Below are positions 1 to 64,000 of a DNA stretch of 64,000 nt, piece by piece. The stretch comes from Candidatus Eremiobacterota bacterium (GTDB lineage: Bacteria; Vulcanimicrobiota; Vulcanimicrobiia; Vulcanimicrobiales; Vulcanimicrobiaceae). The notes beneath the pieces were generated by a model. That model was not told the DNA's origin. It did no database searches and saw only the letters and a list, made by a program, of their open reading frames with translations. Location: assembly GCA_019240525.1 (NCBI GenBank), contig JAFAYE010000001.1:1523300-1587299 (forward strand). Direction: 5' to 3'. Each line of letters starts with the position of its first letter. Position 1 is the first letter of the stretch. The translations under genes and the position numbers were made by a program.

Positions 1-471
1 GCCGGTCACCTCGTCCCCGTCGCTCAGACGTCGTCGGACATCTACGCGCAGATTGGCTACATCATGCTCATCGGGCTTGCGGCGAAGAACGCGATTCTCA
101 TCGTCGAGTTTGCCAATCAGCTACGCGAGCAGGGTATGGAAGCAGTGGCTGCCGTAGCGCACGCGGCCGCAACCCGGCTGCGCCCCATTCTCATGACGTC
201 GATCGCCTTTATCCTGGGTATTATTCCACTGGCTTTCGCGCACGGCGACGGTGCCCAATCGCGCATATCGCTGGGCACCGCCGTCTTGGGCGGCATGCTG
301 GTTTCCACCATCATGAATCTGGCAATCGTTCCAGTACTCTACATTGCCGTCATCGAGCTGACCGAACGAAAGAAACGCAAGGCGGCACCGACGCAGCCCG
401 AAGATTTGCCGCCGCCGCCGATGGCTCCGCCGCCGCTGACGGAAGGTTCCGCGCCGGCTACAGCGCCTTAA
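1..471 (+). CDS. RND-family multidrug efflux transporter, C-terminal fragment
   Basis: The frame is open from the first base, so this is the 3' end of a larger gene; 156 residues are visible. The AKNAILIVEFA and RLRPILMTS motifs, followed by GIIPLAFAHG, are typical of the last transmembrane helices of AcrB/MexB-type (HAE-1) proton-driven pumps of the inner membrane. The protein ends in a hydrophilic tail rich in proline and alanine. The gene runs convergently into pntB and the two overlap by 14 bp. The substrate cannot be told, because the periplasmic domains lie outside the window. Confidence 0.9.
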   Translation, partial: AGHLVPVAQTSSDIYAQIGYIMLIGLAAKNAILIVEFANQLREQGMEAVAAVAHAAATRLRPILMTSIAFILGIIPLAFAHGDGAQSRISLGTAVLGGMLVSTIMNLAIVPVLYIAVIELTERKKRKAAPTQPEDLPPPPMAPPPLTEGSAPATAP

Positions 472-1858
472 CTGCGGCCGTCAGCGCGTCAACCGAGGCC
501 TTCGCGTCACCGAAGAGCATCGAGCAGTTCGGCATCTCGTAGAGCGGGTTCTCGATTCCGGCGAACCCCGAGCGCATCGAACGCTTGAGCACGACGACGT
601 TCGCGGCTTTATCAACGTCGAGAATCGGCATACCGTAAATAGGCGAACTCGCGACGCTGCGTGCCGCCGGATTCGTGACGTCATTCGCGCCGATCACGAG
701 CGCGACGTCGCCAGTCGAAAACTCTGGATTGGCGTCTTCCATGTCGAGCAGCTGATTGTACGGCACGTTGGCTTCGGCAAGCAATACGTTCATGTGACCG
801 GGCATGCGTCCGGCCACGGGGTGAATTGCGTAGAGCACTTTGACGCCACGCTTCTCAAGCTGATCCGCGAGCGCGCGGACGCTGTGCTGGGCTTGCGCGA
901 CGGCCATACCGTAACCTGGAACGAAAATCACCTTCGAGGCATAGGCCAGCATGATGCCTACGTCGTCGGCGCTGGTGCTTCGAATCTGCTGCGGACCTCC
1001 GCCGGCCGTCGCCACTTCCGTACCGCCGGCGGCGCCGAATGCGCCGAAGAGCACGTTGGTGAGCGGACGATTCATCGCGCGGCTCATCGCCACCGTGAGA
1101 ATGGTGCCGCTCGCTCCGACGAGTGCTCCGCAGATGATCAGTAGCGTGGAGTCAATTTCGAAACCGGTGATGGCGACTGCGACGCCGGTGAATGAGTTCA
1201 GCAACGAGATAACCACGGGCATGTCCGCGCCGCCGATCGGCAAGACGAACAATACGCCGAGCAGCAACGCGCAGCCGAGCATCGCGAAGTAGGCCCAGCC
1301 AGGGAGCATCCCGAGCGTAACGATTAACCACACCGCCAAAACCACGATCGCGAGCAGTACGGCGCCATTGACCAGTTGCTGGCCGGAGTAGGTTACGGGA
1401 CGCCCGGTCATGAGTTCTTGCAGCTTGAGAAACGCGACGATCGAGCCGGCGAGGCTTATCGCACCGATAATGGCGGAAAGCACCAGCGAGACGGCGACGA
1501 CATCGTCGAGGCCCCCGGTCCGCGCAGCGATCAGAAACGCGACCGTCGAGATCAGCGCTGCGGCGCCGCCGCCCGCGCCGTTGTAGAGCGCGACCATCTG
1601 CGGCATTGCGGTCATCTTTACTTTGATGGCAGCGTAAACGCCGACCGCGGCTCCAAGGACGACACCGAAAGCGACGGCGGGCCAGCCCGCGGCCCCGGTG
1701 CGTACGATGATGCCGACGATCGCGATGAGCATTCCCGCCATGGCAAAGCGATTGCCGCGCCGCGCGGTCGCGGGCGAGTTCAGCTCGTGCAGACCGTAGA
1801 TGAAGAGGGCGAAGGCGAGAATGTCCGCCAGGTCGATTGCGAGGCTCGTCGGGTTCAC
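458..1858 (-). CDS. pntB: NAD(P) transhydrogenase, subunit beta
   Basis: Membrane subunit of the proton-translocating transhydrogenase, which moves hydride between NADH and NADP+. The first 300 or so of 466 residues are a run of hydrophobic helices. The C-terminal NADP-binding domain shows GYGMAVAQAQ (from about residue 315), then HPVAGRMPGHMNVLLAEA and IGANDVTNPAA, all hallmark PntB motifs. The GTG start overlaps the stop of the preceding alpha-2 gene by 4 bp (GTGA), indicating translational coupling. Length is normal for the family. It is the last gene of a pntAA-pntAB-pntB set. Confidence 0.96.
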   Translation of the reverse strand: MNPTSLAIDLADILAFALFIYGLHELNSPATARRGNRFAMAGMLIAIVGIIVRTGAAGWPAVAFGVVLGAAVGVYAAIKVKMTAMPQMVALYNGAGGGAAALISTVAFLIAARTGGLDDVVAVSLVLSAIIGAISLAGSIVAFLKLQELMTGRPVTYSGQQLVNGAVLLAIVVLAVWLIVTLGMLPGWAYFAMLGCALLLGVLFVLPIGGADMPVVISLLNSFTGVAVAITGFEIDSTLLIICGALVGASGTILTVAMSRAMNRPLTNVLFGAFGAAGGTEVATAGGGPQQIRSTSADDVGIMLAYASKVIFVPGYGMAVAQAQHSVRALADQLEKRGVKVLYAIHPVAGRMPGHMNVLLAEANVPYNQLLDMEDANPEFSTGDVALVIGANDVTNPAARSVASSPIYGMPILDVDKAANVVVLKRSMRSGFAGIENPLYEMPNCSMLFGDAKASVDALTAAVKAL

Positions 1859-2166
1859 TTGCGATCGTCCTTACGGCGAAACATTTGTAGCATGCGTTCG
1901 GTGACGGCGAAACCGCCGAAGACGTTGATGGCTCCGAACGTCACGGCGGCGACGGCAAGTCCGACGAGTGCCGGGCCGTGATCGACGCCAAAGAGGTGAG
2001 CGACGATGACGATCGCGCCAACGAGCACGATGCCGTGTATGGCGTTGGTAGCGGACATCAAGGGCGTGTGCAGCGTTGTCGGCACCTTCGCGATCACCTC
2101 GAAGCCGACGAAAACAGCGAGTACGAGCACGGTCAGCAACGGTACGAGATGACTTAGCTCGGTCAC
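1855..2166 (-). CDS. pntAB: NAD(P) transhydrogenase, subunit alpha part 2 (membrane part)
   Basis: A 103-residue protein with three or four hydrophobic helices, matching the C-terminal membrane segment of E. coli PntA. In many bacteria this segment is a separate polypeptide, giving a three-subunit enzyme. The GTG start overlaps the pntA stop by 4 bp, and its own stop overlaps the pntB start by 4 bp. It contributes to the proton channel with PntB. The hydrophilic C-terminus ends in a basic cluster (FRRKDDRK). Confidence 0.92.
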   Translation of the reverse strand: MTELSHLVPLLTVLVLAVFVGFEVIAKVPTTLHTPLMSATNAIHGIVLVGAIVIVAHLFGVDHGPALVGLAVAAVTFGAINVFGGFAVTERMLQMFRRKDDRK

Positions 2167-3281
2167 GATCGCGCCTCGATGAGCACGGCGCCGTCACGCG
2201 CAACGACGGCACCTTTGGCGACGTCGTCGTTTGGGTCGACGTGGAGCGCACCGTCTTTGATCCATGGGGAGAGCAGCGCGTAAACGTTGCGCGAATAGAG
2301 CCGGCTGGCGTCGGCCGGCATCGTGCTCGGCAAGTTGACGGCGCCGACGACGGTGACGCCGTTGCCTGTCGTCACGATTTGATCCTCAAGAGTGAGCGCG
2401 CAGTTTCCGCCGGCTTCGGCGGCCAGGTCGATGATGACGCTGCCCGGTTTCATCGCCTCGACCGCGGCCTGGCTAATGAGCACCGGCGCCTTGCGGCCAG
2501 GTACCAGCGCGGTCGTGATCACGACGTCGTTGGCGCCTATTTGCTCGACCATCCACGCGCGTTGTCGCTCCTGCTGCTCGGCCGTCAACTCTTTTGCGTA
2601 TCCGCCGCTCCCCTCGGCGTCGGCGCCGAGATCGAACTCGAGGAAGCTCGCTCCGAGCGACAGGACTTGTTCTTTGACCGCCGCGCGCACGTCGTAACCG
2701 CTGACGACTGCGCCAAGCCGCCGGGCCGTTGCGATCGCTTGGAGTCCCGCGACACCCGCACCGAGGACGAGGACCTTCGCCGGTGCGATCGTGCCCGCCG
2801 CCGTGGTGAGCATCGGAAAAAATTTCGGTAGATGCGCCGCGGCCAACAGAACGGCTTTGTATCCCGCGATATTGCTCTGCGAGGAGAGCGCGTCCATCGA
2901 TTGCGCGCGAGTGATTCGTGGAATCATCTCCATCGCGAGCGCCGTCAGCTTCGCATCGGCGAGACGCTTGACGTATGCCGGATCGCCGAGCGGATTAAAG
3001 AACCCGACGACCACGCTGCCGGCGCGCAGCTCGCCGAGTATTTCGTCGCTTGGGCGCCCGACGCAGACCAGCGCATCGGCATCGCGCGCGAGCGAAGCGG
3101 CGTCGTCGGCAAAGGTCGCCCCGGCTGCCGCGTAGAGCTCGTCGGGGAAGGCGGCGGCGTCGCCGGCGCCACGGGCCACGCGCACGTTGGCGCCCGATTT
3201 AGCGAATCGCGCGACGGTTTCGGGCACGAGTGCCACGCGTCGCTCCTTTACCGCAGCCTCGCGGGGAACGGCAACGATCAT
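2163..3281 (-). CDS. pntAA: NAD(P) transhydrogenase, subunit alpha part 1 (NAD-binding)
   Basis: Soluble NAD(H)-binding domain of the transhydrogenase, 372 residues. The N-terminus (VPREAAVKERRVALVP) and the middle motif RAQSMDALSSQSNIAGYKA are characteristic of the alanine dehydrogenase/PntA family. The nucleotide-binding loop is VLGAGVAGLQAIATA, and a later segment reads PGRKAPVLI. The start is ATG. It is coupled by a 4-bp overlap to the membrane part. The alternative, alanine dehydrogenase, is ruled out by the two membrane subunits that follow. Confidence 0.96.
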   Translation of the reverse strand: MIVAVPREAAVKERRVALVPETVARFAKSGANVRVARGAGDAAAFPDELYAAAGATFADDAASLARDADALVCVGRPSDEILGELRAGSVVVGFFNPLGDPAYVKRLADAKLTALAMEMIPRITRAQSMDALSSQSNIAGYKAVLLAAAHLPKFFPMLTTAAGTIAPAKVLVLGAGVAGLQAIATARRLGAVVSGYDVRAAVKEQVLSLGASFLEFDLGADAEGSGGYAKELTAEQQERQRAWMVEQIGANDVVITTALVPGRKAPVLISQAAVEAMKPGSVIIDLAAEAGGNCALTLEDQIVTTGNGVTVVGAVNLPSTMPADASRLYSRNVYALLSPWIKDGALHVDPNDDVAKGAVVARDGAVLIEARS

Positions 3282-3329
3282 AGACCACCGGTCATACGGC
3301 TCTGATGCGACGGCGCCCTCTCGTGCGCC

Positions 3330-4178
3330 TTACGCGATCCGAATTGAGTTGCGCAGGATGCCGATGCGTTCGATTTCGACCTCCAAGAGATCGCCGTCGG
3401 TAAGAAATTCGGGCGGCGTGCGCGCAAAACCCACGCCTTGCGGAGTTCCGGTTGCAATAATATCGCCGGGAAGGAGCGTCATTCCCTTGGAAAGCTCGGC
3501 AATCAATCGCGGCACGCCGAAGATCATGTCCGATACAATTCCGTGCTGCTTTTCAACTCCGTTGCGACGCAGGCGCAGCTCGAGCGAGCGGGGATCGCCC
3601 AACTCGTCGGGCGTCACGATCCACGGACCGACGGGGCACGTCGAGTCAAGACTCTTACCCTTGAACCATTGGCCGTGATTTCGTTGCAGGTCGCGCGCGG
3701 TAACGTCGTTGAGCGCGGTATATCCGAAAACCACGTGCGAGGCTTGCGCTTCGGGGACGTCTTTGCACTCGGCCCCGATGACGACGGCGAGTTCGGCTTC
3801 GTAATCGTACTCGCGCGAAACCGCAGCGCTCAATTGCAGTTGCGCGCCGGGCGCGGCGATCGCGGTCGGCGCTTTGGTAAAGAACGTCGGCACCGATGGG
3901 AGCTTGAGCTCGCGGCCCGCCGCGCGCGCACCTTCGCGGGCGTGTTCGAGGTAGTTGCGACCCACGCAGAAGACGTTGCGCGCCGGTCGCACCGGCGGGT
4001 CGAGCGTAACGCTCGAAAGCGCAATCAGATCGTCGGGTGTGTGCCACGCGATGCGCTCGTGCGGCGCGAGCTCGATGTATTCGCGCAGCGTGGACGTGCC
4101 GATCGTGCGAATCATCTCGCCCTCCAGCACGCCCGGCCGTGGTCGGCCGTCGGTCGCGCGGTAGGTTAGGAACCGCAA
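3330..4178 (-). CDS. fumarylacetoacetate hydrolase-family protein
   Basis: 282-residue enzyme of the FAH superfamily (fumarylpyruvate/acylpyruvate hydrolases, hydroxyhepta-dienedioate isomerases), which act on C-C bonds of dioxo acids using a divalent metal. Visible family motifs are CVGRNYLEHAREGA, the metal-ligand region YDYEAELAVVIG, GYTALNDVTARDLQ, KSLDSTCPVGPWIV, and GDIIATGTPQGVGFARTPP near the end. The start is a TTG with no clear Shine-Dalgarno. It sits 9 bp after the secreted-protein gene and 48 bp before pntAA, so an operon is likely. The exact substrate cannot be assigned; no aromatic-degradation genes are nearby. Confidence 0.88.
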   Translation of the reverse strand: MRFLTYRATDGRPRPGVLEGEMIRTIGTSTLREYIELAPHERIAWHTPDDLIALSSVTLDPPVRPARNVFCVGRNYLEHAREGARAAGRELKLPSVPTFFTKAPTAIAAPGAQLQLSAAVSREYDYEAELAVVIGAECKDVPEAQASHVVFGYTALNDVTARDLQRNHGQWFKGKSLDSTCPVGPWIVTPDELGDPRSLELRLRRNGVEKQHGIVSDMIFGVPRLIAELSKGMTLLPGDIIATGTPQGVGFARTPPEFLTDGDLLEVEIERIGILRNSIRIA

Positions 4179-4187
4179 CGGCTGCTT

Positions 4188-4751
4188 TTAGAAGTTGCGC
4201 GGCGGCAAGGTCGGTTCGTGCGTCGGCTTGGGCGTGGGAACGCCGCGAATCTGATTGAGCGACGGCAGCTTCGCGTTGTACTCTTCCTGCGCTTTACGCT
4301 GTGCTTGCGCGGCAGCCGCCTGCTGCTTCATGTACATTTGCATCATCACGTTAGCGGCGCCGGGCTCGTTGGCCCAACTTCCGCCGGCCGAAATCAAAGC
4401 GATGCGTCGTGCAACGTTCCCGTTCTTGGGGTTGTAATCGTACGTGATTCGGTAGAGACCGACTTGTGCGGTGCACGACGTCGTGCCGCCGCTAGTATGG
4501 CAATGCCGAATCCACATTTGCAGCGCATTGCCGTAGGTTTTGAGATTGAAGCTGGAGAGTTTGCTGGGCTTGGTCGACTTCACGCGCACGACCTGTCCCT
4601 TGTTGTTGACCTCGACGACCACTTCGGTGTGAAGCGGAACGTTCGGCAGCCGGATCATAATGCGCGTCGGACCGGGCGCGGGGGCGTTTGCGGCCGCGGC
4701 GAACGCACCGCCGGCAAGCATCGCCGCCGCCAATGCAACGCAGAATCGCAT
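4188..4751 (-). CDS. secreted protein of unknown function
   Basis: I chose the ATG at 4751 because it opens a clean signal peptide (MRFCVALAAAMLAGGAFAAA, cleavage probably after ANA). A longer reading frame would add 46 arginine-rich residues that overlap the upstream gene. The mature part of about 165 residues has a beta-rich middle containing two cysteines (RHCHT and TSCTA), then a region rich in alanine and glutamine that is probably helical (QQAAAAQAQRKAQEEY), and a proline-rich tail. I recognise no family. It lies 11 bp downstream of a small zinc-ribbon gene and 9 bp upstream of the FAH-family gene. Confidence 0.75.
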   Translation of the reverse strand: MRFCVALAAAMLAGGAFAAAANAPAPGPTRIMIRLPNVPLHTEVVVEVNNKGQVVRVKSTKPSKLSSFNLKTYGNALQMWIRHCHTSGGTTSCTAQVGLYRITYDYNPKNGNVARRIALISAGGSWANEPGAANVMMQMYMKQQAAAAQAQRKAQEEYNAKLPSLNQIRGVPTPKPTHEPTLPPRNF

Positions 4752-4762
4752 CGCCACGAACG

Positions 4763-4930
4763 TCAATTCCGTGAAAGAACCGCGAAGGGATGACCGCACG
4801 ACCCGCACGCGACGACGACTTGGAAATGCGTCTTTTCGCGCACGGTGCGCGCATCGTTTTGGCCCTCTTCGAAGCCACAGAAACGGCATCGCGTCGAGGT
4901 GGGGCGCTCTCCTGCCGCTTGTTCGTCCAC
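4763..4930 (-). CDS. small zinc-ribbon protein (55 aa)
   Basis: A GTG-initiated frame of 55 residues with two Cys pairs: RCRFCGF near residue 16 and ACGSCGHPF near residue 45, followed by AVLSRN. The spacing C-x2-C, about 25 residues, C-x2-C is a typical zinc ribbon. It lies 11 bp upstream of the secreted-protein gene on the same strand. The reading frame can be extended upstream, but that part is low-complexity and overlaps the opposite gene. The Shine-Dalgarno is weak (AAAG about 10 nt upstream). Function unknown; nucleic-acid or protein binding is a guess. Confidence 0.6.
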   Translation of the reverse strand: MDEQAAGERPTSTRCRFCGFEEGQNDARTVREKTHFQVVVACGSCGHPFAVLSRN

Positions 4931-4984
4931 GCTACTGCGCTTTACGCGGGCTTCGCGCTTCGACCTGCCGAAGCACGCGAACGA

Positions 4985-7354
4985 ATGCAGGGCGCTCGTT
5001 TTCGTCGAACTGCTCGACTCGTCGCTGCGGGAGTTCTGATTGCCGGTGCGAGCGTCACACCCATTCGGGCCGAGCGACAGATCGTCGACTTGCACCGCCT
5101 CGACGCGAACTTTCAACTCTTTGCCGCCGACTCGACCGTGCCGTGGAAGACTGCTGCGGTTCGCTTGGATACCTATTCAAGCGCTCCGATTACGTTTGCG
5201 GTATACCAAGTGGACCCCGCCGACGTCTTGACCGCGGGCTCGAACTTTAGCCCTCGCGCGCTTTCGACGAGCGCTCGGCGAGCGGTGCTCGGTTTCACCT
5301 TTTCGCCGCCGGGCGGTTATCAGTTTCAGTCAAATGTCGTCCCGCTGCCGCTCGGTGCGCGCGAAGGATTCTTTGTCGTCGAAGCTCGGCGCGGTAACGT
5401 GGGCGAACAAGTTTGGATTAATCGCTCGCGCATCGGCTTGATTTCGAAACAGACTCCGGGCGGATTGGTGCTCTACGGTGCCGACCTTGGCACCGGCCGA
5501 GCGTTGGCGCGAATGCGCGTGCAACTCGTCGTCAATCGGAGTTTGCTTGCGGCGACGACCGACCCTGACGGAATCGTACGCTGGAATCGGTCGCCGCGCC
5601 CGGTTTTCGCGCTAGCGCAGTGGGGAAGCAGTTACGCCTTCTTAAGTCTGCTTCCGCAACCACCGCTCCCCGAAACGATCGTCGGCGTGCGAACGGATTC
5701 GGCGGTCGTCCACGCCGGCGATGTCGTGCGCGTCGCGGGTTTCGCGCGGACGCGCACGCGCGGCATCTTGCGTGCAAGCACCGGAAGCGCGGTCGTCTCC
5801 CTTCGTGCCGGCGCAACGGTTGTCGCGCAGGTGCGCGCGCCGCTCGATGCGGCAGGTGCTTTTTTGGCGAGCTTACCGCTTCCCGAAAATGCGGCGGCGG
5901 GCGAATATACCGTGCTCGCTCAAACGGCCGGCGGTGTCGGTGGGGCAACCGTCGATGTCGATGCCAACGCGGCGGGACTCTCGCTGGACGTCAGTGGGGC
6001 GTGCGATGGTGCGTGCGATCCGCGAGCGGACGTGCCGATTTCGGTACGGGCGTCGCGTGGCGGCGTGACCGTGCACGTTCACGTCGTGCGGTCGCCACAC
6101 GTCGATGTCGTCCAGGTGCCGGATACTCTGCCGTGGGCGACCACGGAGTGGTTCGACGCGACCGTGACGACAAACGCGAGCGGCAACGCCACGTTCGACA
6201 TTCCCCATCCCAATGACGAACTGGCGTCAACGTACGGCGTGCACGTCGATTCGAGCGGAGCGACGGCCGACACTCGCGTCACCGTTCCCACGGCGCAGGC
6301 CGCGCTGCGATTGATCGTCGATCGCAGCGAACTGGCACCCGGCGCCGCCTGCAACTTCGACGTCTACGCCGATGGGCTCGATTCGAAGCCGCTTGCGGGT
6401 GCCAACGTTACCGTCGAGTTGACGCACGGCGCGACCGGCGACGAACAACAGCTAACCTTGGACGGCGACGGTCACGCGCGCGGAACGTTTCACTCGCCGG
6501 AGCTTGGCACGAACTTTCTGCTTGCATGGATCGATCGAGGCGGACGCGCTGAGGACGCCGGGCAGGTTCGCGTCGACCCGCAAGCAGCCTCGCCATCAAC
6601 GGAGGGCGGAAGCGCGAACGTGCGCATGACGTTCGATCGCGCAGTCTATCGCGCCGATGAAGCGATTCGCGTCGAGGCCGAAGCGCCGGGCGCGCAAGGC
6701 AGCGCGCTGCTCACCTTCGAAAGCGCGCTCGGCATCGACGTGCGGACCGTGAGCACGGCCGGGGGACGGGCGGTCGCGCAACTGCATGCTTCCGACGCCG
6801 CCGGCGAACTGCGGGTTGGCGCCGCATTCGTGCGCGACGGTGCGTTGGAATGGAGCACGGCACCGATAACGCTTGCCGCGCCGGGTCGTCCGAGCGCGGC
6901 GAGACTGAGCGTTCCGAGCGCCGAATACGCGCCGAGCGAATCGGCCAAGATCGCCTTCGCAGGCGACGCCGTCGGGCACGGAACGTTCGTGGTACGCATC
7001 AGTCGTGGAACGGCGACCGGCAGCGCTCTCTTTGCCACCGCGCCGGGCCTGCTCGCCATCGGCGTAACCACGACCCAAAGCAGCGCGCCGGAAACGCCAA
7101 CCTGGCACCCTTGGGTAAACTCGACCGGAGATCGTTCGCAGGTTCTGGGTTTTGTGCGCCGTACCGAGCCGCCGCCGCAGTTGTCGCTCTCAGAGGCCGA
7201 GACGCAAGCCGTTTCGTGGAGCGTCACGCGCGCGGACGGCGGCGGCATTGCGGTCGCGCTTCCCCCACGGAGTGGACGTTATGAACTCTCGGTTCTTGGG
7301 ATTGCCGACGATGGCGGCGTGAGCGCCGGCTCGTCGACGATCGTCGTACGGTAG
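4985..7354 (+). CDS. secreted macroglobulin-like (MG-domain) protein
   Basis: The frame is open from 4790, but the ATG at 4985 starts a basic n-region and hydrophobic core (ARLVAAGVLIAGASV), so I place the start there, giving 789 residues. The rest is a chain of beta-sandwich-like segments. Stretches such as VYRADEAIRVEAEAPG and SVPSAEYAPSESAKIAF resemble the MG domains of bacterial alpha-2-macroglobulins, with the usual 'Y-x-P/A-G/D-E' opening. The thioester motif (CxEQ) and the C-terminal helical domain of full-length A2M are absent, so it is at most an MG-only relative. It lies 8 bp before polA. Family assignment is moderate; that it is an exported beta-rich protein is secure. Confidence 0.65.
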   Translation: MQGARFRRTARLVAAGVLIAGASVTPIRAERQIVDLHRLDANFQLFAADSTVPWKTAAVRLDTYSSAPITFAVYQVDPADVLTAGSNFSPRALSTSARRAVLGFTFSPPGGYQFQSNVVPLPLGAREGFFVVEARRGNVGEQVWINRSRIGLISKQTPGGLVLYGADLGTGRALARMRVQLVVNRSLLAATTDPDGIVRWNRSPRPVFALAQWGSSYAFLSLLPQPPLPETIVGVRTDSAVVHAGDVVRVAGFARTRTRGILRASTGSAVVSLRAGATVVAQVRAPLDAAGAFLASLPLPENAAAGEYTVLAQTAGGVGGATVDVDANAAGLSLDVSGACDGACDPRADVPISVRASRGGVTVHVHVVRSPHVDVVQVPDTLPWATTEWFDATVTTNASGNATFDIPHPNDELASTYGVHVDSSGATADTRVTVPTAQAALRLIVDRSELAPGAACNFDVYADGLDSKPLAGANVTVELTHGATGDEQQLTLDGDGHARGTFHSPELGTNFLLAWIDRGGRAEDAGQVRVDPQAASPSTEGGSANVRMTFDRAVYRADEAIRVEAEAPGAQGSALLTFESALGIDVRTVSTAGGRAVAQLHASDAAGELRVGAAFVRDGALEWSTAPITLAAPGRPSAARLSVPSAEYAPSESAKIAFAGDAVGHGTFVVRISRGTATGSALFATAPGLLAIGVTTTQSSAPETPTWHPWVNSTGDRSQVLGFVRRTEPPPQLSLSEAETQAVSWSVTRADGGGIAVALPPRSGRYELSVLGIADDGGVSAGSSTIVVR

Positions 7355-7362
7355 TCAGCCGG

Positions 7363-9981
7363 ATGGCATTGATGCTGCTCGACACGTACGGCTTGGTCTA
7401 TCGGGCCTTCTTTGCATTGCCGGGCCTAACCACGAGCAAAGGCGTACCGATCAACGCCGTCTACGGCTTTACGATGATGCTCAATAAGATCATCGCCGAC
7501 GAGAGGCCGACGCACATTTTGGCCGCTTTCGACAAGGGAATGCCGGCCCATCGCGTCCAGCTTTACGCGGAATACAAAGCGCAGCGACGCGTGATGCCCG
7601 ACGAACTACGCAGTCAATTCACGCTCGTGCGGCGCGTCTTGGAAACGTACCGTATACCCGTCGTCGAGATCGAGGGCCAAGAGGCTGACGACGTGATTGC
7701 GACGCTTGCCGCTCAGGCCGAAGCGTCGGGCGAGCAGACCATCGTCGTCACCGGCGACCTCGATCTCTTGCAAATCGTTGACGACCGCACCACCGTCTTG
7801 ACGACGCGTCGCGGCATTAGCGAGCTCGGACGATACGATCCTGCAGCGGTGCGCGCGCGTTTCGGTCTCGAACCGTCCCAACTCGCGGATTATCGCGGTC
7901 TCAAAGGCGATCCCTCAGATAATCTTCCGGGAATTCCCGGTGTCGGCGAAAAGACGGCGAGTAAACTCTTGCAGGCGGCCGGCTCGCTTGACGCCCTTAT
8001 TGCCGATCCATCCCTTGCGGGGAATCCAAAACTCGTCGGGCTCATCGAGCAGTATGGCGAACAAGCCTGTCTTTGCCGTGCGGTCTCGATCGTACGCCGG
8101 GACCTGCCCCTCTCGATTGACTGGCAGAGCAGCCGGTACGAAGCGCCGCCCAGCGCGGAGCTCTATCGCCTGTACAGCGATTTAGAGTTCAAGACGTTGC
8201 TCGCGAAACTCGATCCGCCCTCGGACTTGCCGCTTTTCGGTACGGCGGAGAAGCTTGTGGGCGCGTACCGAAGCTACGAGACGTCGGTCGATCCATCCGA
8301 CTTCTCCAGATTGGCCGATGAGCTTCTGTCGCTGCTCGGGTCGGCGCGAATCGTTCTCGCGCTGCGGGGTGAGGCCATTGGCGTGAGCGGTCGTGCCGGC
8401 GAGGGCGTGAGCTTCTCGAGAGGAGCCCTCGAGCACGCGGACGTGCGACGGGCGCTCGAACGTCTCTTCGACGAGGCCGCCGCGGTTGGCGCATACGATG
8501 CAAAGCGACTGCTGCACGTCATGCGCGCGGGAGGAGTGCGCAACGCGCGTTTCTCCGACGATGCCATGATTGCCGTGCATCTCCTCGACCCGTCGCGCGG
8601 ATTTGCCGACGTCGAAGACGCGGCGGCGCAGTTTCTGCGGGCGGAACTCCCGGGCGACGCGGCCGCGCATGCGGACGCCTCGCTGCAGTTGATTGAAGTG
8701 ACTCGCCGCGAGCTCGAGGCGCGCGAACAGCTTGCTCTCTACGAAGAGGTCGAGGTTCCTCTCGCGCCGGTGCTACAGGCGATGGAATCGGCCGGCGTCA
8801 CGATCGACCCGCGCGAACTGCATGCGATTGGCGATGAAGTCGAAGCCGCGGCCGCGCGCCTGCAGCAACGTATCTATGACTTCGCGGGTGAAGAGTTCAA
8901 TATCGGATCGCCGCAGCAGTTGGGCAGAGTGCTCTTCGGCAAGTTGGGCATACCGGGGGGCAAGAAGACGAAGACAGGGTGGGCGACCGGCGTTGAAGTC
9001 CTCCAAGGACTGGCGCGCGAGTATCCCATCTGCAGCTTCGTGCTCGAGTGGCGCGAGGTCACGAAACTCAAGAACACGTACGTCGACGTCATACCCCAAC
9101 TCGTGGACCAACGCGATTTCCGTTTGCGGACGGAGTTCAATCAAACGGCCACGGCGACGGGGCGGCTCTCCTCGACCAATCCGAACTTGCAAAACATCCC
9201 GGTGCGCGGCGAGCTGGGACGGCGCATTCGGCGCGCTTTCGTCTCAAAGAGCGACGAATACGTTCTTCTCGCCGCCGATTACAGTCAAATCGAACTTCGA
9301 TTGATGGCGCATCTCTCGGGAGATCGAGCGCTGCGCAGCGCATTCGAGGAGGCGCAAGACATTCACGACTTCACCGCGCGACAGATTTTTTCGATTTCGC
9401 CGGATCAATCGGTCGATCCGAATCAGCGGCGTATGGCCAAGAGCGTCAACTTCGGACTCTTCTACGGGATGTCCGATTTCGGCTTGGCGCAGCGGCTCGA
9501 GATCAGTCGCAGCGAGGCAAAGGAAATTACAACCGCCTACTTCGCGCGTTTCCCCGACGTTCGTGAATATATCGAGGGGACCATCGCCGAGGGCCGGCGC
9601 AACGGCTACGTCGCCACGATTCTCGGGCGGCGCCGGTATATGCCCGGGCTGGTCTCTGGAAACTACATGTTGCGCGCTGCTGCCGAACGCGAGGCGACCA
9701 ACGCCCCATTGCAAGGCAGTGCGGCCGATCTCATGAAGTTAGCGATGGTGCGGATCGATCGTGCTCTCACCCAGGCGGGGCTCGACGCGACGATGCTCTT
9801 GCAGATCCACGACGAGCTGATCTTCGAGGTGCACCGGGACGCGTTGCCTGAGACCGCCGCGCTCGTCCGCACGCACATGGAGGGCGCGATCGAACTCTCG
9901 GTGCCGCTCGAGGTCACGCTCAAGTCCGGCCGCAACTGGTACGATGTCGAGGCGATCCGCGAGGTTCTCGAACGTGTCTAG
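7363..9981 (+). CDS. polA: DNA polymerase I
   Basis: 872 residues. Residues 1-290 are the 5'-3' exonuclease domain (LLDTYGLVYRAFFAL, AFDKGMPAHR, EGQEADDVIATLA, TGDLDLLQIV, GVGEKTASKLL). The middle region has the length of the 3'-5' exonuclease fold but lacks the DxE-type catalytic motif, so proofreading is probably absent, as in Thermus-type enzymes. The polymerase domain carries motif A (AADYSQIELRLMAHLSGD), motif B (RMAKSVNFGLFYGMS) and motif C (QIHDELIFEV). It acts in Okazaki-fragment maturation and repair. Its 3' end overlaps the chosen start of the DUF192 gene by 8 bp. Confidence 0.97.
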   Translation: MALMLLDTYGLVYRAFFALPGLTTSKGVPINAVYGFTMMLNKIIADERPTHILAAFDKGMPAHRVQLYAEYKAQRRVMPDELRSQFTLVRRVLETYRIPVVEIEGQEADDVIATLAAQAEASGEQTIVVTGDLDLLQIVDDRTTVLTTRRGISELGRYDPAAVRARFGLEPSQLADYRGLKGDPSDNLPGIPGVGEKTASKLLQAAGSLDALIADPSLAGNPKLVGLIEQYGEQACLCRAVSIVRRDLPLSIDWQSSRYEAPPSAELYRLYSDLEFKTLLAKLDPPSDLPLFGTAEKLVGAYRSYETSVDPSDFSRLADELLSLLGSARIVLALRGEAIGVSGRAGEGVSFSRGALEHADVRRALERLFDEAAAVGAYDAKRLLHVMRAGGVRNARFSDDAMIAVHLLDPSRGFADVEDAAAQFLRAELPGDAAAHADASLQLIEVTRRELEAREQLALYEEVEVPLAPVLQAMESAGVTIDPRELHAIGDEVEAAAARLQQRIYDFAGEEFNIGSPQQLGRVLFGKLGIPGGKKTKTGWATGVEVLQGLAREYPICSFVLEWREVTKLKNTYVDVIPQLVDQRDFRLRTEFNQTATATGRLSSTNPNLQNIPVRGELGRRIRRAFVSKSDEYVLLAADYSQIELRLMAHLSGDRALRSAFEEAQDIHDFTARQIFSISPDQSVDPNQRRMAKSVNFGLFYGMSDFGLAQRLEISRSEAKEITTAYFARFPDVREYIEGTIAEGRRNGYVATILGRRRYMPGLVSGNYMLRAAAEREATNAPLQGSAADLMKLAMVRIDRALTQAGLDATMLLQIHDELIFEVHRDALPETAALVRTHMEGAIELSVPLEVTLKSGRNWYDVEAIREVLERV

Positions 9982-10402
9982 CTTCCTTTTTGCCGTCGTG
10001 CTGGCGATGGCTTTGCCGACCGTTGTTATTCAAGCGCCGCGCGCGGATCTCACGCTCGAAGTGGCGCGAACCGACGCCCAGCGAGAGCGCGGTTTGATGG
10101 ATCGAACGCAAGTGCCGCCGCACAGCGGAATGATCTTCGTCTTCAAGGGCGACGACTTCGTCAACTTTTGGATGAAGAATACGCTCGTGTCGCTCGACAT
10201 GATCTTCGTCGCGGGCAACGGACGCGTGCGGCGAGTCTTTTCCGCGGTGCCGACGGTTGCGCCGGCATTGCCCGACGACGAAATTCCGCGCGAAGGCGCT
10301 CAAGCAAAGTACGTCATCGAATTGCGTGCCGGTGAAGCCGCCTCCGATGGAATCACCGCAGGCGTCACCCTCGATTTGCACGACGTTCCGCCGCCGGGGT
10401 AG
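9974..10402 (+). CDS. DUF192-family exported protein
   Basis: 142 residues from a GTG at 9974, which has a GAGG Shine-Dalgarno 9 nt upstream; an ATG at 9944 in the same frame has none. The N-terminus is a signal peptide or anchor (SSFLFAVVLAMALPTVV). The body shows the DUF192 pattern: EVARTDAQRERGLMDR, FWMKNTLVSLDMIFV, and YVIELRAGEA near the end. DUF192 proteins are small exported beta-barrel-like proteins of unknown role. The start overlaps the polA stop and mutM follows after 9 bp, so it belongs to a polA-mutM transcription unit. Confidence 0.85.
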   Translation: MSSFLFAVVLAMALPTVVIQAPRADLTLEVARTDAQRERGLMDRTQVPPHSGMIFVFKGDDFVNFWMKNTLVSLDMIFVAGNGRVRRVFSAVPTVAPALPDDEIPREGAQAKYVIELRAGEAASDGITAGVTLDLHDVPPPG

Positions 10403-10411
10403 ATCCGGCGC

Positions 10412-11224
10412 GTGCCCGAGCTTCCGGAGGTCGAGACGATCGTTCGAGGCCTCCGCAGCAAAATTGCCGGCGCGACGATAGAGCACGCCGAAGTGCGTCT
10501 CGCACGCGTGGCGGTAGCGCCGCCGGCGCTCTCGTTTGTAACTGCCCTTGCCGGCGAGCGCATCGAGGCCGTGCGCCGGCGCGGAAAATACGCGATCGTC
10601 GAGCTGGGGTCAGGGCGGTCCATCGTCATCAGCCTGCGCATGACCGGACGCCTCGTCGTGTCGCAGAACGGCGAGCCCGAACTGCCGGCCACGCACGTCG
10701 TGCTGCACTTGCGCGATGCCGGCAGTCTGCGCTTTTCCGACGTCCGCACCTTTGGCCGCATGCGCTTGGTCTGCGCCGGTGAAGCATGGGACCGCGAGCT
10801 GGGCATCGAGCCCTTAGACTCAGACTTTACACAGGAAGCCTTTATCGGTATGCTGTCGGGGCGGACGACGCCGGTCAAGGCATTCCTCCTCGATCAACGG
10901 CGCGTCGCAGGCATAGGTAATATCTATGCGTGTGAAGCGCTCTGGGAAGCTCGGATCCGTCCGAGCCGCCCGGCGGGAAGGTTAACGGCGCCGGCGGTTC
11001 ACCGCTTGCGTCGGGCCATCATCGACGTATTGCAACGCGCGATCGCGATGCGTGGGACGAGCGTCGACGACTACGTCGATGCCGACGGACTGCAAGGGAG
11101 TTTCCAAAACAACCTCTCGGTCTACGGCAGAAGCGCGAAGCCGTGTCCGCGCTGCGGCAGCGGCATCCTGCGAACGGTGCTGTCAGGTCGGGGAACCTGG
11201 TGGTGCCGACGATGCCAACGATAA
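10412..11224 (+). CDS. mutM: formamidopyrimidine-DNA glycosylase
   Basis: 270 residues, GTG start. After removal of Met the protein begins PELPEVETIVRGL, with the catalytic Pro1 and Glu2 of the Fpg/Nei family. The conserved lysine lies in RRGKYAIVEL (about residue 58). The C-terminus is a four-cysteine zinc finger (CPRCGSG and WWCRRCQ) preceded by LSVYGR. It removes 8-oxoguanine and other oxidised purines and nicks the abasic site. Fpg rather than Nei is indicated by the PELPEVE start and the helix-two-turn-helix region IGNIYACEALW. Confidence 0.95.
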   Translation: MPELPEVETIVRGLRSKIAGATIEHAEVRLARVAVAPPALSFVTALAGERIEAVRRRGKYAIVELGSGRSIVISLRMTGRLVVSQNGEPELPATHVVLHLRDAGSLRFSDVRTFGRMRLVCAGEAWDRELGIEPLDSDFTQEAFIGMLSGRTTPVKAFLLDQRRVAGIGNIYACEALWEARIRPSRPAGRLTAPAVHRLRRAIIDVLQRAIAMRGTSVDDYVDADGLQGSFQNNLSVYGRSAKPCPRCGSGILRTVLSGRGTWWCRRCQR

Positions 11225-11247
11225 ATTTATGAAAGTGGGAAAGGCAA

Positions 11248-12405
11248 ATCACTACTACTGAAATCGCACCGAGTCACTACGACGAGGATCAGCTAGCGCT
11301 CGAGCAGCGCCTCTACGAAGAATCGCTCAAAGTTCTCGATGAAGGTCAGGTACTGACCGGAACGATCGTCCAGAAAGACAAAGACGAAGTGCTCGTCGAC
11401 GTCGGGGGCAAGTCCGAAGGCGTGCTGCCGTTCCGCGAGCTGTCGCTCGCCGTCGACCCGAAACTCTTGCGCGTCGGCGACACGCTCGAAGTCATGGTCC
11501 ATCGCATCGACGAGTTGGACGGGACGCTCTTCCTTTCGGAACGGCGCGCGCGCGCGCTCAAGACCTGGGAGAAAGTGATCGAAGCGCACGAGCGCGATGA
11601 AGTCATCGAAGCGACGGTTACGCAAGTCGTCAAAGGCGGCGTGTTGGTCGATCTCGGGATGCGCGGCTTCGTACCGGCCTCGCAGATTCGCCGGCAGCCC
11701 GTCGGGAATCTCGAAGAACTCGTCGGTCAGCATCTGCGATTGAAGGTCATCGACCTCGATCACAAGCGTCATCGCGTAGTGCTTTCGCAGCGGCTCGTGC
11801 TCGAGGAAGAGCTGCAGGCAAAGAAGCAGGAACTTCTCGACACGCTCGAAGTCGGACAGATTCGCGAAGGCGTCGTCGTCCGCTTGGCCGATTTTGGCGC
11901 GTTCGTCGACCTTGGCGGCATCGACGGCTTGATTCACAACAGCGAGCTGGCCTACGCGCGCATCAAACATCCGTCCGAAGTAGTGAAGATCGGCGACGTC
12001 GTGCACGTCGAAATTATGAAGTTCGATCCGGAGGCAAAAAAAGTCAGCCTCTCGCTCAAGCATGCGTTGCCCGACCCGTGGGACCAATACGCCGACCGCC
12101 TTTACGAAACCAACAAGCTGAGCGCGCAAATCGTCAAGGTGACGCCCAACTATCTGCTCGTCGAAGTGATTCCGGGTATCCTCGCAATGGTTCCCAAAGG
12201 GGAGTTCGACGTGTCGGCACAGTTTGGCGCGGGGCAGGAGGTCGAAGTCACGCTCTTGACGATCAACCACGCGACTCGACGCATTACGGCTTCGATTCAA
12301 CACGTCGCCGACGTTCCGCTCGAGGAGATCGAGCGGCTCGCTGCCGAGGAAGAGATCGGGATCGAAGAGACCGCGCCGCCGCCGGCGGAGGCGACTGAGG
12401 GTTAG
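11248..12405 (+). CDS. rpsA: ribosomal protein S1-like, four S1 domains; start codon uncertain
   Basis: RNA-binding protein with four S1 OB-fold repeats: GTIVQKDKDEVLVDVGGKSEG, then domains opening at ATVTQVVKGGVLVDLG, GVVVRLADFGAFVDLGG and AQIVKVTPNYLLVEV. The third domain, with GLIHNSELA, is the most canonical. The first domain begins upstream of the earliest canonical codon (GTG at 11389). Between the in-frame TGA at 11230 and that GTG there is no ATG, GTG or TTG. The best placed candidate is ATC at 11248, reading TTTEIAPSHYDEDQ and preceded by GGGAAAGG. The protein would be 385 residues. coaE follows after 8 bp. Role: mRNA binding by the 30S subunit. Confidence 0.88.
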   Translation: MTTTEIAPSHYDEDQLALEQRLYEESLKVLDEGQVLTGTIVQKDKDEVLVDVGGKSEGVLPFRELSLAVDPKLLRVGDTLEVMVHRIDELDGTLFLSERRARALKTWEKVIEAHERDEVIEATVTQVVKGGVLVDLGMRGFVPASQIRRQPVGNLEELVGQHLRLKVIDLDHKRHRVVLSQRLVLEEELQAKKQELLDTLEVGQIREGVVVRLADFGAFVDLGGIDGLIHNSELAYARIKHPSEVVKIGDVVHVEIMKFDPEAKKVSLSLKHALPDPWDQYADRLYETNKLSAQIVKVTPNYLLVEVIPGILAMVPKGEFDVSAQFGAGQEVEVTLLTINHATRRITASIQHVADVPLEEIERLAAEEEIGIEETAPPPAEATEG

Positions 12406-12413
12406 CCCGCGCG

Positions 12414-13007
12414 ATGCGCGTGGGCTTGACCGGCGGCATCGGTGCGGGAAAAAGTGCGGTGGCGGCGATCTTCGCGCAGCTTGGAGCGTTCGTCATCGAT
12501 ACCGATGCGATCGCCCGCGAAGTCGTCGCTCCGAACAGCGATGGGCTGCGGGAAATTGCTCGATTCTGGCCGCAGGCCGTGCGCAACGGCGCGCTCGACC
12601 GTGCGGAGCTCGCGGAGATCGTCTTCGCCGATCGCTCGGCCAGGGAGCGGCTCAATGCGCTGCTTCACCCGCACATTCGCCGCGTCGCGCTCGGCCGTGA
12701 AGCGCTGGCGAAACCGGGCCAGCCAATCGTTCACGTCGTGCCTTTACTTTTCGAGACCGGCTACGATCGTCTCGTCGATAAATCGGTGCTCGTTGTCGCG
12801 CCACTCGAGCAGCGCATCGCTCGGGTCGTCGAGCGCGATCGACTCGACGAAGGACGCGTGCGCGCGCGCGTGGCCGCGCAGATCGAGCCGCAGCTCGCAC
12901 GCGCAAGCGCCGACTTCGTGATCGAGAACGATGGGAATCTCGAGCATCTTCGCGCGCAAGCGCAGGCAGTTTACCTCGATCTCGTTGCGGCTCCAACCCC
13001 GAATTAA
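12414..13007 (+). CDS. coaE: dephospho-CoA kinase
   Basis: 197 residues, ATG start 8 bp after rpsA. Walker A is GLTGGIGAGKSAVA at the N-terminus, followed by IDTDAIAREVV, HPHIRR and the CoaE signature VVPLLFETGYD. The C-terminal lid region has RDRLDEGRVRARVAAQ. It catalyses the last step of coenzyme A synthesis, ATP-dependent phosphorylation of the ribose 3'-OH of dephospho-CoA. Length is normal. A short hairpin follows the stop codon and may end the transcript. Confidence 0.95.
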   Translation: MRVGLTGGIGAGKSAVAAIFAQLGAFVIDTDAIAREVVAPNSDGLREIARFWPQAVRNGALDRAELAEIVFADRSARERLNALLHPHIRRVALGREALAKPGQPIVHVVPLLFETGYDRLVDKSVLVVAPLEQRIARVVERDRLDEGRVRARVAAQIEPQLARASADFVIENDGNLEHLRAQAQAVYLDLVAAPTPN

Positions 13008-13024
13008 CGCTAATCCGGGGAATT

Positions 13025-13043
13025 CTCAGGGAATCCTGAGTTT
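13025..13043 (+). terminator. possible weak terminator after coaE
   Basis: A 6-bp stem CTCAGG / CCTGAG with a GAAT tetraloop, followed by only three T residues, lies 17 bp after the coaE stop and about 60 bp before the first KGG gene. The stem is short and the T tract weak, so termination may be partial. Confidence 0.35.
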
Positions 13044-13100
13044 ACCGAGCGCTTGTATGGGAATAGAGTACTGCACTTGACTCGAGAGAGGATGTTCGAC

Positions 13101-13316
13101 ATGGCACAAGAGACCGGACAGGCCGGTGGGATGAGCGTTCGCGAGGCAGGCCGCCGCGGCGGCGAGCGCGTGAAGGCAAAGTATGGCTCGGAATTTTACG
13201 AAGAAATCGGCCGCAAGGGCGGGGAAGCGACGAAAAGCAAGTACGGCCCCTCGTTCTATGAAGTGATCGGCCAAAAGGGCGGTCAGCGACCGAAACGCAA
13301 AACGACGGCATCGTAG
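13101..13316 (+). CDS. KGG-repeat stress protein (short copy)
   Basis: 71 residues. ATG at 13101 is preceded by GAGAGAGG about 8 nt upstream; a longer in-frame start at 13053 lacks one. After MSVREAGRRGGE the protein has 20-residue units with a GG pair and a Y-G-x-x-F-Y-E core: GRRGG, GRKGG and GQKGG. This is the KGG pattern of small hydrophilic stress-induced proteins (Con-10/GsiB type). Such proteins are thought to be disordered and protective in desiccation or starvation. A paralogue with one more unit follows 34 bp downstream. Confidence 0.85.
   Translation: MAQETGQAGGMSVREAGRRGGERVKAKYGSEFYEEIGRKGGEATKSKYGPSFYEVIGQKGGQRPKRKTTAS
13149..13268 (+). repeat. two 60-bp KGG coding repeats
   Basis: Two imperfect 60-bp in-frame units, each encoding 20 residues that begin G-R-[RK]-G-G and end F-Y-E-x-I; a partial third unit (GQKGG) follows. 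Confidence 0.75.
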
Positions 13317-13350
13317 CGGCCATCATACCCATATTGGGTAAGGTAGACCG

Positions 13351-13659
13351 ATGGCTGAGAAGAACGAGCCCGCCTCAAAGCGAGAAATGTCTGTTCGTGA
13401 AGCGGGTAAGAAAGGGGGAGACACCGTACGCGATCGGTACGGCTCCACATTTTACGAAGACATTGGTCGCAAGGGTGGCAAAGCGACGCGCGATCGCCAC
13501 GGCGTTGAATTCTACGAGTCCATCGGTCAAAAAGGCGGCAAGGTCGTCAAGGAAAAGTATGGCTCGGATTTCTACGAGGAAATCGGGCACAAAGGCGGTC
13601 AGAAGGTCAAGAAGCTGATCGCCGAGGCCAAGAAAAAGCTTGGCGGAGAGAGGAGTTAG
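13351..13659 (+). CDS. KGG-repeat stress protein (long copy)
   Basis: 102 residues, ATG with AAGG about 8 nt upstream. It shares MSVREAG with the upstream copy and carries three full 20-residue units (GKKGG, GRKGG, GQKGG) plus a closing GHKGG, then a lysine-rich tail (KKLIAEAKKKLGG). There are no cysteines and no membrane segment. Family proteins are induced by stress and are thought to be intrinsically disordered. The tandem arrangement and shared N-terminus indicate duplication. The 3' end overlaps the convergent lptC-like gene by 4 bp. Confidence 0.87.
   Translation: MAEKNEPASKREMSVREAGKKGGDTVRDRYGSTFYEDIGRKGGKATRDRHGVEFYESIGQKGGKVVKEKYGSDFYEEIGHKGGQKVKKLIAEAKKKLGGERS
13405..13584 (+). 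repeat. three 60-bp KGG coding repeats
   Basis: Three consecutive imperfect 60-bp units, each encoding G-x-K-G-G ... Y/H-G-x-x-F-Y-E-x-I, followed by a partial fourth (GHKGG). They match the units of the preceding gene. Confidence 0.78.
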
Positions 13660-14216
13660 CGCGCGACGTCGACGCCGCCGCTAACTTTTCCGAGATGAAC
13701 GGTATCGTCGTCGAAGTTGACGGTGATGCCGTCGATTCGCAAGGTTTGATCACCGGAGCGCACGTACGCCGGATGCGCCATGCGCAGGAGCTTGGCGTCG
13801 TTGGTCCACGTTACTAAGTCGGTATCGAAGGCGCGGCGTTCGGGATCGTCGATTTGCTCGATATGGACTTTACCGACGGCGGTGAAATCGAGCGTTTGAA
13901 TGTTGAGCGTCACATGCTTGGCGGAGATTCGTAGGTAGGGTTTACCTTTGCGGAAGACGATGCCGTTGCGTACGCCGTCAACAGTGCCGCTCAGCCCGTC
14001 GGAGGCAAGCCGGGCGTGATCGTAGTCGAAGCTCCATGACTTCGTTTTGATGTGGTTGTTTTGCACGTATCCGCCACGCAAGTCGATCGGCGCCTGATTG
14101 GGGGGCAACGGCGGCGCACCGCCGCCGGCCAAGACGATTTCGACGACGACGTAGATGGCGAGCGCCACGCCCGCGCCTACCGCAAGCCGCTTCCACCATA
14201 AGGCCTTACGCCGCAT
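13656..14216 (-). CDS. LptC-like periplasmic LPS-export protein
   Basis: 186 residues with one N-terminal membrane helix (LAVGAGVALAIYVVVEIVLA) preceded by basic residues, then a beta-strand-rich periplasmic part. Segments such as SWSFDYDHARLASDG, ISAKHVTLNIQTLDFTAVG and VTWTNDAKLLRM follow the LptC/LptA/OstA pattern of repeating amphipathic strands. LptC links the inner-membrane ABC transporter to the periplasmic bridge. The gene overlaps the lnt stop by 11 bp on the same strand. LptC is the likeliest call because of the single anchor, but LptA/LptC-like members of this fold are hard to separate by eye. Confidence 0.65.
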   Translation of the reverse strand: MRRKALWWKRLAVGAGVALAIYVVVEIVLAGGGAPPLPPNQAPIDLRGGYVQNNHIKTKSWSFDYDHARLASDGLSGTVDGVRNGIVFRKGKPYLRISAKHVTLNIQTLDFTAVGKVHIEQIDDPERRAFDTDLVTWTNDAKLLRMAHPAYVRSGDQTLRIDGITVNFDDDTVHLGKVSGGVDVAR

Positions 14217-15702
14217 CGGGCCATTCCGCCGCGTCCGGGTGCACCGAGTGCAGGGGCACTAAGAGGCCGACGTACAGCACGGCCAAGAGAAGGCCGATCG
14301 TCGTCGGACCGATTTGCGAAAAGATCGTGACGACGCGCGGTCCGACAAAGCCGGCCACGATCGTGCGCTCGTCCAGGCGGCTGCGCTTTTGCCAGCGGCC
14401 GTCGGGTGCGATGATCCCGCTAATTCCAGTTGCCGCAGCACGGACCACGTACGCGCCGGTCTCGATCGCGCGCAGTTGCGCGATCTGGGCGTGCATGTAC
14501 GGTCCTGAGGTTTTGCCAAACCAGGCGTCGTCGGTGCTGACGACGAGCAGCTGCGCGCCGCGCCGCACCTGCGCGAATGCCAAGTCCGCGAAGGCCGACT
14601 CCCAACATATGAGCGGTGCAATGGGAAGCGCCGACGTCGCATAGATGCCGTCATCGCGTCCTTGAGCCAAGCCGCCGTTGAGCAAACCGACGTACGGGAG
14701 CCACGACAAAAAACGGCGTCCCGGAAACCACTCGGCAAACGGAACGAGTTGCCGTTTATCGTAAACGACGTAGCCGCCGGTGGGCGCAAAGATATAGAGC
14801 GCGTTGTAGAGCGCGCCCGGTCCGGCGGCCAAGCTGCCAGCAACGACGGTCGAACGCGCATCCCGGGCCAGATCGGAGAAGCGGCCGAAATAGATCGCGT
14901 TTGCGTCGAGCTCCGTTGGAATCACGGTTTCGGGCCAGACGATCAACTTTGGGTCGGCGCGACCGGCAACGCGCGTCATCGAGCTGTAGCGTCGAACCGC
15001 CAATGATAACCCGCGCGGATTCCACTTGAACGATTGCGCGATGTTTCCTTGAATCGCCGCGACCGGAATCTTCGGCGGAGGCAGCCGTCGCGCGGGCCAC
15101 GCGCTCCACGCCGCCAAGCCGAGCACCGTGACGGTAGCGAGAGCTATTGCCAGTGAGCGCCAGGTTCGGCGATGCAGCGCGTCGGCGAGATATGCGCCGA
15201 TCGCACAGAGAACGAACGTCGTGCCGTAGGTTCCGGCGTACGCAGCGAAAACGCGCAACGGCGTGTCGGCTTGCGTGTAACCGAGTTGGTCGAACGGCGC
15301 GGCGAGGATTCCAATCGATCGCAGCCACTCGCAGACGGTGAAGGCTGCGGCGGCGCCGAGCGGTGCGAGATTGGGCGACATGCGTGCGTACCCGATTGCC
15401 GCAAGAGCGCCCGCGAGCGCGACGAACGGCGCTTCGAAGAGCGCGGGACCAAACGCAATGAATGGTCCGAAGATGCCGATGTAGCGGGCGACCGTATGGC
15501 CGACCCAGGCGAAATCCGCCGTGAAAAAAATCAAGCCAGCAAACCAACCGCAAAGAGCCGCCTTTTTCCAGGATGCTCCCTGCCAAATCCAGAAAAGTGC
15601 GGCAGTGCCGAACGGCACGAGCCATGCCGCGCCGATTTTTGGAAACGCCGCTGCCAACGCCAACGCCGCAACAGCCGCGATGCCGACGTCACGCAATGGC
15701 AT
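14206..15702 (-). CDS. lnt: apolipoprotein N-acyltransferase
   Basis: About 498 residues. The first 190 or so form several membrane helices and the rest is a nitrilase-type domain. The catalytic Glu-Lys-Cys triad is visible as IVWPETVIPTE, YDKRQLVPFAEWFPG and PLICWESAFADLA. Lnt adds the third acyl chain to lipoproteins in the inner membrane of diderm bacteria. An upstream extension would run through the divergent lipoprotein gene, so I place the start at ATG 15702; ATG 15714 is an alternative. Neither has a Shine-Dalgarno. A final membrane helix precedes the hydrophilic C-terminus. Confidence 0.93.
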   Translation of the reverse strand: MPLRDVGIAAVAALALAAAFPKIGAAWLVPFGTAALFWIWQGASWKKAALCGWFAGLIFFTADFAWVGHTVARYIGIFGPFIAFGPALFEAPFVALAGALAAIGYARMSPNLAPLGAAAAFTVCEWLRSIGILAAPFDQLGYTQADTPLRVFAAYAGTYGTTFVLCAIGAYLADALHRRTWRSLAIALATVTVLGLAAWSAWPARRLPPPKIPVAAIQGNIAQSFKWNPRGLSLAVRRYSSMTRVAGRADPKLIVWPETVIPTELDANAIYFGRFSDLARDARSTVVAGSLAAGPGALYNALYIFAPTGGYVVYDKRQLVPFAEWFPGRRFLSWLPYVGLLNGGLAQGRDDGIYATSALPIAPLICWESAFADLAFAQVRRGAQLLVVSTDDAWFGKTSGPYMHAQIAQLRAIETGAYVVRAAATGISGIIAPDGRWQKRSRLDERTIVAGFVGPRVVTIFSQIGPTTIGLLLAVLYVGLLVPLHSVHPDAAEWPDAA

Positions 15703-15712
15703 CGAGGAGATC

Positions 15713-16450
15713 ATGATACGCAGATCGAGTTTTGGTTTTTTGATCGTTGTCGTAACGGCGTTCATCGTTGCGGCGTGCGGTCGCCAGGTCACGCCAAATC
15801 CTCCGGGATTAGGACCCGGCGGCGCGCCTCCGGGATACATGGCCGTACTCTTTGACACCCAATCGCCGTTCAACTTCAGCCAGTACCAATATATGGTCGT
15901 CTTCAACACGTCCGGCAGCGGCATCACGCCCTCGACGGACACGTTGCAGACGAATTGGGCAGGCTATTCGACGGCGCTGATCGCGCTGGGCAACGGCATA
16001 TCGTCATATGCCGAGCCGGTCCAATTTACGCGCACAATTAACCCTCATCAACCGCCGATCTGGCAGCGCTTAGGGACGACCCCGCAAATATTTTCATACA
16101 ACCTCAACAACAACGGAACCGGCACGGAGTTCTCGATTCTGGCGAAGCTCTCGATCTTTACCTACAACCCGTCGCCGTCGCCCTCGCCGAGCTCCTCGCC
16201 ATCGACGGTCTGGAAGTTCAATGCGTTCACGACCCAAGCGACCAACGGCGGCCAATGGCAGTTCTACGATTCGATGGGAGCCGGCGGACCCGTCGATCCG
16301 CAGTACAATTGCTGCTCGCCGACACTGTGCATGACCGAGCCGTTCGACAACACCTACTACGCGCAAGACACGCAGATATCGGACCCCTCGGCGGAAATCG
16401 TCACGGTCGAAATCGCAAACAACCCCGCGTCCCCATCGCCTTGTCCGTAG
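15713..16450 (+). CDS. lipoprotein of unknown function
   Basis: 245 residues from ATG 15713, with GAGGAG just upstream. The N-terminus is a lipoprotein signal (RRSSFGFLIVVVTAFIVAAC) with the lipobox cysteine in VAACG. The mature part starts with a proline/glycine linker, then a beta-rich domain and a low-complexity Pro-Ser stretch (NPSPSPSPSSSPST) near residue 165. Two cysteines are adjacent (YNCCSPT). I recognise no family. It is divergent from lnt with essentially no intergenic space, and the metallothionein-like gene starts 2 bp after it, so the two are probably co-transcribed. Confidence 0.75.
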   Translation: MIRRSSFGFLIVVVTAFIVAACGRQVTPNPPGLGPGGAPPGYMAVLFDTQSPFNFSQYQYMVVFNTSGSGITPSTDTLQTNWAGYSTALIALGNGISSYAEPVQFTRTINPHQPPIWQRLGTTPQIFSYNLNNNGTGTEFSILAKLSIFTYNPSPSPSPSSSPSTVWKFNAFTTQATNGGQWQFYDSMGAGGPVDPQYNCCSPTLCMTEPFDNTYYAQDTQISDPSAEIVTVEIANNPASPSPCP

Positions 16451-16452
16451 CC

Positions 16453-16620
16453 ATGCACGAAACGCCGCTCGAGTGCTCCCACGACATCTGCAATTGCTCG
16501 GTGACGGGATCCGTCGACGGGGGCGATGTCTACTGCAGCAGCTCCTGTCGCAACGTCGACGAGCAAGGCGTAGAATCCGAAACGTGCGCCTGCGGTCATC
16601 CGGAGTGTGACACGCCTTAG
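16453..16620 (+). CDS. small metallothionein-like protein (55 aa)
   Basis: ATG 2 bp after the lipoprotein stop. The protein has eight cysteines in 55 residues: ECSHDICNCSV, VYCSSSCRN and ETCACGHPECD. This C-x-C / Y-C-S-x-x-C / C-G-H-x-x-C layout is that of bacterial metallothioneins (SmtA/BmtA type), in which nine Cys and one or two His hold a Zn4 cluster. Here there are eight Cys and two His that could serve as ligands. A role in binding zinc, cadmium or copper is inferred from the family. No SmtB-type repressor is in view. Easily missed because of its size. Confidence 0.72.
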   Translation: MHETPLECSHDICNCSVTGSVDGGDVYCSSSCRNVDEQGVESETCACGHPECDTP

Positions 16621-16624
16621 CGGG

Positions 16625-19123
16625 CTAAAAGTTGAAGGTCGTCGGAATGACCGGCTGCGATTGCCCGATGTTGAAGACGGCCGTTTGGCTCGGAAAGGCC
16701 AACAGATTGAGGCCGAGGTTGATCGCTTGTTGCGATTCGTTGTAGAGCACCAGCAACTGATAACAATTGCCGATCGTGCGCGTGTAGTAAATGATCTTGT
16801 CGGAGACGAACTCGTGTTGCAGCGACGGTCTCCAGTTGATGTTGGTAACGAACTGCAGCGAGGCGTCGCGGCCGAACGGCGTGGATAGCTGAAGGTTCGT
16901 GGTTTCGAACCCTTGACCGGCGCCCGGAATGAACGAACCGGCGAGCAGGAGCACGGATCGAGTCGACGGCCGCATCGAAAGCTGATAACTCAGCGGCTGC
17001 GCGAGGCCATCGAAGTTGGTCGTCCAGCCGACGGCAAAGGCGTAAATGTCGTCGTTGAAGAGCCGAATCATGTCTTGCGCATTCTTGGTATTCATCGTGG
17101 GCTGCTGATCGAGATATTGAAAGGGGACGAGCGCGGGTCCGTTATAGTTCGCTTCGTTGTACGTCAAGGTATTGACGATGTGCTGGCTGATCGGCGTCGT
17201 GAGGCTCAAGTCTTGCTGAACGGCGGCTTTGAGGTCGCCCGTGCCGTATGCGTATTGGTCCACCGTTACCGTGCCTTGAAAATCGCTGCCGAATACCTTC
17301 GCTTCGACTGGCCCCGCGACTAAATTCGCGTCACCGCGCCAGGTCGCGAGCGCCAGTGGATACCCTTCACCGGCAGGATTGCTGTACTCGCCGACCGTGA
17401 GGTCGGCGGAGAGCGGAATGACGAAGTGGGGAAAGAAATCCGTCGGGCGCACTTCGAATTCGGGAATCTTGTTGATTCCGGTCGCCTCTTGCGAGTAGAT
17501 TTTGTCCCACTCCATCTGATAGTCGGCCCCGGACGTGGTGTACTGCAACAAATAATCGAACTCCGACTGATTGCTGAACGAAGTAATTCCGCCGAAGCTC
17601 GCACTGCTGTTGCTGATGTTGTACGTAACGGTTTGATTCAAGCTCTCGTTGAACTGCCGCGTGTCCGTAAAGGTAAAGCTGTCGCTGCTCGACTGGCCGC
17701 CGACCGACGTGTGGCTGAAGCTGTAATTTTGCGAGGTTTGCGCGGTTTGGTGAACGATGGCCTCGCTGAGCGTTTCGTTCGGCGGAATGCTGATCAGCGG
17801 TCCGTAGTTCGCTTGATAAGCGAACTGAAAGTTGCTGCGCAAATGCTCGGAGATATTTTCCTGCTCCGTCAGCGTCGCATTGGTCTGAGTGCCGCCGGCG
17901 GAACGATTGTTGATCGTATAGACGCTGACGCTCACGCTGCGACGCCCGCGACGGCTTGAATAGAAGCCGACGTAGCCGAGTCCCAAACCCTCTTTGGTGA
18001 AATAGTTGACGATGTAGTAGCCGTAGTAGTATTGGTCCTTGCCGAAAGGAATTTGGACCTTGATCCATGCGCCTTCGTACGAGTCGTAGCCGACCTCCGG
18101 AAACCAGTGCTGTCGCCCGCGCTGGCCTTCGACGCTGCGCAGTGGAATGACGAGCAGGGGCAAATAGAAAACCGCTGCGGCACCTAGCCAGAGCACCGCT
18201 TTGTGAATCACGATTTTATCGCCAGGGTAGACGTCCATGTCTTTGCCGGTAATGTGATAGCCACCGCGTGGATTCTCGCAGGTGGTAATGTAGGGATTCA
18301 GTCCATGCGCCGTGCCGTCGGGATCGGTGTGCAGATCGGTCGCGGAGAAGTGGACGAGTCCGCGTTGGACGCCCTCGTCGCTCGCCCCCTTGCCGTTTTG
18401 TAGTTTAGCGGTCTGCGCAACCGTGTCGAAAATAATGACGTCGGCGGCGAGCACGGAGTTGTGTTCGTGATTGACGAGAAAGGGATGGCCCGTGATCGTG
18501 ATCGTACGGGCGCCGTCGTAGTGCGCGTGCTGACCGACGATCTCTTCATCCGCGTAGTAAATGTGCACGTTCCCGACCGCGTCGCTGGGCTCTCCGCGCG
18601 CTCGGTTTCCCGTCCACGTGTCGGAGATCACCGCAACGTCGCCGGGTGCGAGCGTCGGCACGCCGGTCGGCTCGGCGGTCGGCTGCGGCGTTGCTTGCCC
18701 GGCTGGCGGGATTGGCGGTGGCGTCGAGCCGCCGCGAACCAAGAAGATCGGCTCCGTGGACGCGACGGGCGTGGGCGTTGCAATCGGGATCGGCGGTGGC
18801 GAAACCCCCGGCGTCTGCCCTGGCGCCGGCGGCGGCGTTCGATTCAGGGTGTAGGTGCCATTGCTCACTCCGGGCGGCACGACCGGCAGGCCGGGCGTCG
18901 AGACCGGCGCCGGCGAGCTACTTGCTGGAGCGGTTACCTGTGCGACGGTTTGCGCGTCATCGCGATAATGCTGCGCGCAGCTTTGCGTGTTGAAGAGTTC
19001 CAGGGCGAGCTGCTGGCGGTTATCGTCAGCTGCGAGCGACGCGGTCGGGAAGGCCGCGTAGAGAGATGTAGCGAGCGCCGCAATCGCGGCAACAGCGCAG
19101 TGGAGACGTTTTCCGAAGGGCAC
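16625..19123 (-). CDS. lptD: LptD/OstA-like outer-membrane LPS-assembly protein
   Basis: 832 residues, GTG start, signal peptide ending near FPTASLAA. Residues 65-145 are a proline-rich linker (repeated PPP, TPTP). Then comes an OstA-like domain (AVGNVHIYYADEEIVG, HAHYDGARTITITGHP, VLAADVIIFDTVAQTAKL) and a long beta-barrel region with many aromatic strands (QYYYGYYIVNYF, LGLGYVGFYSSRRG). LptD inserts LPS into the outer leaflet. The linker between signal peptide and OstA domain is unusual. The gene follows lptF/G by 4 bp in the same operon. Confidence 0.8.
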   Translation of the reverse strand: MPFGKRLHCAVAAIAALATSLYAAFPTASLAADDNRQQLALELFNTQSCAQHYRDDAQTVAQVTAPASSSPAPVSTPGLPVVPPGVSNGTYTLNRTPPPAPGQTPGVSPPPIPIATPTPVASTEPIFLVRGGSTPPPIPPAGQATPQPTAEPTGVPTLAPGDVAVISDTWTGNRARGEPSDAVGNVHIYYADEEIVGQHAHYDGARTITITGHPFLVNHEHNSVLAADVIIFDTVAQTAKLQNGKGASDEGVQRGLVHFSATDLHTDPDGTAHGLNPYITTCENPRGGYHITGKDMDVYPGDKIVIHKAVLWLGAAAVFYLPLLVIPLRSVEGQRGRQHWFPEVGYDSYEGAWIKVQIPFGKDQYYYGYYIVNYFTKEGLGLGYVGFYSSRRGRRSVSVSVYTINNRSAGGTQTNATLTEQENISEHLRSNFQFAYQANYGPLISIPPNETLSEAIVHQTAQTSQNYSFSHTSVGGQSSSDSFTFTDTRQFNESLNQTVTYNISNSSASFGGITSFSNQSEFDYLLQYTTSGADYQMEWDKIYSQEATGINKIPEFEVRPTDFFPHFVIPLSADLTVGEYSNPAGEGYPLALATWRGDANLVAGPVEAKVFGSDFQGTVTVDQYAYGTGDLKAAVQQDLSLTTPISQHIVNTLTYNEANYNGPALVPFQYLDQQPTMNTKNAQDMIRLFNDDIYAFAVGWTTNFDGLAQPLSYQLSMRPSTRSVLLLAGSFIPGAGQGFETTNLQLSTPFGRDASLQFVTNINWRPSLQHEFVSDKIIYYTRTIGNCYQLLVLYNESQQAINLGLNLLAFPSQTAVFNIGQSQPVIPTTFNF

Positions 19124-19127
19124 GCGG

Positions 19128-20282
19128 TCAGCGCTCTTCCAGCCAAAGCAGAATCACGCCGGCAGTACCGATGATGATGTTCGGGAGCCACGCCGCAAGA
19201 TACGGATTCATTGCGCCGTTTCGGCCGAAGGCCGATGCGGCTGAGACCATGAGATAATAGCAGAAGAACGCGACGATCGAGAGAGCGATGCCGAGCATGC
19301 GACCGCGTTTGCCGAAACGCAGCGCGAGCGGAACGGCAACAACGACACCGATGATGCAGGCGAACGGCCAGGCGAGCTTGTTGGCGAGATTGATCTGCAG
19401 GCTACCCATTGCGGTTCCGCCGATGCCTTGAGATTGCAATGCATTGACCTGCGTTCGCAAGGACTTGCTGCTCATCGTCCACGGATCGTTATTGACCTGA
19501 CTAACGAATTGCGAGGCCGTTTCGCCGAGCGGCAACCCAATGGAGATGCTCTTGACTCGCTGTTGGTTGGTGACGAAGCCGTCGTCGTTGTAGCGTGTGT
19601 CAACGACCTCGTGCAGTATGAGGCTGCTGCGCGCGACCGATGCGTTCTTTGCCTGAAGCGTTTCGTTCCAGGGCCCGAATCGCGCAGGCTTAAAAATTTG
19701 CACGTCGAGCATGGTCTTGTTGTCGGGCGCGACCTGTCCCACATAGAAGGTGTTACCGGTGTCGGGGTCTTTGCGGAAAAACTGCGGCTCCACCGGCAGC
19801 GCATCGGTGTGATAAATAATTTGATAGAACGTTCGCGTCGATAGCTCCACCGACGCGGGCGCAATCCATTCGTTCATACCGTAGGCGATCAAGAACATCG
19901 CAACGCCCAGGAGCAGCGGCGAGACGACGATGCGCATAACCGGTATTCCGGCGGTCCGCATAGCCGTAACCTCATTGTCGCCCATGACGCGCCCCATTGC
20001 GAGCAGCGCCGCGAAGAGGCAGCCGAAGGGAAACGCCATTGGAATGGCCTGCGGAATGCGAAAGACGACGAAACGCAGCACCAAAAAGAACGGCGCGTGC
20101 TGATTGATGATGTAATCCGCGGCCAGAAAGAAAATATTGAGCGCCCAAAAAAGCAAAAACGCGCCGAATGCAAAGAAGAACGGCACGAGCATCTCGCGCA
20201 GCAGGTAGCCGTCGAGAATCGGCAAGCGCAAGAGCGAGGACCCGACGCGGGGGAGCGGCTGTCGGTGCGTCAGCGTCGCCAT
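19128..20282 (-). CDS. LptF/LptG-family LPS-export permease
   Basis: 384 residues from ATG 20282; a longer frame adds 38 arginine-rich residues that overlap the upstream gene. The layout is the YjgP/YjgQ one. Helices near residues 30-130 include YLLREMLVPFFFAFGAFLLF and the signature ALLAMGRVMGDNEVTAMRTAGI. A periplasmic domain follows, then three C-terminal helices (FACIIGVVVAVPLALRF ... GVILLWLEE). It is the permease of the LptB2FG exporter. Only one such gene is here, so it may act as a homodimer or pair with a gene elsewhere. LptF and LptG cannot be separated from sequence alone. Confidence 0.88.
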   Translation of the reverse strand: MATLTHRQPLPRVGSSLLRLPILDGYLLREMLVPFFFAFGAFLLFWALNIFFLAADYIINQHAPFFLVLRFVVFRIPQAIPMAFPFGCLFAALLAMGRVMGDNEVTAMRTAGIPVMRIVVSPLLLGVAMFLIAYGMNEWIAPASVELSTRTFYQIIYHTDALPVEPQFFRKDPDTGNTFYVGQVAPDNKTMLDVQIFKPARFGPWNETLQAKNASVARSSLILHEVVDTRYNDDGFVTNQQRVKSISIGLPLGETASQFVSQVNNDPWTMSSKSLRTQVNALQSQGIGGTAMGSLQINLANKLAWPFACIIGVVVAVPLALRFGKRGRMLGIALSIVAFFCYYLMVSAASAFGRNGAMNPYLAAWLPNIIIGTAGVILLWLEER

Positions 20283-20295
20283 GGACCGGCGAGCC

Positions 20296-20769
20296 TCAGT
20301 AGCTGTGGTACGCGCTGAGCACGCGTACGACGTACGCGCGCGTCTCGGGATACGGCGGTACGCCGTGGTAGCGGTCCACCGCGCCCGGGCCCGCATTGTA
20401 TGCGGCGACCGCGAGCGTTACGTTTTCATGATAACGGTGGAGCAACGAGCGAAGATAACCGGTGCCGCACTGTACGTTCTGGGTCGGATCGAAGGGATTG
20501 GCGATTCCGCAACCCGCCGCGGTGCCGGGCATCAATTGCATCAATCCTTGCGCGCCGGCTCCGCTCAGGGCCGAGGGGTTGCCCGCCGATTCGGCCATAA
20601 GCACCGCTCGAATCAGTCCTGCCGGCACGCCATTGGCCTGCGAGGCGCCAGAGACGAGCGCGTTAAGGCTCGCCGGGTCGAGCGAGTGGGCCGAGTAGGG
20701 CAAGTAACCGCCGCCGCTGCATCCGCAGAGCAGGGCAATAAAGGCGGAAATTGCCAGCAGTCGACTCAT
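20296..20769 (-). CDS. lytic transglycosylase, lipoprotein
   Basis: 157 residues with a lipoprotein signal peptide (lipobox LLCGC, cysteine near residue 17). The SLT fold motifs are all present: catalytic Glu in AVLMAESAGNPSA, then GAQGLMQLMPGTA, LAVAAYNAGPGAVDRY and YPETRAYV. It cleaves the MurNAc-GlcNAc bond of peptidoglycan and would be attached to a membrane, probably the outer one. It is the first gene of the minus-strand envelope operon and lies 13 bp before lptF/G. Length is short, meaning a bare catalytic domain. Confidence 0.9.
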   Translation of the reverse strand: MSRLLAISAFIALLCGCSGGGYLPYSAHSLDPASLNALVSGASQANGVPAGLIRAVLMAESAGNPSALSGAGAQGLMQLMPGTAAGCGIANPFDPTQNVQCGTGYLRSLLHRYHENVTLAVAAYNAGPGAVDRYHGVPPYPETRAYVVRVLSAYHSY

Positions 20770-20787
20770 CGCAACGGCGCCTTTCTT

Positions 20788-20819
20788 CTCGTCCCGGGAC
20801 GAGGCCTGGCAGGCAGGCC
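20788..20819. promoter_or_regulatory. two adjacent inverted repeats upstream of the transglycosylase gene
   Basis: A perfect 16-bp palindrome, CTCGTCCCGGGACGAG (20788-20803), abuts a second inverted repeat GGCCTG-N5-CAGGCC (20803-20819). They lie 19-50 bp upstream of the transglycosylase ATG, that is in its probable 5' leader. They could be an operator or RNA hairpins; no T tract follows. The rest of 20820-21013 shows nothing I can name. Confidence 0.4.
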
Positions 20820-21013
20820 GCTAGTGCCACGCAGCGTGATGATGATTTTCCCCTCGAGCAACCTTTGCGTTGAATGCATGCCAAGATTTCGAACGACGAC
20901 GTCATAAGCGATGTGCGCCGTTACGTGGAAATCATAGCCGCGAAGCCTTGACCTTCGCTGAGCTTTGCGGCACGCGTGGCAGGCGAGCGTCGATCGAAAA
21001 CTACGCTGATCGA

Positions 21014-21048
21014 AACTACCCGGAACGTGGGGATCGCTCCGGGTAGTT
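21014..21048 (-). terminator. terminator-like hairpin after hsp20
   Basis: A perfect 11-bp stem (AACTACCCGGA / TCCGGGTAGTT) with a 13-nt loop lies 12 bp beyond the hsp20 stop codon. There is no long T tract on either strand, so it is either a factor-dependent end or an mRNA 3' stabiliser. Confidence 0.55.
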
Positions 21049-21059
21049 AACTCGACCTT

Positions 21060-21434
21060 CTACGTGACGGAAATTCGCCGCGGCTGCGCTTCGGGACGCC
21101 GCGACAAGGTTAGCATGAGCATTCCGTCTTGGACGCGCGCTTCGATCCGTTGCGGGTCAACATCGTCGGGAACCGTGAACGAACGCGAGAACGAACGCCG
21201 GTCGCTCTTAGCGCTGACGGCGATCACATCGTCTTGATAGGTCACCTCGACGTTCTCGGGCTTGAAACCCGGAACGGGCACCTCAACCTCATATCCGTTC
21301 TCAGTCCGCGTCACTTCGTACTCGAGGCCTCGCATCGACTGGAACGGGTCGAATCCTAGCAGATCCCGGAATGGTGTCCAGTTCGCAACGCGTGGGCTCG
21401 GCGGACGATCGTTCCGCGCCAGGCTGTCCGTCAT
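21060..21434 (-). CDS. small heat-shock protein, Hsp20 family
   Basis: 124 residues from ATG 21434, which has a perfect AAAGGAGG 9 nt upstream; an in-frame start at 21464 does not. The alpha-crystallin domain runs from EYEVTRTENGYEVEVPVPGF to the C-terminus. It contains VEVTYQDDVIAVSAKS, SFSRSFTVPDDVDPQRIEA and DGMLMLTLSR, and the I-x-V tail motif RRISVT closes it. It is an ATP-independent holdase. A CIRCE operator overlaps its promoter, so HrcA control is expected. It is divergent from mraZ. Confidence 0.95.
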   Translation of the reverse strand: MTDSLARNDRPPSPRVANWTPFRDLLGFDPFQSMRGLEYEVTRTENGYEVEVPVPGFKPENVEVTYQDDVIAVSAKSDRRSFSRSFTVPDDVDPQRIEARVQDGMLMLTLSRRPEAQPRRISVT

Positions 21435-21479
21435 GAAACCTATCCTCCTTTGCCAAAAAAGCACTGACGGTATGGCAGA

Positions 21480-21507
21480 ATTTTAGCGTGCTTAGCAGTC
21501 TTGTCAA
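21480..21507 (-). promoter_or_regulatory. hsp20 promoter
   Basis: On the minus strand, TTGACA (21507-21502) and TAAAAT (21485-21480) are separated by 16 bp, a near-consensus sigma-70-type promoter. It fires toward hsp20, whose ATG is 46 bp below. The -35 box lies in the spacer of the CIRCE element. Confidence 0.75.
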
Positions 21508-21518
21508 GAGAGTGCTAA
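21492..21518. promoter_or_regulatory. CIRCE operator (HrcA site) of hsp20
   Basis: TTAGCAGTC-N9-GAGTGCTAA matches the CIRCE consensus TTAGCACTC-N9-GAGTGCTAA with one mismatch and the exact 9-bp spacer. It overlaps the -35 box of the hsp20 promoter, so HrcA binding would block polymerase. The hrcA gene is not in the window. Confidence 0.9.
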
Positions 21519-21537
21519 CCGAAAGCTTCTTCTTGTC

Positions 21538-21566
21538 TTGCCTTGGGCCGACGTGGGGCGTATAGT
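21538..21566 (+). promoter_or_regulatory. promoter of the dcw cluster (mraZ)
   Basis: TTGCCT and TATAGT with a 17-bp spacer, directed at mraZ, whose GTG is 41 bp downstream of the -10. The -10 overlaps the first of three direct repeats that look like MraZ-binding sites. Confidence 0.7.
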
Positions 21567-21593
21567 GGTGGGAAGTAGTGCCTAGTGGTGCCT
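21564..21593 (+). promoter_or_regulatory. three 10-bp direct repeats, probable MraZ operator
   Basis: AGTGGTGGGA, AGTAGTGCCT and AGTGGTGCCT follow each other without gaps. MraZ is known to bind GTG/TGGG-type repeats at about 10-bp spacing in front of its own gene. The position over the -10 and start of transcription suits repression. Confidence 0.7.
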
Positions 21594-21606
21594 GTCGGAG
21601 GACTTT

Positions 21607-22047
21607 GTGCACGCGGAGTTGCCGCGATTTGCCGGTTCTGAGGAACACGCCCTTGATCACAAAGGACGGCTTATTGTGCCGGCGCGCTTTCGCGAGCGCC
21701 TAGGCTCCCAATTTGTCCTAACGATTGCTCCGGGTGACCCCTGTCTCGCCCTCTATCCGATGGCGACGTGGGTCGAATTCTGCGGCCGAATCGAAGCCGT
21801 ACCGCTCAAAGACGAAGCCTACCGGCGCTCCGTACGCTATCTCTTCGCCCATTCCGAGGAGGTAGCGTGCGATGCGCAAGGGCGGGTCGTGGTCCCATTG
21901 CGGCTGCGTACCTATGCCGGAATCCAGCGTCAGGTCGTCTCGGTGGGCCTGCTTACTCGGATCGAGATCTGGGCGAAGGACCGCTATGCCGTTCAAAGTC
22001 CCCCGCAGGACGAGGTGCCCGGCTTCTTGGCCGAGCTGGGTCTGTGA
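21607..22047 (+). CDS. mraZ: transcriptional regulator MraZ
   Basis: 146 residues, GTG start with GGAGG 5 nt upstream. Two AbrB-like half-domains are visible: HALDHKGRLIVPARFRERL near residue 14 and EVACDAQGRVVVPLRLR near residue 85, each with the D-x-x-G-R-[LV] core. MraZ is a ring-forming DNA-binding protein that represses the dcw operon through direct repeats. Such repeats lie at 21564-21593. It is the first gene of the cluster, 15 bp before rsmH, the standard arrangement. Confidence 0.96.
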   Translation: MHAELPRFAGSEEHALDHKGRLIVPARFRERLGSQFVLTIAPGDPCLALYPMATWVEFCGRIEAVPLKDEAYRRSVRYLFAHSEEVACDAQGRVVVPLRLRTYAGIQRQVVSVGLLTRIEIWAKDRYAVQSPPQDEVPGFLAELGL

Positions 22048-22062
22048 TCGGACGACGATCGC

Positions 22063-22935
22063 ATGACCCACGTTCCCGTGCTCGTTGGACCGGCCATCGA
22101 ATATTTGGCATTACGGCCCGGAGGGACGTACGTCGACGCGACCTTCGGCGGCGGTGGTCATGCCCGCGCGATCCTGCAGCAACTGGTGGGCGGGCGCCTT
22201 CTCGCGATCGACTCGGATCCCGATGCGGTCGCGCGTGCCTCGGGGATCGACGATCCGCGCCTGACGTTCGTTCAGGCGAACTTTCGCGATATCGTGCACG
22301 TCCTCGATCGCTTCGCGATCGATTCGATCGACGGCGTGCTCTTCGATTTGGGAGTTTCTTCAATGCAACTTGACGACCTCGATCGCGGATTTTCCCTTGG
22401 AAAGGCCGCCGCGCTCGACATGCGGATGGATCCTAGCGTCGGGCAAAGCGCCTACGAAATCCTGACGACGGCGAGCGAACGCGAACTGGCCGATATCTTT
22501 TTTTACTACGGCCAGGAACGTTGCTCTCGCCGCATCGCGCGCGCGGTCGTCGTTCGCCGTGCGAACGGCACGCTTCCCAATACGACCGCCGAGTTTGCGC
22601 AGCTCGTCGCCGCCATCGTTACGCGTCGCGGCCAGCGCCAGCGAATCCACCCCGCGACCCGCGTCTTTCAAGCCTTGCGGATTGCGGTCAACGACGAGCT
22701 TGCGGCGCTTCGGGAAGGGCTTGCCGGCGCGATCGGAAGGCTTCGCGTTGCCGGGCGCGTCGTCGCAATCAGCTTCCATTCGCTCGAGGATCGCATCGTG
22801 AAAGAAACGTTCCGCGACGACGAGCGCCTCGACGTCCTGACCAAGCGCCCCGTGCGGCCGAACGACGGCGAGATCGCCGAGAACCGGCGCGCGCGTAGCG
22901 CCAAGCTGCGCGCCGCGCAGCGAAAGGCGGGATAG
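22063..22935 (+). CDS. rsmH: 16S rRNA (cytosine-1402-N4) methyltransferase
   Basis: 290 residues, ATG start. The protein opens THVPVLVGPAIEYLALRPGG and has the SAM-binding motif YVDATFGGGGHARAIL. Further RsmH marks are VLFDLGVSSMQLDDLDRGFS, FQALRIAVNDEL and ISFHSLEDRIVKETFR. It methylates C1402 in the decoding centre of the 30S subunit. Position between mraZ and ftsL is the classical one. The last residues are basic (KLRAAQRKAG). Confidence 0.97.
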   Translation: MTHVPVLVGPAIEYLALRPGGTYVDATFGGGGHARAILQQLVGGRLLAIDSDPDAVARASGIDDPRLTFVQANFRDIVHVLDRFAIDSIDGVLFDLGVSSMQLDDLDRGFSLGKAAALDMRMDPSVGQSAYEILTTASERELADIFFYYGQERCSRRIARAVVVRRANGTLPNTTAEFAQLVAAIVTRRGQRQRIHPATRVFQALRIAVNDELAALREGLAGAIGRLRVAGRVVAISFHSLEDRIVKETFRDDERLDVLTKRPVRPNDGEIAENRRARSAKLRAAQRKAG

Positions 22936-22937
22936 AC

Positions 22938-23387
22938 GTGCTTGCTCCCAATCTCTTCGATCACCCTGGGCGCATCGCCAAGCCACGCACCGTTCGAGCG
23001 GCGACCCAACGCCGTCTGGTGCGTACGTCGCGGGCGCGATATGCCGGCGTGACTCGCATTTCCATGGCGCTTTGCGCGGTGCTGGCGCTGTTGATGAGCT
23101 ACGTCGTCTTGACCTCGAGTTTGACGGGATTGAGCTATGGTGTGGCCACTGCGCGCGCGCAGCGCGAAGCCCTGCAAGAAGAGACGATGCGCCTCGACGA
23201 TCGTATCGCGGCGTTGCGCTCCGACGATCGGCTCGCCGCGTTGGCGTCGCACATGGGGATGCGCGAACCCCAGCTTTTTGCAGTCGTGCGAATCGAACCG
23301 CCGCGCATCGCAGCCGCCAGGCCGGCCTTCCCGATGTTCTCGTCGCTCGCCGGCTTCTTCATTCCGGCGGTACGCCGGCCGCAATAG
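22938..23387 (+). CDS. ftsL: FtsL-like division protein
   Basis: 149 residues, GTG start 2 bp after rsmH. A basic cytoplasmic segment of about 43 residues precedes a single membrane helix (ISMALCAVLALLMSYVVLTS). A heptad-like coiled coil follows (ARAQREALQEETMRLDDRIAAL), then an L-A-x-x-x-G-M motif typical of FtsL. Sequence identity in this family is low; the call rests on topology and position between rsmH and ftsI. It would form the FtsQLB-type complex at the division site, although ftsQ and ftsB are not here. Confidence 0.82.
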   Translation: MLAPNLFDHPGRIAKPRTVRAATQRRLVRTSRARYAGVTRISMALCAVLALLMSYVVLTSSLTGLSYGVATARAQREALQEETMRLDDRIAALRSDDRLAALASHMGMREPQLFAVVRIEPPRIAAARPAFPMFSSLAGFFIPAVRRPQ

Positions 23388-23401
23388 CAGCGATCGACGG
23401 C

Positions 23402-25141
23402 ATGCATCAGCGAACCTTTGCGCGCGTCGCTCCGATGCGCGCGCGGGTCTTCTTTTACGCGTGTATGGCGATCGCGCTCTTCCTCACGTGGCGGCTCTGT
23501 GACGTCCAAATTCTCAAGGGCGCACTCTACGCAAAAGAAGCCTTAGAACAGCGCTCCGATACGATCGAAGTTTTTGCGCGGCGTGGAAGCATTCTCGATC
23601 GCAACGGCAACGTGCTCGTCCGCTCGTTGCCCTCGGAAAGCGTCTATGCCGTTCCGCGGGAAATCGCCGATCCCGACGCCGCCGTGCAAAGACTCGAGCG
23701 CATCTTCGGCAAGCTCGATGCGGCGACGATTGCCGCCCTGCACGACCGGCATCTCTGGTTTGTCTGGATCGCGCGCAAAGTTTCGCACGATGCGGCCGCG
23801 CGCGTTCGCAGTCTCGGGCTGCTTGGCATCGATCTCAAGGAAGAGGAGACGGGCCTGCGAGTCGATACGGCGGGACGATTTGCGTCAACCGTGCTCGGTT
23901 TCGTTGGCACCGACGAGAACGGACTCGATGGTATCGAGTACTCCTACGATGACGTGTTGCGAGGGCAATCGGGCCGCGTAACCCTCGAAGCGGACGAGTT
24001 TGGGCGTCCGATCCCGTTTGGACACGAGCGCGTAACGACGCCGGCCCAGCCGGGTCTCGATGTCGAGTTGACGCTCGATCCCTATCTTCAATTCGTAGCC
24101 GCACGTGCGCTTGCCCAACAAGTTAGAACCTATCACGCGCTCGACGGCACCGCGATCGTCATGGATCCGTGGACGGGCGAAATTCTGGCGCTGGCGAATC
24201 TTCCCGACTTCGATCCGAACCGTTTTTGGAAGTATTCCGACGCCGAGCGCCGCGATCGCGCGGTGATGGATGCCTACGAACCTGGCTCGACGTATAAGCT
24301 CGTCACAGCTGCGGCAGCTCTCCAGTCGCGTAAGGTCACGTTGACGAGTCGCTTTCCAGCGCACGACCGCCTAGAAGTGGGCGGTCAGACTATTCATAAC
24401 GCGGAAGACGGCTTCATGGCGGGAACCGGTGGCAGCGAAACCCTCGAACAGATCGTCGAATACTCGCATAACGTCGGCGCTGCCGAAGTGGGACTCTCGA
24501 TCGGAGCGACCACACTCTATGCGATGGAGCGCAAGGCCGGATTTGGAGTGACCAGCGGCGTTGGTTTGCCGGGCGAGAACCCCGGCATCGTGCCGGCGCC
24601 AGCTCAATGGAGCGGCTCGTCGCTAGCGACAATGTCGTTTGGGCAGGGCGTGTCGGTCACGCCCCTGGCAATGGCTCGGTACTATTGTGCCATCGCTAAT
24701 GGCGGCCTTCTCATGCAGCCGAGGATCGTTCGCGCGGTCTACGACGAGCAGGGCAACCTGATGCAGCGTTATTCGCCGCAAGTCGTGCGGCGCGTCTTTT
24801 CGGAACGAATCGCGTCCGAACTACGCACGTTTCTGCGCGCCGTTGTGCTGCACGGCACGGGTCTGACGGCGCAGATTCCCGGTTATGCAACTGCGGGAAA
24901 GACCGGCACCGCCGAGATGGTCGTCGATGGCAACTATCGGGCCGGCTACTATGCGGCTTCATTTATCGGTATGGTGCCGTACCCGCACGCTCGCTATGTG
25001 ATCTACGTCAAAGTCGAGCGTCCGATCGGCGCGTATTATGGGAGTCTCGTCGCGGCCCCGGCCTTCGCAGACATTGCCCGCGCGGCCATGCTGCACGCCG
25101 GAATATTGCCGAGCGCGGACGTTGCCCACCGTGGCCGCTGA
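23402..25141 (+). CDS. ftsI: septal peptidoglycan transpeptidase (PBP3)
   Basis: 579 residues from ATG 23402; an apparently longer frame upstream lies inside ftsL and is spurious. One N-terminal membrane helix (VFFYACMAIALFLTW) precedes the dimerisation domain. The transpeptidase motifs are SxxK in YEPGSTYKLV, SxN in EYSHNVGAAE and KTG in TAGKTGTAEM. It crosslinks septal peptidoglycan together with FtsW, encoded later in the cluster. The Shine-Dalgarno is weak. murE starts inside its last codons (11-bp overlap). Confidence 0.95.
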   Translation: MHQRTFARVAPMRARVFFYACMAIALFLTWRLCDVQILKGALYAKEALEQRSDTIEVFARRGSILDRNGNVLVRSLPSESVYAVPREIADPDAAVQRLERIFGKLDAATIAALHDRHLWFVWIARKVSHDAAARVRSLGLLGIDLKEEETGLRVDTAGRFASTVLGFVGTDENGLDGIEYSYDDVLRGQSGRVTLEADEFGRPIPFGHERVTTPAQPGLDVELTLDPYLQFVAARALAQQVRTYHALDGTAIVMDPWTGEILALANLPDFDPNRFWKYSDAERRDRAVMDAYEPGSTYKLVTAAAALQSRKVTLTSRFPAHDRLEVGGQTIHNAEDGFMAGTGGSETLEQIVEYSHNVGAAEVGLSIGATTLYAMERKAGFGVTSGVGLPGENPGIVPAPAQWSGSSLATMSFGQGVSVTPLAMARYYCAIANGGLLMQPRIVRAVYDEQGNLMQRYSPQVVRRVFSERIASELRTFLRAVVLHGTGLTAQIPGYATAGKTGTAEMVVDGNYRAGYYAASFIGMVPYPHARYVIYVKVERPIGAYYGSLVAAPAFADIARAAMLHAGILPSADVAHRGR

Positions 25142-26597
25142 GCGGCACGTCGCCCTGACTGCACTGCTCGAACGCGTCGACTCGGCCGAGATCGTGGGGT
25201 CAACCGATGTCGACGTCGGCGCCGTTACCATCGATTCGCGCAACGTCGAGCCGCGAGCGCTCTTCGTGGCATTACGCGGCAGCCGCACCGACGGTCATCA
25301 TTTCGTGCGCAATGCCGTCGGCGCCGGGGCGCGCGTCGTCGTCGTCGAGGAGCTGGCGCCCGACGTGCCGCCCGACGTAACGACCGTACGAGTCTCCGAC
25401 ACCCGCCGGGCACTCTCGGCGATTGCTGCGGCGTTCTACGGCGATCCGTCGCACGATTTGGCAGTCGTCGGTATTACCGGCACGAACGGGAAAACGACGA
25501 CCGCGCACATGGCCGCGTCGATTCTCAATGAAGGCGGGGTTCCGTGCGGCATCACCGGAACGGTCGGAGCCGCCTTTGGGCCACAACGGCGCGCATTGGA
25601 GAACACCACACCGCTGCCCCCCGTGCTGCACGAACTGCTCGCGGCGATGCGCGACGACGGGGCGAAAGCGGTTGCGATGGAAGTCAGCTCGCATGCGCTC
25701 GCGCTCGATCGGGTGAATGACGTACGCTTCGCCGTCGCCACGTTAACGAATGTCGCGCGCGATCACCTCGATTTCCATGGCAGCCAACAGGAATATGCCG
25801 CGGTCAAGCGCCGTCTCTTCACGCTGGCAAGAGCGTGCGTGCTCAACGCCGACGATGCGCATGGCGCGCGCTGGGCAGCCGAACTTCGCGAGGAGAAGCG
25901 TGAGGTCATCACCTACGGCCTCAACGATGGAGCAACCCTCGTCGCACGCGATATCGTGGTTGCGCCCGAGCGCACTCGTTTCGCCGTCGGCGGTCAGCGA
26001 TACGAGTTGCTTCTCCCCGGACGCTTTAACGTTTCGAACGCATTGGCGGCCATCGGCATCGCACGTTTTTTCGGTATCGACGACGCGGCTGCGGCGCGCG
26101 GCCTCTCCCGCGTCGATCGCATCCCCGGGCGAATGGAGCGGCTCGCGGGCGCGGGCATCACCGTGGTCGTCGATTACGCGCACACACCCGACGCGCTCGA
26201 AAACGCTTTGCGATCGTTGCGCGAAACGGCGCGCGGCGCGCTCGCCGTCGTGTTTGGCTGCGGCGGCGATCGCGACCGCGGGAAGCGCCCCGAGATGGGT
26301 GCGGTGGCTTCGCGCTTCGCCGATCGAGTCTATTTGACGAACGACAATCCCCGCGGCGAGGAACCGCAGGCGATCGTGGACGCGATCGTCGCCGGAACCG
26401 TCAACTCCAACGTCATCGTCGAGCTCGACCGGGAACGCGCGATCGCACGCGCCATCGCCGAGGCCCGGGCCGGCGACGTCGTGCTCGTTGCGGGAAAGGG
26501 CCACGAACCATATCAGATCGTCGGCGATCGGGTACTTCCATTCGACGACGTGGCCGCGGCGCGCGAGGCTCTTACGGCGCGCGTAATGGTACGATGA
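25131..26597 (+). CDS. murE: UDP-MurNAc-L-Ala-D-Glu:meso-DAP ligase
   Basis: 488 residues from GTG 25131, overlapping the ftsI stop by 11 bp; the upstream part of the open frame lies inside ftsI. The Mur-ligase ATP loop is GITGTNGKTTTAHMA. The middle domain has EVSSHALALDRV and RDHLDFHGSQQEY, and the C-terminal domain shows VDYAHTPDALE and the DNPR motif in LTNDNPRGEEPQ. DNPR marks enzymes that add meso-diaminopimelate rather than lysine, so the stem peptide contains meso-DAP. murF follows with a 4-bp overlap. Confidence 0.96.
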   Translation: MAAERHVALTALLERVDSAEIVGSTDVDVGAVTIDSRNVEPRALFVALRGSRTDGHHFVRNAVGAGARVVVVEELAPDVPPDVTTVRVSDTRRALSAIAAAFYGDPSHDLAVVGITGTNGKTTTAHMAASILNEGGVPCGITGTVGAAFGPQRRALENTTPLPPVLHELLAAMRDDGAKAVAMEVSSHALALDRVNDVRFAVATLTNVARDHLDFHGSQQEYAAVKRRLFTLARACVLNADDAHGARWAAELREEKREVITYGLNDGATLVARDIVVAPERTRFAVGGQRYELLLPGRFNVSNALAAIGIARFFGIDDAAAARGLSRVDRIPGRMERLAGAGITVVVDYAHTPDALENALRSLRETARGALAVVFGCGGDRDRGKRPEMGAVASRFADRVYLTNDNPRGEEPQAIVDAIVAGTVNSNVIVELDRERAIARAIAEARAGDVVLVAGKGHEPYQIVGDRVLPFDDVAAAREALTARVMVR

Positions 26598-27976
26598 GAG
26601 TTCCGCTCGAGCTCGCGGTTCGCGCGGCGAGCGCGACGTTGATTGACGGGGATACCGCGCCGGCCACCTTGCGTGTGAGCACCGACACGCGGGCGATCGA
26701 GCGCGGCGATACATTTGTGGCGCTGCGCGGCGAGCGCTTCGACGGACACGATTTCGTCGCCGAAGCAGCGCAACGCGGCGCGGCGCTGCTCGTCGTCGAT
26801 CGCCCCGAAGCGCGCCTGCCGGGCCTCCCCACCTTGCTCGTTGCCGACACAAGGCTGGCATACATGGCACTCGCCGGCGCGGCGCGCTCGCTCTTTGCCA
26901 ATCGCGTGCTGGCAATAACCGGAAGTGCGGGAAAAACGACGACGAAAGCATTTCTCGCGACCCTGCTCGCAGCCAAACACGGTGACCGCGTGCTCAGCGC
27001 TCCCGGCAACGAGAATAACGAGATCGGCGTGAGCAAGCTGCTCTTACGAGCTTCCAACGACGCGCACGACGTGCTGGTCGTCGAGATGGGGGCGCGTCAT
27101 TACGGCGACATTGCGGCATTGGTCGCGATCGCTCGCCCGCACTTCGGCATCTTGACGAACGTCGGCGAGGCGCATCTCGAAATTATGGGGTCGCACGAGC
27201 GGCTCGAAGAAACGAAGTGGGCGCTGTTTTCGCAGGGAGCCCGCCCGATTCTCAATGCGGACGATCCGGTATCGCGTCGCCGCGCAGCGTCGCTCGAGCA
27301 ACGCGTCCATTGGTTTGCGGCACGCGAAAACGCCTCAGTCGATCCGAGTCTGCTCGGCGAGCTTACGTCGCTTACCATGCTTGCCGGCGATCGGCTTTTT
27401 CATTGTGCCGGTGAACGTCGCGAAGAGCATCGCGTCGAGGTTCGCGTCCCCGGTCTGCACAATCGAGCGAATCTGGCCGCCGCGATTGCCGGCGCGATCG
27501 AGCTGGGCGTGCCGATCGCCGACGTTCTTCCCGAACTTGGAAGATTACAGCTCCCCGAAGGCCGGTACGATCGCATTCCGCTCGGAGGAATTCGTCTCAT
27601 CTACGATGCCTACAATGCCAACGCCAGCAGCATGATGGCAGCGCTTGACGCCTTCGCGGCGGAGACGGCGGCGCGCCGGATTGCCGTCCTCGCGAGCATG
27701 GCCGAACTTGGAGACGAGTCAAAGACGCTGCACGAACGGGTGGGGGCGCACGCCGCGGCGCGCGTGGACACGCTGCTGGTCCGCGGTGAGTACGCGTCCG
27801 ACCTCGCGCGCGGGGCGCAGAGCGCTGGACTCGGGCTCGAGCAAATCGTACTCGTCGAAAGCAACGCGCAGGCGGCGCGCTGGCTGCGCGAACACGTGCG
27901 CCCGCAGGACGTCGTTTTGTTGAAGGGTTCGCGCAAATATAAGCTGGAAGAGATCGTTCAAGAGTTGCGCACGTGA
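26594..27976 (+). CDS. murF: UDP-MurNAc-tripeptide:D-Ala-D-Ala ligase
   Basis: 460 residues, ATG start overlapping murE by 4 bp. The N-terminal domain has VSTDTRAIERGDTFVALRGE, the ATP loop is ITGSAGKTTTKAFLA, and family motifs GNENNEIGVSKLLL, VEMGARHYGDIA and TNVGEAHLEIMGS follow. The C-terminal domain shows YDAYNANASSMMAALDAF. It attaches the D-Ala-D-Ala made by the Ddl of this cluster. The next gene, cofE-like, starts inside its stop codon (GTGA). Confidence 0.96.
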   Translation: MRVPLELAVRAASATLIDGDTAPATLRVSTDTRAIERGDTFVALRGERFDGHDFVAEAAQRGAALLVVDRPEARLPGLPTLLVADTRLAYMALAGAARSLFANRVLAITGSAGKTTTKAFLATLLAAKHGDRVLSAPGNENNEIGVSKLLLRASNDAHDVLVVEMGARHYGDIAALVAIARPHFGILTNVGEAHLEIMGSHERLEETKWALFSQGARPILNADDPVSRRRAASLEQRVHWFAARENASVDPSLLGELTSLTMLAGDRLFHCAGERREEHRVEVRVPGLHNRANLAAAIAGAIELGVPIADVLPELGRLQLPEGRYDRIPLGGIRLIYDAYNANASSMMAALDAFAAETAARRIAVLASMAELGDESKTLHERVGAHAAARVDTLLVRGEYASDLARGAQSAGLGLEQIVLVESNAQAARWLREHVRPQDVVLLKGSRKYKLEEIVQELRT

Positions 27977-28689
27977 GCACGGCCACGCGAAGTCTGCTCG
28001 TGCAACGGCCGGAAACGCCGGCCGGATTGATTGCGATTCCGCTGCGCACCCCGTTGGTTCGTCCGGGAGACGATCTCCCCGCGATGGTCGCGCAAGCAGC
28101 GTGCGGCATCGCGCGCGCCGGCGACGTCATTGCCGTCTCGGAGACGGCGGTGGCGATTGCGCAAGGGGAGTTGCTCGCCGCCGAATCGGTGCGTCCATCG
28201 AAGTTGGCTTTCGTGCTTTCGCGTCGCGCCGATCCAATGGCGACGATCAGCCAACCCGAATCGATGCAGCTGGTCATCGATCGCATTGGGGTGTGGAAGA
28301 TTGTCGCTGCAACCTTGCTGCAGCTTCTGGGGCGGCTCTTCGGCCGGCGCGGTCTCTTCTATCACATGGTGGGTGACGCGATCGCCGCCGTTGACGGCTA
28401 CACCGGAACGATGCCGCCGTACGAACGTGCAATCGTCTTCGCGCCGCGCGATCCCGACGGCGTTGCCGAAACAGTTGCACGGCAAACCGGCGTCGCCTGT
28501 GCCGTCGTCGATGCGAACGATCTCGGGACGGCAAAAGTGCTCGGTGCGTCAGGCGATGTGCGTCGCGCGATCGTGGCCGCCGCGCTCTTTGACAATCCGC
28601 ATGGCAACAGCGACGAGCAAACGCCGCTGGTAGTACTGAAATGGCGCGGACATGGCGAGAATCCATTGCACCGCGGCAGCGAGTCATGA
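27973..28689 (+). CDS. CofE-like (F420:gamma-glutamyl ligase family) protein in the dcw cluster
   Basis: 238 residues, GTG start with a 4-bp overlap to murF and a 4-bp overlap (ATGA) to mraY, so it is coupled on both sides. It follows the CofE/FbiB ligase pattern: IPLRTPLVRPGDDLPAMV, RAGDVIAVSETAVAIAQGEL, DNPHGNSDEQTPLVVLKW at the end. CofE adds glutamate to coenzyme F420-0 using GTP. No F420 genes are in view, and the setting among Mur ligases suggests a role with a peptidoglycan precursor or a glutamylated cofactor instead. The fold call is fairly sure; the substrate is unknown. Confidence 0.7.
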   Translation: MSTATRSLLVQRPETPAGLIAIPLRTPLVRPGDDLPAMVAQAACGIARAGDVIAVSETAVAIAQGELLAAESVRPSKLAFVLSRRADPMATISQPESMQLVIDRIGVWKIVAATLLQLLGRLFGRRGLFYHMVGDAIAAVDGYTGTMPPYERAIVFAPRDPDGVAETVARQTGVACAVVDANDLGTAKVLGASGDVRRAIVAAALFDNPHGNSDEQTPLVVLKWRGHGENPLHRGSES

Positions 28690-29648
28690 ACGCTCCGCCG
28701 ATCGTACTGCTCGTCTGGGCGCTTTTCGGCTTCACCATCGGCATTGCCGCCGCAACGCTGCTGCTCGGCGCCTTGACGCGTCTCCACGTACGTCAACATG
28801 CGTACGAGGATGCCCCGCAATCACATCAAGAGAAAACGGGAACGCCGACGATGGGCGGCCTGGCGTTCGTTATCGTCTTGCTCGCGGCTTTGGCCGTGGT
28901 TCGCACGCCATCGTTCGTCGATCTCGTTTTTTTCGTGCTGCTTTGTGCCGCGATCGGCGCCGTGGACGACTCGCTGAAGATTCGCCACGGCGCCAATCGG
29001 GGCTTACCTGCTCGGACGAAGCTTTTGGCGACCGCGCTCGCCGCGACGATGTTCTTGCGCGTGATCGACGCCGGCTCGAGCATTCGCGACGTTCTCTTTC
29101 ACGTAGGAACGTTCGCGATCGTCGCTCCGCATTGGCTTTGGCTTCTGCTGGGCATTATGGCGATCACGGGCACGATCCACGCCGTGAACCTGACCGACGG
29201 TCTGGACGGCCTCGCCGCTGGAACGATGATACCGCCGTTGACCGTGATCGCGTTGGCCGCGGCCGCAACCGGGATCTCCGCCGCGGCGATCGGCGCCGCG
29301 GCAGGAGCCGGCGCCTGCGCCGCATTCCTTCTGTATAACCGTCATCCGGCGCGGCTCTTTATGGGCGATACCGGGTCGCTCGCGCTCGGCGCTCTGCTCG
29401 CGGGGAGCGCCATTCTTACTGGCGAGATGCTTTTGCTGGTGGTGATCGGCGGAGTTTTCGTTGCCGAAGCGCTCTCCGTGATTGCCCAGGTTTCATACTT
29501 CAAAGCCTCCGGAGGCCGCCGCATTTTCCGCATGAGTCCGCTGCACCACCACTTCGAGCTGGCGGGGTGGCCGGAGACGAAAGTAACGATTCGGTTTTGG
29601 CTTGCATCGTTGATCTGTTCGCTCGTCGGATGGGCTATCGTTCGGTGA
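28686..29648 (+). CDS. mraY: phospho-MurNAc-pentapeptide transferase (translocase I)
   Basis: 320 residues from ATG 28686; an in-frame start at 28641 lies within the previous gene. About ten membrane helices. Motifs: SHQEKTGTPTMGGLAF, GAVDDSLKIRHGANRGL (catalytic Asp pair), HAVNLTDGLDGLAAG, MGDTGSLALG and MSPLHHHFELAGWPE (HHH motif). It moves the phospho-MurNAc-pentapeptide to undecaprenyl phosphate, giving lipid I, at the inner membrane. Overlaps the previous and next genes by 4 bp each. Confidence 0.97.
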   Translation: MNAPPIVLLVWALFGFTIGIAAATLLLGALTRLHVRQHAYEDAPQSHQEKTGTPTMGGLAFVIVLLAALAVVRTPSFVDLVFFVLLCAAIGAVDDSLKIRHGANRGLPARTKLLATALAATMFLRVIDAGSSIRDVLFHVGTFAIVAPHWLWLLLGIMAITGTIHAVNLTDGLDGLAAGTMIPPLTVIALAAAATGISAAAIGAAAGAGACAAFLLYNRHPARLFMGDTGSLALGALLAGSAILTGEMLLLVVIGGVFVAEALSVIAQVSYFKASGGRRIFRMSPLHHHFELAGWPETKVTIRFWLASLICSLVGWAIVR

Positions 29649-31045
29649 GCGGGATCTTTGGATTCGATGCCGGCGCAAAGATCCTGATCATTGGTCTGGG
29701 CCGAAGCGGACTCGCCAGCGTCGAGGTACTCGCCGAGCACAACGTCGCGCTCTATGCGACCGACGAAAAGCCGGTTGCCGAACTCGCCGAACCGATCGCG
29801 GCGGCGCAGTCGTTTGGCGCGCGTTTCCTCGAACCCGCGGAGCTTGCCGGCGTCGCCGGCGAGCTGGCGTTCGCGGTTCTTTCGCCCGGCGTTCCCCCGA
29901 CGTCGCCGGTCGTGCGCGCGATGCACGAGGCAAACGTTCCGGTGCTCGGCGAGATCGAGCTTGCATACCGCCTTTGCAACTCGCCGATCCTGGCGGTGAC
30001 CGGCACGAAAGGAAAATCGACGACGACGTCGCTGATCGGACACTTGCTTCGCAGCTGCGGTCGCTCCGTGCGCGTAGGGGGCAACATCGGCAATCCGCTC
30101 ATCAAAGAGATTCGCGGCGCGGGGCCCGACGATTGGATCGTTGCGGAGGTTTCCTCGTTTCAGCTGGAAACGATTCGCTCGTTCAAGCCGCGCGTTGCGG
30201 TGTTGCTCAATCTTCTGCCCGACCACCTCGACCGTTATCACTCCATGGAAGAGTATGCCGAAGCAAAGTATCGCATCTTTGCCAATCAATCGATGATGGA
30301 TTGGTTCGTCGGAAATCTCGACGACCCCAAGATTCGAGCGCTGCACTGGCGCGGCGGCGGCACGCGCGTTCAGGCACGCCAGCTGTGGTTCACGCTCGAT
30401 CGCCGGGAGCAGGCCACGTTGTACGTGCGCGACCACACGATCACGTACGCTCCGATTGCCGGCGACCCACGTCCCGTTCCGCTCGTCTCGCTGGACGCGA
30501 TTCCGTTGCCTGGCGAGCACAACGTACGCAACGTCATGGCCGCGCTTCTGGCAGCACTCGCCGTGGGCTGTACGCCCAGCGAGCTTCGGGAGGCAGTCGG
30601 AACTTTTCAACCAATGGCGCATCGGCTCAAGACGATCGCCGAGATCGAGGGCGTTCGTTACGTCGACGATTCAAAGGCAACGAATCCCGCATCCGTAATT
30701 GCCGCATTGGAAACCTACGACGGCCCGATCGTCTTGATCGCCGGCGGCCGCGCGAAGGGGACGGAGTTCGCGGCGATGGGAAGCGCGATTCGAGAGCGGG
30801 CGGCGGCGCTCGTCGCCATCGGTGAAACGGCGTCGGAGATTCGGCGTGCGGCCGCGGGCGTGGATGCCGTCGAGGCGACGTCAATGGAAGAGGCGGTGCG
30901 GCGCGCTCGGGAGTTCGCCCGGCCCGGCGGCGTCGTTTTGCTTTCGCCCGGTTGCGCGTCGTTCGACATGTTCGACTCGGCCGAGGATCGCGGCGAACGG
31001 TTCGCCGCGGCGGTAGAGTCGCTCAAGGAGCCGGCCGGTGCGTGA
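29645..31045 (+). CDS. murD: UDP-MurNAc-L-alanine:D-glutamate ligase
   Basis: 466 residues from GTG 29645, which overlaps the mraY stop as GTGA like the other junctions; an ATG at 29630 is an alternative. The N-terminal Rossmann part has ILIIGLGRSGLASVEVL, the ATP loop is VTGTKGKSTTTSLIG, and VAEVSSFQLETI, NLLPDHLDRYHSMEEY, FQPMAHRLKTI and YVDDSKATNPASV are standard MurD marks. The C-terminus contains LLSPGCASFDMFDSAEDRG. Adds D-glutamate to UDP-MurNAc-L-Ala. Confidence 0.96.
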   Translation: MSGIFGFDAGAKILIIGLGRSGLASVEVLAEHNVALYATDEKPVAELAEPIAAAQSFGARFLEPAELAGVAGELAFAVLSPGVPPTSPVVRAMHEANVPVLGEIELAYRLCNSPILAVTGTKGKSTTTSLIGHLLRSCGRSVRVGGNIGNPLIKEIRGAGPDDWIVAEVSSFQLETIRSFKPRVAVLLNLLPDHLDRYHSMEEYAEAKYRIFANQSMMDWFVGNLDDPKIRALHWRGGGTRVQARQLWFTLDRREQATLYVRDHTITYAPIAGDPRPVPLVSLDAIPLPGEHNVRNVMAALLAALAVGCTPSELREAVGTFQPMAHRLKTIAEIEGVRYVDDSKATNPASVIAALETYDGPIVLIAGGRAKGTEFAAMGSAIRERAAALVAIGETASEIRRAAAGVDAVEATSMEEAVRRAREFARPGGVVLLSPGCASFDMFDSAEDRGERFAAAVESLKEPAGA

Positions 31046-32186
31046 GACGGCGACGCTGCAATCGCGACGCGAGTCACTGGATGTCGTTCTCTTCACGAGT
31101 GTTGCGGCCTTAATTGGGATCGGCCTCGTCATGGTCTTTTCAGCATCGAGTGCGACCGCCTTCGCGATGCACGGCGACATTGCGTATTATCTCAAGCGCC
31201 AGCTCCTCTGGCTCGCCGTGGGCTTAGCCGCCGCGTATGCCTGCTATCGAATCGACTATCATCGCCTGCGCCGCGTCGCGCCCTATCTCTTGGTCGCAGG
31301 CATAGCAGGGCTTTGCCTCGTCTTCGTGCCGCACGTCGGATTGGGCGTCAACGGGGGTCGTCGTTGGATCGGGACATCGGGTTTCAGCCTCGAGCCCTCG
31401 GAGTTTGCCAAGCTCGCATTGGTGATCTATCTTTCTGCCGTTCTCGCCGCGCGCGGCGACCGCATCGTCTCGCTTTCGCGCGGTCTGGTTCCGCTTTGCG
31501 TCCCGGTCGCGATCATGGCCGTGCTGGTATTGAGAGAACCCGATATGGGAACGGCGAGCCTGCTGCTCTTTATCGCGTTAGCGCTCTTCTTTGCCGCCGG
31601 AGCGCGAGTCGTGCATCTCGCGGCGGTCGTGGTGGCAATGGTTCCCTTCGCCGCGTTGACGGTGCTGGCAAGCCCGTATCGCCGCGCGCGCGTCTTTGCC
31701 TTCGTCGACCCTTGGAAGGATCCGCTCAACACCGGTTTTCATATCGTCCAGTCGCTCTTGGCGCTAGGCAGCGGCGGTCTCTTCGGTGTCGGCCTGGGCG
31801 CTTCGCGAGCCAAGTTCTTCTATCTGCCCGAACAGTATACGGATTTCATTTTCTCCGTACTCGGGGAGGAGCTCGGTTTGATCGGCACCTTGGCGGTCAT
31901 CGCACTCTTCGTAACCTTGGCCTATCGCTCGATTCGAATCGCGTTGGCCGCCTCCGATCGTTTTGGGTTCTTCCTTGCGATCGGCTGCACCGCGATGATT
32001 ACGATTCAGGCTTTCGTCAATATCGGCGTCGTTTCGTCGTCGTGGCCCGTAACTGGAGTGCCGCTCCCGTTCATCTCGTTCGGCGGTAGCTCGCTGGTCG
32101 TGAATCTCGTGGCGGTCGCCTTGATCGCCAACGTTGCGCGGCATGCGCCGGGACGCTCGGCGCGCCGCGATTCCAGGCAGATGTGA
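31038..32186 (+). CDS. ftsW: septal peptidoglycan glycosyltransferase FtsW
   Basis: 382 residues, GTG start overlapping murD by 8 bp. SEDS-family membrane protein with about ten helices. Marks: GIGLVMVFSASSATA, GGRRWIGTSGFSLEPSEFAKL, REPDMGTASLLL, LPEQYTDFIFSVLGEELGL and the C-terminal GVPLPFISFGGSSLVVN. It polymerises lipid II at the septum together with FtsI. RodA is the alternative, but the dcw position favours FtsW. Confidence 0.95.
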   Translation: MRETATLQSRRESLDVVLFTSVAALIGIGLVMVFSASSATAFAMHGDIAYYLKRQLLWLAVGLAAAYACYRIDYHRLRRVAPYLLVAGIAGLCLVFVPHVGLGVNGGRRWIGTSGFSLEPSEFAKLALVIYLSAVLAARGDRIVSLSRGLVPLCVPVAIMAVLVLREPDMGTASLLLFIALALFFAAGARVVHLAAVVVAMVPFAALTVLASPYRRARVFAFVDPWKDPLNTGFHIVQSLLALGSGGLFGVGLGASRAKFFYLPEQYTDFIFSVLGEELGLIGTLAVIALFVTLAYRSIRIALAASDRFGFFLAIGCTAMITIQAFVNIGVVSSSWPVTGVPLPFISFGGSSLVVNLVAVALIANVARHAPGRSARRDSRQM

Positions 32187-33235
32187 CCGTCATCTTTGCG
32201 GGCGGCGGGACGGGCGGCCATCTCTATCCCGCCATTGCAATTGCCGATGCGTTACGTGAGCGCCAGGCAAGAGTCGCCTTCATCGGCGCGGCCGATCGGC
32301 TCGAATCGACGATCGTTCCGAAGGCGGGCTACCGCCTTTTCCCAATTGCGAGCCGCTCGATGCCGCGGCGCCCATCGCTCGATCTGTTCGCGACGATAGG
32401 AAGCAATCTCAAAGGAATCGCGCAGAGTCTGCGGCTCCTAGCATCGCAACGCCCCGACATCGTCATCGCGACCGGCGGATACGTCGCGTTTCCGGTGACG
32501 TTGGCGGCGCGCATCCGTCGGCTGTTGCGACTCTCAACTGCCCCAATCGTATTGCTCGAACCCAATGCGGCGCCCGGATTAACGAATCGCCTCCTTGCAC
32601 CGATCGTCGACCAGATTTGGGATGTCGAATCGACGGGTGTCCCGATTCGCGCCACGTTACGCGCGTTGCCCCCGCGCGATGATGCGATCGCGCGGCTCGG
32701 GCTCGACCCGTCGCTGCGCACGTTGGTTTCGATCGGCGGAAGTCAGGGCGCCCGCTCGATCAACGACGCACTCTGCAGCCTCGTCTCATCGGCGGCACTG
32801 CCGCCGGGTTGGCAACTCTTTGCGTTGACCGGTGAGAACGATTATCAGCGCGTGCACGCGACGATCCCGAACGCCCGGCCGTATCTCGACGATATGGCCG
32901 ACGCCTACGCCGTTGCCGACTTGGTGCTCGCGCGCGCCGGCGCCTCGACCTTGGCGGAACTGGCGGCCTTGCGCAAACCAGCGATTCTCGTTCCGTACCC
33001 CTTTGCCGCGGAGCGCCATCAAGAGATCAATGCCGCGCGCTTTGAAGCCGCGGGTGCGGCGGTCGTGCTGGGCGACGAGGAACTGCGCGCCGGCGCCTTT
33101 CCCGCACTCTTTGCCCAAACCGTCGAGCCGTCGCGGCTCCAAGCGCTTGCCGCCGGCGCGCAGCGCTTGGGAGGAGCCGATCCATTGAACGCGATTCTTG
33201 CCCGGATCGATACCTTGGTTCCACGAAAGAGCTAG
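32183..33235 (+). CDS. murG: lipid II synthase (N-acetylglucosaminyltransferase)
   Basis: 350 residues, GTG start overlapping ftsW by 4 bp. GT-B fold: IFAGGGTGGHLYPAIAIADAL at the N-terminus, GGYVAFPVTLAARI, LLEPNAAPGLTNRLLAP, and the C-terminal donor site VSIGGSQGARSIND with LARAGASTLAELAALRKPAILVP. It adds GlcNAc from UDP-GlcNAc to lipid I on the inner face of the membrane. murC follows after 4 bp. Confidence 0.96.
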   Translation: MTVIFAGGGTGGHLYPAIAIADALRERQARVAFIGAADRLESTIVPKAGYRLFPIASRSMPRRPSLDLFATIGSNLKGIAQSLRLLASQRPDIVIATGGYVAFPVTLAARIRRLLRLSTAPIVLLEPNAAPGLTNRLLAPIVDQIWDVESTGVPIRATLRALPPRDDAIARLGLDPSLRTLVSIGGSQGARSINDALCSLVSSAALPPGWQLFALTGENDYQRVHATIPNARPYLDDMADAYAVADLVLARAGASTLAELAALRKPAILVPYPFAAERHQEINAARFEAAGAAVVLGDEELRAGAFPALFAQTVEPSRLQALAAGAQRLGGADPLNAILARIDTLVPRKS

Positions 33236-33239
33236 GAGC

Positions 33240-34634
33240 GTGACCAGTTATCACTTCGTCGGAATCGGCGGCATTGGGATGAGTGCGATCGCGCGCGTCC
33301 TTCGCGCGCGCGGCGAACGCGTGTCGGGTTCCGATCTCTGCCTCAATCCCCTGGTCGAGGCGTTGCGCGTCCAAGGCGTGAGCGTCGCCATCGGTCATCA
33401 CGGGCGCAACGTCCGCGACGCGGATGTGGTTGTCGTCAGCTCGGCGATCGATCGCCGGCGTAATCCCGAAGCGCTTGCAGCCGCGCGCAGAGGGACGCCG
33501 GTGTTGCATCGCGGCGAGATGCTCGCGCGCCTGCTTGCGGGCCGGAGCGGCATCGCCGTCGCGGGGACGCACGGGAAGACGACCACGACCGCGATGACCT
33601 ATACCGTACTGCGTGGCGGTGGCATCGATGCCGGCCTCGTTCTGGGCGGGATCGACACATTGCTGGCAACCAATGCCAGCGACGGCACGTCACGGTGGTT
33701 CGTCACCGAGGCGGACGAATCGGATGGATCCTTTGCGCTGCTCGAGCCGATGGTCGCGGTCGTTACGAATATTGAAAACGATCACCTCAACAGCGACGAC
33801 GAACTCCCCGGGCTCGCACGCGCGTTTGCCGAGTTCCTTGCAAAACTACCCGCGCAGGGACTTGCGCTCGTCGGGATCGACAATCCGCTTGCCGAATCGC
33901 TGACGGCCCACGACCTGCGCGCGCGCATCCTGACCTACGGCTTCGACCCGCGAGCCGACGTCCACGCCGTTCATCCGACCTATGCCGATTTCGGCTCGCG
34001 CTTCGAGGTGATTGCCGAGAATCGTTCGCTGGGAATGTTCGAGCTGCGAGTTCCTGGTGCGATGAACGTGCAAAATGCACTGGCGGCGATCGCAATCGCC
34101 AGGGAGCTCGGCGTTTGCATTGAGTCGATTGCGGCGTCACTGCAAGGCTTTCGGGGCGTACGCCGCCGCTTTGAAATTCTAACGTCGAGCGAGCGGATAA
34201 CGATCGTCGACGATTACGCGCACCACCCGACCGCCGTCCGCGCCACAATCGCCGCCGCGCGAGAGTATCATCGCGGGGAACTCGTCGTTGCGTTTCAACC
34301 GCACCGCTATTCGCGCACTGCCTTCTTGGCACACGAATTCGCATCGGCATTGCTCGGCGCCGACCGCATTTATCTCGCCCCCGTCTACGCCGCATCGGAG
34401 CCCGCTATTCCCGGCGTGAGCGAACGTTCGATCGGCGAGAGGCTGGAGAGCGCCGGTGCGGCGGTCCGCTACGTTTCGAACGTCGCAGAACTCGAAGAGC
34501 GTTTGTTCGACGAAACCGCGTCAGGCTCGCTCGTGCTGATGCTCGGCGCCGGCGACATCACCGACGCTGCCGTCGGGCTGGCACGCCGCTTCGCCGAGCC
34601 GATCGAATCTCGTGCCGCTTCGGTAGGCGCATGA
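33240..34634 (+). CDS. murC: UDP-N-acetylmuramate:L-alanine ligase
   Basis: 464 residues from GTG 33240, with GGAG 4 nt upstream; the open frame before it lies within murG. Opens YHFVGIGGIGMSAIARVL, ATP loop VAGTHGKTTTTAMT, then WFVTEADESDGSF, TNIENDHLN and VDDYAHHPTAVRATI. The last part has FQPHRYSRTAFL and MLGAGDI. It starts the stem peptide by adding L-alanine to UDP-MurNAc. murB overlaps it by 4 bp. Confidence 0.96.
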   Translation: MTSYHFVGIGGIGMSAIARVLRARGERVSGSDLCLNPLVEALRVQGVSVAIGHHGRNVRDADVVVVSSAIDRRRNPEALAAARRGTPVLHRGEMLARLLAGRSGIAVAGTHGKTTTTAMTYTVLRGGGIDAGLVLGGIDTLLATNASDGTSRWFVTEADESDGSFALLEPMVAVVTNIENDHLNSDDELPGLARAFAEFLAKLPAQGLALVGIDNPLAESLTAHDLRARILTYGFDPRADVHAVHPTYADFGSRFEVIAENRSLGMFELRVPGAMNVQNALAAIAIARELGVCIESIAASLQGFRGVRRRFEILTSSERITIVDDYAHHPTAVRATIAAAREYHRGELVVAFQPHRYSRTAFLAHEFASALLGADRIYLAPVYAASEPAIPGVSERSIGERLESAGAAVRYVSNVAELEERLFDETASGSLVLMLGAGDITDAAVGLARRFAEPIESRAASVGA

Positions 34635-35590
34635 GCCTCACGACCGTCGGTGCCCTCCAGAGCCTGATCTCTGAATCCGATCGCGGCTCCCTTCGCGAAA
34701 TTTTCGGCGAGCGCGTGCGCTTCGATGAATTGCTCGCCCCGTACACGTCGTGGAAGATCGGCGGCCCGGCCGACGCATTCGCGACGGTGCAGAACGTCGA
34801 CGAGCTCGCTGCGCTTCTGCGGTTTTGCCGGCGTCGACGCATGGCGTGGTGGATTATCGGCGGTGGCAGCAACGTGCTCGTCGGCGACGGCGGCGTACGC
34901 GGCGTCGTCATTGGGTTGGCGGGCGATTTTGCGCGCGCGCGCGTACGCACTGAGGGCGAACGCGTCATCGTCGAAGCCGGCGGCTCGGCCGATATGGCGC
35001 TGGTGACCGCGAAGGCGGCGTCAGCGGGCGCTGAGGGGATCGGTTCTCTGGCGGGAATCCCCGGCACGGTCGGCGGTTCGCTGCGCATGAATGCGGGAAC
35101 CGACCGCGAGATCGGCGAGTTCGTACGCGAGGTTTGGGTGCAATCGCCCAGCCGCCCCGAGCCGCATTCGACCAGCGTGCGCTATCTGTACCGTCACTCG
35201 ACGCTCGACCGCGACGTCGTTGTTTCGCGCGTCATTCTGGAGTTCGCGGGTTCGAGCGCCGGCGACGTGCGTTCGGAAATGCGCCGAAGGCTCGTTGCGC
35301 GTAAACGAACGCAACCGATCGCATTGCCGAACGCGGGATCGTGCTTCCGCAATCCTCCCAGCGATAAAGCGGCGCGCCTGATCGAGGCCGCCGGCGCCAA
35401 GGGATGGCGCGAAGGAAATGCCCAAGTCTCGACGCTCCACGCGAATTTCATCAACAACCTCGGCGGTGCGACGGCAAAAGACGTCGCGACGCTACTCGCG
35501 CGAACGCGACGGGCGGTGCGCGATCGCTGGAACGTCGAGCTGCAACTCGAAGTGCACTTAGTTGGAGTCTTCATCGATGCAACGTACTAG
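34631..35590 (+). CDS. murB: UDP-N-acetylenolpyruvoylglucosamine reductase
   Basis: 319 residues, ATG start overlapping murC by 4 bp. FAD-binding: YTSWKIGGPADAFATV, WIIGGGSNVLVGDGGVRG, LAGIPGTVGGSLRMNAG. The catalytic serine region is NAGSCFRNPPSDKAARLIE and the end has VSTLHANFINNLGGATAKDV with the closing glutamate in LQLEVHLVG. The short type II (B. subtilis-like) form. Makes UDP-MurNAc, so it acts before MurC. ddl begins inside its last codons. Confidence 0.95.
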   Translation: MSLTTVGALQSLISESDRGSLREIFGERVRFDELLAPYTSWKIGGPADAFATVQNVDELAALLRFCRRRRMAWWIIGGGSNVLVGDGGVRGVVIGLAGDFARARVRTEGERVIVEAGGSADMALVTAKAASAGAEGIGSLAGIPGTVGGSLRMNAGTDREIGEFVREVWVQSPSRPEPHSTSVRYLYRHSTLDRDVVVSRVILEFAGSSAGDVRSEMRRRLVARKRTQPIALPNAGSCFRNPPSDKAARLIEAAGAKGWREGNAQVSTLHANFINNLGGATAKDVATLLARTRRAVRDRWNVELQLEVHLVGVFIDATY

Positions 35591-36530
35591 CGCGAGCAAA
35601 GAGCGAATCGCCGTTGTGATGGGCGGCAGCAGCGCCGAGCGTGAAATTTCCATTCGCTCGGGATCCGAAGTCGTGCGCGCCTTGCGTACCTTGGGCTATG
35701 ACGCCGAATCACTCGAATACGACGACCGGTTTCTCGACGCATTGCGCCAGCACAAGCCCGATATCGTCTTCATCGCGCTGCACGGGCAGGGTGGCGAGGA
35801 TGGCCACGTGCAGGCGCTGCTCGAGTATCTTTCCATTCCATACACGGGAAGCGGCCTTGAAGCGGCGGCGCTTTCGATGGACAAGCACCTCACGAAAAAA
35901 CTGCTCGCAGCGGAAGGACTGCCCACGCCGGTATGGGACCTCTTCGATCTCACGGGCGGCACGTTGCCATTGCTCCCGGGGTCGCTCGATCTGCCACTGG
36001 TCATCAAACCGCGCTTCGAAGGATCGTCGGCCGGGGTTTCGATCGTGCACACCCACGAAGAATGGACCAGCGCCATGCTCGAGGCGTCAAAGTCGTACGC
36101 GCAGATCCTCGCCGAGGAATATCTCGACGGGCGCGAGTTCACGAGTGCCGTCTTGGGTGAAGAAGCGTTGCCCGTTGTCGAGATCGTCGCCAACCGCGAC
36201 GGCTTTTACAGCTACGATGCAAAGTACGAGCCGGGCGGAAGCACGCATATCGTCCCGGCGCCGATCGATGAGGATCTCGCCGCGCGTTTGCAGATGCTGG
36301 CGCTCTCCGCGCACCGTCTCTTGGGTTTGCGCGACTACTCCCGCAGCGACTTTATCGTTACGCCGGACCAGCGGCCGCATCTACTAGAGATCAACTCGTT
36401 GCCGGGATTGACCCCGGTCAGCTTGGTGCGCGACGCTTGCGCGGCCATCGGCATTTCATTTGAAGCGTTGATCGAGCGGCTCGTCGGCTATGCGCGTTCC
36501 CGAGCGGATCTGCGCGACGCCGTCGCTTGA
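35577..36530 (+). CDS. ddl: D-alanine:D-alanine ligase
   Basis: 317 residues from ATG 35577, with GGAG 9 nt upstream; it overlaps murB by 14 bp. ATP-grasp enzyme: VVMGGSSAEREISIRSGSEV at the N-terminus, ALHGQGGEDGHVQALLEYL, YTGSGLEAAALSMDKHLTKK, VIKPRFEGSSAGVSIV, and the metal-binding end SRSDFIVTPDQRPHLLEINS and LPGLTPVSLV. Supplies the dipeptide used by MurF. It is the last gene of the dcw cluster here; its 3' end overlaps the convergent DUF5069 gene by 43 bp. Confidence 0.95.
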   Translation: MQRTSASKERIAVVMGGSSAEREISIRSGSEVVRALRTLGYDAESLEYDDRFLDALRQHKPDIVFIALHGQGGEDGHVQALLEYLSIPYTGSGLEAAALSMDKHLTKKLLAAEGLPTPVWDLFDLTGGTLPLLPGSLDLPLVIKPRFEGSSAGVSIVHTHEEWTSAMLEASKSYAQILAEEYLDGREFTSAVLGEEALPVVEIVANRDGFYSYDAKYEPGGSTHIVPAPIDEDLAARLQMLALSAHRLLGLRDYSRSDFIVTPDQRPHLLEINSLPGLTPVSLVRDACAAIGISFEALIERLVGYARSRADLRDAVA

Positions 36531-36955
36531 TCGCCGAACGTTTCGGCGTCGTCGGCGATCAGGAGATCGAGCCGCGAGTTATGCGCGGGCAGACGTTTCG
36601 CAACCGGGTAGCGCGCGACGAACTCGGGGTCGTCGAGGCGCTCGGCGATTCGTCGATTCTCTAACTTTGCGTTGATTTCGGCGTAGCGTTCCGGTTTGGT
36701 GCGCGATCGAATCCAGGCGGAGACGTCGTCGTCGGAGCGGGCCCGGGCGATCGCGGCGCGCAGCGATGCTTCGGGAATTTCCAACGCATTGAGCAGGCTT
36801 GAACTGAAGCCGGTGATCTGATATTCGCCGATATTGCCGCCGGGGAGGGTAGCCCGCAGCTTGTCAACCGTGCGAGCCATCATCAGCACGTCGAGTCCGG
36901 GCAACAGCTCACGCGGGCTGCGTGGAGGACGTTTCGTGAGGTCGAGCGCATCCAT
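36488..36955 (-). CDS. DUF5069-family protein
   Basis: 155 residues from ATG 36955; a TTG five codons upstream is less likely. The N-terminus LDLTKRPPRSPRELLPGLDV, then ARTVDKLRATLPGGNIGEYQI and FSSSLLNALEI, is the DUF5069 signature. Members are small soluble proteins of unknown function. The rest is charged and helical (WIRSRTKPERYAEINAKLEN). It is convergent with ddl, sharing 43 bp, and divergent from citrate synthase. No membrane segment or cysteine is present. Confidence 0.85.
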   Translation of the reverse strand: MDALDLTKRPPRSPRELLPGLDVLMMARTVDKLRATLPGGNIGEYQITGFSSSLLNALEIPEASLRAAIARARSDDDVSAWIRSRTKPERYAEINAKLENRRIAERLDDPEFVARYPVAKRLPAHNSRLDLLIADDAETFGDQATASRRSARERA

Positions 36956-37079
36956 TGGGACACTTTTCAACCAAGCTGCCAGCCAACGCCTCCGTCACAG
37001 GCCGACTGCCGACGGAGTAGAAGCTTTGCGGCCTGGGAAAACCAAGGCCGTTGTAACTAACCGTTTATGGAGGAAATCC

Positions 37080-38246
37080 TTGCCAACCGTTGTCGATCGT
37101 GGCCTTGAGGGCGTCGTCGTCGGGTCCACGCAGCTCAGTAATGTCGAAGGAGGGATCGGGCGCTTAACCTATCGCGGTTATAACATCGACGATCTCGCGC
37201 CGAACGCGACGTTCGAGGAGATCGTGCATCTTCTGCTTTACGATCATCTTCCGAACCGGCACCAGCTCGAGGCGCTCAAGCGCGAGATCGGTTCCTGCCG
37301 CTCGCTGCCCGAGCCGTTGCTGGCCGCGATGCAGAACGTTCCGAAGACCGCCTGGCCGATGGAGGTGTTGCGAACGATCGTCAGCGGCTTGGGACTCTTT
37401 TCGCCCGTCAATTCGCAAGGCGAGCATCTTTCCGACGTCCACACCGCGATCGAACTTATCGCCAAGCTGCCGACCATCGTTGCCGCATGGGATCGCATTC
37501 GCCGCGAGCTTGAACCGGTTGCGCCGCGACCCGATCTTTCACAAGCTGGTAACTTCCTCTACATGCGTACCGGCAAGGTGCCACACGCGATCGAAGAGGA
37601 TGCGCTCGACACCTACCTCGTGCTTCTCGCCGACCATTCGTACAACGCTTCGACCTTTGCGGCACGCGTTGCGGCGTCGACTCGCGCCGACATCTACGGG
37701 TCGGTTACGGCGGCGCTTGCGACCTTGCAAGGCGACCTCCACGGCGGCGCGGCGACCGCGGCCTTCCGCACGCTTAACGCGGTAAAGTCTCCGGAAAACG
37801 CCGAGCCGTACGTGCGTGACATCCTGGACCAAGGAAAGCGTATCATGGGCATGGGGCATCGGGAATATAAAGTGCGCGATCCACGCGCGCGCCATCTCGA
37901 GGCAATGGCCAAAGAACTGGCGGAGTACGTTGGCGGGGATCGGTGGTACGAGACGGCCCACGCGGTGGAAGAGGCCAGTCGTAAAGTCTTGCAAGAGAAG
38001 AAACCCGGCAATACGATTTACGCCAACGTCGACTTTTACACCGCGCCGGTGCTCGCCGATCTCGGCATCCCCGGCGACGAGTTCACGTGTCTCTTTGCCT
38101 GCGGACGCATCGCCGGGTGGACCGGCCACATCCTCGAACAGCTCGCCGACAACCGGCTCATTCGGCCGCAAGCGACGTACGAAGGACCGACACCGGGACC
38201 GTACGTTCCCATCGAACAACGCCATTCGAACGGCGCTCGCGGATAG
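37080..38246 (+). CDS. citrate synthase family protein
   Basis: 388 residues from a TTG at 37080 that has GGAGG 6 nt upstream; the open frame before it is spurious. Catalytic residues are in place: His in LLADHSYNASTFAARV, His in MGMGHREYKVRDPRA, and Asp in ANVDFYTAPVLADLGIP. Other marks are GGIGRLTYRGYNIDDLA at the N-terminus and GDLHGGAATAAF. It condenses acetyl-CoA with oxaloacetate. 2-Methylcitrate synthase is the main alternative, but no prp genes are near. hisA follows after 3 bp. Confidence 0.9.
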   Translation: MPTVVDRGLEGVVVGSTQLSNVEGGIGRLTYRGYNIDDLAPNATFEEIVHLLLYDHLPNRHQLEALKREIGSCRSLPEPLLAAMQNVPKTAWPMEVLRTIVSGLGLFSPVNSQGEHLSDVHTAIELIAKLPTIVAAWDRIRRELEPVAPRPDLSQAGNFLYMRTGKVPHAIEEDALDTYLVLLADHSYNASTFAARVAASTRADIYGSVTAALATLQGDLHGGAATAAFRTLNAVKSPENAEPYVRDILDQGKRIMGMGHREYKVRDPRARHLEAMAKELAEYVGGDRWYETAHAVEEASRKVLQEKKPGNTIYANVDFYTAPVLADLGIPGDEFTCLFACGRIAGWTGHILEQLADNRLIRPQATYEGPTPGPYVPIEQRHSNGARG

Positions 38247-38249
38247 TCG

Positions 38250-38969
38250 ATGCAAGTGGTGCCGGCGCTCGACTTGCGCGGCGGCAAGTGCGTTCGCATG
38301 AAGCAAGGCGACCCGACGACCGAGGTGCAGTACGATAGCGATCCGGTCGAGCGAGCGCGGGCATTCGTCGACCTCGGCGCGCGCCGCCTGCACGTCATCG
38401 ATCTCGACGGCGCCTTTGGCTCGGGTGAGAATCTGGCCGCGGTCGGGCGAATTTGCAAAGCGGTCGACGCCCCGGTGCAAATGGGTGGGGGTCTACGCGC
38501 GGTGAAGCACGCCGAAGAAGCCTTTGCCGCCGGCGTCTCGGAGATAATTCTTGGGACGCTGCTCGTTGAGGACGAGCGTCTGTCGCGCAATATCATCAAT
38601 CGTTTCGCCGGCAAAGTCATCGCCGGCATCGATGCGCGCGGAACGCAGGTGGCGATCCACGGCTGGCAAGACCGCGCGCCGGTCGATCGCGACGCGCTCG
38701 TGCGCCGCGTTGCGCAGTGGGGCGTTTCGCGCATCATCTTTACGGAGATTCGCCGCGATGGCATGGGCGAAGGCTACGACATCGACGCGCTCAACGCGGT
38801 GGCGAATGCAGCCGATGTGAAGGTGATGGCCAGCGGCGGCGCACGCAACATCGACGATCTGCGCGAGCTCAAACGCTCGGTCCCGGCCACCGTCGACTCC
38901 TGCATTGTGGGCAGCGCGCTCTACACCGGCACGATCGATCTCGAGGAAGCGATCGCCGCTGTCGCTTAG
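38250..38969 (+). CDS. hisA: phosphoribosylformimino-5-aminoimidazole carboxamide ribotide isomerase
   Basis: 239 residues, ATG start. TIM barrel with the two catalytic aspartates in VVPALDLRGGKCVRM (Asp8) and IAGIDARGTQVAIHGW (Asp127-129). Phosphate-binding loops are VQMGGGLR and VMASGGARNIDDL. Substrate loop IFTEIRRDGMGEGYDID differs a little from the usual DGTL form. Fourth step of histidine synthesis. No other his genes are near; it is 3 bp from citrate synthase and overlaps convergent alr by 4 bp. Confidence 0.9.
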   Translation: MQVVPALDLRGGKCVRMKQGDPTTEVQYDSDPVERARAFVDLGARRLHVIDLDGAFGSGENLAAVGRICKAVDAPVQMGGGLRAVKHAEEAFAAGVSEIILGTLLVEDERLSRNIINRFAGKVIAGIDARGTQVAIHGWQDRAPVDRDALVRRVAQWGVSRIIFTEIRRDGMGEGYDIDALNAVANAADVKVMASGGARNIDDLRELKRSVPATVDSCIVGSALYTGTIDLEEAIAAVA

Positions 38970-40105
38970 ACGTACTCGCGATGCGATTCGCTCGGCAGCC
39001 GAGTCACGATTTCGTAGTTAATCGTTTCGGCCCACGCCGCCCAGTCGTCGGCGGCAACGGTCGTTGCGCCATCGCGACCGATTAACGTGACGATCGAACC
39101 GACGTGAGCGTTTGGCGCGAGCGTGAGGTCGATTTGCGTCATGTTCATCGCAACGCGTCCGACGATCGGGCAAAGCGCGCCGTCGACGGCGAACGCACCG
39201 CGGTTCGAGAGCGATCGCGGAACGCCGTCGGCATACCCAACCGGCACCACCCCAATGCGCATGTCGCGCGCCGCGTGGAAACTTCCACCGTAGCCGACCG
39301 AGGCACCGGCCGCGATCGCGCGTGTAACGATGAGCTGGGAATGAAACGAAAGCGCGGGGCGCAGGTCGAGCGGTGTGGGGCCCATTGCCGTTCGTGTTTG
39401 GAGCGATGGCCAAAGGCCGTAGAGCGCAATTCCGAAGCGTGCCGTATCGAGGCGGGTCTGAGGCCACAGTATTGCAGCCGCCGACGCGGCGATGTGACGA
39501 ACCGGCGCGATCGAACGCGAATCCAAGAGCGGCTTGGCTTGCGCGAGCGCGCGCTCGAACTCCCTGAGTTGATGCATGGTATACGGAGAATCGAGCTCTT
39601 CGGCCGAGGCGAGATGCGAGAGAATGCCGCCGATCGAGAGCTCGGGAATGCGCAACAGGTCGTCGAGCGCATGGGCGAGCTCGTGCGGCTCGAAGCCTAG
39701 CCGGTTGAGATCGGTGTTCACCTTGACGTGCACCGTGGCAACGCGACGGCGTTCGTGCGCCGCCGCCCCGACCCGACGGGCAAAACCGCCGGCGTTCCAA
39801 AGAACGAGCTCGACCTGCGCTGCGACGGCATCGTCGAGCGCCTCGGGCGGGATTGGTCCCAAAACGAGAATCGGGGCCGAGACGCCGCCGTCGCGAAGCG
39901 CAAGGGCCTCCTCGATGGCGTAGACGCACAGGCGTGCAGCGTAGGGCTCGACCGCGCGCGCAACCGGCACCAGACCGTGGCCGTAGGCATTGCCCTTAAC
40001 GACGAACGCCGTCCGCTGCGGGCCGACCAGATCGCGAAGCACCCCGGCGTTATGCCGCAGGGCGCTTAGGGAAATCGTCAAGCCGCCGATCACGAGGCGG
40101 TCCAT
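38966..40105 (-). CDS. alr: alanine racemase
   Basis: 379 residues. The PLP lysine lies in AFVVKGNAYGHGLVPVAR near residue 37 and the catalytic tyrosine in GASVGYGGSFHA near residue 260. Further marks: VHVKVNTDLNRLGFEP, GILSHLASAEELDS and VVPVGYADGVPRSLSNRG, and VGRVAMNMTQIDLT. It converts L- to D-alanine for Ddl and MurF. Although close to the dcw cluster it is on the opposite strand. Its start is about 110 bp from the groES CIRCE, on the divergent side. Confidence 0.95.
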   Translation of the reverse strand: MDRLVIGGLTISLSALRHNAGVLRDLVGPQRTAFVVKGNAYGHGLVPVARAVEPYAARLCVYAIEEALALRDGGVSAPILVLGPIPPEALDDAVAAQVELVLWNAGGFARRVGAAAHERRRVATVHVKVNTDLNRLGFEPHELAHALDDLLRIPELSIGGILSHLASAEELDSPYTMHQLREFERALAQAKPLLDSRSIAPVRHIAASAAAILWPQTRLDTARFGIALYGLWPSLQTRTAMGPTPLDLRPALSFHSQLIVTRAIAAGASVGYGGSFHAARDMRIGVVPVGYADGVPRSLSNRGAFAVDGALCPIVGRVAMNMTQIDLTLAPNAHVGSIVTLIGRDGATTVAADDWAAWAETINYEIVTRLPSESHREYV

Positions 40106-40181
40106 TCGGCCAGCCTCCGCAGTGGCCTGGCGCTGAGGGCACTGCTCCTCTCCTCCGGGCGCGAAACCGCGCGAAGGCCGC

Positions 40182-40210
40182 TTGCACTCGTACGGAGAGT
40201 CTGCTAATAT
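40182..40210 (+). promoter_or_regulatory. groESL promoter
   Basis: TTGCAC and TAATAT separated by 17 bp, a near-consensus sigma-70-type promoter, located directly upstream of the CIRCE element and 74 bp before the groES start. Confidence 0.8.
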
Positions 40211-40217
40211 GGCACGG

Positions 40218-40244
40218 CTAGCGCTCTCGCGCCAAGAGTGCTAA
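40218..40244. promoter_or_regulatory. CIRCE operator (HrcA site) of groESL
   Basis: CTAGCGCTC-N9-GAGTGCTAA matches CIRCE with two mismatches in the left arm and an intact right arm and spacer. It lies just after the -10 box, at the transcription start, the classical groESL position. Confidence 0.88.
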
Positions 40245-40283
40245 TCGCGCTAGTCCAGACAAAATTCCATATGGAGGGTTTCC

Positions 40284-40589
40284 GTGAATCTCAAGCCCCT
40301 GTTCGATAACGTCGTTGTTGAACACGTAGAGCAAGAAGACAAGACCACCGGCGGCGTCTTCCTTCCCGATACGGCCAAGGAGAAGCCCCAGGAAGGCGTT
40401 ATCCGCGCAGTCGGGCCGGGCCGCGTGACCGACAAAGGCAGCGTGGTCGAGATGAAGGTCCACGTCGGCGATCGCGTGCTCTATCGCAAATACTCGGGAA
40501 GCGAAGTCAAGATCGAGGGTACCGAGTACCTCATCATTCCTGAAAAAGACATTCTCGCCATCGTCGACAAAGTGCCGGCCGGCGTCTAA
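40284..40589 (+). CDS. groES: co-chaperonin GroES
   Basis: 101 residues, GTG start with GGAGG about 8 nt upstream. N-terminal [20 protein letters not shown], the mobile loop [18 protein letters not shown], and [21 protein letters not shown] with the final ILAIV are standard. It caps the GroEL ring. groEL follows after 18 bp. Expected to be under HrcA control via the CIRCE upstream. Confidence 0.98.
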
Positions 40590-42269
<1,680 letters not shown>

Positions 42270-42300
42270 TTGATCGCCCAAGCGCGACAACTCGAAGCTG

Positions 42301-42330
42301 AAAGGCGCGTCGTAAGACGCGCCTTTTCTT
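42301..42330 (+). terminator. intrinsic terminator after groEL
   Basis: An 11-bp stem AAAGGCGCGTC / GACGCGCCTTT with a GTAA tetraloop, followed by TCTT, 31 bp after the groEL stop. It also lies just beyond the end of the convergent pilus operon and may serve both strands. Confidence 0.9.
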
Positions 42331-42334
42331 CTGT

Positions 42335-42847
42335 TTACCGCAGATCGAAGATCATCGTGATCGTGTCGGAATAGTTACCCGCGCTCACGTGACGTTGCGG
42401 GTAGCTGAGGCGCGCAAAGATCAGCGCGGTATACGTTGCCACGGTCCTATTGACGACCACCACGGTCGTTCCGTCCGTTCCGTCGCCCCACACGGCATTG
42501 GCATTGCCGCTCGCATAGAGGTCGTATTCGAGCGTGTCGGAGGCGTCGGTTCCATTGCGCCACATTTGCCGGCGCCGGCCGAACTCTGCGGAGTTGCCGG
42601 CCGTGAGCGCGATCGTTCCCAAAAATTGTGGTGGACTGCAGCGCAGGGTGACGACCGTCGTCGCGACCTGATCGGTGCCGGCGAGCGGATCGTAGGCAAA
42701 GCGCAATGGAACGGTGACCGTCGAGGTGCACGAGGAGACCGGCAATCCACCGCGCCGAACGATCGATCGAAACTGCACGCCGGCGGCGGTGGCACACGTC
42801 GACGCCAGGGTGATGAAAGCAATCGTTATGACGATGGTTCGACGCAC
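42335..42847 (-). CDS. spore-coat-U-domain pilin-like subunit (second)
   Basis: 170 residues, GTG start, signal peptide (RRTIVITIAFITLASTCATA). The mature part is an immunoglobulin-like beta domain with VSSCTSTVTVPLRFAYDPLAG at the front and AGNYSDTITMIFDL at the end, the SCPU (spore coat U) pattern seen in CsuA/B, CsuA, CsuB and CsuE. It is the last gene of the pilus operon and overlaps the usher by 22 bp, the place usually taken by the tip subunit. It is shorter than typical two-domain CsuE, so its role as tip is uncertain. Confidence 0.8.
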   Translation of the reverse strand: MRRTIVITIAFITLASTCATAAGVQFRSIVRRGGLPVSSCTSTVTVPLRFAYDPLAGTDQVATTVVTLRCSPPQFLGTIALTAGNSAEFGRRRQMWRNGTDASDTLEYDLYASGNANAVWGDGTDGTTVVVVNRTVATYTALIFARLSYPQRHVSAGNYSDTITMIFDLR

Positions 42848-45222
42848 GTGTGCGCGCCTACGTCGAGCGTGAACTCGGACGAACTCGAAATGACCAAGTC
42901 AAACGAACACGGAGCTTCGTCAGCATATGTAATCGTCCCTCGATAACGACCGGGCTGCAAGTTCTCAAAGTAGAACTCGCCATGCTCGCCGATGTCCGAC
43001 GAAAATTTTCCCGTCGCGCCGACGATCTGAAGAACGCCGTACTTCGGCGCCACCGTCTTGCCGTCGTACCGCAGCAGCAGGCGGCCGACGATGATCTGGA
43101 CTTTGCGGACGGTGAAGTCGAGGGCTGCGCCGCTTTGGTTGCGCGGAACGACGATCTTCTCGCTCGAGTCGATTTGATATTCAGGCAGGGTCCCCAAACC
43201 GCCGACTTCCACGCGATTGTCGACGTACGGCACCATGCCGGGGACGACGACGTAGCCGCGCCCGTTCGTCGTTCCCTGCACCGCGCCAGCCAGCGAGACC
43301 GGAAGTCCCGACGGTCCGGCGACGTGAACGAGCGTGTACGCGTCTTGTAAGGGACTGGTGAAAAATGCGCCTTGTTTGAAGAATGCGATGCTGCCCGTCA
43401 GGCCGGCGAAGGCGCTGGTTCCACCAGGGGCATCGCTCACTTGCTCGATCGCATCGAAGTTCGCGGCGCGGTACTGCGCCGATTCGGTGAACGAGTCTTG
43501 GCCCTGTCCCGATTGCGCGGTCGTCGTATAGCCCAAACCGCCCGGCGAGTTGGGCGCCGACGAGCTGTACGTTACCGACGTTGAGGGTGCGCCCTTTCCG
43601 GCCGCCGTTTGCGCCTGCAGGTATCCCGAGGTTCCGACGTTGACGTCGTAGCCGGCGCCCAGGGCCCACGTCGTCTGGTTCGCCGTGGCGACTGACGAAA
43701 AAAACGAACCGCGGTTACGCTGCGCGGTCAGAATCCAGGTACCTTTCCCGCCCGAGCGCATGTTGAGCGACGCGATTGTTTGATCGGCGGGCGAGCCTTG
43801 CGAGTAGTGGCTATCGGCGTGCGTAAGCTCCCCGTAGAGTCTGGGCGAGAAGCGGTACGTCACGCTTTCGAAGGCCGATTCGGTGCCACGGTTCGAGCTT
43901 GCGGGCAGCGCGATCGTCGCGAACTCTCGGCTGCGCAGGAGCGTTCCGATCTGCGCGGTTAGGCGGCCCCCCGCGTAGGCCCATGCGGCATATTCTGCGT
44001 TGCCGGCGCTTCCGCGCGAATCACTCGCCGCTGCGGCCAAATCGAATTGCCCGAGCGGCGTCCGAAAGCTCGCGCTCGGTCCGCCATCGACGGTGCCCGC
44101 GGAAGTCTCGAAGGCGCCCCCTGCCGTCACCGTGTTGGTGACGCCGAGACGATACGCGGCGACCCCCGCGAACGGGCCATAGCCTTCGTCCGGACCGAAG
44201 GGATCGAGCCGCAGGAAGCCCAGTTGGTAGTCGTAGCTGGTGACGCCCTTGGCGAGAACGATTTGCGACCCGTAGAACGATCCGCCGAACTGCGTGACGT
44301 TGCCAAAGGGATCGTGTAGAACGACATTGGTAACGTTCATGCCAACGGGAAGACTGACGTTCTCCAAGTTGAAGGGACCCGGCGGCAATTCGATTGTCTT
44401 GTAGAGGCCGCCGTTGACGTAAACGTCGGCCTGCGTCGGAGCGAGCGCCGTTCCCTTGAATCCCGCCGTGGGGTAGACCAAAAAGTCGGGCTGAAGCTCG
44501 AAGTTACGCGAGATCATCACGCCGCCGATGACCACGTTGGTTCCCAGTGGATCGTTCGTCGCAGCATACGTGTCGCCGATCGCGATCGTACGCAGCGCGG
44601 TTTCGTCATCGAACGTGAGCGTATCGAGTCCGCGGCGAAATCCCGTGTTTGCGACATTATTGGTTGCTTCGAAATGCGCTTCGTCGCTGCTAAAACCGGC
44701 GTCGAAGAACCCGGAAAGACTGCTGGGCGAGTCGCGTGCGAGCGAATCGATCACGTCATACGTCAGAAAACCGCTTGGAATCGTCGTGGGCGCCTGCGTT
44801 TGCATCTTTGGGGGCGCCAGATCGAAGGTATTCGCCGACGCCGCAAGGGCACTCGCATCGACGATGCGGATCGCGAGCGTCAATGCCGAAGCATCGTACG
44901 CGTACGTGATGGCGGGGGCCAATGCTTTGAGCGAGGCGTAGGTCGTGCCGCCGATAGTAATCGATTTGCTCTCGGCCACTTTGATGCCGGCATCCCGAAG
45001 TGCATCGATGGGAATCAGGAAATCGTTATCGTGGAGGATCGCGACGACGACACCCCGGTCGACGCCGCCGACTCGTAAGTCGAGTGGCACCCGCTGTTGC
45101 GACGTCTCCGAAGCGGGCGCTGATGTCGGGCTATCGGCGAAAGCCGGCGCGGTAGCGCCGAGCGCCAAAAACACGACGGCGATAATACGGCGACGGCGCG
45201 CGGCCGGGCGCCACGGGTTCAC
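42826..45222 (-). CDS. outer-membrane fimbrial usher (archaic Csu/FimD type)
   Basis: 798 residues from GTG 45222, which overlaps the chaperone stop as GTGA; the longer frame upstream is arginine-rich and lies inside the chaperone gene. A signal peptide (IIAVVFLALGATAPAFA) precedes an N-terminal domain with VPLDLRVGGVDRG. The barrel region includes the usher marks TQADVYVNGGLYKTIELPPG and PFNLENVSLPVG. C-terminal plug/CTD-like parts show YGVLQIVGATGKF and GEFYFENLQPGRY. It translocates and polymerises pilus subunits across the outer membrane. Confidence 0.9.
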   Translation of the reverse strand: MNPWRPAARRRRIIAVVFLALGATAPAFADSPTSAPASETSQQRVPLDLRVGGVDRGVVVAILHDNDFLIPIDALRDAGIKVAESKSITIGGTTYASLKALAPAITYAYDASALTLAIRIVDASALAASANTFDLAPPKMQTQAPTTIPSGFLTYDVIDSLARDSPSSLSGFFDAGFSSDEAHFEATNNVANTGFRRGLDTLTFDDETALRTIAIGDTYAATNDPLGTNVVIGGVMISRNFELQPDFLVYPTAGFKGTALAPTQADVYVNGGLYKTIELPPGPFNLENVSLPVGMNVTNVVLHDPFGNVTQFGGSFYGSQIVLAKGVTSYDYQLGFLRLDPFGPDEGYGPFAGVAAYRLGVTNTVTAGGAFETSAGTVDGGPSASFRTPLGQFDLAAAASDSRGSAGNAEYAAWAYAGGRLTAQIGTLLRSREFATIALPASSNRGTESAFESVTYRFSPRLYGELTHADSHYSQGSPADQTIASLNMRSGGKGTWILTAQRNRGSFFSSVATANQTTWALGAGYDVNVGTSGYLQAQTAAGKGAPSTSVTYSSSAPNSPGGLGYTTTAQSGQGQDSFTESAQYRAANFDAIEQVSDAPGGTSAFAGLTGSIAFFKQGAFFTSPLQDAYTLVHVAGPSGLPVSLAGAVQGTTNGRGYVVVPGMVPYVDNRVEVGGLGTLPEYQIDSSEKIVVPRNQSGAALDFTVRKVQIIVGRLLLRYDGKTVAPKYGVLQIVGATGKFSSDIGEHGEFYFENLQPGRYRGTITYADEAPCSFDLVISSSSEFTLDVGAHTCVEPSS

Positions 45223-45998
45223 ACTACGCAGACTCCGCCCGCTACGTCGATGATCTTGGGCGCTACCTTCATGTACGCGGGGGCCGCGATCGTAATGGAG
45301 CGAACGGCGCGGCAGCGGTCTTGCGGGGCGTGGAATGAGAACGACCGCGCATCTCCCGCGAGCACCCACCAGCCGCGGAACGGCTGCGAAAAGACGACGC
45401 TTCCTGCGGCGTCGCGCGCGATGATTTGGATGGCATCGTCGCCCAGGTGCGTGTTGCCGCTATTAAGCAGGGTAAAGTCCACGGCGTCACGCCGAGCGGT
45501 TGCTGCGGTGAGGCGGCCGCCGACGCGAGAAACTAAGGGCTCGACCATGACCGGAACCGTGAATTGCGTTCGAAAGTTCAAGCGCAGCTCGGCGCCGCGA
45601 AGACGATCGCCTGGAGGTGGGGCTTGCGGCAGTGCATCGACCACGATGCGATAGGTCTTTTCGACATCTCCCGGCGGAGCGAGCATCGCGATGCGAATCT
45701 CTTGCTTTCCATAGCCCGGAACGGTCACAAGCTGCGGAAAGACGATGACGTCGGAAGTCGGAGCAAGCTCGATACGGTTACCGGGGGCGTTGATCCAGCG
45801 CGCGGCGGAGATTTGCAGCCGCAGCGGCTGGGTTGAAGGATTACGAATGGTAAAGTCGCCGGCGCGCGCGGGGGGCGCAATGGTGACGTTGACCGGCGCG
45901 AAGAGAATATCGGCTTGAACACCGTTGGCTTCGCAGACTGCAGCGAAGCCAACGGTGATGAGAAGCGCCGCAATACGGCTCCGTACCGAGCACTTCAT
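45219..45998 (-). CDS. periplasmic pilus chaperone (PapD/CsuC-like)
   Basis: 259 residues from ATG 45998, with signal peptide (CSVRSRIAALLITVGFAAVC). PapD-like two-domain fold: FAPVNVTIAPPARAGDFTIRN, then LRLQISAARWI, FPQLVTVPGYGKQEIRIAML and KTYRIVVDALPQAP. Donates a strand to pilin subunits in the periplasm. The conserved C-terminal lysine/arginine region is LRGAELRLNFRTQFTVPV. It follows the first SCPU gene by 10 bp and is coupled to the usher. Confidence 0.9.
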   Translation of the reverse strand: MKCSVRSRIAALLITVGFAAVCEANGVQADILFAPVNVTIAPPARAGDFTIRNPSTQPLRLQISAARWINAPGNRIELAPTSDVIVFPQLVTVPGYGKQEIRIAMLAPPGDVEKTYRIVVDALPQAPPPGDRLRGAELRLNFRTQFTVPVMVEPLVSRVGGRLTAATARRDAVDFTLLNSGNTHLGDDAIQIIARDAAGSVVFSQPFRGWWVLAGDARSFSFHAPQDRCRAVRSITIAAPAYMKVAPKIIDVAGGVCVV

Positions 45999-46008
45999 GA
46001 GCGAACGC

Positions 46009-46533
46009 CTACGGAGGGAAGTTGAACGTGAAAGTAACGGTATCGGTATACGTACCGGCGGGTATGTTCTGTTCGCCGGCGCTCGTATCCGGGACGCCGC
46101 AGATGCTGTACGTTGTGGTGTTGCCGGTCGCGGGGCCGAGGTTTTCGGGAGTTCCATTCGTGATCTGAATGCCGGCCACGCCGCAAGCGGCCGAATTGTA
46201 GAGCAGATAGTTAAATGTATTCGTGCCGGCCGTTGCGACCCAATCGTTCGGGTTACTGCTGTTGGTGTTGGCGCTGACTGGAGTAACCTGCGCATCCAAG
46301 CCGGTCGTGCAGATCCACGTATAAGAAGCCGATCCCGGGGTGCCGACGTTTTGGATTGGCTCGTAGGTCATCGTCAAGGTCGCGGGTTGCGTCAAAACGT
46401 CGCAGTTGTTCGAAACCGTGGCGCTGACGTTGAGGGTCGCCTGATTTGTCGCGGCGACTGCCGGACTAAGGCTCCCGGCGGAGAACGCAGCAGCGCTGAT
46501 AACGAGCGCCGCCGCCTTGAAGGTTCGGTTCAT
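46009..46533 (-). CDS. spore-coat-U-domain pilin subunit (major, first gene)
   Basis: 174 residues from ATG 46533 with GGAAAGGA about 9 nt upstream. Signal peptide KAAALVISAAAFSAGSLSPAVA. The mature N-terminus is ATNQATLNVSATVSNNCDVL, then TMTYEPIQNVG, and the end reads AGTYTDTVTFTFNF, the SCPU signature. As first gene, with the best Shine-Dalgarno of the operon, it is the probable major subunit of the pilus. Four cysteines (NCD, WICTT, ACGV, SICGV) could form two disulphides. Confidence 0.88.
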   Translation of the reverse strand: MNRTFKAAALVISAAAFSAGSLSPAVAATNQATLNVSATVSNNCDVLTQPATLTMTYEPIQNVGTPGSASYTWICTTGLDAQVTPVSANTNSSNPNDWVATAGTNTFNYLLYNSAACGVAGIQITNGTPENLGPATGNTTTYSICGVPDTSAGEQNIPAGTYTDTVTFTFNFPP

Positions 46534-46656
46534 GTGTGGATTCCTTTCCACGAGAGATGAGTGAATAATGCCCATGCCTAAGCGTGAGCGTGCTAAGTTC
46601 CGTCCCTACAGAACACATAATCCGGAGGGAGAGCTATACTAGCTTCCCTTGCGTAC

Positions 46657-46685
46657 AGAATGCGACAAAAGACGCTCATTGTCAA
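46657..46685 (-). promoter_or_regulatory. possible promoter of the pilus operon
   Basis: On the minus strand TTGACA (46685-46680) and CATTCT (46662-46657) are 17 bp apart. The -35 is perfect, the -10 weak. It is about 125 bp above the SCPU start. The rest of the 195-bp gap 46534-46728 shows no gene I can support. Confidence 0.4.
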
Positions 46686-46728
46686 GAGCGCAACGCAACT
46701 TCGATCTGGCGATCCGCCGCCGGAGAGA

Positions 46729-47430
46729 CTACCCCGCCGAAGTTCGCCAGAGTTTCGGACAGAGCAGCGTATCGACCGGGTCGCCGGCGAGGTCGTCGAC
46801 CATCGCTTCGGTGACATTGAACTGAATGCTCTGCGGCCAGCCCGTCCACGGCAGTGGAAACGGCACGGGAATGCGCACGTAGTGATATTGATGCGTGGGG
46901 GTGCGCAGACGCAGCGCGAGTTGCTCCGGGCCCCCAGGTGCGGGATCGGCGTAAAGCCACGCGTAGTAGCCGTCTTGATCGTTCTCGACCGAAACGTTCG
47001 TCGGCTGCACTTGCGGAACCGGCTTGTTGCAAATCGCGTCGCTTTTCGCGAAGAGAACGAACGTCGGCGCAACGTAGAGGAACGACTGTGGCGCGGTGCC
47101 CGAAAGCAGCACCGGCTTGGACGACGGCGAGGATCTGTCGTTCAACGTTACGCTGACGCTGCGATCGAGTCCGGCGATGAAAAACAGATATTCGGAGGCC
47201 GTGCAGCGGTACTGTGGGGCCGCGACATCGAGCGAGTGGACGCCGAATGCGCTATCGAATTCCACGACCGCCTGACCTTCATCGCCGCGCGCTACTCGGT
47301 AGATGCGATCGAGCTCGGGACGGCCGAGGCGATCGCTCAAGCGAACGCGTACGGCGATGGTCGTTTCCGGTGCGACACGAGCGATTGCGTTACAAAATGC
47401 GATATGTAGGATGACGTGAGAGAGAGGCAC
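46729..47430 (-). CDS. secreted protein of unknown function next to the pilus operon
   Basis: 233 residues, GTG start with GAAAGAGG about 6 nt upstream. The N-terminus is weakly hydrophobic (SHVILHIAFCNAIARVA), perhaps a poor signal peptide. The body is beta-rich, with AVRVRLSDRLGRPELDRIYRVA, LRLRTPTHQYHYVRIPVPFP and WPQSIQFNVTEAMVDDL, and four cysteines. The opposite-strand frame over the same DNA is arginine-rich and less credible. I recognise no family. It lies on the same strand as the pilus genes, about 195 bp upstream, so a role as an accessory or tip protein is possible but unproven. Confidence 0.6.
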   Translation of the reverse strand: MPLSHVILHIAFCNAIARVAPETTIAVRVRLSDRLGRPELDRIYRVARGDEGQAVVEFDSAFGVHSLDVAAPQYRCTASEYLFFIAGLDRSVSVTLNDRSSPSSKPVLLSGTAPQSFLYVAPTFVLFAKSDAICNKPVPQVQPTNVSVENDQDGYYAWLYADPAPGGPEQLALRLRTPTHQYHYVRIPVPFPLPWTGWPQSIQFNVTEAMVDDLAGDPVDTLLCPKLWRTSAG

Positions 47431-47496
47431 CGAGCGCCTCTTTCAAGGCTTCCGAGGAAAGGTCCGCTATCTCGAGGAGCGAATGACGATTAATCC

Positions 47497-49317
47497 ATGC
47501 CGGCGCGCGTCGTTAACGACTTCACCATACGCGTGGCCACGGTCAACGGCTCGGGAAGCCAATCCTCGAACCTCGTTCTGACCAACGCCATCGCGCGTTT
47601 GGGCATTCCGGTCGCGCCGAAAAACGTCTTTCCCTCGAACATCGAAGGGCTTCCGACGTGGTTTGACGTTCGCATCAGCTCCCGGGGTTATCAATGCCGC
47701 ACGCGCGACGTCGACGTGTTGCTCGCACTCAATCCTGCCACCTGGGCTCAAGACGTCGCCGGCGTAAAATCCGGTGGTGCGATCGTGCACGAATCCGTTT
47801 ATCCACTCAACTCCGAGACTCGGCGTGAAGACCTGACCTATTATTCGGTACCCTTTGCGGCGCTGGCGAAAGAACACTTCGCCGATAAGGGCGATCTGCG
47901 CAAATATCTGACCAACATGATCTACGTCGGCGTGCTCGCAGAACTGTTGGGCATTCCGAGCGACACGATCGAAGATGGGCTGAAAACACAGTTCCGCACC
48001 AAAGCCAAAGCGGTCGAGCTCAACATGGCCGCGGTGCGCGTTGGATTTGACTATGCCGCCGAGCACTTGCAGAAACAAGATCCGTTTCGCCTCGAGCCCA
48101 TGACTGGCAAGACCGATGGGTTGCTCTTTATGGAAGGCAATCGCGCCGCCGCCTTGGGCTGCGTGATGGGCGGATGTACGGTCGCGGCGTGGTATCCGAT
48201 CACGCCCTCCTCGTCGCTCTGCGAGTATTTCATCCAATACTGCGATCGCTATCGCGCCGGCGCAGAGAACGGCGACCGTAACGTAGCGATCGTTCAGGCT
48301 GAAGACGAGCTGGCTGCGGCGGGCGTCGTTTTCGGGGCGGGCTGGGCCGGAGCGCGCGCGATGACGTCGACGTCGGGCCCCGGGATTTCGCTCATGGCCG
48401 AATACGCCGGTTATGGATATTTCGCCGAAGTGCCCGGCGTGATCTTCGACGTGCAGCGCGCGGGCCCGTCGACCGGGCTGCCCACGCGCACGATGCAGGG
48501 CGACGTCGCCTTCGCCTACACGCTCTCGCACGGAGACACCAAGCATATTGTTTTGCTTCCGGCAACGGTGCGAGAAGCATACGAGTTTGCCATGGAGGCC
48601 TTCGATCTTGCGGATCGTTTCCAAACGCCGGTCTTCGTGCTCTCCGACCTCGATCTCGGCATGAATTCGTGGTTGACTCCCGCATTGCCATATCCCGAAA
48701 GGCCCTTCAATCGCGGCAAAGTGCTCTCGGCTGAAGATTTGACGTCGATGAAAGGCTGGGGGCGGTACCGCGACGTTGATAAAGACGGCATCGCCTATCG
48801 GACGCTGCCGGGAACGAAACATCCCAATGCGGGCTTCTTCACTCGCGGGACCGGACACGACGAAGAGGCGCGCTACTCGGAAATGCCCGACGTTTGGCAG
48901 CGCAATCTCGACCGCTTGAATCGAAAGCATGAAACCGCACGGACCGCGGTGCCGGCGCCGATCGTCGACGAGCAGGGGCGAAAGATCGCCGTTCTCGCTT
49001 ACGGAACGACACATCACGCGGTCGTCGAAGCACTCGACCGGCTGCGCGAAGCCGGGATCGAGGCCGATTACTTACGCGTGCGCGCGCTTCCCCTTTCACC
49101 GGAAGTCGCGACCTTCATCAAGCGCCACGAGCGCGTCTACGTCATCGAACAGAATCGTGACGGCCAGCTCTACGGCGTCTTACGGGCCGAGCTGCCCACG
49201 TATTTGATTGGACGCCTCGAATCGATTCGTCACTACAACGGCGTGCCAATCGATGCGCACGTTATCATCGATCCGTTGCTCGAGGCCGAGCGCGCACCCG
49301 CTGTGGTTGCGGAATAG
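47497..49317 (+). CDS. korA: 2-oxoacid:ferredoxin oxidoreductase, fused gamma-alpha subunit
   Basis: 606 residues. Residues 1-180 are the gamma domain (ATVNGSGSQSSNLVLTNAIARLG, NIEGLPTWFDVRISSRGYQ). The alpha domain follows, with the signature AAWYPITPSSSLCEYF near residue 235, QAEDELAAAGVVFGAGWAGARA and SGPGISLMAEYAG. The C-terminal part has IAVLAYGTTHHAVVEALD and VYVIEQNRDGQLYGVLR. The fused form is typical of 2-oxoglutarate oxidoreductases (KorAB) of aerobic bacteria. Substrate 2-oxoglutarate is likely but pyruvate cannot be excluded. A GAGGAG lies about 12 nt before the ATG. Confidence 0.93.
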   Translation: MPARVVNDFTIRVATVNGSGSQSSNLVLTNAIARLGIPVAPKNVFPSNIEGLPTWFDVRISSRGYQCRTRDVDVLLALNPATWAQDVAGVKSGGAIVHESVYPLNSETRREDLTYYSVPFAALAKEHFADKGDLRKYLTNMIYVGVLAELLGIPSDTIEDGLKTQFRTKAKAVELNMAAVRVGFDYAAEHLQKQDPFRLEPMTGKTDGLLFMEGNRAAALGCVMGGCTVAAWYPITPSSSLCEYFIQYCDRYRAGAENGDRNVAIVQAEDELAAAGVVFGAGWAGARAMTSTSGPGISLMAEYAGYGYFAEVPGVIFDVQRAGPSTGLPTRTMQGDVAFAYTLSHGDTKHIVLLPATVREAYEFAMEAFDLADRFQTPVFVLSDLDLGMNSWLTPALPYPERPFNRGKVLSAEDLTSMKGWGRYRDVDKDGIAYRTLPGTKHPNAGFFTRGTGHDEEARYSEMPDVWQRNLDRLNRKHETARTAVPAPIVDEQGRKIAVLAYGTTHHAVVEALDRLREAGIEADYLRVRALPLSPEVATFIKRHERVYVIEQNRDGQLYGVLRAELPTYLIGRLESIRHYNGVPIDAHVIIDPLLEAERAPAVVAE

Positions 49318-49340
49318 CACCGAAAGTCTTTAGGAAAACA

Positions 49341-50357
49341 ATGACGGCAAATCTCAACATCGTCGGACTCACTCGCGAAATCTATAAAGGGCTTCCCACG
49401 ACGCTGTGCGCGGGCTGCGGCCATAATTCGATCACGAATCACTTGATCAAAGCCCTTTTCGAGTACGGCGTCGAGCCGCACAAGTTAGCCAAGATGAGCG
49501 GCATCGGCTGCTCGTCCAAGACACCGGCCTATTTCGTGGAACAGGCCCACGGCTTCAACGGCCTGCACGGTCGCATGCCGTCGGCCGCAACCGGCGCCAA
49601 ACTCGCGAATCGCGACTTGCTCGTTTTGGGCATCAGCGGCGACGGCGATACGGCGAGCATTGGGTTGGGGCAATACTGTCACATGATCCGCCGAAATCTC
49701 GATTGCACCTACATCGTCGAAAACAATGGTTGCTACGGTTTGACGAAAGGCCAATTCTCCGCCACGGCCGACGTCGGATCGACGCAAAAGGGCGGGAAGG
49801 TCAACGAATACGCGACGATCGACGTCTGCAGCCTCGCGATCGAACTCGGCGCGACATTCGTCGCGCGTTCCTTTTCGGGCGACGGCAAGCAGCTGGTGCC
49901 ACTACTTCAAGCCGCCTTTTCGCACCGCGGCACCGCGATTCTCGACGTCATCAGCCCGTGCGTGACGTTTAACGACCACGAGGGCTCGACGAAGAGCTAC
50001 GCTTACGTCAAAGAACACGACGTCGTCCTGCATACGGCCGACTATATCGCCGGGGGCCGCGAGATCAGCGTCGATTACGAGCCCGGAACCGTGCGTGACG
50101 TCGAGTTGGAGGACGGCTCGCACGTACTCCTTCGCAAGCTCGACGTGGACTACGACCCGACCAATGCGATGGGCGCTCTGAAAACGATTCATGACGCGAG
50201 CGAGCGGGGCGAGTTCGTTACCGGCCTGCTCTACGTGGACACGGCCGCCCAGGACCTGTGCGAGCGCGAACATCTCACGCGCACGCCGCTCGCGCAGCTC
50301 GACGAAACAACTTTGCGAATCAGCCGTGACGAATGGCAGAAACTGATGAGGACGTGA
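49341..50357 (+). CDS. korB: 2-oxoacid:ferredoxin oxidoreductase, beta subunit
   Basis: 338 residues, 23 bp after korA. Thiamine pyrophosphate-binding subunit: TLCAGCGHNSITNHLIKAL at the N-terminus, SGIGCSSKTPAYF, FNGLHGRMPSAATGAKLAN, the TPP motif GISGDGDTASIGLGQ ... ENNGCYGLTKGQFSAT, and LDVISPCVTFNDHEGSTKS. Cysteines in CAGCG and GCSS likely bind a 4Fe-4S cluster. With KorA it gives acyl-CoA, CO2 and reduced ferredoxin. The next gene overlaps by 4 bp. Confidence 0.95.
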   Translation: MTANLNIVGLTREIYKGLPTTLCAGCGHNSITNHLIKALFEYGVEPHKLAKMSGIGCSSKTPAYFVEQAHGFNGLHGRMPSAATGAKLANRDLLVLGISGDGDTASIGLGQYCHMIRRNLDCTYIVENNGCYGLTKGQFSATADVGSTQKGGKVNEYATIDVCSLAIELGATFVARSFSGDGKQLVPLLQAAFSHRGTAILDVISPCVTFNDHEGSTKSYAYVKEHDVVLHTADYIAGGREISVDYEPGTVRDVELEDGSHVLLRKLDVDYDPTNAMGALKTIHDASERGEFVTGLLYVDTAAQDLCEREHLTRTPLAQLDETTLRISRDEWQKLMRT

Positions 50358-50779
50358 GCGGAGCGGCAATCGCGATCCGCTATTGCAGCGCACTGATTGG
50401 CGCAATCATCGCGTTTGAGGCGCTGCCCGCCGCCGCGGCCGTGATGCGCGGTCACGTTTGGGAAGCGACGTACGTCGCCGCCTATCAGCCGACGTTCGGC
50501 GTTCAGGGCGTTCCGCACTCAGGTGTCATGAAGTTGAGGTTCAACGACGGCATCATCGCCGGGACGTACGTCTCGCAATCGGTTCGGCCGGATCCGCTCT
50601 ACGGGCGAACGATCGCGATTAGCGGCAACGTCAGCGCCGGAAATATCACTCTGGTCTTTCAAACGTCGGGCGGGTTTACCGTTCGCGGCACGATCGCCGA
50701 AAACGGCGAAATTTCCGGCACGGCGACCATTCGCGGCAGCTTCTATAACTTTCTCGCGAAAGTCAAGTCATCGCCGTAA
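50354..50779 (+). CDS. secreted protein of unknown function
   Basis: 141 residues from GTG 50354 (GTGA overlap with korB; an in-frame ATG seven codons earlier is possible). A signal peptide is visible (SALIGAIIAFEALPAAAA). The mature part of about 110 residues is a small beta-rich domain: GVPHSGVMKLRFNDGIIAGTY, GRTIAISGNVSAGNITLVF and GTIAENGEISGTATIRGSF, a repeating strand-turn pattern. No family recognised. The coupling to korB is probably incidental to dense packing. cobB follows after 10 bp. Confidence 0.72.
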   Translation: MSGAAIAIRYCSALIGAIIAFEALPAAAAVMRGHVWEATYVAAYQPTFGVQGVPHSGVMKLRFNDGIIAGTYVSQSVRPDPLYGRTIAISGNVSAGNITLVFQTSGGFTVRGTIAENGEISGTATIRGSFYNFLAKVKSSP

Positions 50780-50789
50780 CCCGTCAGCA

Positions 50790-51533
50790 ATGACCGCTCG
50801 CCTTGAAGAATTGTGTGAGCGACTGCGGGCTGCCAAATCGGTCCTCGTGCTTACCGGCTCGGGCATCTCGGCCGAAAGCGGTTTGCCGACGTTTCGCGGC
50901 GTCGGTGGCTTGTGGCGCACGCATCGTGTCGAGGAGCTAGCATCGCCGCAAGGATTTGCGCGCGACCCGCAACTGGTGTGGACGTGGTACAACGAACGTA
51001 TGGCCGCGCATCACCGCGCCGAGCCGAATCCTGGACACGACGCGCTCGTGAAACTTGAAGATGCTCTGGGCGATTTCACTCTGGCGACACAAAACGTCGA
51101 CTCGCTTCACAGGCGTGCGGGTTCGCGCAATCTGCTCGAGCTGCACGGAAGTTTGCGCGAAGCGCGCTGCAGTAACTGCACCGAGCGCCGCCCGCTCGAC
51201 GCGAACGGCTTGCCTCTGGATGACGTCGAGCACCGTTGTGGTGGACGATTTCGACCCGACATCGTTTGGTTCGGAGAGCCGTTGCCGGCGGCGGTCTGGC
51301 GCGAAGCGCAGCTCGCGGCAGCGCGGGCAGAAGTTATTCTGGTCGTCGGCACGAGTGCGGTCGTTTACCCTGCGGCGGCCCTCGCCACGTACTATAACGA
51401 TCGCGCGTTCGTCGCCGAAATCAATCCTCAAGCAACCGCGATCAGCGGGCGCGTCGCGTGCGCCCTGCGCGGTACGGCAGCCGAGTTACTCCCGCGGATC
51501 GCCGATGACCTCGGCCGCGTCCGGTTGCCGTGA
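50790..51533 (+). CDS. cobB: NAD-dependent protein deacylase (sirtuin)
   Basis: 247 residues. Marks: VLTGSGISAESGLPTFRG, TQNVDSLHRRAGSRNLLELHGS (catalytic His), RPDIVWFGEPLP, VVGTSAVVYPAA, EINPQA. The pair Y-x-x-R in WYNERM is the class III signature for succinyl/malonyl removal. The zinc site looks altered: CSNC is normal, but the second pair is EHRCGG, with only one Cys and a His two residues earlier. Removes acyl groups from lysines using NAD+. Its 3' end overlaps the convergent permease by 48 bp. Confidence 0.93.
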   Translation: MTARLEELCERLRAAKSVLVLTGSGISAESGLPTFRGVGGLWRTHRVEELASPQGFARDPQLVWTWYNERMAAHHRAEPNPGHDALVKLEDALGDFTLATQNVDSLHRRAGSRNLLELHGSLREARCSNCTERRPLDANGLPLDDVEHRCGGRFRPDIVWFGEPLPAAVWREAQLAAARAEVILVVGTSAVVYPAAALATYYNDRAFVAEINPQATAISGRVACALRGTAAELLPRIADDLGRVRLP

Positions 51534-52862
51534 CCTTCGCCGCAGACTGAACAGATAGTAGACGGGCAGGCCCGAGAGCAAGATCGCGACCCCCACGAGC
51601 GTGTCGTGGGGCGCATGAGCGATCGTATCGCCCACGATCGCCCAGGCCGCGCAGAGAAAGATCAGCGTGCTGACCGGATGGCCGGGCATGCGGAAGAACG
51701 GCTCTCTGCCCTCGCCCCGCTCGCGCGCGTCGCGATTACGAAAAACGATCAGAGCAATCGCCGCTAAGCCAAAGAAAATGTAATCGTTGCAAGTGACGTA
51801 GTTCAGAATCTGGTCGTAGCGCCCCGAGAGGGCGATCACGATGGCAATAACGCCTTGCAACACGATTGCCAGCACCGGCGCGTGGGTGCGGCGGTTGACG
51901 CGAGCCAACGCCGGAAAGAATATGCCGTCGGCAGCCATCTGGAAATAGACGCGTGGCGAAGTAAGAATTTGATTGCTCAAGAATCCGAGCGTCGACAGCG
52001 CTATGACCGACGCCATGATGCGAAGACCGATTTGTCCGAAAGCCAACTGCGCAATCGCCGAGGCAGGCGTGTTCGTCGCTGCCAGGCCGCCAACGCCGAG
52101 TGCGCGCAGGCAGGCCGCGTTGACCGCTACATAGAGAACGACGACGGTTAGTACGCCGGCGATCATGCCGCGCGGCAAGGTTTGCGCGGGGTTCTTGAGC
52201 TCCGCGGTCATGAAGCTCGACGTTTGCCAGCCGCTGTAGGCAAAGAGCACGGGAACCATCGCAAGACCGATGGCGGCAAATAGGCCGCCCGGCGCAATCG
52301 GGGGTAATGCAGGGGCCGGCGCGTGCACCGCGGTTAGTCCGATGACCGCGAATGCTCCGATCGCCAGAACCTTGAGCAGCATAAAGGTATTCTGGGTCGT
52401 CGTTCCGGTGCGAACGCCCAGCGCGTTGATCGCCGTAAACAAAGCAATGGCAACCGCAGCGATCGCCGCCGTTGAAGTCTGCCGGCCGCTCAGGGGCGCG
52501 AAGTAGGCCGCAAAGGTGACCGCCGCTGCCGCCATGCCGCCGCTCTGCGACACGAGCAAGAGACACCACCCGAACATGAAGGCGAGTGCAGGATGAAATG
52601 CGTCGCGCATGTACGCGTAGAGGCCGCCGTCTTGGGGGCGTCGGGCCGCAAGCTCCGCAAAGATGCCGGCGCCCAACAACGCGATCGCTCCGCCGGCAAT
52701 CCAAACGAGCATCACCGACGTGCCGCTATGGACGTAGCGCGCGACGACGGAGGGATTCATGAAGATGCCCGAACCGATAATGCCGCCCATGACGATAAGC
52801 GCGGCGTCGCGGGTACCGAGGCGGCGCAGCAGTTTAGGCGAAGAGAGTAGCCATGTTGGCAT
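51486..52862 (-). CDS. APC-family amino-acid permease
   Basis: 458 residues with about twelve membrane helices. The N-terminus LRRLGTRDAALIVMGGIIGSGIFMNP, with the GGIIGSGIF unwound-helix motif, and ALLGAGIFAELAARRPQDGGLYAY are typical of APC transporters of the LAT/YhdG type. Other marks are FAYSGWQTSSFMTAELKNPAQTLPRG and TSPRVYFQMAADG. Probably an amino-acid importer or exchanger; substrate unknown. ATG 52862 overlaps the divergent gene's start by 10 bp; its stop lies within cobB. Confidence 0.9.
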   Translation of the reverse strand: MPTWLLSSPKLLRRLGTRDAALIVMGGIIGSGIFMNPSVVARYVHSGTSVMLVWIAGGAIALLGAGIFAELAARRPQDGGLYAYMRDAFHPALAFMFGWCLLLVSQSGGMAAAAVTFAAYFAPLSGRQTSTAAIAAVAIALFTAINALGVRTGTTTQNTFMLLKVLAIGAFAVIGLTAVHAPAPALPPIAPGGLFAAIGLAMVPVLFAYSGWQTSSFMTAELKNPAQTLPRGMIAGVLTVVVLYVAVNAACLRALGVGGLAATNTPASAIAQLAFGQIGLRIMASVIALSTLGFLSNQILTSPRVYFQMAADGIFFPALARVNRRTHAPVLAIVLQGVIAIVIALSGRYDQILNYVTCNDYIFFGLAAIALIVFRNRDARERGEGREPFFRMPGHPVSTLIFLCAAWAIVGDTIAHAPHDTLVGVAILLSGLPVYYLFSLRRRSRQPDAAEVIGDPRE

Positions 52863-53407
52863 TAGCGACGTTCTTCCTCATCGCTCTGCTCAATACCGTG
52901 GCGCAACAGCCGCCCGAAGGTCCGCCGCCGCAAGGGCCGCCGCCGCAAACGCAGGGACCGCCGCCGCAAACCGAGGGGCCGCCGCTCGAAAACGGTGCTT
53001 GTCTCGATTCCTCGCGTGCAGTTCCGCGAGTGCTCGCGGCGCCCGTTTCGCGCGCGATGCAAATCGTTCGGATCGATCAAGTGCTCTCGACTTCGTCGAT
53101 GATGCCGAGCGAGATCATCGGCTTCCTTTACACGACCCAAGACGGCTCAACGTGGCTTGGTGAACGAAGCCCGCAGTACATGTCGCCGGCGGATGCAACG
53201 GCGATCAATCTCGTGCTTGGTTCCACGCACGTGCCGGGCGAGAACGTGAATACATTCCCGCCACAGAGCCACTACGGCGTTCCAACGCATTTGCCGCAGC
53301 TATTTCGCGTTGCCATCCCGCCCGACGCCGTTAGCGCCCTGCGCATCCAAATGGTCCCGTGCGTGGCCTGGCCCCCGGGCCGGCCGCTTCCCGACCCGGC
53401 GCTCTAA
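52853..53407 (+). CDS. secreted proline-rich protein of unknown function
   Basis: 184 residues, ATG with GAGAG about 7 nt upstream. Signal peptide (LALATFFLIALLNTVA) then a proline/glutamine repeat (GPPPQ units, residues 21-45). The globular remainder has IVRIDQVLSTSSMMPSEIIGF, LYTTQDGSTWLGERSPQY and a Pro-rich end, with cysteines at ACLD and PCVA. No family recognised. Its start overlaps that of the divergent permease, and hsp20-lon follow on the same strand after 53 bp. Confidence 0.75.
   Translation: MLALATFFLIALLNTVAQQPPEGPPPQGPPPQTQGPPPQTEGPPLENGACLDSSRAVPRVLAAPVSRAMQIVRIDQVLSTSSMMPSEIIGFLYTTQDGSTWLGERSPQYMSPADATAINLVLGSTHVPGENVNTFPPQSHYGVPTHLPQLFRVAIPPDAVSALRIQMVPCVAWPPGRPLPDPAL
52909..52985 (+). 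repeat. short coding repeat, GPPPQ units
   Basis: Repeated CCGCCGCCGCAA-type units encode PPEGPPPQGPPPQTQGPPP and a further copy, a low-complexity stretch right after the signal peptide. Such tracts can vary in length by slippage. Confidence 0.7.
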
Positions 53408-53460
53408 AGGCCGAGCAGGCGGCGCATCCGACCGCCAATCTCGGGGGTCTTAGGAACGTA

Positions 53461-53850
53461 ATGGAGTTCGTGGTGCGAACGCGCCTGGCGACGTTTCAAC
53501 CCAACGCCGACGTCTTTATCGATGAGGAGCGCCGCCGGATCATCGTCCTCGTCGAGATTGCCGGAGCCGATCCCGAGACGCTTCGTGTGGGCTTTGACGA
53601 GCGATATTTGATTGCTGCGGGACGCCGTCTCGAGAAGGCGCGCTGGCGTTGCGGATCCTTCGTTCAGAAGGAGATCGTTCGCGGCGAGTTTGTCAAACGA
53701 ATTGCATTGCCGGTGGCCGTGGAATACGAAGGCGTTACCGCAAGTTACGAGGACGGATTGCTCGTCGTCGTCGCGCCCATCGCAGCGACCGCCTACATGC
53801 CGACCTCGCGCACGCAACTCCACGTCATGGTAAAGAGGACCACTTCCTAA
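53461..53850 (+). CDS. Hsp20-like protein upstream of lon
   Basis: 129 residues from ATG 53461, with AGGAA 6 nt upstream; an upstream in-frame start lies inside the previous gene. Alpha-crystallin-type domain: PNADVFIDEERRRIIVLVEIAG, RVGFDERYLIAAGRR, EFVKRIALPVAVEYEG and ASYEDGLLVVVAP, with the typical strand spacing. The end is longer and more hydrophilic than in the other Hsp20 here. No CIRCE precedes it. lon starts 3 bp after its stop, so the holdase and protease are probably co-expressed. Confidence 0.87.
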   Translation: MEFVVRTRLATFQPNADVFIDEERRRIIVLVEIAGADPETLRVGFDERYLIAAGRRLEKARWRCGSFVQKEIVRGEFVKRIALPVAVEYEGVTASYEDGLLVVVAPIAATAYMPTSRTQLHVMVKRTTS

Positions 53851-53853
53851 CCG

Positions 53854-56298
53854 ATGCCCCAAAAAAACGCCAATACCATCGTTTCCACCAACCTGATCGG
53901 CATACTGCCGCTTCAGGAGGCCGTGCTCTTTCCCCACACCGTCATTCCGCTCGCCGTCGTCAAGAAGCCCGGAATCGCGCTCGTCGAGGAGGCTCTGCGC
54001 GAAGGCAAACCGATCGGTTTGGTCGTCTTGCGCGACCGCGAGGTCGAGGAGCCGGGTCCTGACGACGTGCAGCGCGTCGGAACGATTGGCGTGATTCAGA
54101 AGATGCTCAAAGTGCCCGACGGGACGCTACGCTGCATCGTCGCCGGTCAGCAGGTCTTCAAGATCGAACAGTTCACGCAAATTGCGCCGTACATGGTTGC
54201 GGCATATACGGAACTTCCGGATTCGACGGTCGAGAACGAAGAGCTCGTAGCGATGCAGCGCAATCTCGCCGGCCTTTTCCAAAAGCTGCTTTCCTATCTT
54301 CCACAAGCGCCTCGCGAGATGGAGATGGAGGTCGCCAACATCACCGATCCGGTGGTACTGACGTATTTCGTCGCCTCGACCATGCGTCTCGAAACGGCCG
54401 ATCGCCAGGCGTTGCTCGAAGAGCGCGACACTGCCAAACGCATGCGTAAGCTCACAATGCTGCTCACCAAAGAGCTCGAAGTGGTCGAGCTGGGACACAA
54501 GATTCAGAGCGACATTCAACGCGAAATGGAAAAGAACCAGCGCGAGTTCTACTTGCGCCAGCAGCTTCGAGCAATTCAAGAGGAGCTCGGTGAAGTCGAT
54601 CCCCAGCAGGCCGAAACCAACGAGCTGCGCGCGAAGATCGATGCGGCCGCGATGCCCGAGGAGGTAAAGAAGGCGGCCGATCGCGAGCTCGAGCGGCTCT
54701 CGCGCGTGCCTCAGGCGAGCCCCGAGTACGGCGTTATCCGCACGTACCTCGATTGGCTCGTGACGCTTCCTTGGAACGTCGAGACGGCCGATCACATCGA
54801 CATCCAGGCGGCGCGCGCGATCCTCGACGAGGATCACTACGATCTGGAAAAGATCAAAGATCGGATCATCGAGTATCTCGCCGTCGGTAAGCTCAAAAAG
54901 AAATTAACCGGCCCGATCCTCTGTTTCGTCGGACCGCCGGGCGTCGGCAAGACCTCCCTGGGTCAATCGATCGCACGCGCGATGGGACGCAAGTTCGTGC
55001 GCCTCTCGGTCGGCGGCGTGCACGACGAAGCCGAGATTCGCGGCCACCGCCGTACGTACATCGGTGCGATGCCGGGGAGCATCGTTCGGGCGATCCGCGA
55101 TGCGGGGACGCGCAACCCAGTGATGATGATCGACGAGATCGACAAGGTCGGCGCTGATTTCCGCGGCGATCCCCAATCCGCACTCCTCGAGGTCCTCGAC
55201 CCCGAGCAGAACATCCATTTCCGCGACCACTATCTCGATTTGCCGTTCGATCTCTCGCAAGTGCTCTTCATTTGCACGGCCAACACGCTCGATACGATTT
55301 CGCCGCCGCTGCGCGACCGCATGGAAATCATCACGCTCGCCGGGTATACCGAACTCGAGAAGCTGCAGATCGCAAAACGCTATCTAATCAAGAAACAGCG
55401 CGAAAGCAACGGGCTGCGCGAATCGCAGGCGCAGATCAACGATGCCGCGCTTCGCGCAATCATCAACGACTACACGCGCGAGGCCGGGGTTCGAAATCTA
55501 GAGCGCGAAATTGGAACGGTCTTTCGCAAGACCGCGCGCAAGATCGCCGAGCACTCACGCTATAAAGCCCGCGTCAAGCCCGAAAACCTTGTCGAGTATC
55601 TGAGCAAGCCTCGCTTTTACAACGAAGTGCGCAAGCGCGTCGCTTCGATCGGAGTTGCCACCGGCATGGCCTACACGCCGGTCGGCGGAGACATTCTCTT
55701 CATCGAAACGCAATCGATGCCGGGGACCGGCAAGCTGGTCTTGACCGGTCAGCTCGGGGACGTGATGAAAGAGAGCGCGCAGGCAGCCGTGTCGTTTTTG
55801 CGCTCGCGCTCGGGCGAGCTGGGGCTACCCGAGGATTACTTCTCCAAGCACGACATCCACATCCACGTACCGACCGGCGCAACGCCGAAGGACGGTCCGT
55901 CGGCGGGCATCGCACTGGCAACTTCGATCGCCTCCATGCTGACCGGTATCAAGGTCGATCCGAACCTTGCGATGACCGGCGAGATTACTCTGACGGGACA
56001 AGTCTTGCCGATCGGCGGTTTGAAGGAGAAAGTGCTGGGCGCCAAGCGTGCCGGCATCATCAAGATCTTACTACCGCGCCGCAACGAGATGGACTTAGAC
56101 GACGTGCCCAAAGAGGTGCGCGAGACGATGACCTTCGTTCCCGTCGACGAGCTTTCCGAGGTGTTCCATCACGCATTAGGCAAGCGAATTATCTCGCCGG
56201 TACCCCTGGGCGAAGCGAAGATAAGCAACGTCGTTCCAATACGCGGCAACGGGGTAGTGAAGCGCCGCTCGATGCGCAAATCCCGAATCAAACGATAG
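53854..56298 (+). CDS. lon: ATP-dependent protease Lon
   Basis: 814 residues. N-terminal substrate domain (IGILPLQEAVLFPHTVIPLAV), Walker A GPPGVGKTSLGQSIA near residue 355, GVHDEAEIRGHRRTYIGAMPG, Walker B VMMIDEIDKVG. The protease domain carries the Ser-Lys dyad in TPKDGPSAGIALATS (Ser) and the following GGLKEKVLGAKRAGI (Lys). The end is basic (RRSMRKSRIKR). Degrades misfolded and regulatory proteins. A second ATP-grasp or membrane segment is absent, so it is LonA. Confidence 0.97.
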   Translation: MPQKNANTIVSTNLIGILPLQEAVLFPHTVIPLAVVKKPGIALVEEALREGKPIGLVVLRDREVEEPGPDDVQRVGTIGVIQKMLKVPDGTLRCIVAGQQVFKIEQFTQIAPYMVAAYTELPDSTVENEELVAMQRNLAGLFQKLLSYLPQAPREMEMEVANITDPVVLTYFVASTMRLETADRQALLEERDTAKRMRKLTMLLTKELEVVELGHKIQSDIQREMEKNQREFYLRQQLRAIQEELGEVDPQQAETNELRAKIDAAAMPEEVKKAADRELERLSRVPQASPEYGVIRTYLDWLVTLPWNVETADHIDIQAARAILDEDHYDLEKIKDRIIEYLAVGKLKKKLTGPILCFVGPPGVGKTSLGQSIARAMGRKFVRLSVGGVHDEAEIRGHRRTYIGAMPGSIVRAIRDAGTRNPVMMIDEIDKVGADFRGDPQSALLEVLDPEQNIHFRDHYLDLPFDLSQVLFICTANTLDTISPPLRDRMEIITLAGYTELEKLQIAKRYLIKKQRESNGLRESQAQINDAALRAIINDYTREAGVRNLEREIGTVFRKTARKIAEHSRYKARVKPENLVEYLSKPRFYNEVRKRVASIGVATGMAYTPVGGDILFIETQSMPGTGKLVLTGQLGDVMKESAQAAVSFLRSRSGELGLPEDYFSKHDIHIHVPTGATPKDGPSAGIALATSIASMLTGIKVDPNLAMTGEITLTGQVLPIGGLKEKVLGAKRAGIIKILLPRRNEMDLDDVPKEVRETMTFVPVDELSEVFHHALGKRIISPVPLGEAKISNVVPIRGNGVVKRRSMRKSRIKR

Positions 56299-56316
56299 CG
56301 TCGAGAACTCGCTCGC

Positions 56317-57351
56317 TCAACGCACTTCGAGGCCAAAACCCTCACGGACCTCGCCGATAACCGCGCAGAGCGCGCCGCACGTACCTAGCTCCGAGCTCAG
56401 CCGTTCGAGTGAGCTAGGCGCCACACTGATCAGCAAACCGCCGGACGTCTGAGCGTCCGAGAGGGCGACGCGTGCCGCGGCGGGCACGGCCGGCGCAAAC
56501 GTTGTGAATGCAGCGTGAGTCTCGGCGTTGTGACGCGTTCCCCCCGGCACGATTCCACTCTCGGCGAGCGCGAGCACTCCGTCAAAGAACGGCACCGCGG
56601 CGGCGTCGATGACAAAGCGCACGCCCGACGCCTGTGACATGCTGCCGGCATGACCCAGCAGACCGAAGCCGGTGATATCGGTTGCTGCGCGAGCTCCGGC
56701 CGCAAGCATTGCCTTTGCTGCGCCTTCGTTGAGCGTCGTCATTGCGCGTACCGCTTCGGTGAGATAGTGAGCCGCGATCGCGCCGCGTTTGAGCGCGGTC
56801 GTCAGTATCCCGGTGCCCAGCGGTTTGGTGAGCACGAGAACGTCGCCCGGGCGGGCGCAAGCGTTCGTTACGATGCGTTGAGGATCGACGACGCCCGTTA
56901 TCGCCATCCCATACTTCGGCTCGGCATCCTTAATGGTGTGCCCGCCGATGATTGCAACGCGAGCGCTGCGCGCAACGCTCGCGCCCCCCTCCAAGATTGA
57001 CGCCAAAATATCGAGGTCGAGATCTTCGGGAAATGCGACGATGTTGAGCGCGATCAAAGGCGAGCCGCCCATTGCGTAGACGTCGGAGAGCGCGTTGGTT
57101 GCCGCGATGCGCCCGAAGTCGTATGGGTCGTCGACGATGGGCGTGAAAAAGTCCACGGTCGAGACGAGCGCGAGATCGTCGCGCAGCCGATAGACTCCCG
57201 CGTCGTCGCTGCCTCCGTAACCAACGAGCACGCGGTCGTCGGTGGCCGCCGACACGCGTTCCATCACGCTGCGAAGCTCGGCCGCGCCGAGTTTCGCAGC
57301 GCAACCGGCGCAACTCGAGAGTTCGGTGAGGCGGATGCCGAGGGTCTTCAT
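56317..57351 (-). CDS. selD: selenophosphate synthetase
   Basis: 344 residues from ATG 57351; nine more residues would overlap the divergent gene. The active-site Cys17 and Lys20 are both present in SSCAGCAAKLGAAEL (Cys form, not selenocysteine). Further marks: SDDAGVYRLRDDLALVSTVDFFTPIVDDP, IAATNALSDVYAMGG, GGHTIKDAEPKYGMAITG, TDITGFGLLGHAG. Makes selenophosphate from selenide and ATP for selenocysteine or 2-selenouridine. No selA, selB or selU is in the window, so the downstream use cannot be told. Confidence 0.95.
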   Translation of the reverse strand: MKTLGIRLTELSSCAGCAAKLGAAELRSVMERVSAATDDRVLVGYGGSDDAGVYRLRDDLALVSTVDFFTPIVDDPYDFGRIAATNALSDVYAMGGSPLIALNIVAFPEDLDLDILASILEGGASVARSARVAIIGGHTIKDAEPKYGMAITGVVDPQRIVTNACARPGDVLVLTKPLGTGILTTALKRGAIAAHYLTEAVRAMTTLNEGAAKAMLAAGARAATDITGFGLLGHAGSMSQASGVRFVIDAAAVPFFDGVLALAESGIVPGGTRHNAETHAAFTTFAPAVPAAARVALSDAQTSGGLLISVAPSSLERLSSELGTCGALCAVIGEVREGFGLEVR

Positions 57352-57366
57352 CGAAATCTCTCTTCG

Positions 57367-58506
57367 ATGCCGAGGCAACTGCTATTCCTGCCGGGGCCGG
57401 TGATGGTCGCGCAGCCCGTGCTCGAAGCGGCGGCGCTTCCCCTGATCAACCACCGCGGCGAAGAATTCGCGCGGATGCTCGAGCGCCTCGAGCATGCGTT
57501 GGCGCCGGCGTTTGGAACGACCCAGAGCGTCGTTCTGCTCGGCAGTTCCGGCACCGGCGGATTGGAAGCGGTGATTACCAATCTCCTTTCACCGGGCGAG
57601 CGAGTGCTCTCGTGTGCGGTCGGCGCTTTCGGCATACGCTTCGCGGAGCTTGCGCGAGCGTATGGCTGTATTGTCGAGTCGCTGCAAACTCCGCTCGGCT
57701 CGGCCGTTGATCCCGCGGCGCTGCAATCGCGATTGCAAGACGATCGCGCGCGAGAGATCGCGGCCGTGCTCTTGACCCACAATGAAACTTCCACCGGTGT
57801 CGCCTGCGATATGGCAGCGCTGGCTCCGATGCTGCGCGCCCACGGTGCGATCTCGCTCGTCGATTCGGTGAGCGGTCTGGGCGCGTCGGAGTTTCGCATG
57901 GACGAGTGGGGTTACGATGCCGTGGTTACCGCATCGCAAAAAGGTTTCGCGGCGCCGCCGGGCGTGGCTATGGTTGCCTTAAGCGCGCGTGCGTGGGAGC
58001 GCACGCGCGACGCTAGCGCGCCGCGATACTATTTCGACTTGCAGCGCGCGCGTGAGTTCGCCCGCGGCGGCGAGACGCCGTGGACGCCTCCCATATCCAT
58101 TCTCTACGCGCTCGACGTCGCATTGCAACGTTATAACGCGCAAGGCGCGGCGACGGCCTATGCGCGTCACGAGCGATATGCGATGCGCGTTCGAGAGACG
58201 TTGGAGCTCATGGGCTTTACGCTCGTTTCACGACCGGGTGCGCATTCGCCGACGGTGGTTGCGGCCTATCCGCCTCCGGGGCACGACCCAAAGAATCTGT
58301 TACGACGCTTGCGAGAGAAACACGGAGTCGTACTCGCCGGCGGACAAGGCGAGCTAACGGGAAAGATCGTTCGCTTCGGCACGATGGGCGACGTCAACGA
58401 GAATGACATCACCCGCGCACTCGATGCGATCGCCTTAGAACTTCTTATAAGTGGTGCCGCCGAAAGTACGGCATCACGAACGGTCGCGCGAACCAAGGAA
58501 TCGTAG
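57367..58506 (+). CDS. class V PLP-dependent aminotransferase
   Basis: 379 residues. N-terminus RQLLFLPGPVMVAQPVLEA and SSGTGGLEAVITNLLSPGERVL fit the alanine:glyoxylate / serine:glyoxylate / phosphoserine family. The PLP lysine is in VVTASQKGFAAPPGVAM near residue 195, and VDSVSGLGASEFRMDEWG precedes it. THNETSTGV is the usual family motif. Donor and acceptor cannot be fixed. ATG 57367 is 15 bp from the divergent selD start. The last 62 bp overlap the convergent cvpA gene. Confidence 0.9.
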   Translation: MPRQLLFLPGPVMVAQPVLEAAALPLINHRGEEFARMLERLEHALAPAFGTTQSVVLLGSSGTGGLEAVITNLLSPGERVLSCAVGAFGIRFAELARAYGCIVESLQTPLGSAVDPAALQSRLQDDRAREIAAVLLTHNETSTGVACDMAALAPMLRAHGAISLVDSVSGLGASEFRMDEWGYDAVVTASQKGFAAPPGVAMVALSARAWERTRDASAPRYYFDLQRAREFARGGETPWTPPISILYALDVALQRYNAQGAATAYARHERYAMRVRETLELMGFTLVSRPGAHSPTVVAAYPPPGHDPKNLLRRLREKHGVVLAGGQGELTGKIVRFGTMGDVNENDITRALDAIALELLISGAAESTASRTVARTKES

Positions 58507-58987
58507 AAAGAAGGGCGTCGTCGATCGGCGCGTCGTACGCCATGAAGTTCGGTGCGAGTTTCGATTCGTGCAAGGCCTGGCGGATGTCGGTCGAGAGTGG
58601 GAAAAAAAGCGCGATGAACAGCACGAGCCATAAGAGGATCGCGCCTTTCAAAAAACCGACGGCCGCGCCGCCCAGCGCATTTCCCAGGCCGAGCAACGGA
58701 AGTTTCGCGATCGTTCCCAGGAGCCGGGCGAGCAGCAAGATGACGATGTAGGTCGCCAATCCGGTCGCAAACATTCCCACGACGTGCGCCGAGCCGGGCC
58801 CGAGATTGAACAGGTGCTGAATTTGTGGGTCGAACGCGCCGTTGTAGAACCAGGGCGTTATCAGCGCTGCGGTTACGGCGACGGCGCCGCCCAGCTCCGA
58901 AACGAAGCCGCGCGAGTAACCCTTCAAGGTTGCGATGAGCAGCACGATGACGATGATGATGTCGGGCCAAGCGACGCCGGCAATCAC
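58445..58987 (-). CDS. CvpA-family membrane protein
   Basis: 180 residues, GTG start overlapping the pheT stop by 4 bp. Four membrane helices in the CvpA layout: PDIIIVIVLLIATLKGYSRGFVSELG at the front, with the KGYSRGF turn, and LGLGNALGGAAVGFLKGAI in the middle. CvpA proteins are linked to colicin V export and biofilm formation in E. coli, and to envelope stress tolerance. It is the last gene of the pheS-pheT unit. The 3' end overlaps the aminotransferase gene. Confidence 0.87.
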   Translation of the reverse strand: MIAGVAWPDIIIVIVLLIATLKGYSRGFVSELGGAVAVTAALITPWFYNGAFDPQIQHLFNLGPGSAHVVGMFATGLATYIVILLLARLLGTIAKLPLLGLGNALGGAAVGFLKGAILLWLVLFIALFFPLSTDIRQALHESKLAPNFMAYDAPIDDALLSTIPWFARPFVMPYFRRHHL

Positions 58988-61311
58988 GCCCGAAGAGTCG
59001 CTCCGTAGCGTGCTCCAACGGCCTCGAGGGCCGCTGCGATCGCGGCGTCGGCTTCCTCATCGGTAATTGTTGCATCGTGCCGCGTTAACGTGACGCGCAG
59101 CGCGAGACTCTTGCGGCCTTCCGGCACTTGCGGACCGCGATACTCGTCGAAGACGCAAGCGCCGGTGCAGAGGGTACCGAGCGTTTCCGCGACCGCGGTT
59201 TCGATCTGACTGGCCGCGACCGCGGCGTCCACCACGAGGGCGAGATCGCGATAGGTCGAGGGGAAGCGCGACGGCGGCCGATAATGCGGCGTCCGGTACG
59301 CCGGCAGCGCGGCGACTTCGATGAGGCAGATATACGCGTTCCCGTTCAGGCCGCGCGCTCGCGCGACCCGCGGATCGACGCAGCCCAGCAGGCCGACGCT
59401 TCCGCCCTCAAGGCTCAGCACGGCGGTTTTGCCGGGATGGAAACCGTTGCGCGTGGTAGGCGAGCAAAGGGCCGTGCGGCCCGTCACCTCGCGAAGCAGC
59501 GCTTCGCAGTCGCCTTTCAGCCGGAGGAACGCCGAATCGTGCCATGACGGCTCGGTGCCGCGTGGGGACGCGAAACCGAACGCGAGCGCACTCCGTTCCA
59601 CGAGCCGTTCTCCGTCACGCGAAAAAATTTCGCCGATCTCAAAGACGCGTTGCGCGGCGCCCGTGCCGCCGAGATAGTCGATCAAACCAGGAACGAGCGA
59701 CTCACGCAGAAAGCGGCGCTCTTCGGAGAGCGGATTGCGAATTTCGATCGCCGTCGAATCGCCGCCGGGCTGCAATGAATGCGTGATGACTTCGCGGTAT
59801 CCCAGCGCCGCGAGCGTGGCGGCCAAACGACTCTCCAGTTCGTAAGCGGCGCTGGATATCTCGTGCGCCGGTACCGACGGAACGACCGATGCGATCCGAT
59901 CGTATCCTTCAACGCGCGCGACTTCCTCGATCAAGTCGGCCTCGATGATCAGATCGCGGCGCCAGGGCGGCGGGGTAACGGCGAGCGTCCCATTCTGCTC
60001 GCTGACGTTGCAGCCGAGCGCGCGCAGATGCGAGGCGATTCGATCGGCGGAGAGCTCGATTCCTAACAGCCGCCGCACCGCCGCGACGCGCAGAACGATC
60101 GGCGTTTCGGCCGCCGTCGCCGGGCCAAAGGAGTGCGGCGGGTAGGCGGTCGCGCCAAGATTGCGCAAGAGCTGCGCGGCGCGCGCCGCACCGAAATCGG
60201 TGAGCGCCGGGGCGAGCGACTTCTCGTGTCGTGCCGAAGCTTCGGTGCGCAGGCCAAACGCGGTGCTCATCCGGCGGACGCGCGGGCCGTTGAAGGTTGC
60301 AGCTTCGAGTACGATCGCATTTGTGGCCCGCGTCACTTCACTTGCGGCACCGCCCATCAGCCCGGCAAGGCCGAGTACGCGTTCGTCATCGGCGATCACG
60401 AGCATCGCCGGCGTGAGCGTTCGTTCGACGCCGTCGAGAGTGACGAGCTTCTCCCCGTCGCGCGCGTTTCGCACGACCAACTTCGAAACCGCGATCTTGC
60501 CGGCGTCGTAAAAATGCAGCGGCTGCCCCGTTTCGAGCATCACGTAGTTCGAAACGTCGACCAGATTGTTGATCGGGCGCTGCCCCGCAAGCGCGAGCCG
60601 AATGCGCATCCAGGCTGGGGCCGGCGCGACGCACACGCGGTCGAAACGCTGCGCGACAAAGCGCGGGCAATCCGGCGACTCGATCGAAACCACGGGTTCC
60701 AGCGCCGGCGGTTCGCTCGCATCGCCGGGATTCGTCGAGGGCGGCAACCTCAACGCAACGGCGTACGAGGCTGCGAGCTCGCGCGCCAACCCGATGACCG
60801 ACATCGCGTCGGGGCGGTTCGCGGTGATCTCGACGTCGAGCACCTCGGTTCCCAGGCCGAAAAGCTCGACCGCATTTTGCCCCGGTGCAATGTCGTCATC
60901 GAGCTGCATGATGCCGTCCTCGAACCACTCGGCCGGCAGGGCGAGCTCGTCCGCCGAGATCATCATGCCCTGCGATGCAACCCCGCGCATCGTCCTGGCT
61001 TCGATCGTAAGCTGAGGAAGGCGAGCACCGATTGTGGCAACTGCAATCGTTTGCCCGGCGGCAACGTTCGTCGCAGCCGTTGCGATCGTGAGCGCGGCGT
61101 CCCCTCCGACGTTGACGCGGGCAACGAGCAAACGGTCGGCATTGGGATGCTTTTCGATCGTTGCAATTCTGCCGGTAACGACGCCCGTGATGAGCGGCCG
61201 TCTTTCGATGCCGGCGACGGGAAAACCGAGCATCGCCAACCGATCGGCGATCGCTTGCGCATCGTCGGGAAGCGCGACGAACTCGCGCAACCAACTTATG
61301 GGAACTCGCAT
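58984..61311 (-). CDS. pheT: phenylalanyl-tRNA synthetase, beta subunit
   Basis: 775 residues, ATG overlapping the pheS stop by 1 bp (TGATG). N-terminus VPISWLREFVALPDDAQA, tRNA-binding domain ITGVVTGRIATIEKHPNADRL, B3/B4 region with LVDVSNYVMLETGQPLHFYD and the editing site GLMGGAASEVT, B5 and the C-terminal ferredoxin-fold anticodon-binding domain (YRPPSRFPSTYRDLALVVDA). With PheS it forms the alpha2-beta2 enzyme that charges tRNA-Phe. Confidence 0.97.
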   Translation of the reverse strand: MRVPISWLREFVALPDDAQAIADRLAMLGFPVAGIERRPLITGVVTGRIATIEKHPNADRLLVARVNVGGDAALTIATAATNVAAGQTIAVATIGARLPQLTIEARTMRGVASQGMMISADELALPAEWFEDGIMQLDDDIAPGQNAVELFGLGTEVLDVEITANRPDAMSVIGLARELAASYAVALRLPPSTNPGDASEPPALEPVVSIESPDCPRFVAQRFDRVCVAPAPAWMRIRLALAGQRPINNLVDVSNYVMLETGQPLHFYDAGKIAVSKLVVRNARDGEKLVTLDGVERTLTPAMLVIADDERVLGLAGLMGGAASEVTRATNAIVLEAATFNGPRVRRMSTAFGLRTEASARHEKSLAPALTDFGAARAAQLLRNLGATAYPPHSFGPATAAETPIVLRVAAVRRLLGIELSADRIASHLRALGCNVSEQNGTLAVTPPPWRRDLIIEADLIEEVARVEGYDRIASVVPSVPAHEISSAAYELESRLAATLAALGYREVITHSLQPGGDSTAIEIRNPLSEERRFLRESLVPGLIDYLGGTGAAQRVFEIGEIFSRDGERLVERSALAFGFASPRGTEPSWHDSAFLRLKGDCEALLREVTGRTALCSPTTRNGFHPGKTAVLSLEGGSVGLLGCVDPRVARARGLNGNAYICLIEVAALPAYRTPHYRPPSRFPSTYRDLALVVDAAVAASQIETAVAETLGTLCTGACVFDEYRGPQVPEGRKSLALRVTLTRHDATITDEEADAAIAAALEAVGARYGATLRA

Positions 61312-62342
61312 CAGCCGAGCTGCGTGAGAAAGTCCAGATCGCTATCGATCAACCGGCGGATGTCGTCGATTTCGTACCGCGCGAGCGCGAGCCGTTCCAC
61401 GCCGAAACCAAAGGCCCAGCCTGAATAACGATCGGGATCGTACTCGACTTGGCGCAACACGCTAGGGTGAACCATGCCGGCGCCTCCGAGTTCGATCCAT
61501 CCTGACTCCCCGCACATCGTACACGCTCCGCTGCCCTTGCATTTCGGGCAGGTCGTGTCGACTTCCGCGCTCGGCTCGGTGAACGGAAAATACGATGGGC
61601 GGAAGCGGACCTGTTGGCCTTCGCCAAAGAGTTCCGCGCAGAGTCCGGTGAGCATTCCTTTGAGATGACCGAAGTTGATCGCTTCGGCCACGAGCAGCCC
61701 TTCGACTTGATGAAACTGAAAGAGGTGACGCGCATCGACCGAGTCGCGGCGAAAACACTTACCCGGCGCTACGATCGCAATCGGCGGACGGTGTTGCTGC
61801 ATCGTACGTATTTGCATCGGCGAGGTATGAGGGCGAAGCAGCAGCCGGTCGCCGATCCAAAAGGAATCGAAGTTCTCGCGCGCGGGATGGTCGCTTGGAA
61901 TGTTGAGTGCATCGAAGTTGTAGTAATCCGGCTCCGCTTCGGGGCCAATGACGATCGCAAAGCCGTGGCGCGCGAAATACGCACAACTGTCGGCGATAAT
62001 CCGTCGTACGGGATGAATTGAGCCCAAGGTTGCGGGTATCGCCGGATACGTAACGTCGATTGACGCCGCAAGCTCGGATTCGAAACCGAGCGACTGCAGC
62101 CTCGCGGCAACGAGGTCGAGATGCGCCTCCATCGCCTCGACCGCGTCGTTGATCGTTTTCCCGGCGGCTGGACGTTCGGCGGGCGGCAGCGCGCCGATGG
62201 TGCGCCGTACTTTGGTGACCTCGCCGTTTCTCCCAAGGTAAGCGACTCGAATGCGTTCGAGCGCTTGTTCGTCGACAGCGGACTGGGTGGCGTCATCGAA
62301 ACGCTGCCGGAGATCGCGTAAATCCTGCGCGAGTTCGTTCAT
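61311..62342 (-). CDS. pheS: phenylalanyl-tRNA synthetase, alpha subunit
   Basis: 343 residues. N-terminal coiled coil, then the class II catalytic core: HPVRRIIADSCAYFARHGF (motif 1 region), YYNFDALNIPSDHPAREN, RPHTSPMQIRTMQ, FRRDSVDARHLFQFHQVEG (motif 2), and GWAFGFGVERLALARY (motif 3). A four-cysteine insert, CPKCKGSGACTMC, may bind zinc, which occurs in some PheS proteins but not in E. coli. A leader hairpin and a small YqzL-like gene precede it. Confidence 0.97.
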   Translation of the reverse strand: MNELAQDLRDLRQRFDDATQSAVDEQALERIRVAYLGRNGEVTKVRRTIGALPPAERPAAGKTINDAVEAMEAHLDLVAARLQSLGFESELAASIDVTYPAIPATLGSIHPVRRIIADSCAYFARHGFAIVIGPEAEPDYYNFDALNIPSDHPARENFDSFWIGDRLLLRPHTSPMQIRTMQQHRPPIAIVAPGKCFRRDSVDARHLFQFHQVEGLLVAEAINFGHLKGMLTGLCAELFGEGQQVRFRPSYFPFTEPSAEVDTTCPKCKGSGACTMCGESGWIELGGAGMVHPSVLRQVEYDPDRYSGWAFGFGVERLALARYEIDDIRRLIDSDLDFLTQLG

Positions 62343-62359
62343 TGCTGGTCCAAAGCAAA

Positions 62360-62389
62360 GCGCCCGGTTCGTTCTACGTTACCGGGCGC
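62360..62389 (-). promoter_or_regulatory. stem-loop in the pheST leader, possible attenuator
   Basis: A perfect 9-bp stem GCGCCCGGT / ACCGGGCGC with a 12-nt loop lies 17 bp upstream of the pheS ATG on the transcript. It is followed by TTTGCTTTGG on the minus strand, a poor T tract. It could be a partial terminator between yqzL-like and pheS, or could control access to the ribosome site. No T-box motif was seen. Confidence 0.5.
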
Positions 62390-62424
62390 CTTCAAACGTT
62401 GTTGTATTGCTGCGCGGAGGTGTG

Positions 62425-62526
62425 TTAGCTCGGCGTTGGAACCCCGTGCAGCCTTCGATAGGCTAGATAAGCGTCGATCGAACCCGTTTGGGCAAAAAGC
62501 CTCCAGAAGAGATTGGATGTTGCCAT
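62425..62526 (-). CDS. YqzL-like microprotein (33 aa)
   Basis: ATG 62526 has AAGGAG 10 nt upstream. The protein reads MATSNLFWRLFAQTGSIDA then YLAYRRLHG and ends VPTPS. The core W-x-x-F-x-x-T-G-x-I-x-x-Y-L-x-Y is the pattern of the YqzL-like family of 40-50-residue proteins known mostly from Firmicutes. Function unknown in all. It stands between an extended -10 promoter and pheS, so it is probably the first gene of the pheST transcript. It is not Phe-rich, so a classic leader peptide is unlikely. Confidence 0.7.
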   Translation of the reverse strand: MATSNLFWRLFAQTGSIDAYLAYRRLHGVPTPS

Positions 62527-62578
62527 TCGCTTGCAGTCTCCTTCAGGCCGTCGGCTCCGGGGCGGCCACGATTCGCTG

Positions 62579-62587
62579 AGTATACCA
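62579..62587 (-). promoter_or_regulatory. extended -10 promoter for yqzL-like/pheST
   Basis: On the minus strand TGG-TATACT is an extended -10 box about 53 bp before the YqzL-like ATG; no matching -35 is seen. A TTTTG-CACT-CAAAA inverted repeat lies further upstream at 62616-62629 and could be an operator. The rest of 62343-62646 holds only the microprotein and the hairpin. Confidence 0.5.
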
Positions 62588-62646
62588 TGCGACTTTTAAC
62601 ACCGGTAGTCTTGACTTTTGCACTCAAAATGACTCTCTTGACAGCC

Positions 62647-63429
62647 TTACGTACGCACCGAATTTCGACTCGCTTCGTAGAGCGCAATCGAGCCGGCGAC
62701 GGCGGCGCTCAGGCTCTCCGCGCGCCCGGGCATCGCGATGGCGAGCACTCGTTCGCATAGGTCTCCCCACTCACCCAAACCGCGCCGTTCGTTGCCGACA
62801 ACGAGAGCGACCGGCCCCTGCCAGGTCTCTTCCCTCAGGTCGGGTCCGCCGGCGGCCAAGCCGACCATCCGCACCTTTGCAAGGCTCGCGCCGTGCCGCG
62901 CCTCGGTGGCGTCGGCGACGCTCACGGCCAGCCGGAAGAGCGCCCCCATCGAGCCTCGCACCACCTTTGGGTGGTACGGGTCAACGCCATGCGATCCGAA
63001 GAGGATCCCCGGGGCGCCGAAGGCGTCGGCGGCGCGAAGCAACGTGCCGGCATTTGCGGGGTCGTTCAGGTCGGCGAGCATCAAAATCGGCGTACCAAGC
63101 GTGAAGAGCGCGCCCGGGGGGGTTAACCGAATCGGTCCCACGGCCACGATGCCGGTCGGCGTTGTGACGTCCGATATGGCCGCGAGGGCGCCCTCGTCGG
63201 CGATGAAGAGTGGCGTCCCGTCGTCTTCGAGACGGCGCAGCAGCGGGGTCGACTCGTAGGCGGCCTGCGTCGCGTAGAGCTCGAGAATGGGAAATCCCGC
63301 GGCGGCGGCTTCGCCGAGCAAGGTCGCGCCCTCAAAGCGAAAGCGCCTCTGCTCGCGGCGCCCTTTGACCGAGCGCAACGCCGCGGCGGCCCGCAGGCGC
63401 TGCGCGTGGCGCCCTAGTGGCGCGGCCAC
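62647..63429 (-). CDS. SpoU/TrmH-family RNA 2'-O-methyltransferase
   Basis: 260 residues, GTG start. N-terminal L30-like substrate domain (RRFRFEGATLLGEAAAAGF), then the SPOUT knot with the three motifs: LADLNDPANAGTLLRAADAFGA, ALVVGNERRGLGE, and IAMPGRAESLSAAVAGSIALYEA. It methylates ribose 2'-OH of rRNA or tRNA; RlmB or TsnR-like enzymes are the nearest. The exact site cannot be told. The upstream miniprotein gene overlaps by 16 bp. Confidence 0.92.
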   Translation of the reverse strand: MAAPLGRHAQRLRAAAALRSVKGRREQRRFRFEGATLLGEAAAAGFPILELYATQAAYESTPLLRRLEDDGTPLFIADEGALAAISDVTTPTGIVAVGPIRLTPPGALFTLGTPILMLADLNDPANAGTLLRAADAFGAPGILFGSHGVDPYHPKVVRGSMGALFRLAVSVADATEARHGASLAKVRMVGLAAGGPDLREETWQGPVALVVGNERRGLGEWGDLCERVLAIAMPGRAESLSAAVAGSIALYEASRNSVRT

Positions 63430-63590
63430 TTCGTGCTCAGCGCTGCGCGGGTGCCGATCATGATAAGTCCGGCGAACATCGCGGCGAGTACGATGGCGAT
63501 TTTGTCGTTAAAGTGATGCGGCACGAGTCCCCGGACCAGCAGATACACTGCGGCGACGAAGACGACGAAGAAATACGCCAGCCACCCCAT
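63414..63590 (-). CDS. small two-helix membrane protein
   Basis: 58 residues from ATG 63590, or 70 from a GTG at 63626. Two hydrophobic helices, WLAYFFVVFVAAVYLLVRGLV and KIAIVLAAMFAGLIMIGTRAA, are separated by a short polar loop HHFND. No family recognised. It overlaps the following methyltransferase gene by 16 bp, which suggests coupling. Neither start has a convincing Shine-Dalgarno. Confidence 0.6.
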   Translation of the reverse strand: MGWLAYFFVVFVAAVYLLVRGLVPHHFNDKIAIVLAAMFAGLIMIGTRAALSTKWPRH

Positions 63591-63675
63591 CTCGACGAGA
63601 ACTGAAGATTTTTGCGGTGAGCGCACGTGCGTTGCTACGAGGCTTGACGCGGGCCTTCCGCCAAAGGCGGCCGCG

Positions 63676-64000
63676 ATGGACGAATTACCTCGCGTTCAAG
63701 CATCGAGCCGGCATTTCGAAGGGCGCGTTTTTAACGTGCGTACCGACGAGCTTCGCTACGGGGACGGCGCCGTCCATCGAGTCGACGTGGTCGAGCACGG
63801 CACCTCGCTCGCCATTATCGCGACCCCAGCCCCCAACCAACTGGTGCTCGTTCGACAGTACCGTCATCCCGCCGCGGCAATTCTCTGGGAGATTCCGGCC
63901 GGAACGTCAGAGCCCGGCGAGACCCTCTCCGAGGCGGCGGCCCGCGAGCTTCGCGAGGAAACGGGCTATGCCGCTGGGCGCCTTTCGCGGGTCGGTTCGG
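63676..64000 (+). CDS. NUDIX hydrolase, ADP-ribose pyrophosphatase type, N-terminal part
   Basis: Runs off the window end; 108 residues visible from ATG 63676, which has AAAGGCGG 6 nt upstream. The NUDIX box is complete: G-TSEPG-E-TLSEAAA-RELREETGY, matching G-x5-E-x7-R-E-U-x-E-E-x-G-U. The preceding ILWEIPAGTSEPGE and VLVRQYRHPAAA are typical of ADP-ribose pyrophosphatases (NudF/YqkG type). It clears ADP-ribose, which also links to NAD turnover by the sirtuin. Divergent from the membrane miniprotein. Confidence 0.9.
   Translation, partial: MDELPRVQASSRHFEGRVFNVRTDELRYGDGAVHRVDVVEHGTSLAIIATPAPNQLVLVRQYRHPAAAILWEIPAGTSEPGETLSEAAARELREETGYAAGRLSRVGS

Follow-up and report, generated by a model that had tools for sequence, protein, structure and literature searches.

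A probable SmtA-like metallothionein variant encoded beside a lipoprotein gene in Candidatus Eremiobacterota

The locus raised the question of whether a short, cysteine-rich open reading frame, located at 16453-16620 on the forward strand of the window (the whole stretch of DNA that was analysed, 64,000 nucleotides), was a metallothionein gene, and whether its position directly behind a putative lipoprotein gene meant that the two products acted together. An earlier sequence-only reading had proposed both, a metallothionein-like gene of unreported size and a link between metal storage and an exported lipoprotein. Judged from its conservation, the frame is a real, conserved gene, and it probably encodes a cytosolic SmtA-like metallothionein variant.

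The translated product of 55 residues contained cysteines at positions 8, 13, 15, 28, 32, 45, 47 and 52 and histidines at positions 2, 10 and 49. The count of eight cysteines given earlier was therefore correct, and a third histidine had to be added to the two reported. The C-x-C, Y-C-S-x-x-C and C-G-H-x-x-C blocks were all found as described (C13-N-C15, Y27-C-S-S-S-C32 and C47-G-H-P-E-C52), and a second C-x-C was formed by C45-A-C47. The size of the protein is ordinary and does not deserve to be called unreported, being close to the 56 residues given for SmtA in the excerpt of PMC10119931. An alternative in-frame ATG was located upstream, at 16255; it was rejected as the start because an in-frame stop occurred one to four codons 5' of the conserved start in 7 of 11 same-genus relatives, and hence 16453 is the likely start of the gene. 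An AlphaFold model of the protein, built from three input sequences, had a mean pLDDT of 46.9 and was unusable.

The conservation of the product was assessed in an alignment of 34 rows (A1), chosen by similarity and 29-82% identical to the window protein. The candidate ligands C8, C13, C15, C28, C32, C45, C47, H49 and C52 were invariant in all 34 rows. A cysteine-pattern filter was also applied when the loci for A1 were chosen, yet all 35 of 35 loci passed it, and the same invariant residues were present in the unfiltered best-match list. A hidden-Markov search over the open frames of loci L033-L065 and L071-L108 recovered 57 stretches (33 of them rows of A1), all of which fitted the nine-ligand spacing, although this search was seeded with A1 and therefore leaned towards its pattern. 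Eight cysteines were counted in 50 of these stretches, nine in six and ten in one. Loss of the cysteine pattern in homologues, named beforehand as the observation that would speak against the gene, was thus seen neither in A1 nor among the 57 stretches. Among 11 genes, each of the 55 pairwise comparisons gave an uncorrected pN/pS ratio below 1 (0.17-0.83), with 0.18-0.47 for the ten pairs that included the window gene, which indicates that the selection acting on the protein is purifying.

The distribution of the family was determined by counting matches at E <= 0.001. Within a set of 60 genomes, composed of the window's own genome and 59 relatives, the single protein matched 29 genomes, its own counted, and the A1 profile matched 46; five matches in the list of the latter search had a stop inside the match. 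A phylum-wide search, the set of which overlaps the former, gave matches in 66 of 107 genomes. A scan of genome contigs yielded two relatives, both metagenome-assembled genomes titled Candidatus Eremiobacterota / Eremiobacteria. The largest numbers of metallothionein-like profile matches, eight and seven, were recorded in two genomes of about 2.5 Mb each, G049 (loci including L060, L063, L065, L096 and L101) and G044 (loci including L057, L064, L093 and L094). Both belong to another family of the class, one match in each lists an in-frame stop, and an expansion of this kind was unusual. Searches of plasmid records by tblastn, run without a positive control and saying little about other phyla, returned no match to the window protein at E <= 0.1 and none to a paralogue at E <= 0.01.

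The kinship of the protein was investigated by several profile comparisons. Against the prokaryotic metallothionein family PF02069 (Metallothio_Pro), the window protein scored 12.7 bits with an E-value of 0.15, well below the gathering cut-off of 33 bits. The cut-off was passed by none of the 60 genomes, five of which matched at E <= 0.01, and it was passed by Synechococcus among 14 control genomes. The same profile was touched at E <= 1 by 14 of the 34 members (best E 6.3e-5), and one paralogue scored 25.8 bits. When A1 was compared with 177,635 PDB sequences at E <= 10, four matches were obtained, all of them named metallothionein; SmtA (1jjd, residues 4-52) was matched with an E-value of 0.0048, the only one below 0.01, and the others with 0.18, 0.27 and 0.41, values that are not significant individually. 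An hhalign comparison of A1 with fragments of two PDB metallothioneins gave a probability of 95.3% and an E-value of 2.3e-8 over 43 columns, whereas the best probability among 50 column-permuted copies of A1 was 24.3%. Homology to the solved members of the SmtA/BmtA type was thus detected over the domain, and the description of the product as metallothionein-like was borne out.

The ligand set of SmtA (nine cysteines and two histidines) was not complete in the window protein, where seven equivalent cysteines, one new cysteine and one equivalent histidine were found. Since the PF02069 score lay below its cut-off and the SmtA ligand set was incomplete, the gene was not filed as a member of PF02069. 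No NCBIfam family was matched by the window protein, and the 34 members together touched two such families at chance level, with one member each. A paralogue at 5536-5676 of locus L101, which matched no Pfam model at E <= 0.1, contained ten cysteines and retained the C-x-C-x2-C-x-C start of SmtA; on the strength of its sequence, it plausibly links the SmtA type and the window type. No publication on a metallothionein in Eremiobacterota was found in the open-licence literature that was searched.

It was proposed that the N-terminal C-x4-C together with YC-x3-C (C8, C13, C28 and C32) would form a zinc-finger site of the GATA or treble-clef type, similar to that of SmtA. This quartet, which is also supported by the alignment to SmtA, we take to be the equivalent of site A of that protein. 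The remaining residues, C15, C45, C47, H49 and C52, would complete a metal cluster, and with nine invariant ligands the protein would accommodate about three Zn(II) ions (or Cd(II)), compared with four in SmtA. The stoichiometry of about three Zn(II) is a prediction made by analogy with the Zn4Cys9His2 cluster of SmtA and the Zn3Cys9His cluster of the Pseudomonas PflQ2 metallothionein, as these are given in the excerpts of PMC10119931 and PMC7387436, respectively. No signal peptide was apparent by eye, and hence the location would be cytosolic. In the cytosol, the protein, if it binds metal as predicted, would buffer zinc and sequester thiophilic metal.

A treble-clef zinc finger is the closest rival description. 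According to it, an SmtA-like protein of the same fold would serve to bind a protein or nucleic-acid partner, its one or two zinc ions being structural, and would not store metal. A GATA-type zinc-finger fold does occur within bacterial metallothioneins, as stated in the excerpt of PMC10612145, and DUF2116 (PF09889), a "probable treble clef" model with zinc-finger-like cysteine pairs, was touched by 6 of the 34 members (best E 0.0034), as was zf-FLZ by two (best E 0.025). The loop between C32 and C45 was variable in A1 and often acidic, and the eight paralogue matches in one 2.5 Mb genome seemingly exceed the needs of a simple buffer; both observations would suit this rival. However, the window protein itself did not match DUF2116 at E <= 1, and this model would explain fewer of the ligands. 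Moreover, invariance extended to all nine ligands, those not belonging to the finger-like quartet among them, which is what a cluster would require, and the PDB matches were metallothioneins and no other zinc fingers. A purely structural zinc finger was consequently regarded as unlikely, and the metallothionein reading was preferred.

The second part of the question concerned the lipoprotein. The putative lipoprotein gene (15713-16450, forward strand) encodes 245 residues with a lipobox ...VAAC22 that was read by eye; its product had no Pfam match and no NCBIfam match above the cut-off, and a structure prediction with a mean pLDDT of 27.6 was discarded. This gene ended with its stop codon at 16450, which leaves two bases ahead of the ATG of the metallothionein gene, exactly as had been noted earlier, and such a distance makes translational coupling likely. 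Of the 17 loci in which both genes share a strand, 16 had a candidate start no more than 20 nt before or 25 nt after the lipoprotein stop, several of them overlapping it; in four of the 16 (L040, L044, L045 and L046) it was an alternative in-frame start, and in one locus (L058) the gap from stop to start was 166. The adjoining stop and start suggest termination-reinitiation coupling, by which the metallothionein would be translated from the message of the lipoprotein gene, through readthrough and reinitiation. In the open-licence literature that was searched, no publication was found on a bacterial metallothionein co-transcribed or in an operon with a lipoprotein, and what was found on metallothionein with lptD was unrelated by title.

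The lnt gene for apolipoprotein N-acyltransferase (14206-15714, reverse strand; LNT_N E 8.8e-25, CN_hydrolase E 4.2e-28) was divergent from the lipoprotein gene. The candidate starts of these two genes overlapped in the CATG at 15712-15715, and in all 11 of the same-genus loci compared, the tblastn matches of lnt and the lipoprotein shared 8 bases; each promoter would thus lie inside the coding region of the other gene, unless one of the starts was misplaced. The lnt gene was followed by a conserved gene (13656-14216, reverse strand) with kept synteny and no Pfam match, which is LptC-like by position only. Two small frames of 87 and 102 residues at 13053-13659 contained repeats of the type "YGSxFYEEIGRKGG", which presumably resemble those of stress-induced KGG-repeat proteins.

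On the other side, a gene for a putative LptD/OstA-like outer-membrane protein of 832 residues (16625-19123, reverse strand) was convergent with the metallothionein gene, with 4 nt between the ends of the two frames. The protein had no Pfam match above the cut-off and no useful PDB match. It was conserved among the relatives studied, 12 of which were aligned, and no Pfam match with E < 0.04 was obtained for any of the 12, OstA_2 matching one of them with E 0.046. The profile identification as LptD having failed, the name rests mainly on the neighbouring gene for an LptF/LptG permease (19128-20396, reverse strand; PF03739, E 1.5e-70), the true start of which is probably located downstream of that of the open frame.

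The pair was sought in relatives. Homologues of the lipoprotein were present in 37 of the 60 genomes and 34 junctions could be assessed, three being left out (G017 and G032 at a contig edge, G034 with matches near contig starts). The metallothionein gene adjoined the lipoprotein gene in 19 of the 34 junctions (the window and 18 others), including 12 of the 14 within the genus; the other 15 lacked it and kept both the lipoprotein gene and the LptD-like gene. In one of the loci (L034) the contig stopped before the LptD-like gene, and in two others the junction was filled with further sequence, about 3 kb in L073 and 1.8 kb in L074. The two same-genus genomes that lacked the gene (G009 and G013) had a short junction and no A1 match genome-wide at E <= 0.001; a partial PF02069 match (E 0.0048) was located elsewhere in G013. 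The pair was therefore a recurrent arrangement and not an obligatory one.

A dedicated partner of the lipoprotein or of the LPS-transport genes, such as a switch that is loaded with metal and adjusts envelope biogenesis, would agree with this adjacency, particularly within the genus, and with the stops and starts that overlap or abut in many loci. It would also agree with two of the 19 junctions (L048 and L053), in which the gene stayed in place with its strand reversed, after the LptD-like gene. Nevertheless, the junctions without a metallothionein gene kept the lipoprotein gene and its LptD-like neighbour, and members of the family were located in other contexts, such as downstream of a probable lysS at distances of 13 nt (L106 5410-5571) and 9 nt (L107 5817-5975), that gene encoding a class-II tRNA synthetase of the D/K/N type and being preceded by a greA/greB gene. 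The window's own genome carries the lipoprotein gene a second time, and this other copy (L088 6033-6761, 70% identical) had no metallothionein gene beside it; several relatives also showed two or more lipoprotein matches. Further, the lipobox cysteine was the only conserved cysteine in nine aligned lipoprotein copies, so that a direct metal partnership was unsupported. Such a dedicated envelope role was considered highly improbable. Of the proposed link between metal storage and the lipoprotein, the adjacency held and the functional tie was unsupported: what is conserved in the pairing is the order of the genes, probably with shared expression, and no evidence for a shared metal function was obtained.

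Finally, the idea that the frame was no gene and merely a cysteine-rich, out-of-frame tail of the lipoprotein region was given practically no weight. Cysteine-rich frames are not rare in this G+C-rich window: of its 920 stop-free frames with 40 or more codons, 5 reached eight cysteines or more within 55 residues, and only the frame at 16453-16620 fitted the ligand spacing. A chance frame was refuted by the conservation of the ligands across 34 sequences of comparable length, the low pN/pS and the homologues at sites without the lipoprotein. The cysteine density by itself is not decisive for the reality of the gene; the conservation is.

A wider reading would be that Eremiobacterota contain a large metallothionein branch whose three-metal site has nine ligands (eight Cys and one His) and escapes the current family model at its cut-off, and that one sub-branch has been wired into an envelope locus of lipoprotein, Lnt and LPS transport. 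Taken as a whole, this reading is very doubtful; if it were true, metal-buffering capacity would track the translation of an outer-envelope lipoprotein and tie zinc status to envelope building. The expansion of the family and its sub-threshold annotation are mildly of interest, and the lipoprotein link is a fact of gene order. A family with profile matches in 66 of 107 searched genomes of a little-cultured phylum, with a shifted ligand set and scores below the Pfam cut-off, could go unnamed in annotation. With its naturally varied members, the number of metals required by the SmtA scaffold could be tested, and so could the question of how commonly such genes stand apart from a metal-sensing repressor. 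According to the excerpt of PMC7387436 (2020), the function of only two bacterial metallothioneins had been investigated before its own Pseudomonas work.

Among the known systems, the copper metallothionein MymT of Mycobacterium (NF052418) is likewise a small, cysteine-rich, bacterial metal-binding protein; its model was not matched by the window protein and was touched by only one of the 34 members, with E 0.67. SmtA of Synechococcus elongatus, only one residue longer, was the closest: seven of the eight window cysteines and His49 of the CGH-x-x-C block aligned with it, and the YCS-x-x-C and C-G-H-x-x-C blocks were common to both. The differences were concentrated in the ligands. The N-terminus is C-x-C-x2-C-x-C in SmtA and C-x4-C-x-C in the window protein, where the second cysteine of SmtA was replaced at the His10 column of A1 (His in 22, Tyr in 7 and Asn in 5 of the 34 rows). 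The middle histidine of SmtA was missing from the window family, and Cys45, two residues before the CGH block, was new. Judging from its Cys9 cluster, the ninth cysteine of SmtA should be located beyond the aligned fragment, whereas the window protein has no cysteine after C52; it also differed by its score below the PF02069 cut-off. In contrast to the smtA-smtB arrangement, no ArsR/SmtB-type gene was present in the window, since none of the seven PF01022 matches of the genome, searched for a divergent repressor, fell within it.

The order of the blocks was common to the window family and the PDB matches 6gv7, 6grv and 6gv6, which we take to be metallothioneins of Pseudomonas origin. These differed by a long C-terminal tail, absent from the window protein, and, as far as the excerpt of PMC7387436 goes, by a cluster of nine cysteines and one histidine compared with eight and one here. 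The same excerpt describes Pseudomonas metallothioneins as lacking metal-responsive regulators and having neighbour genes of unknown function. Hence, the window gene, which would be expressed without an adjoining ArsR/SmtB-type repressor gene, would in this respect be Pseudomonas-like and not smtA-smtB-like, and the predicted capacity of three zinc ions would be a further likeness.
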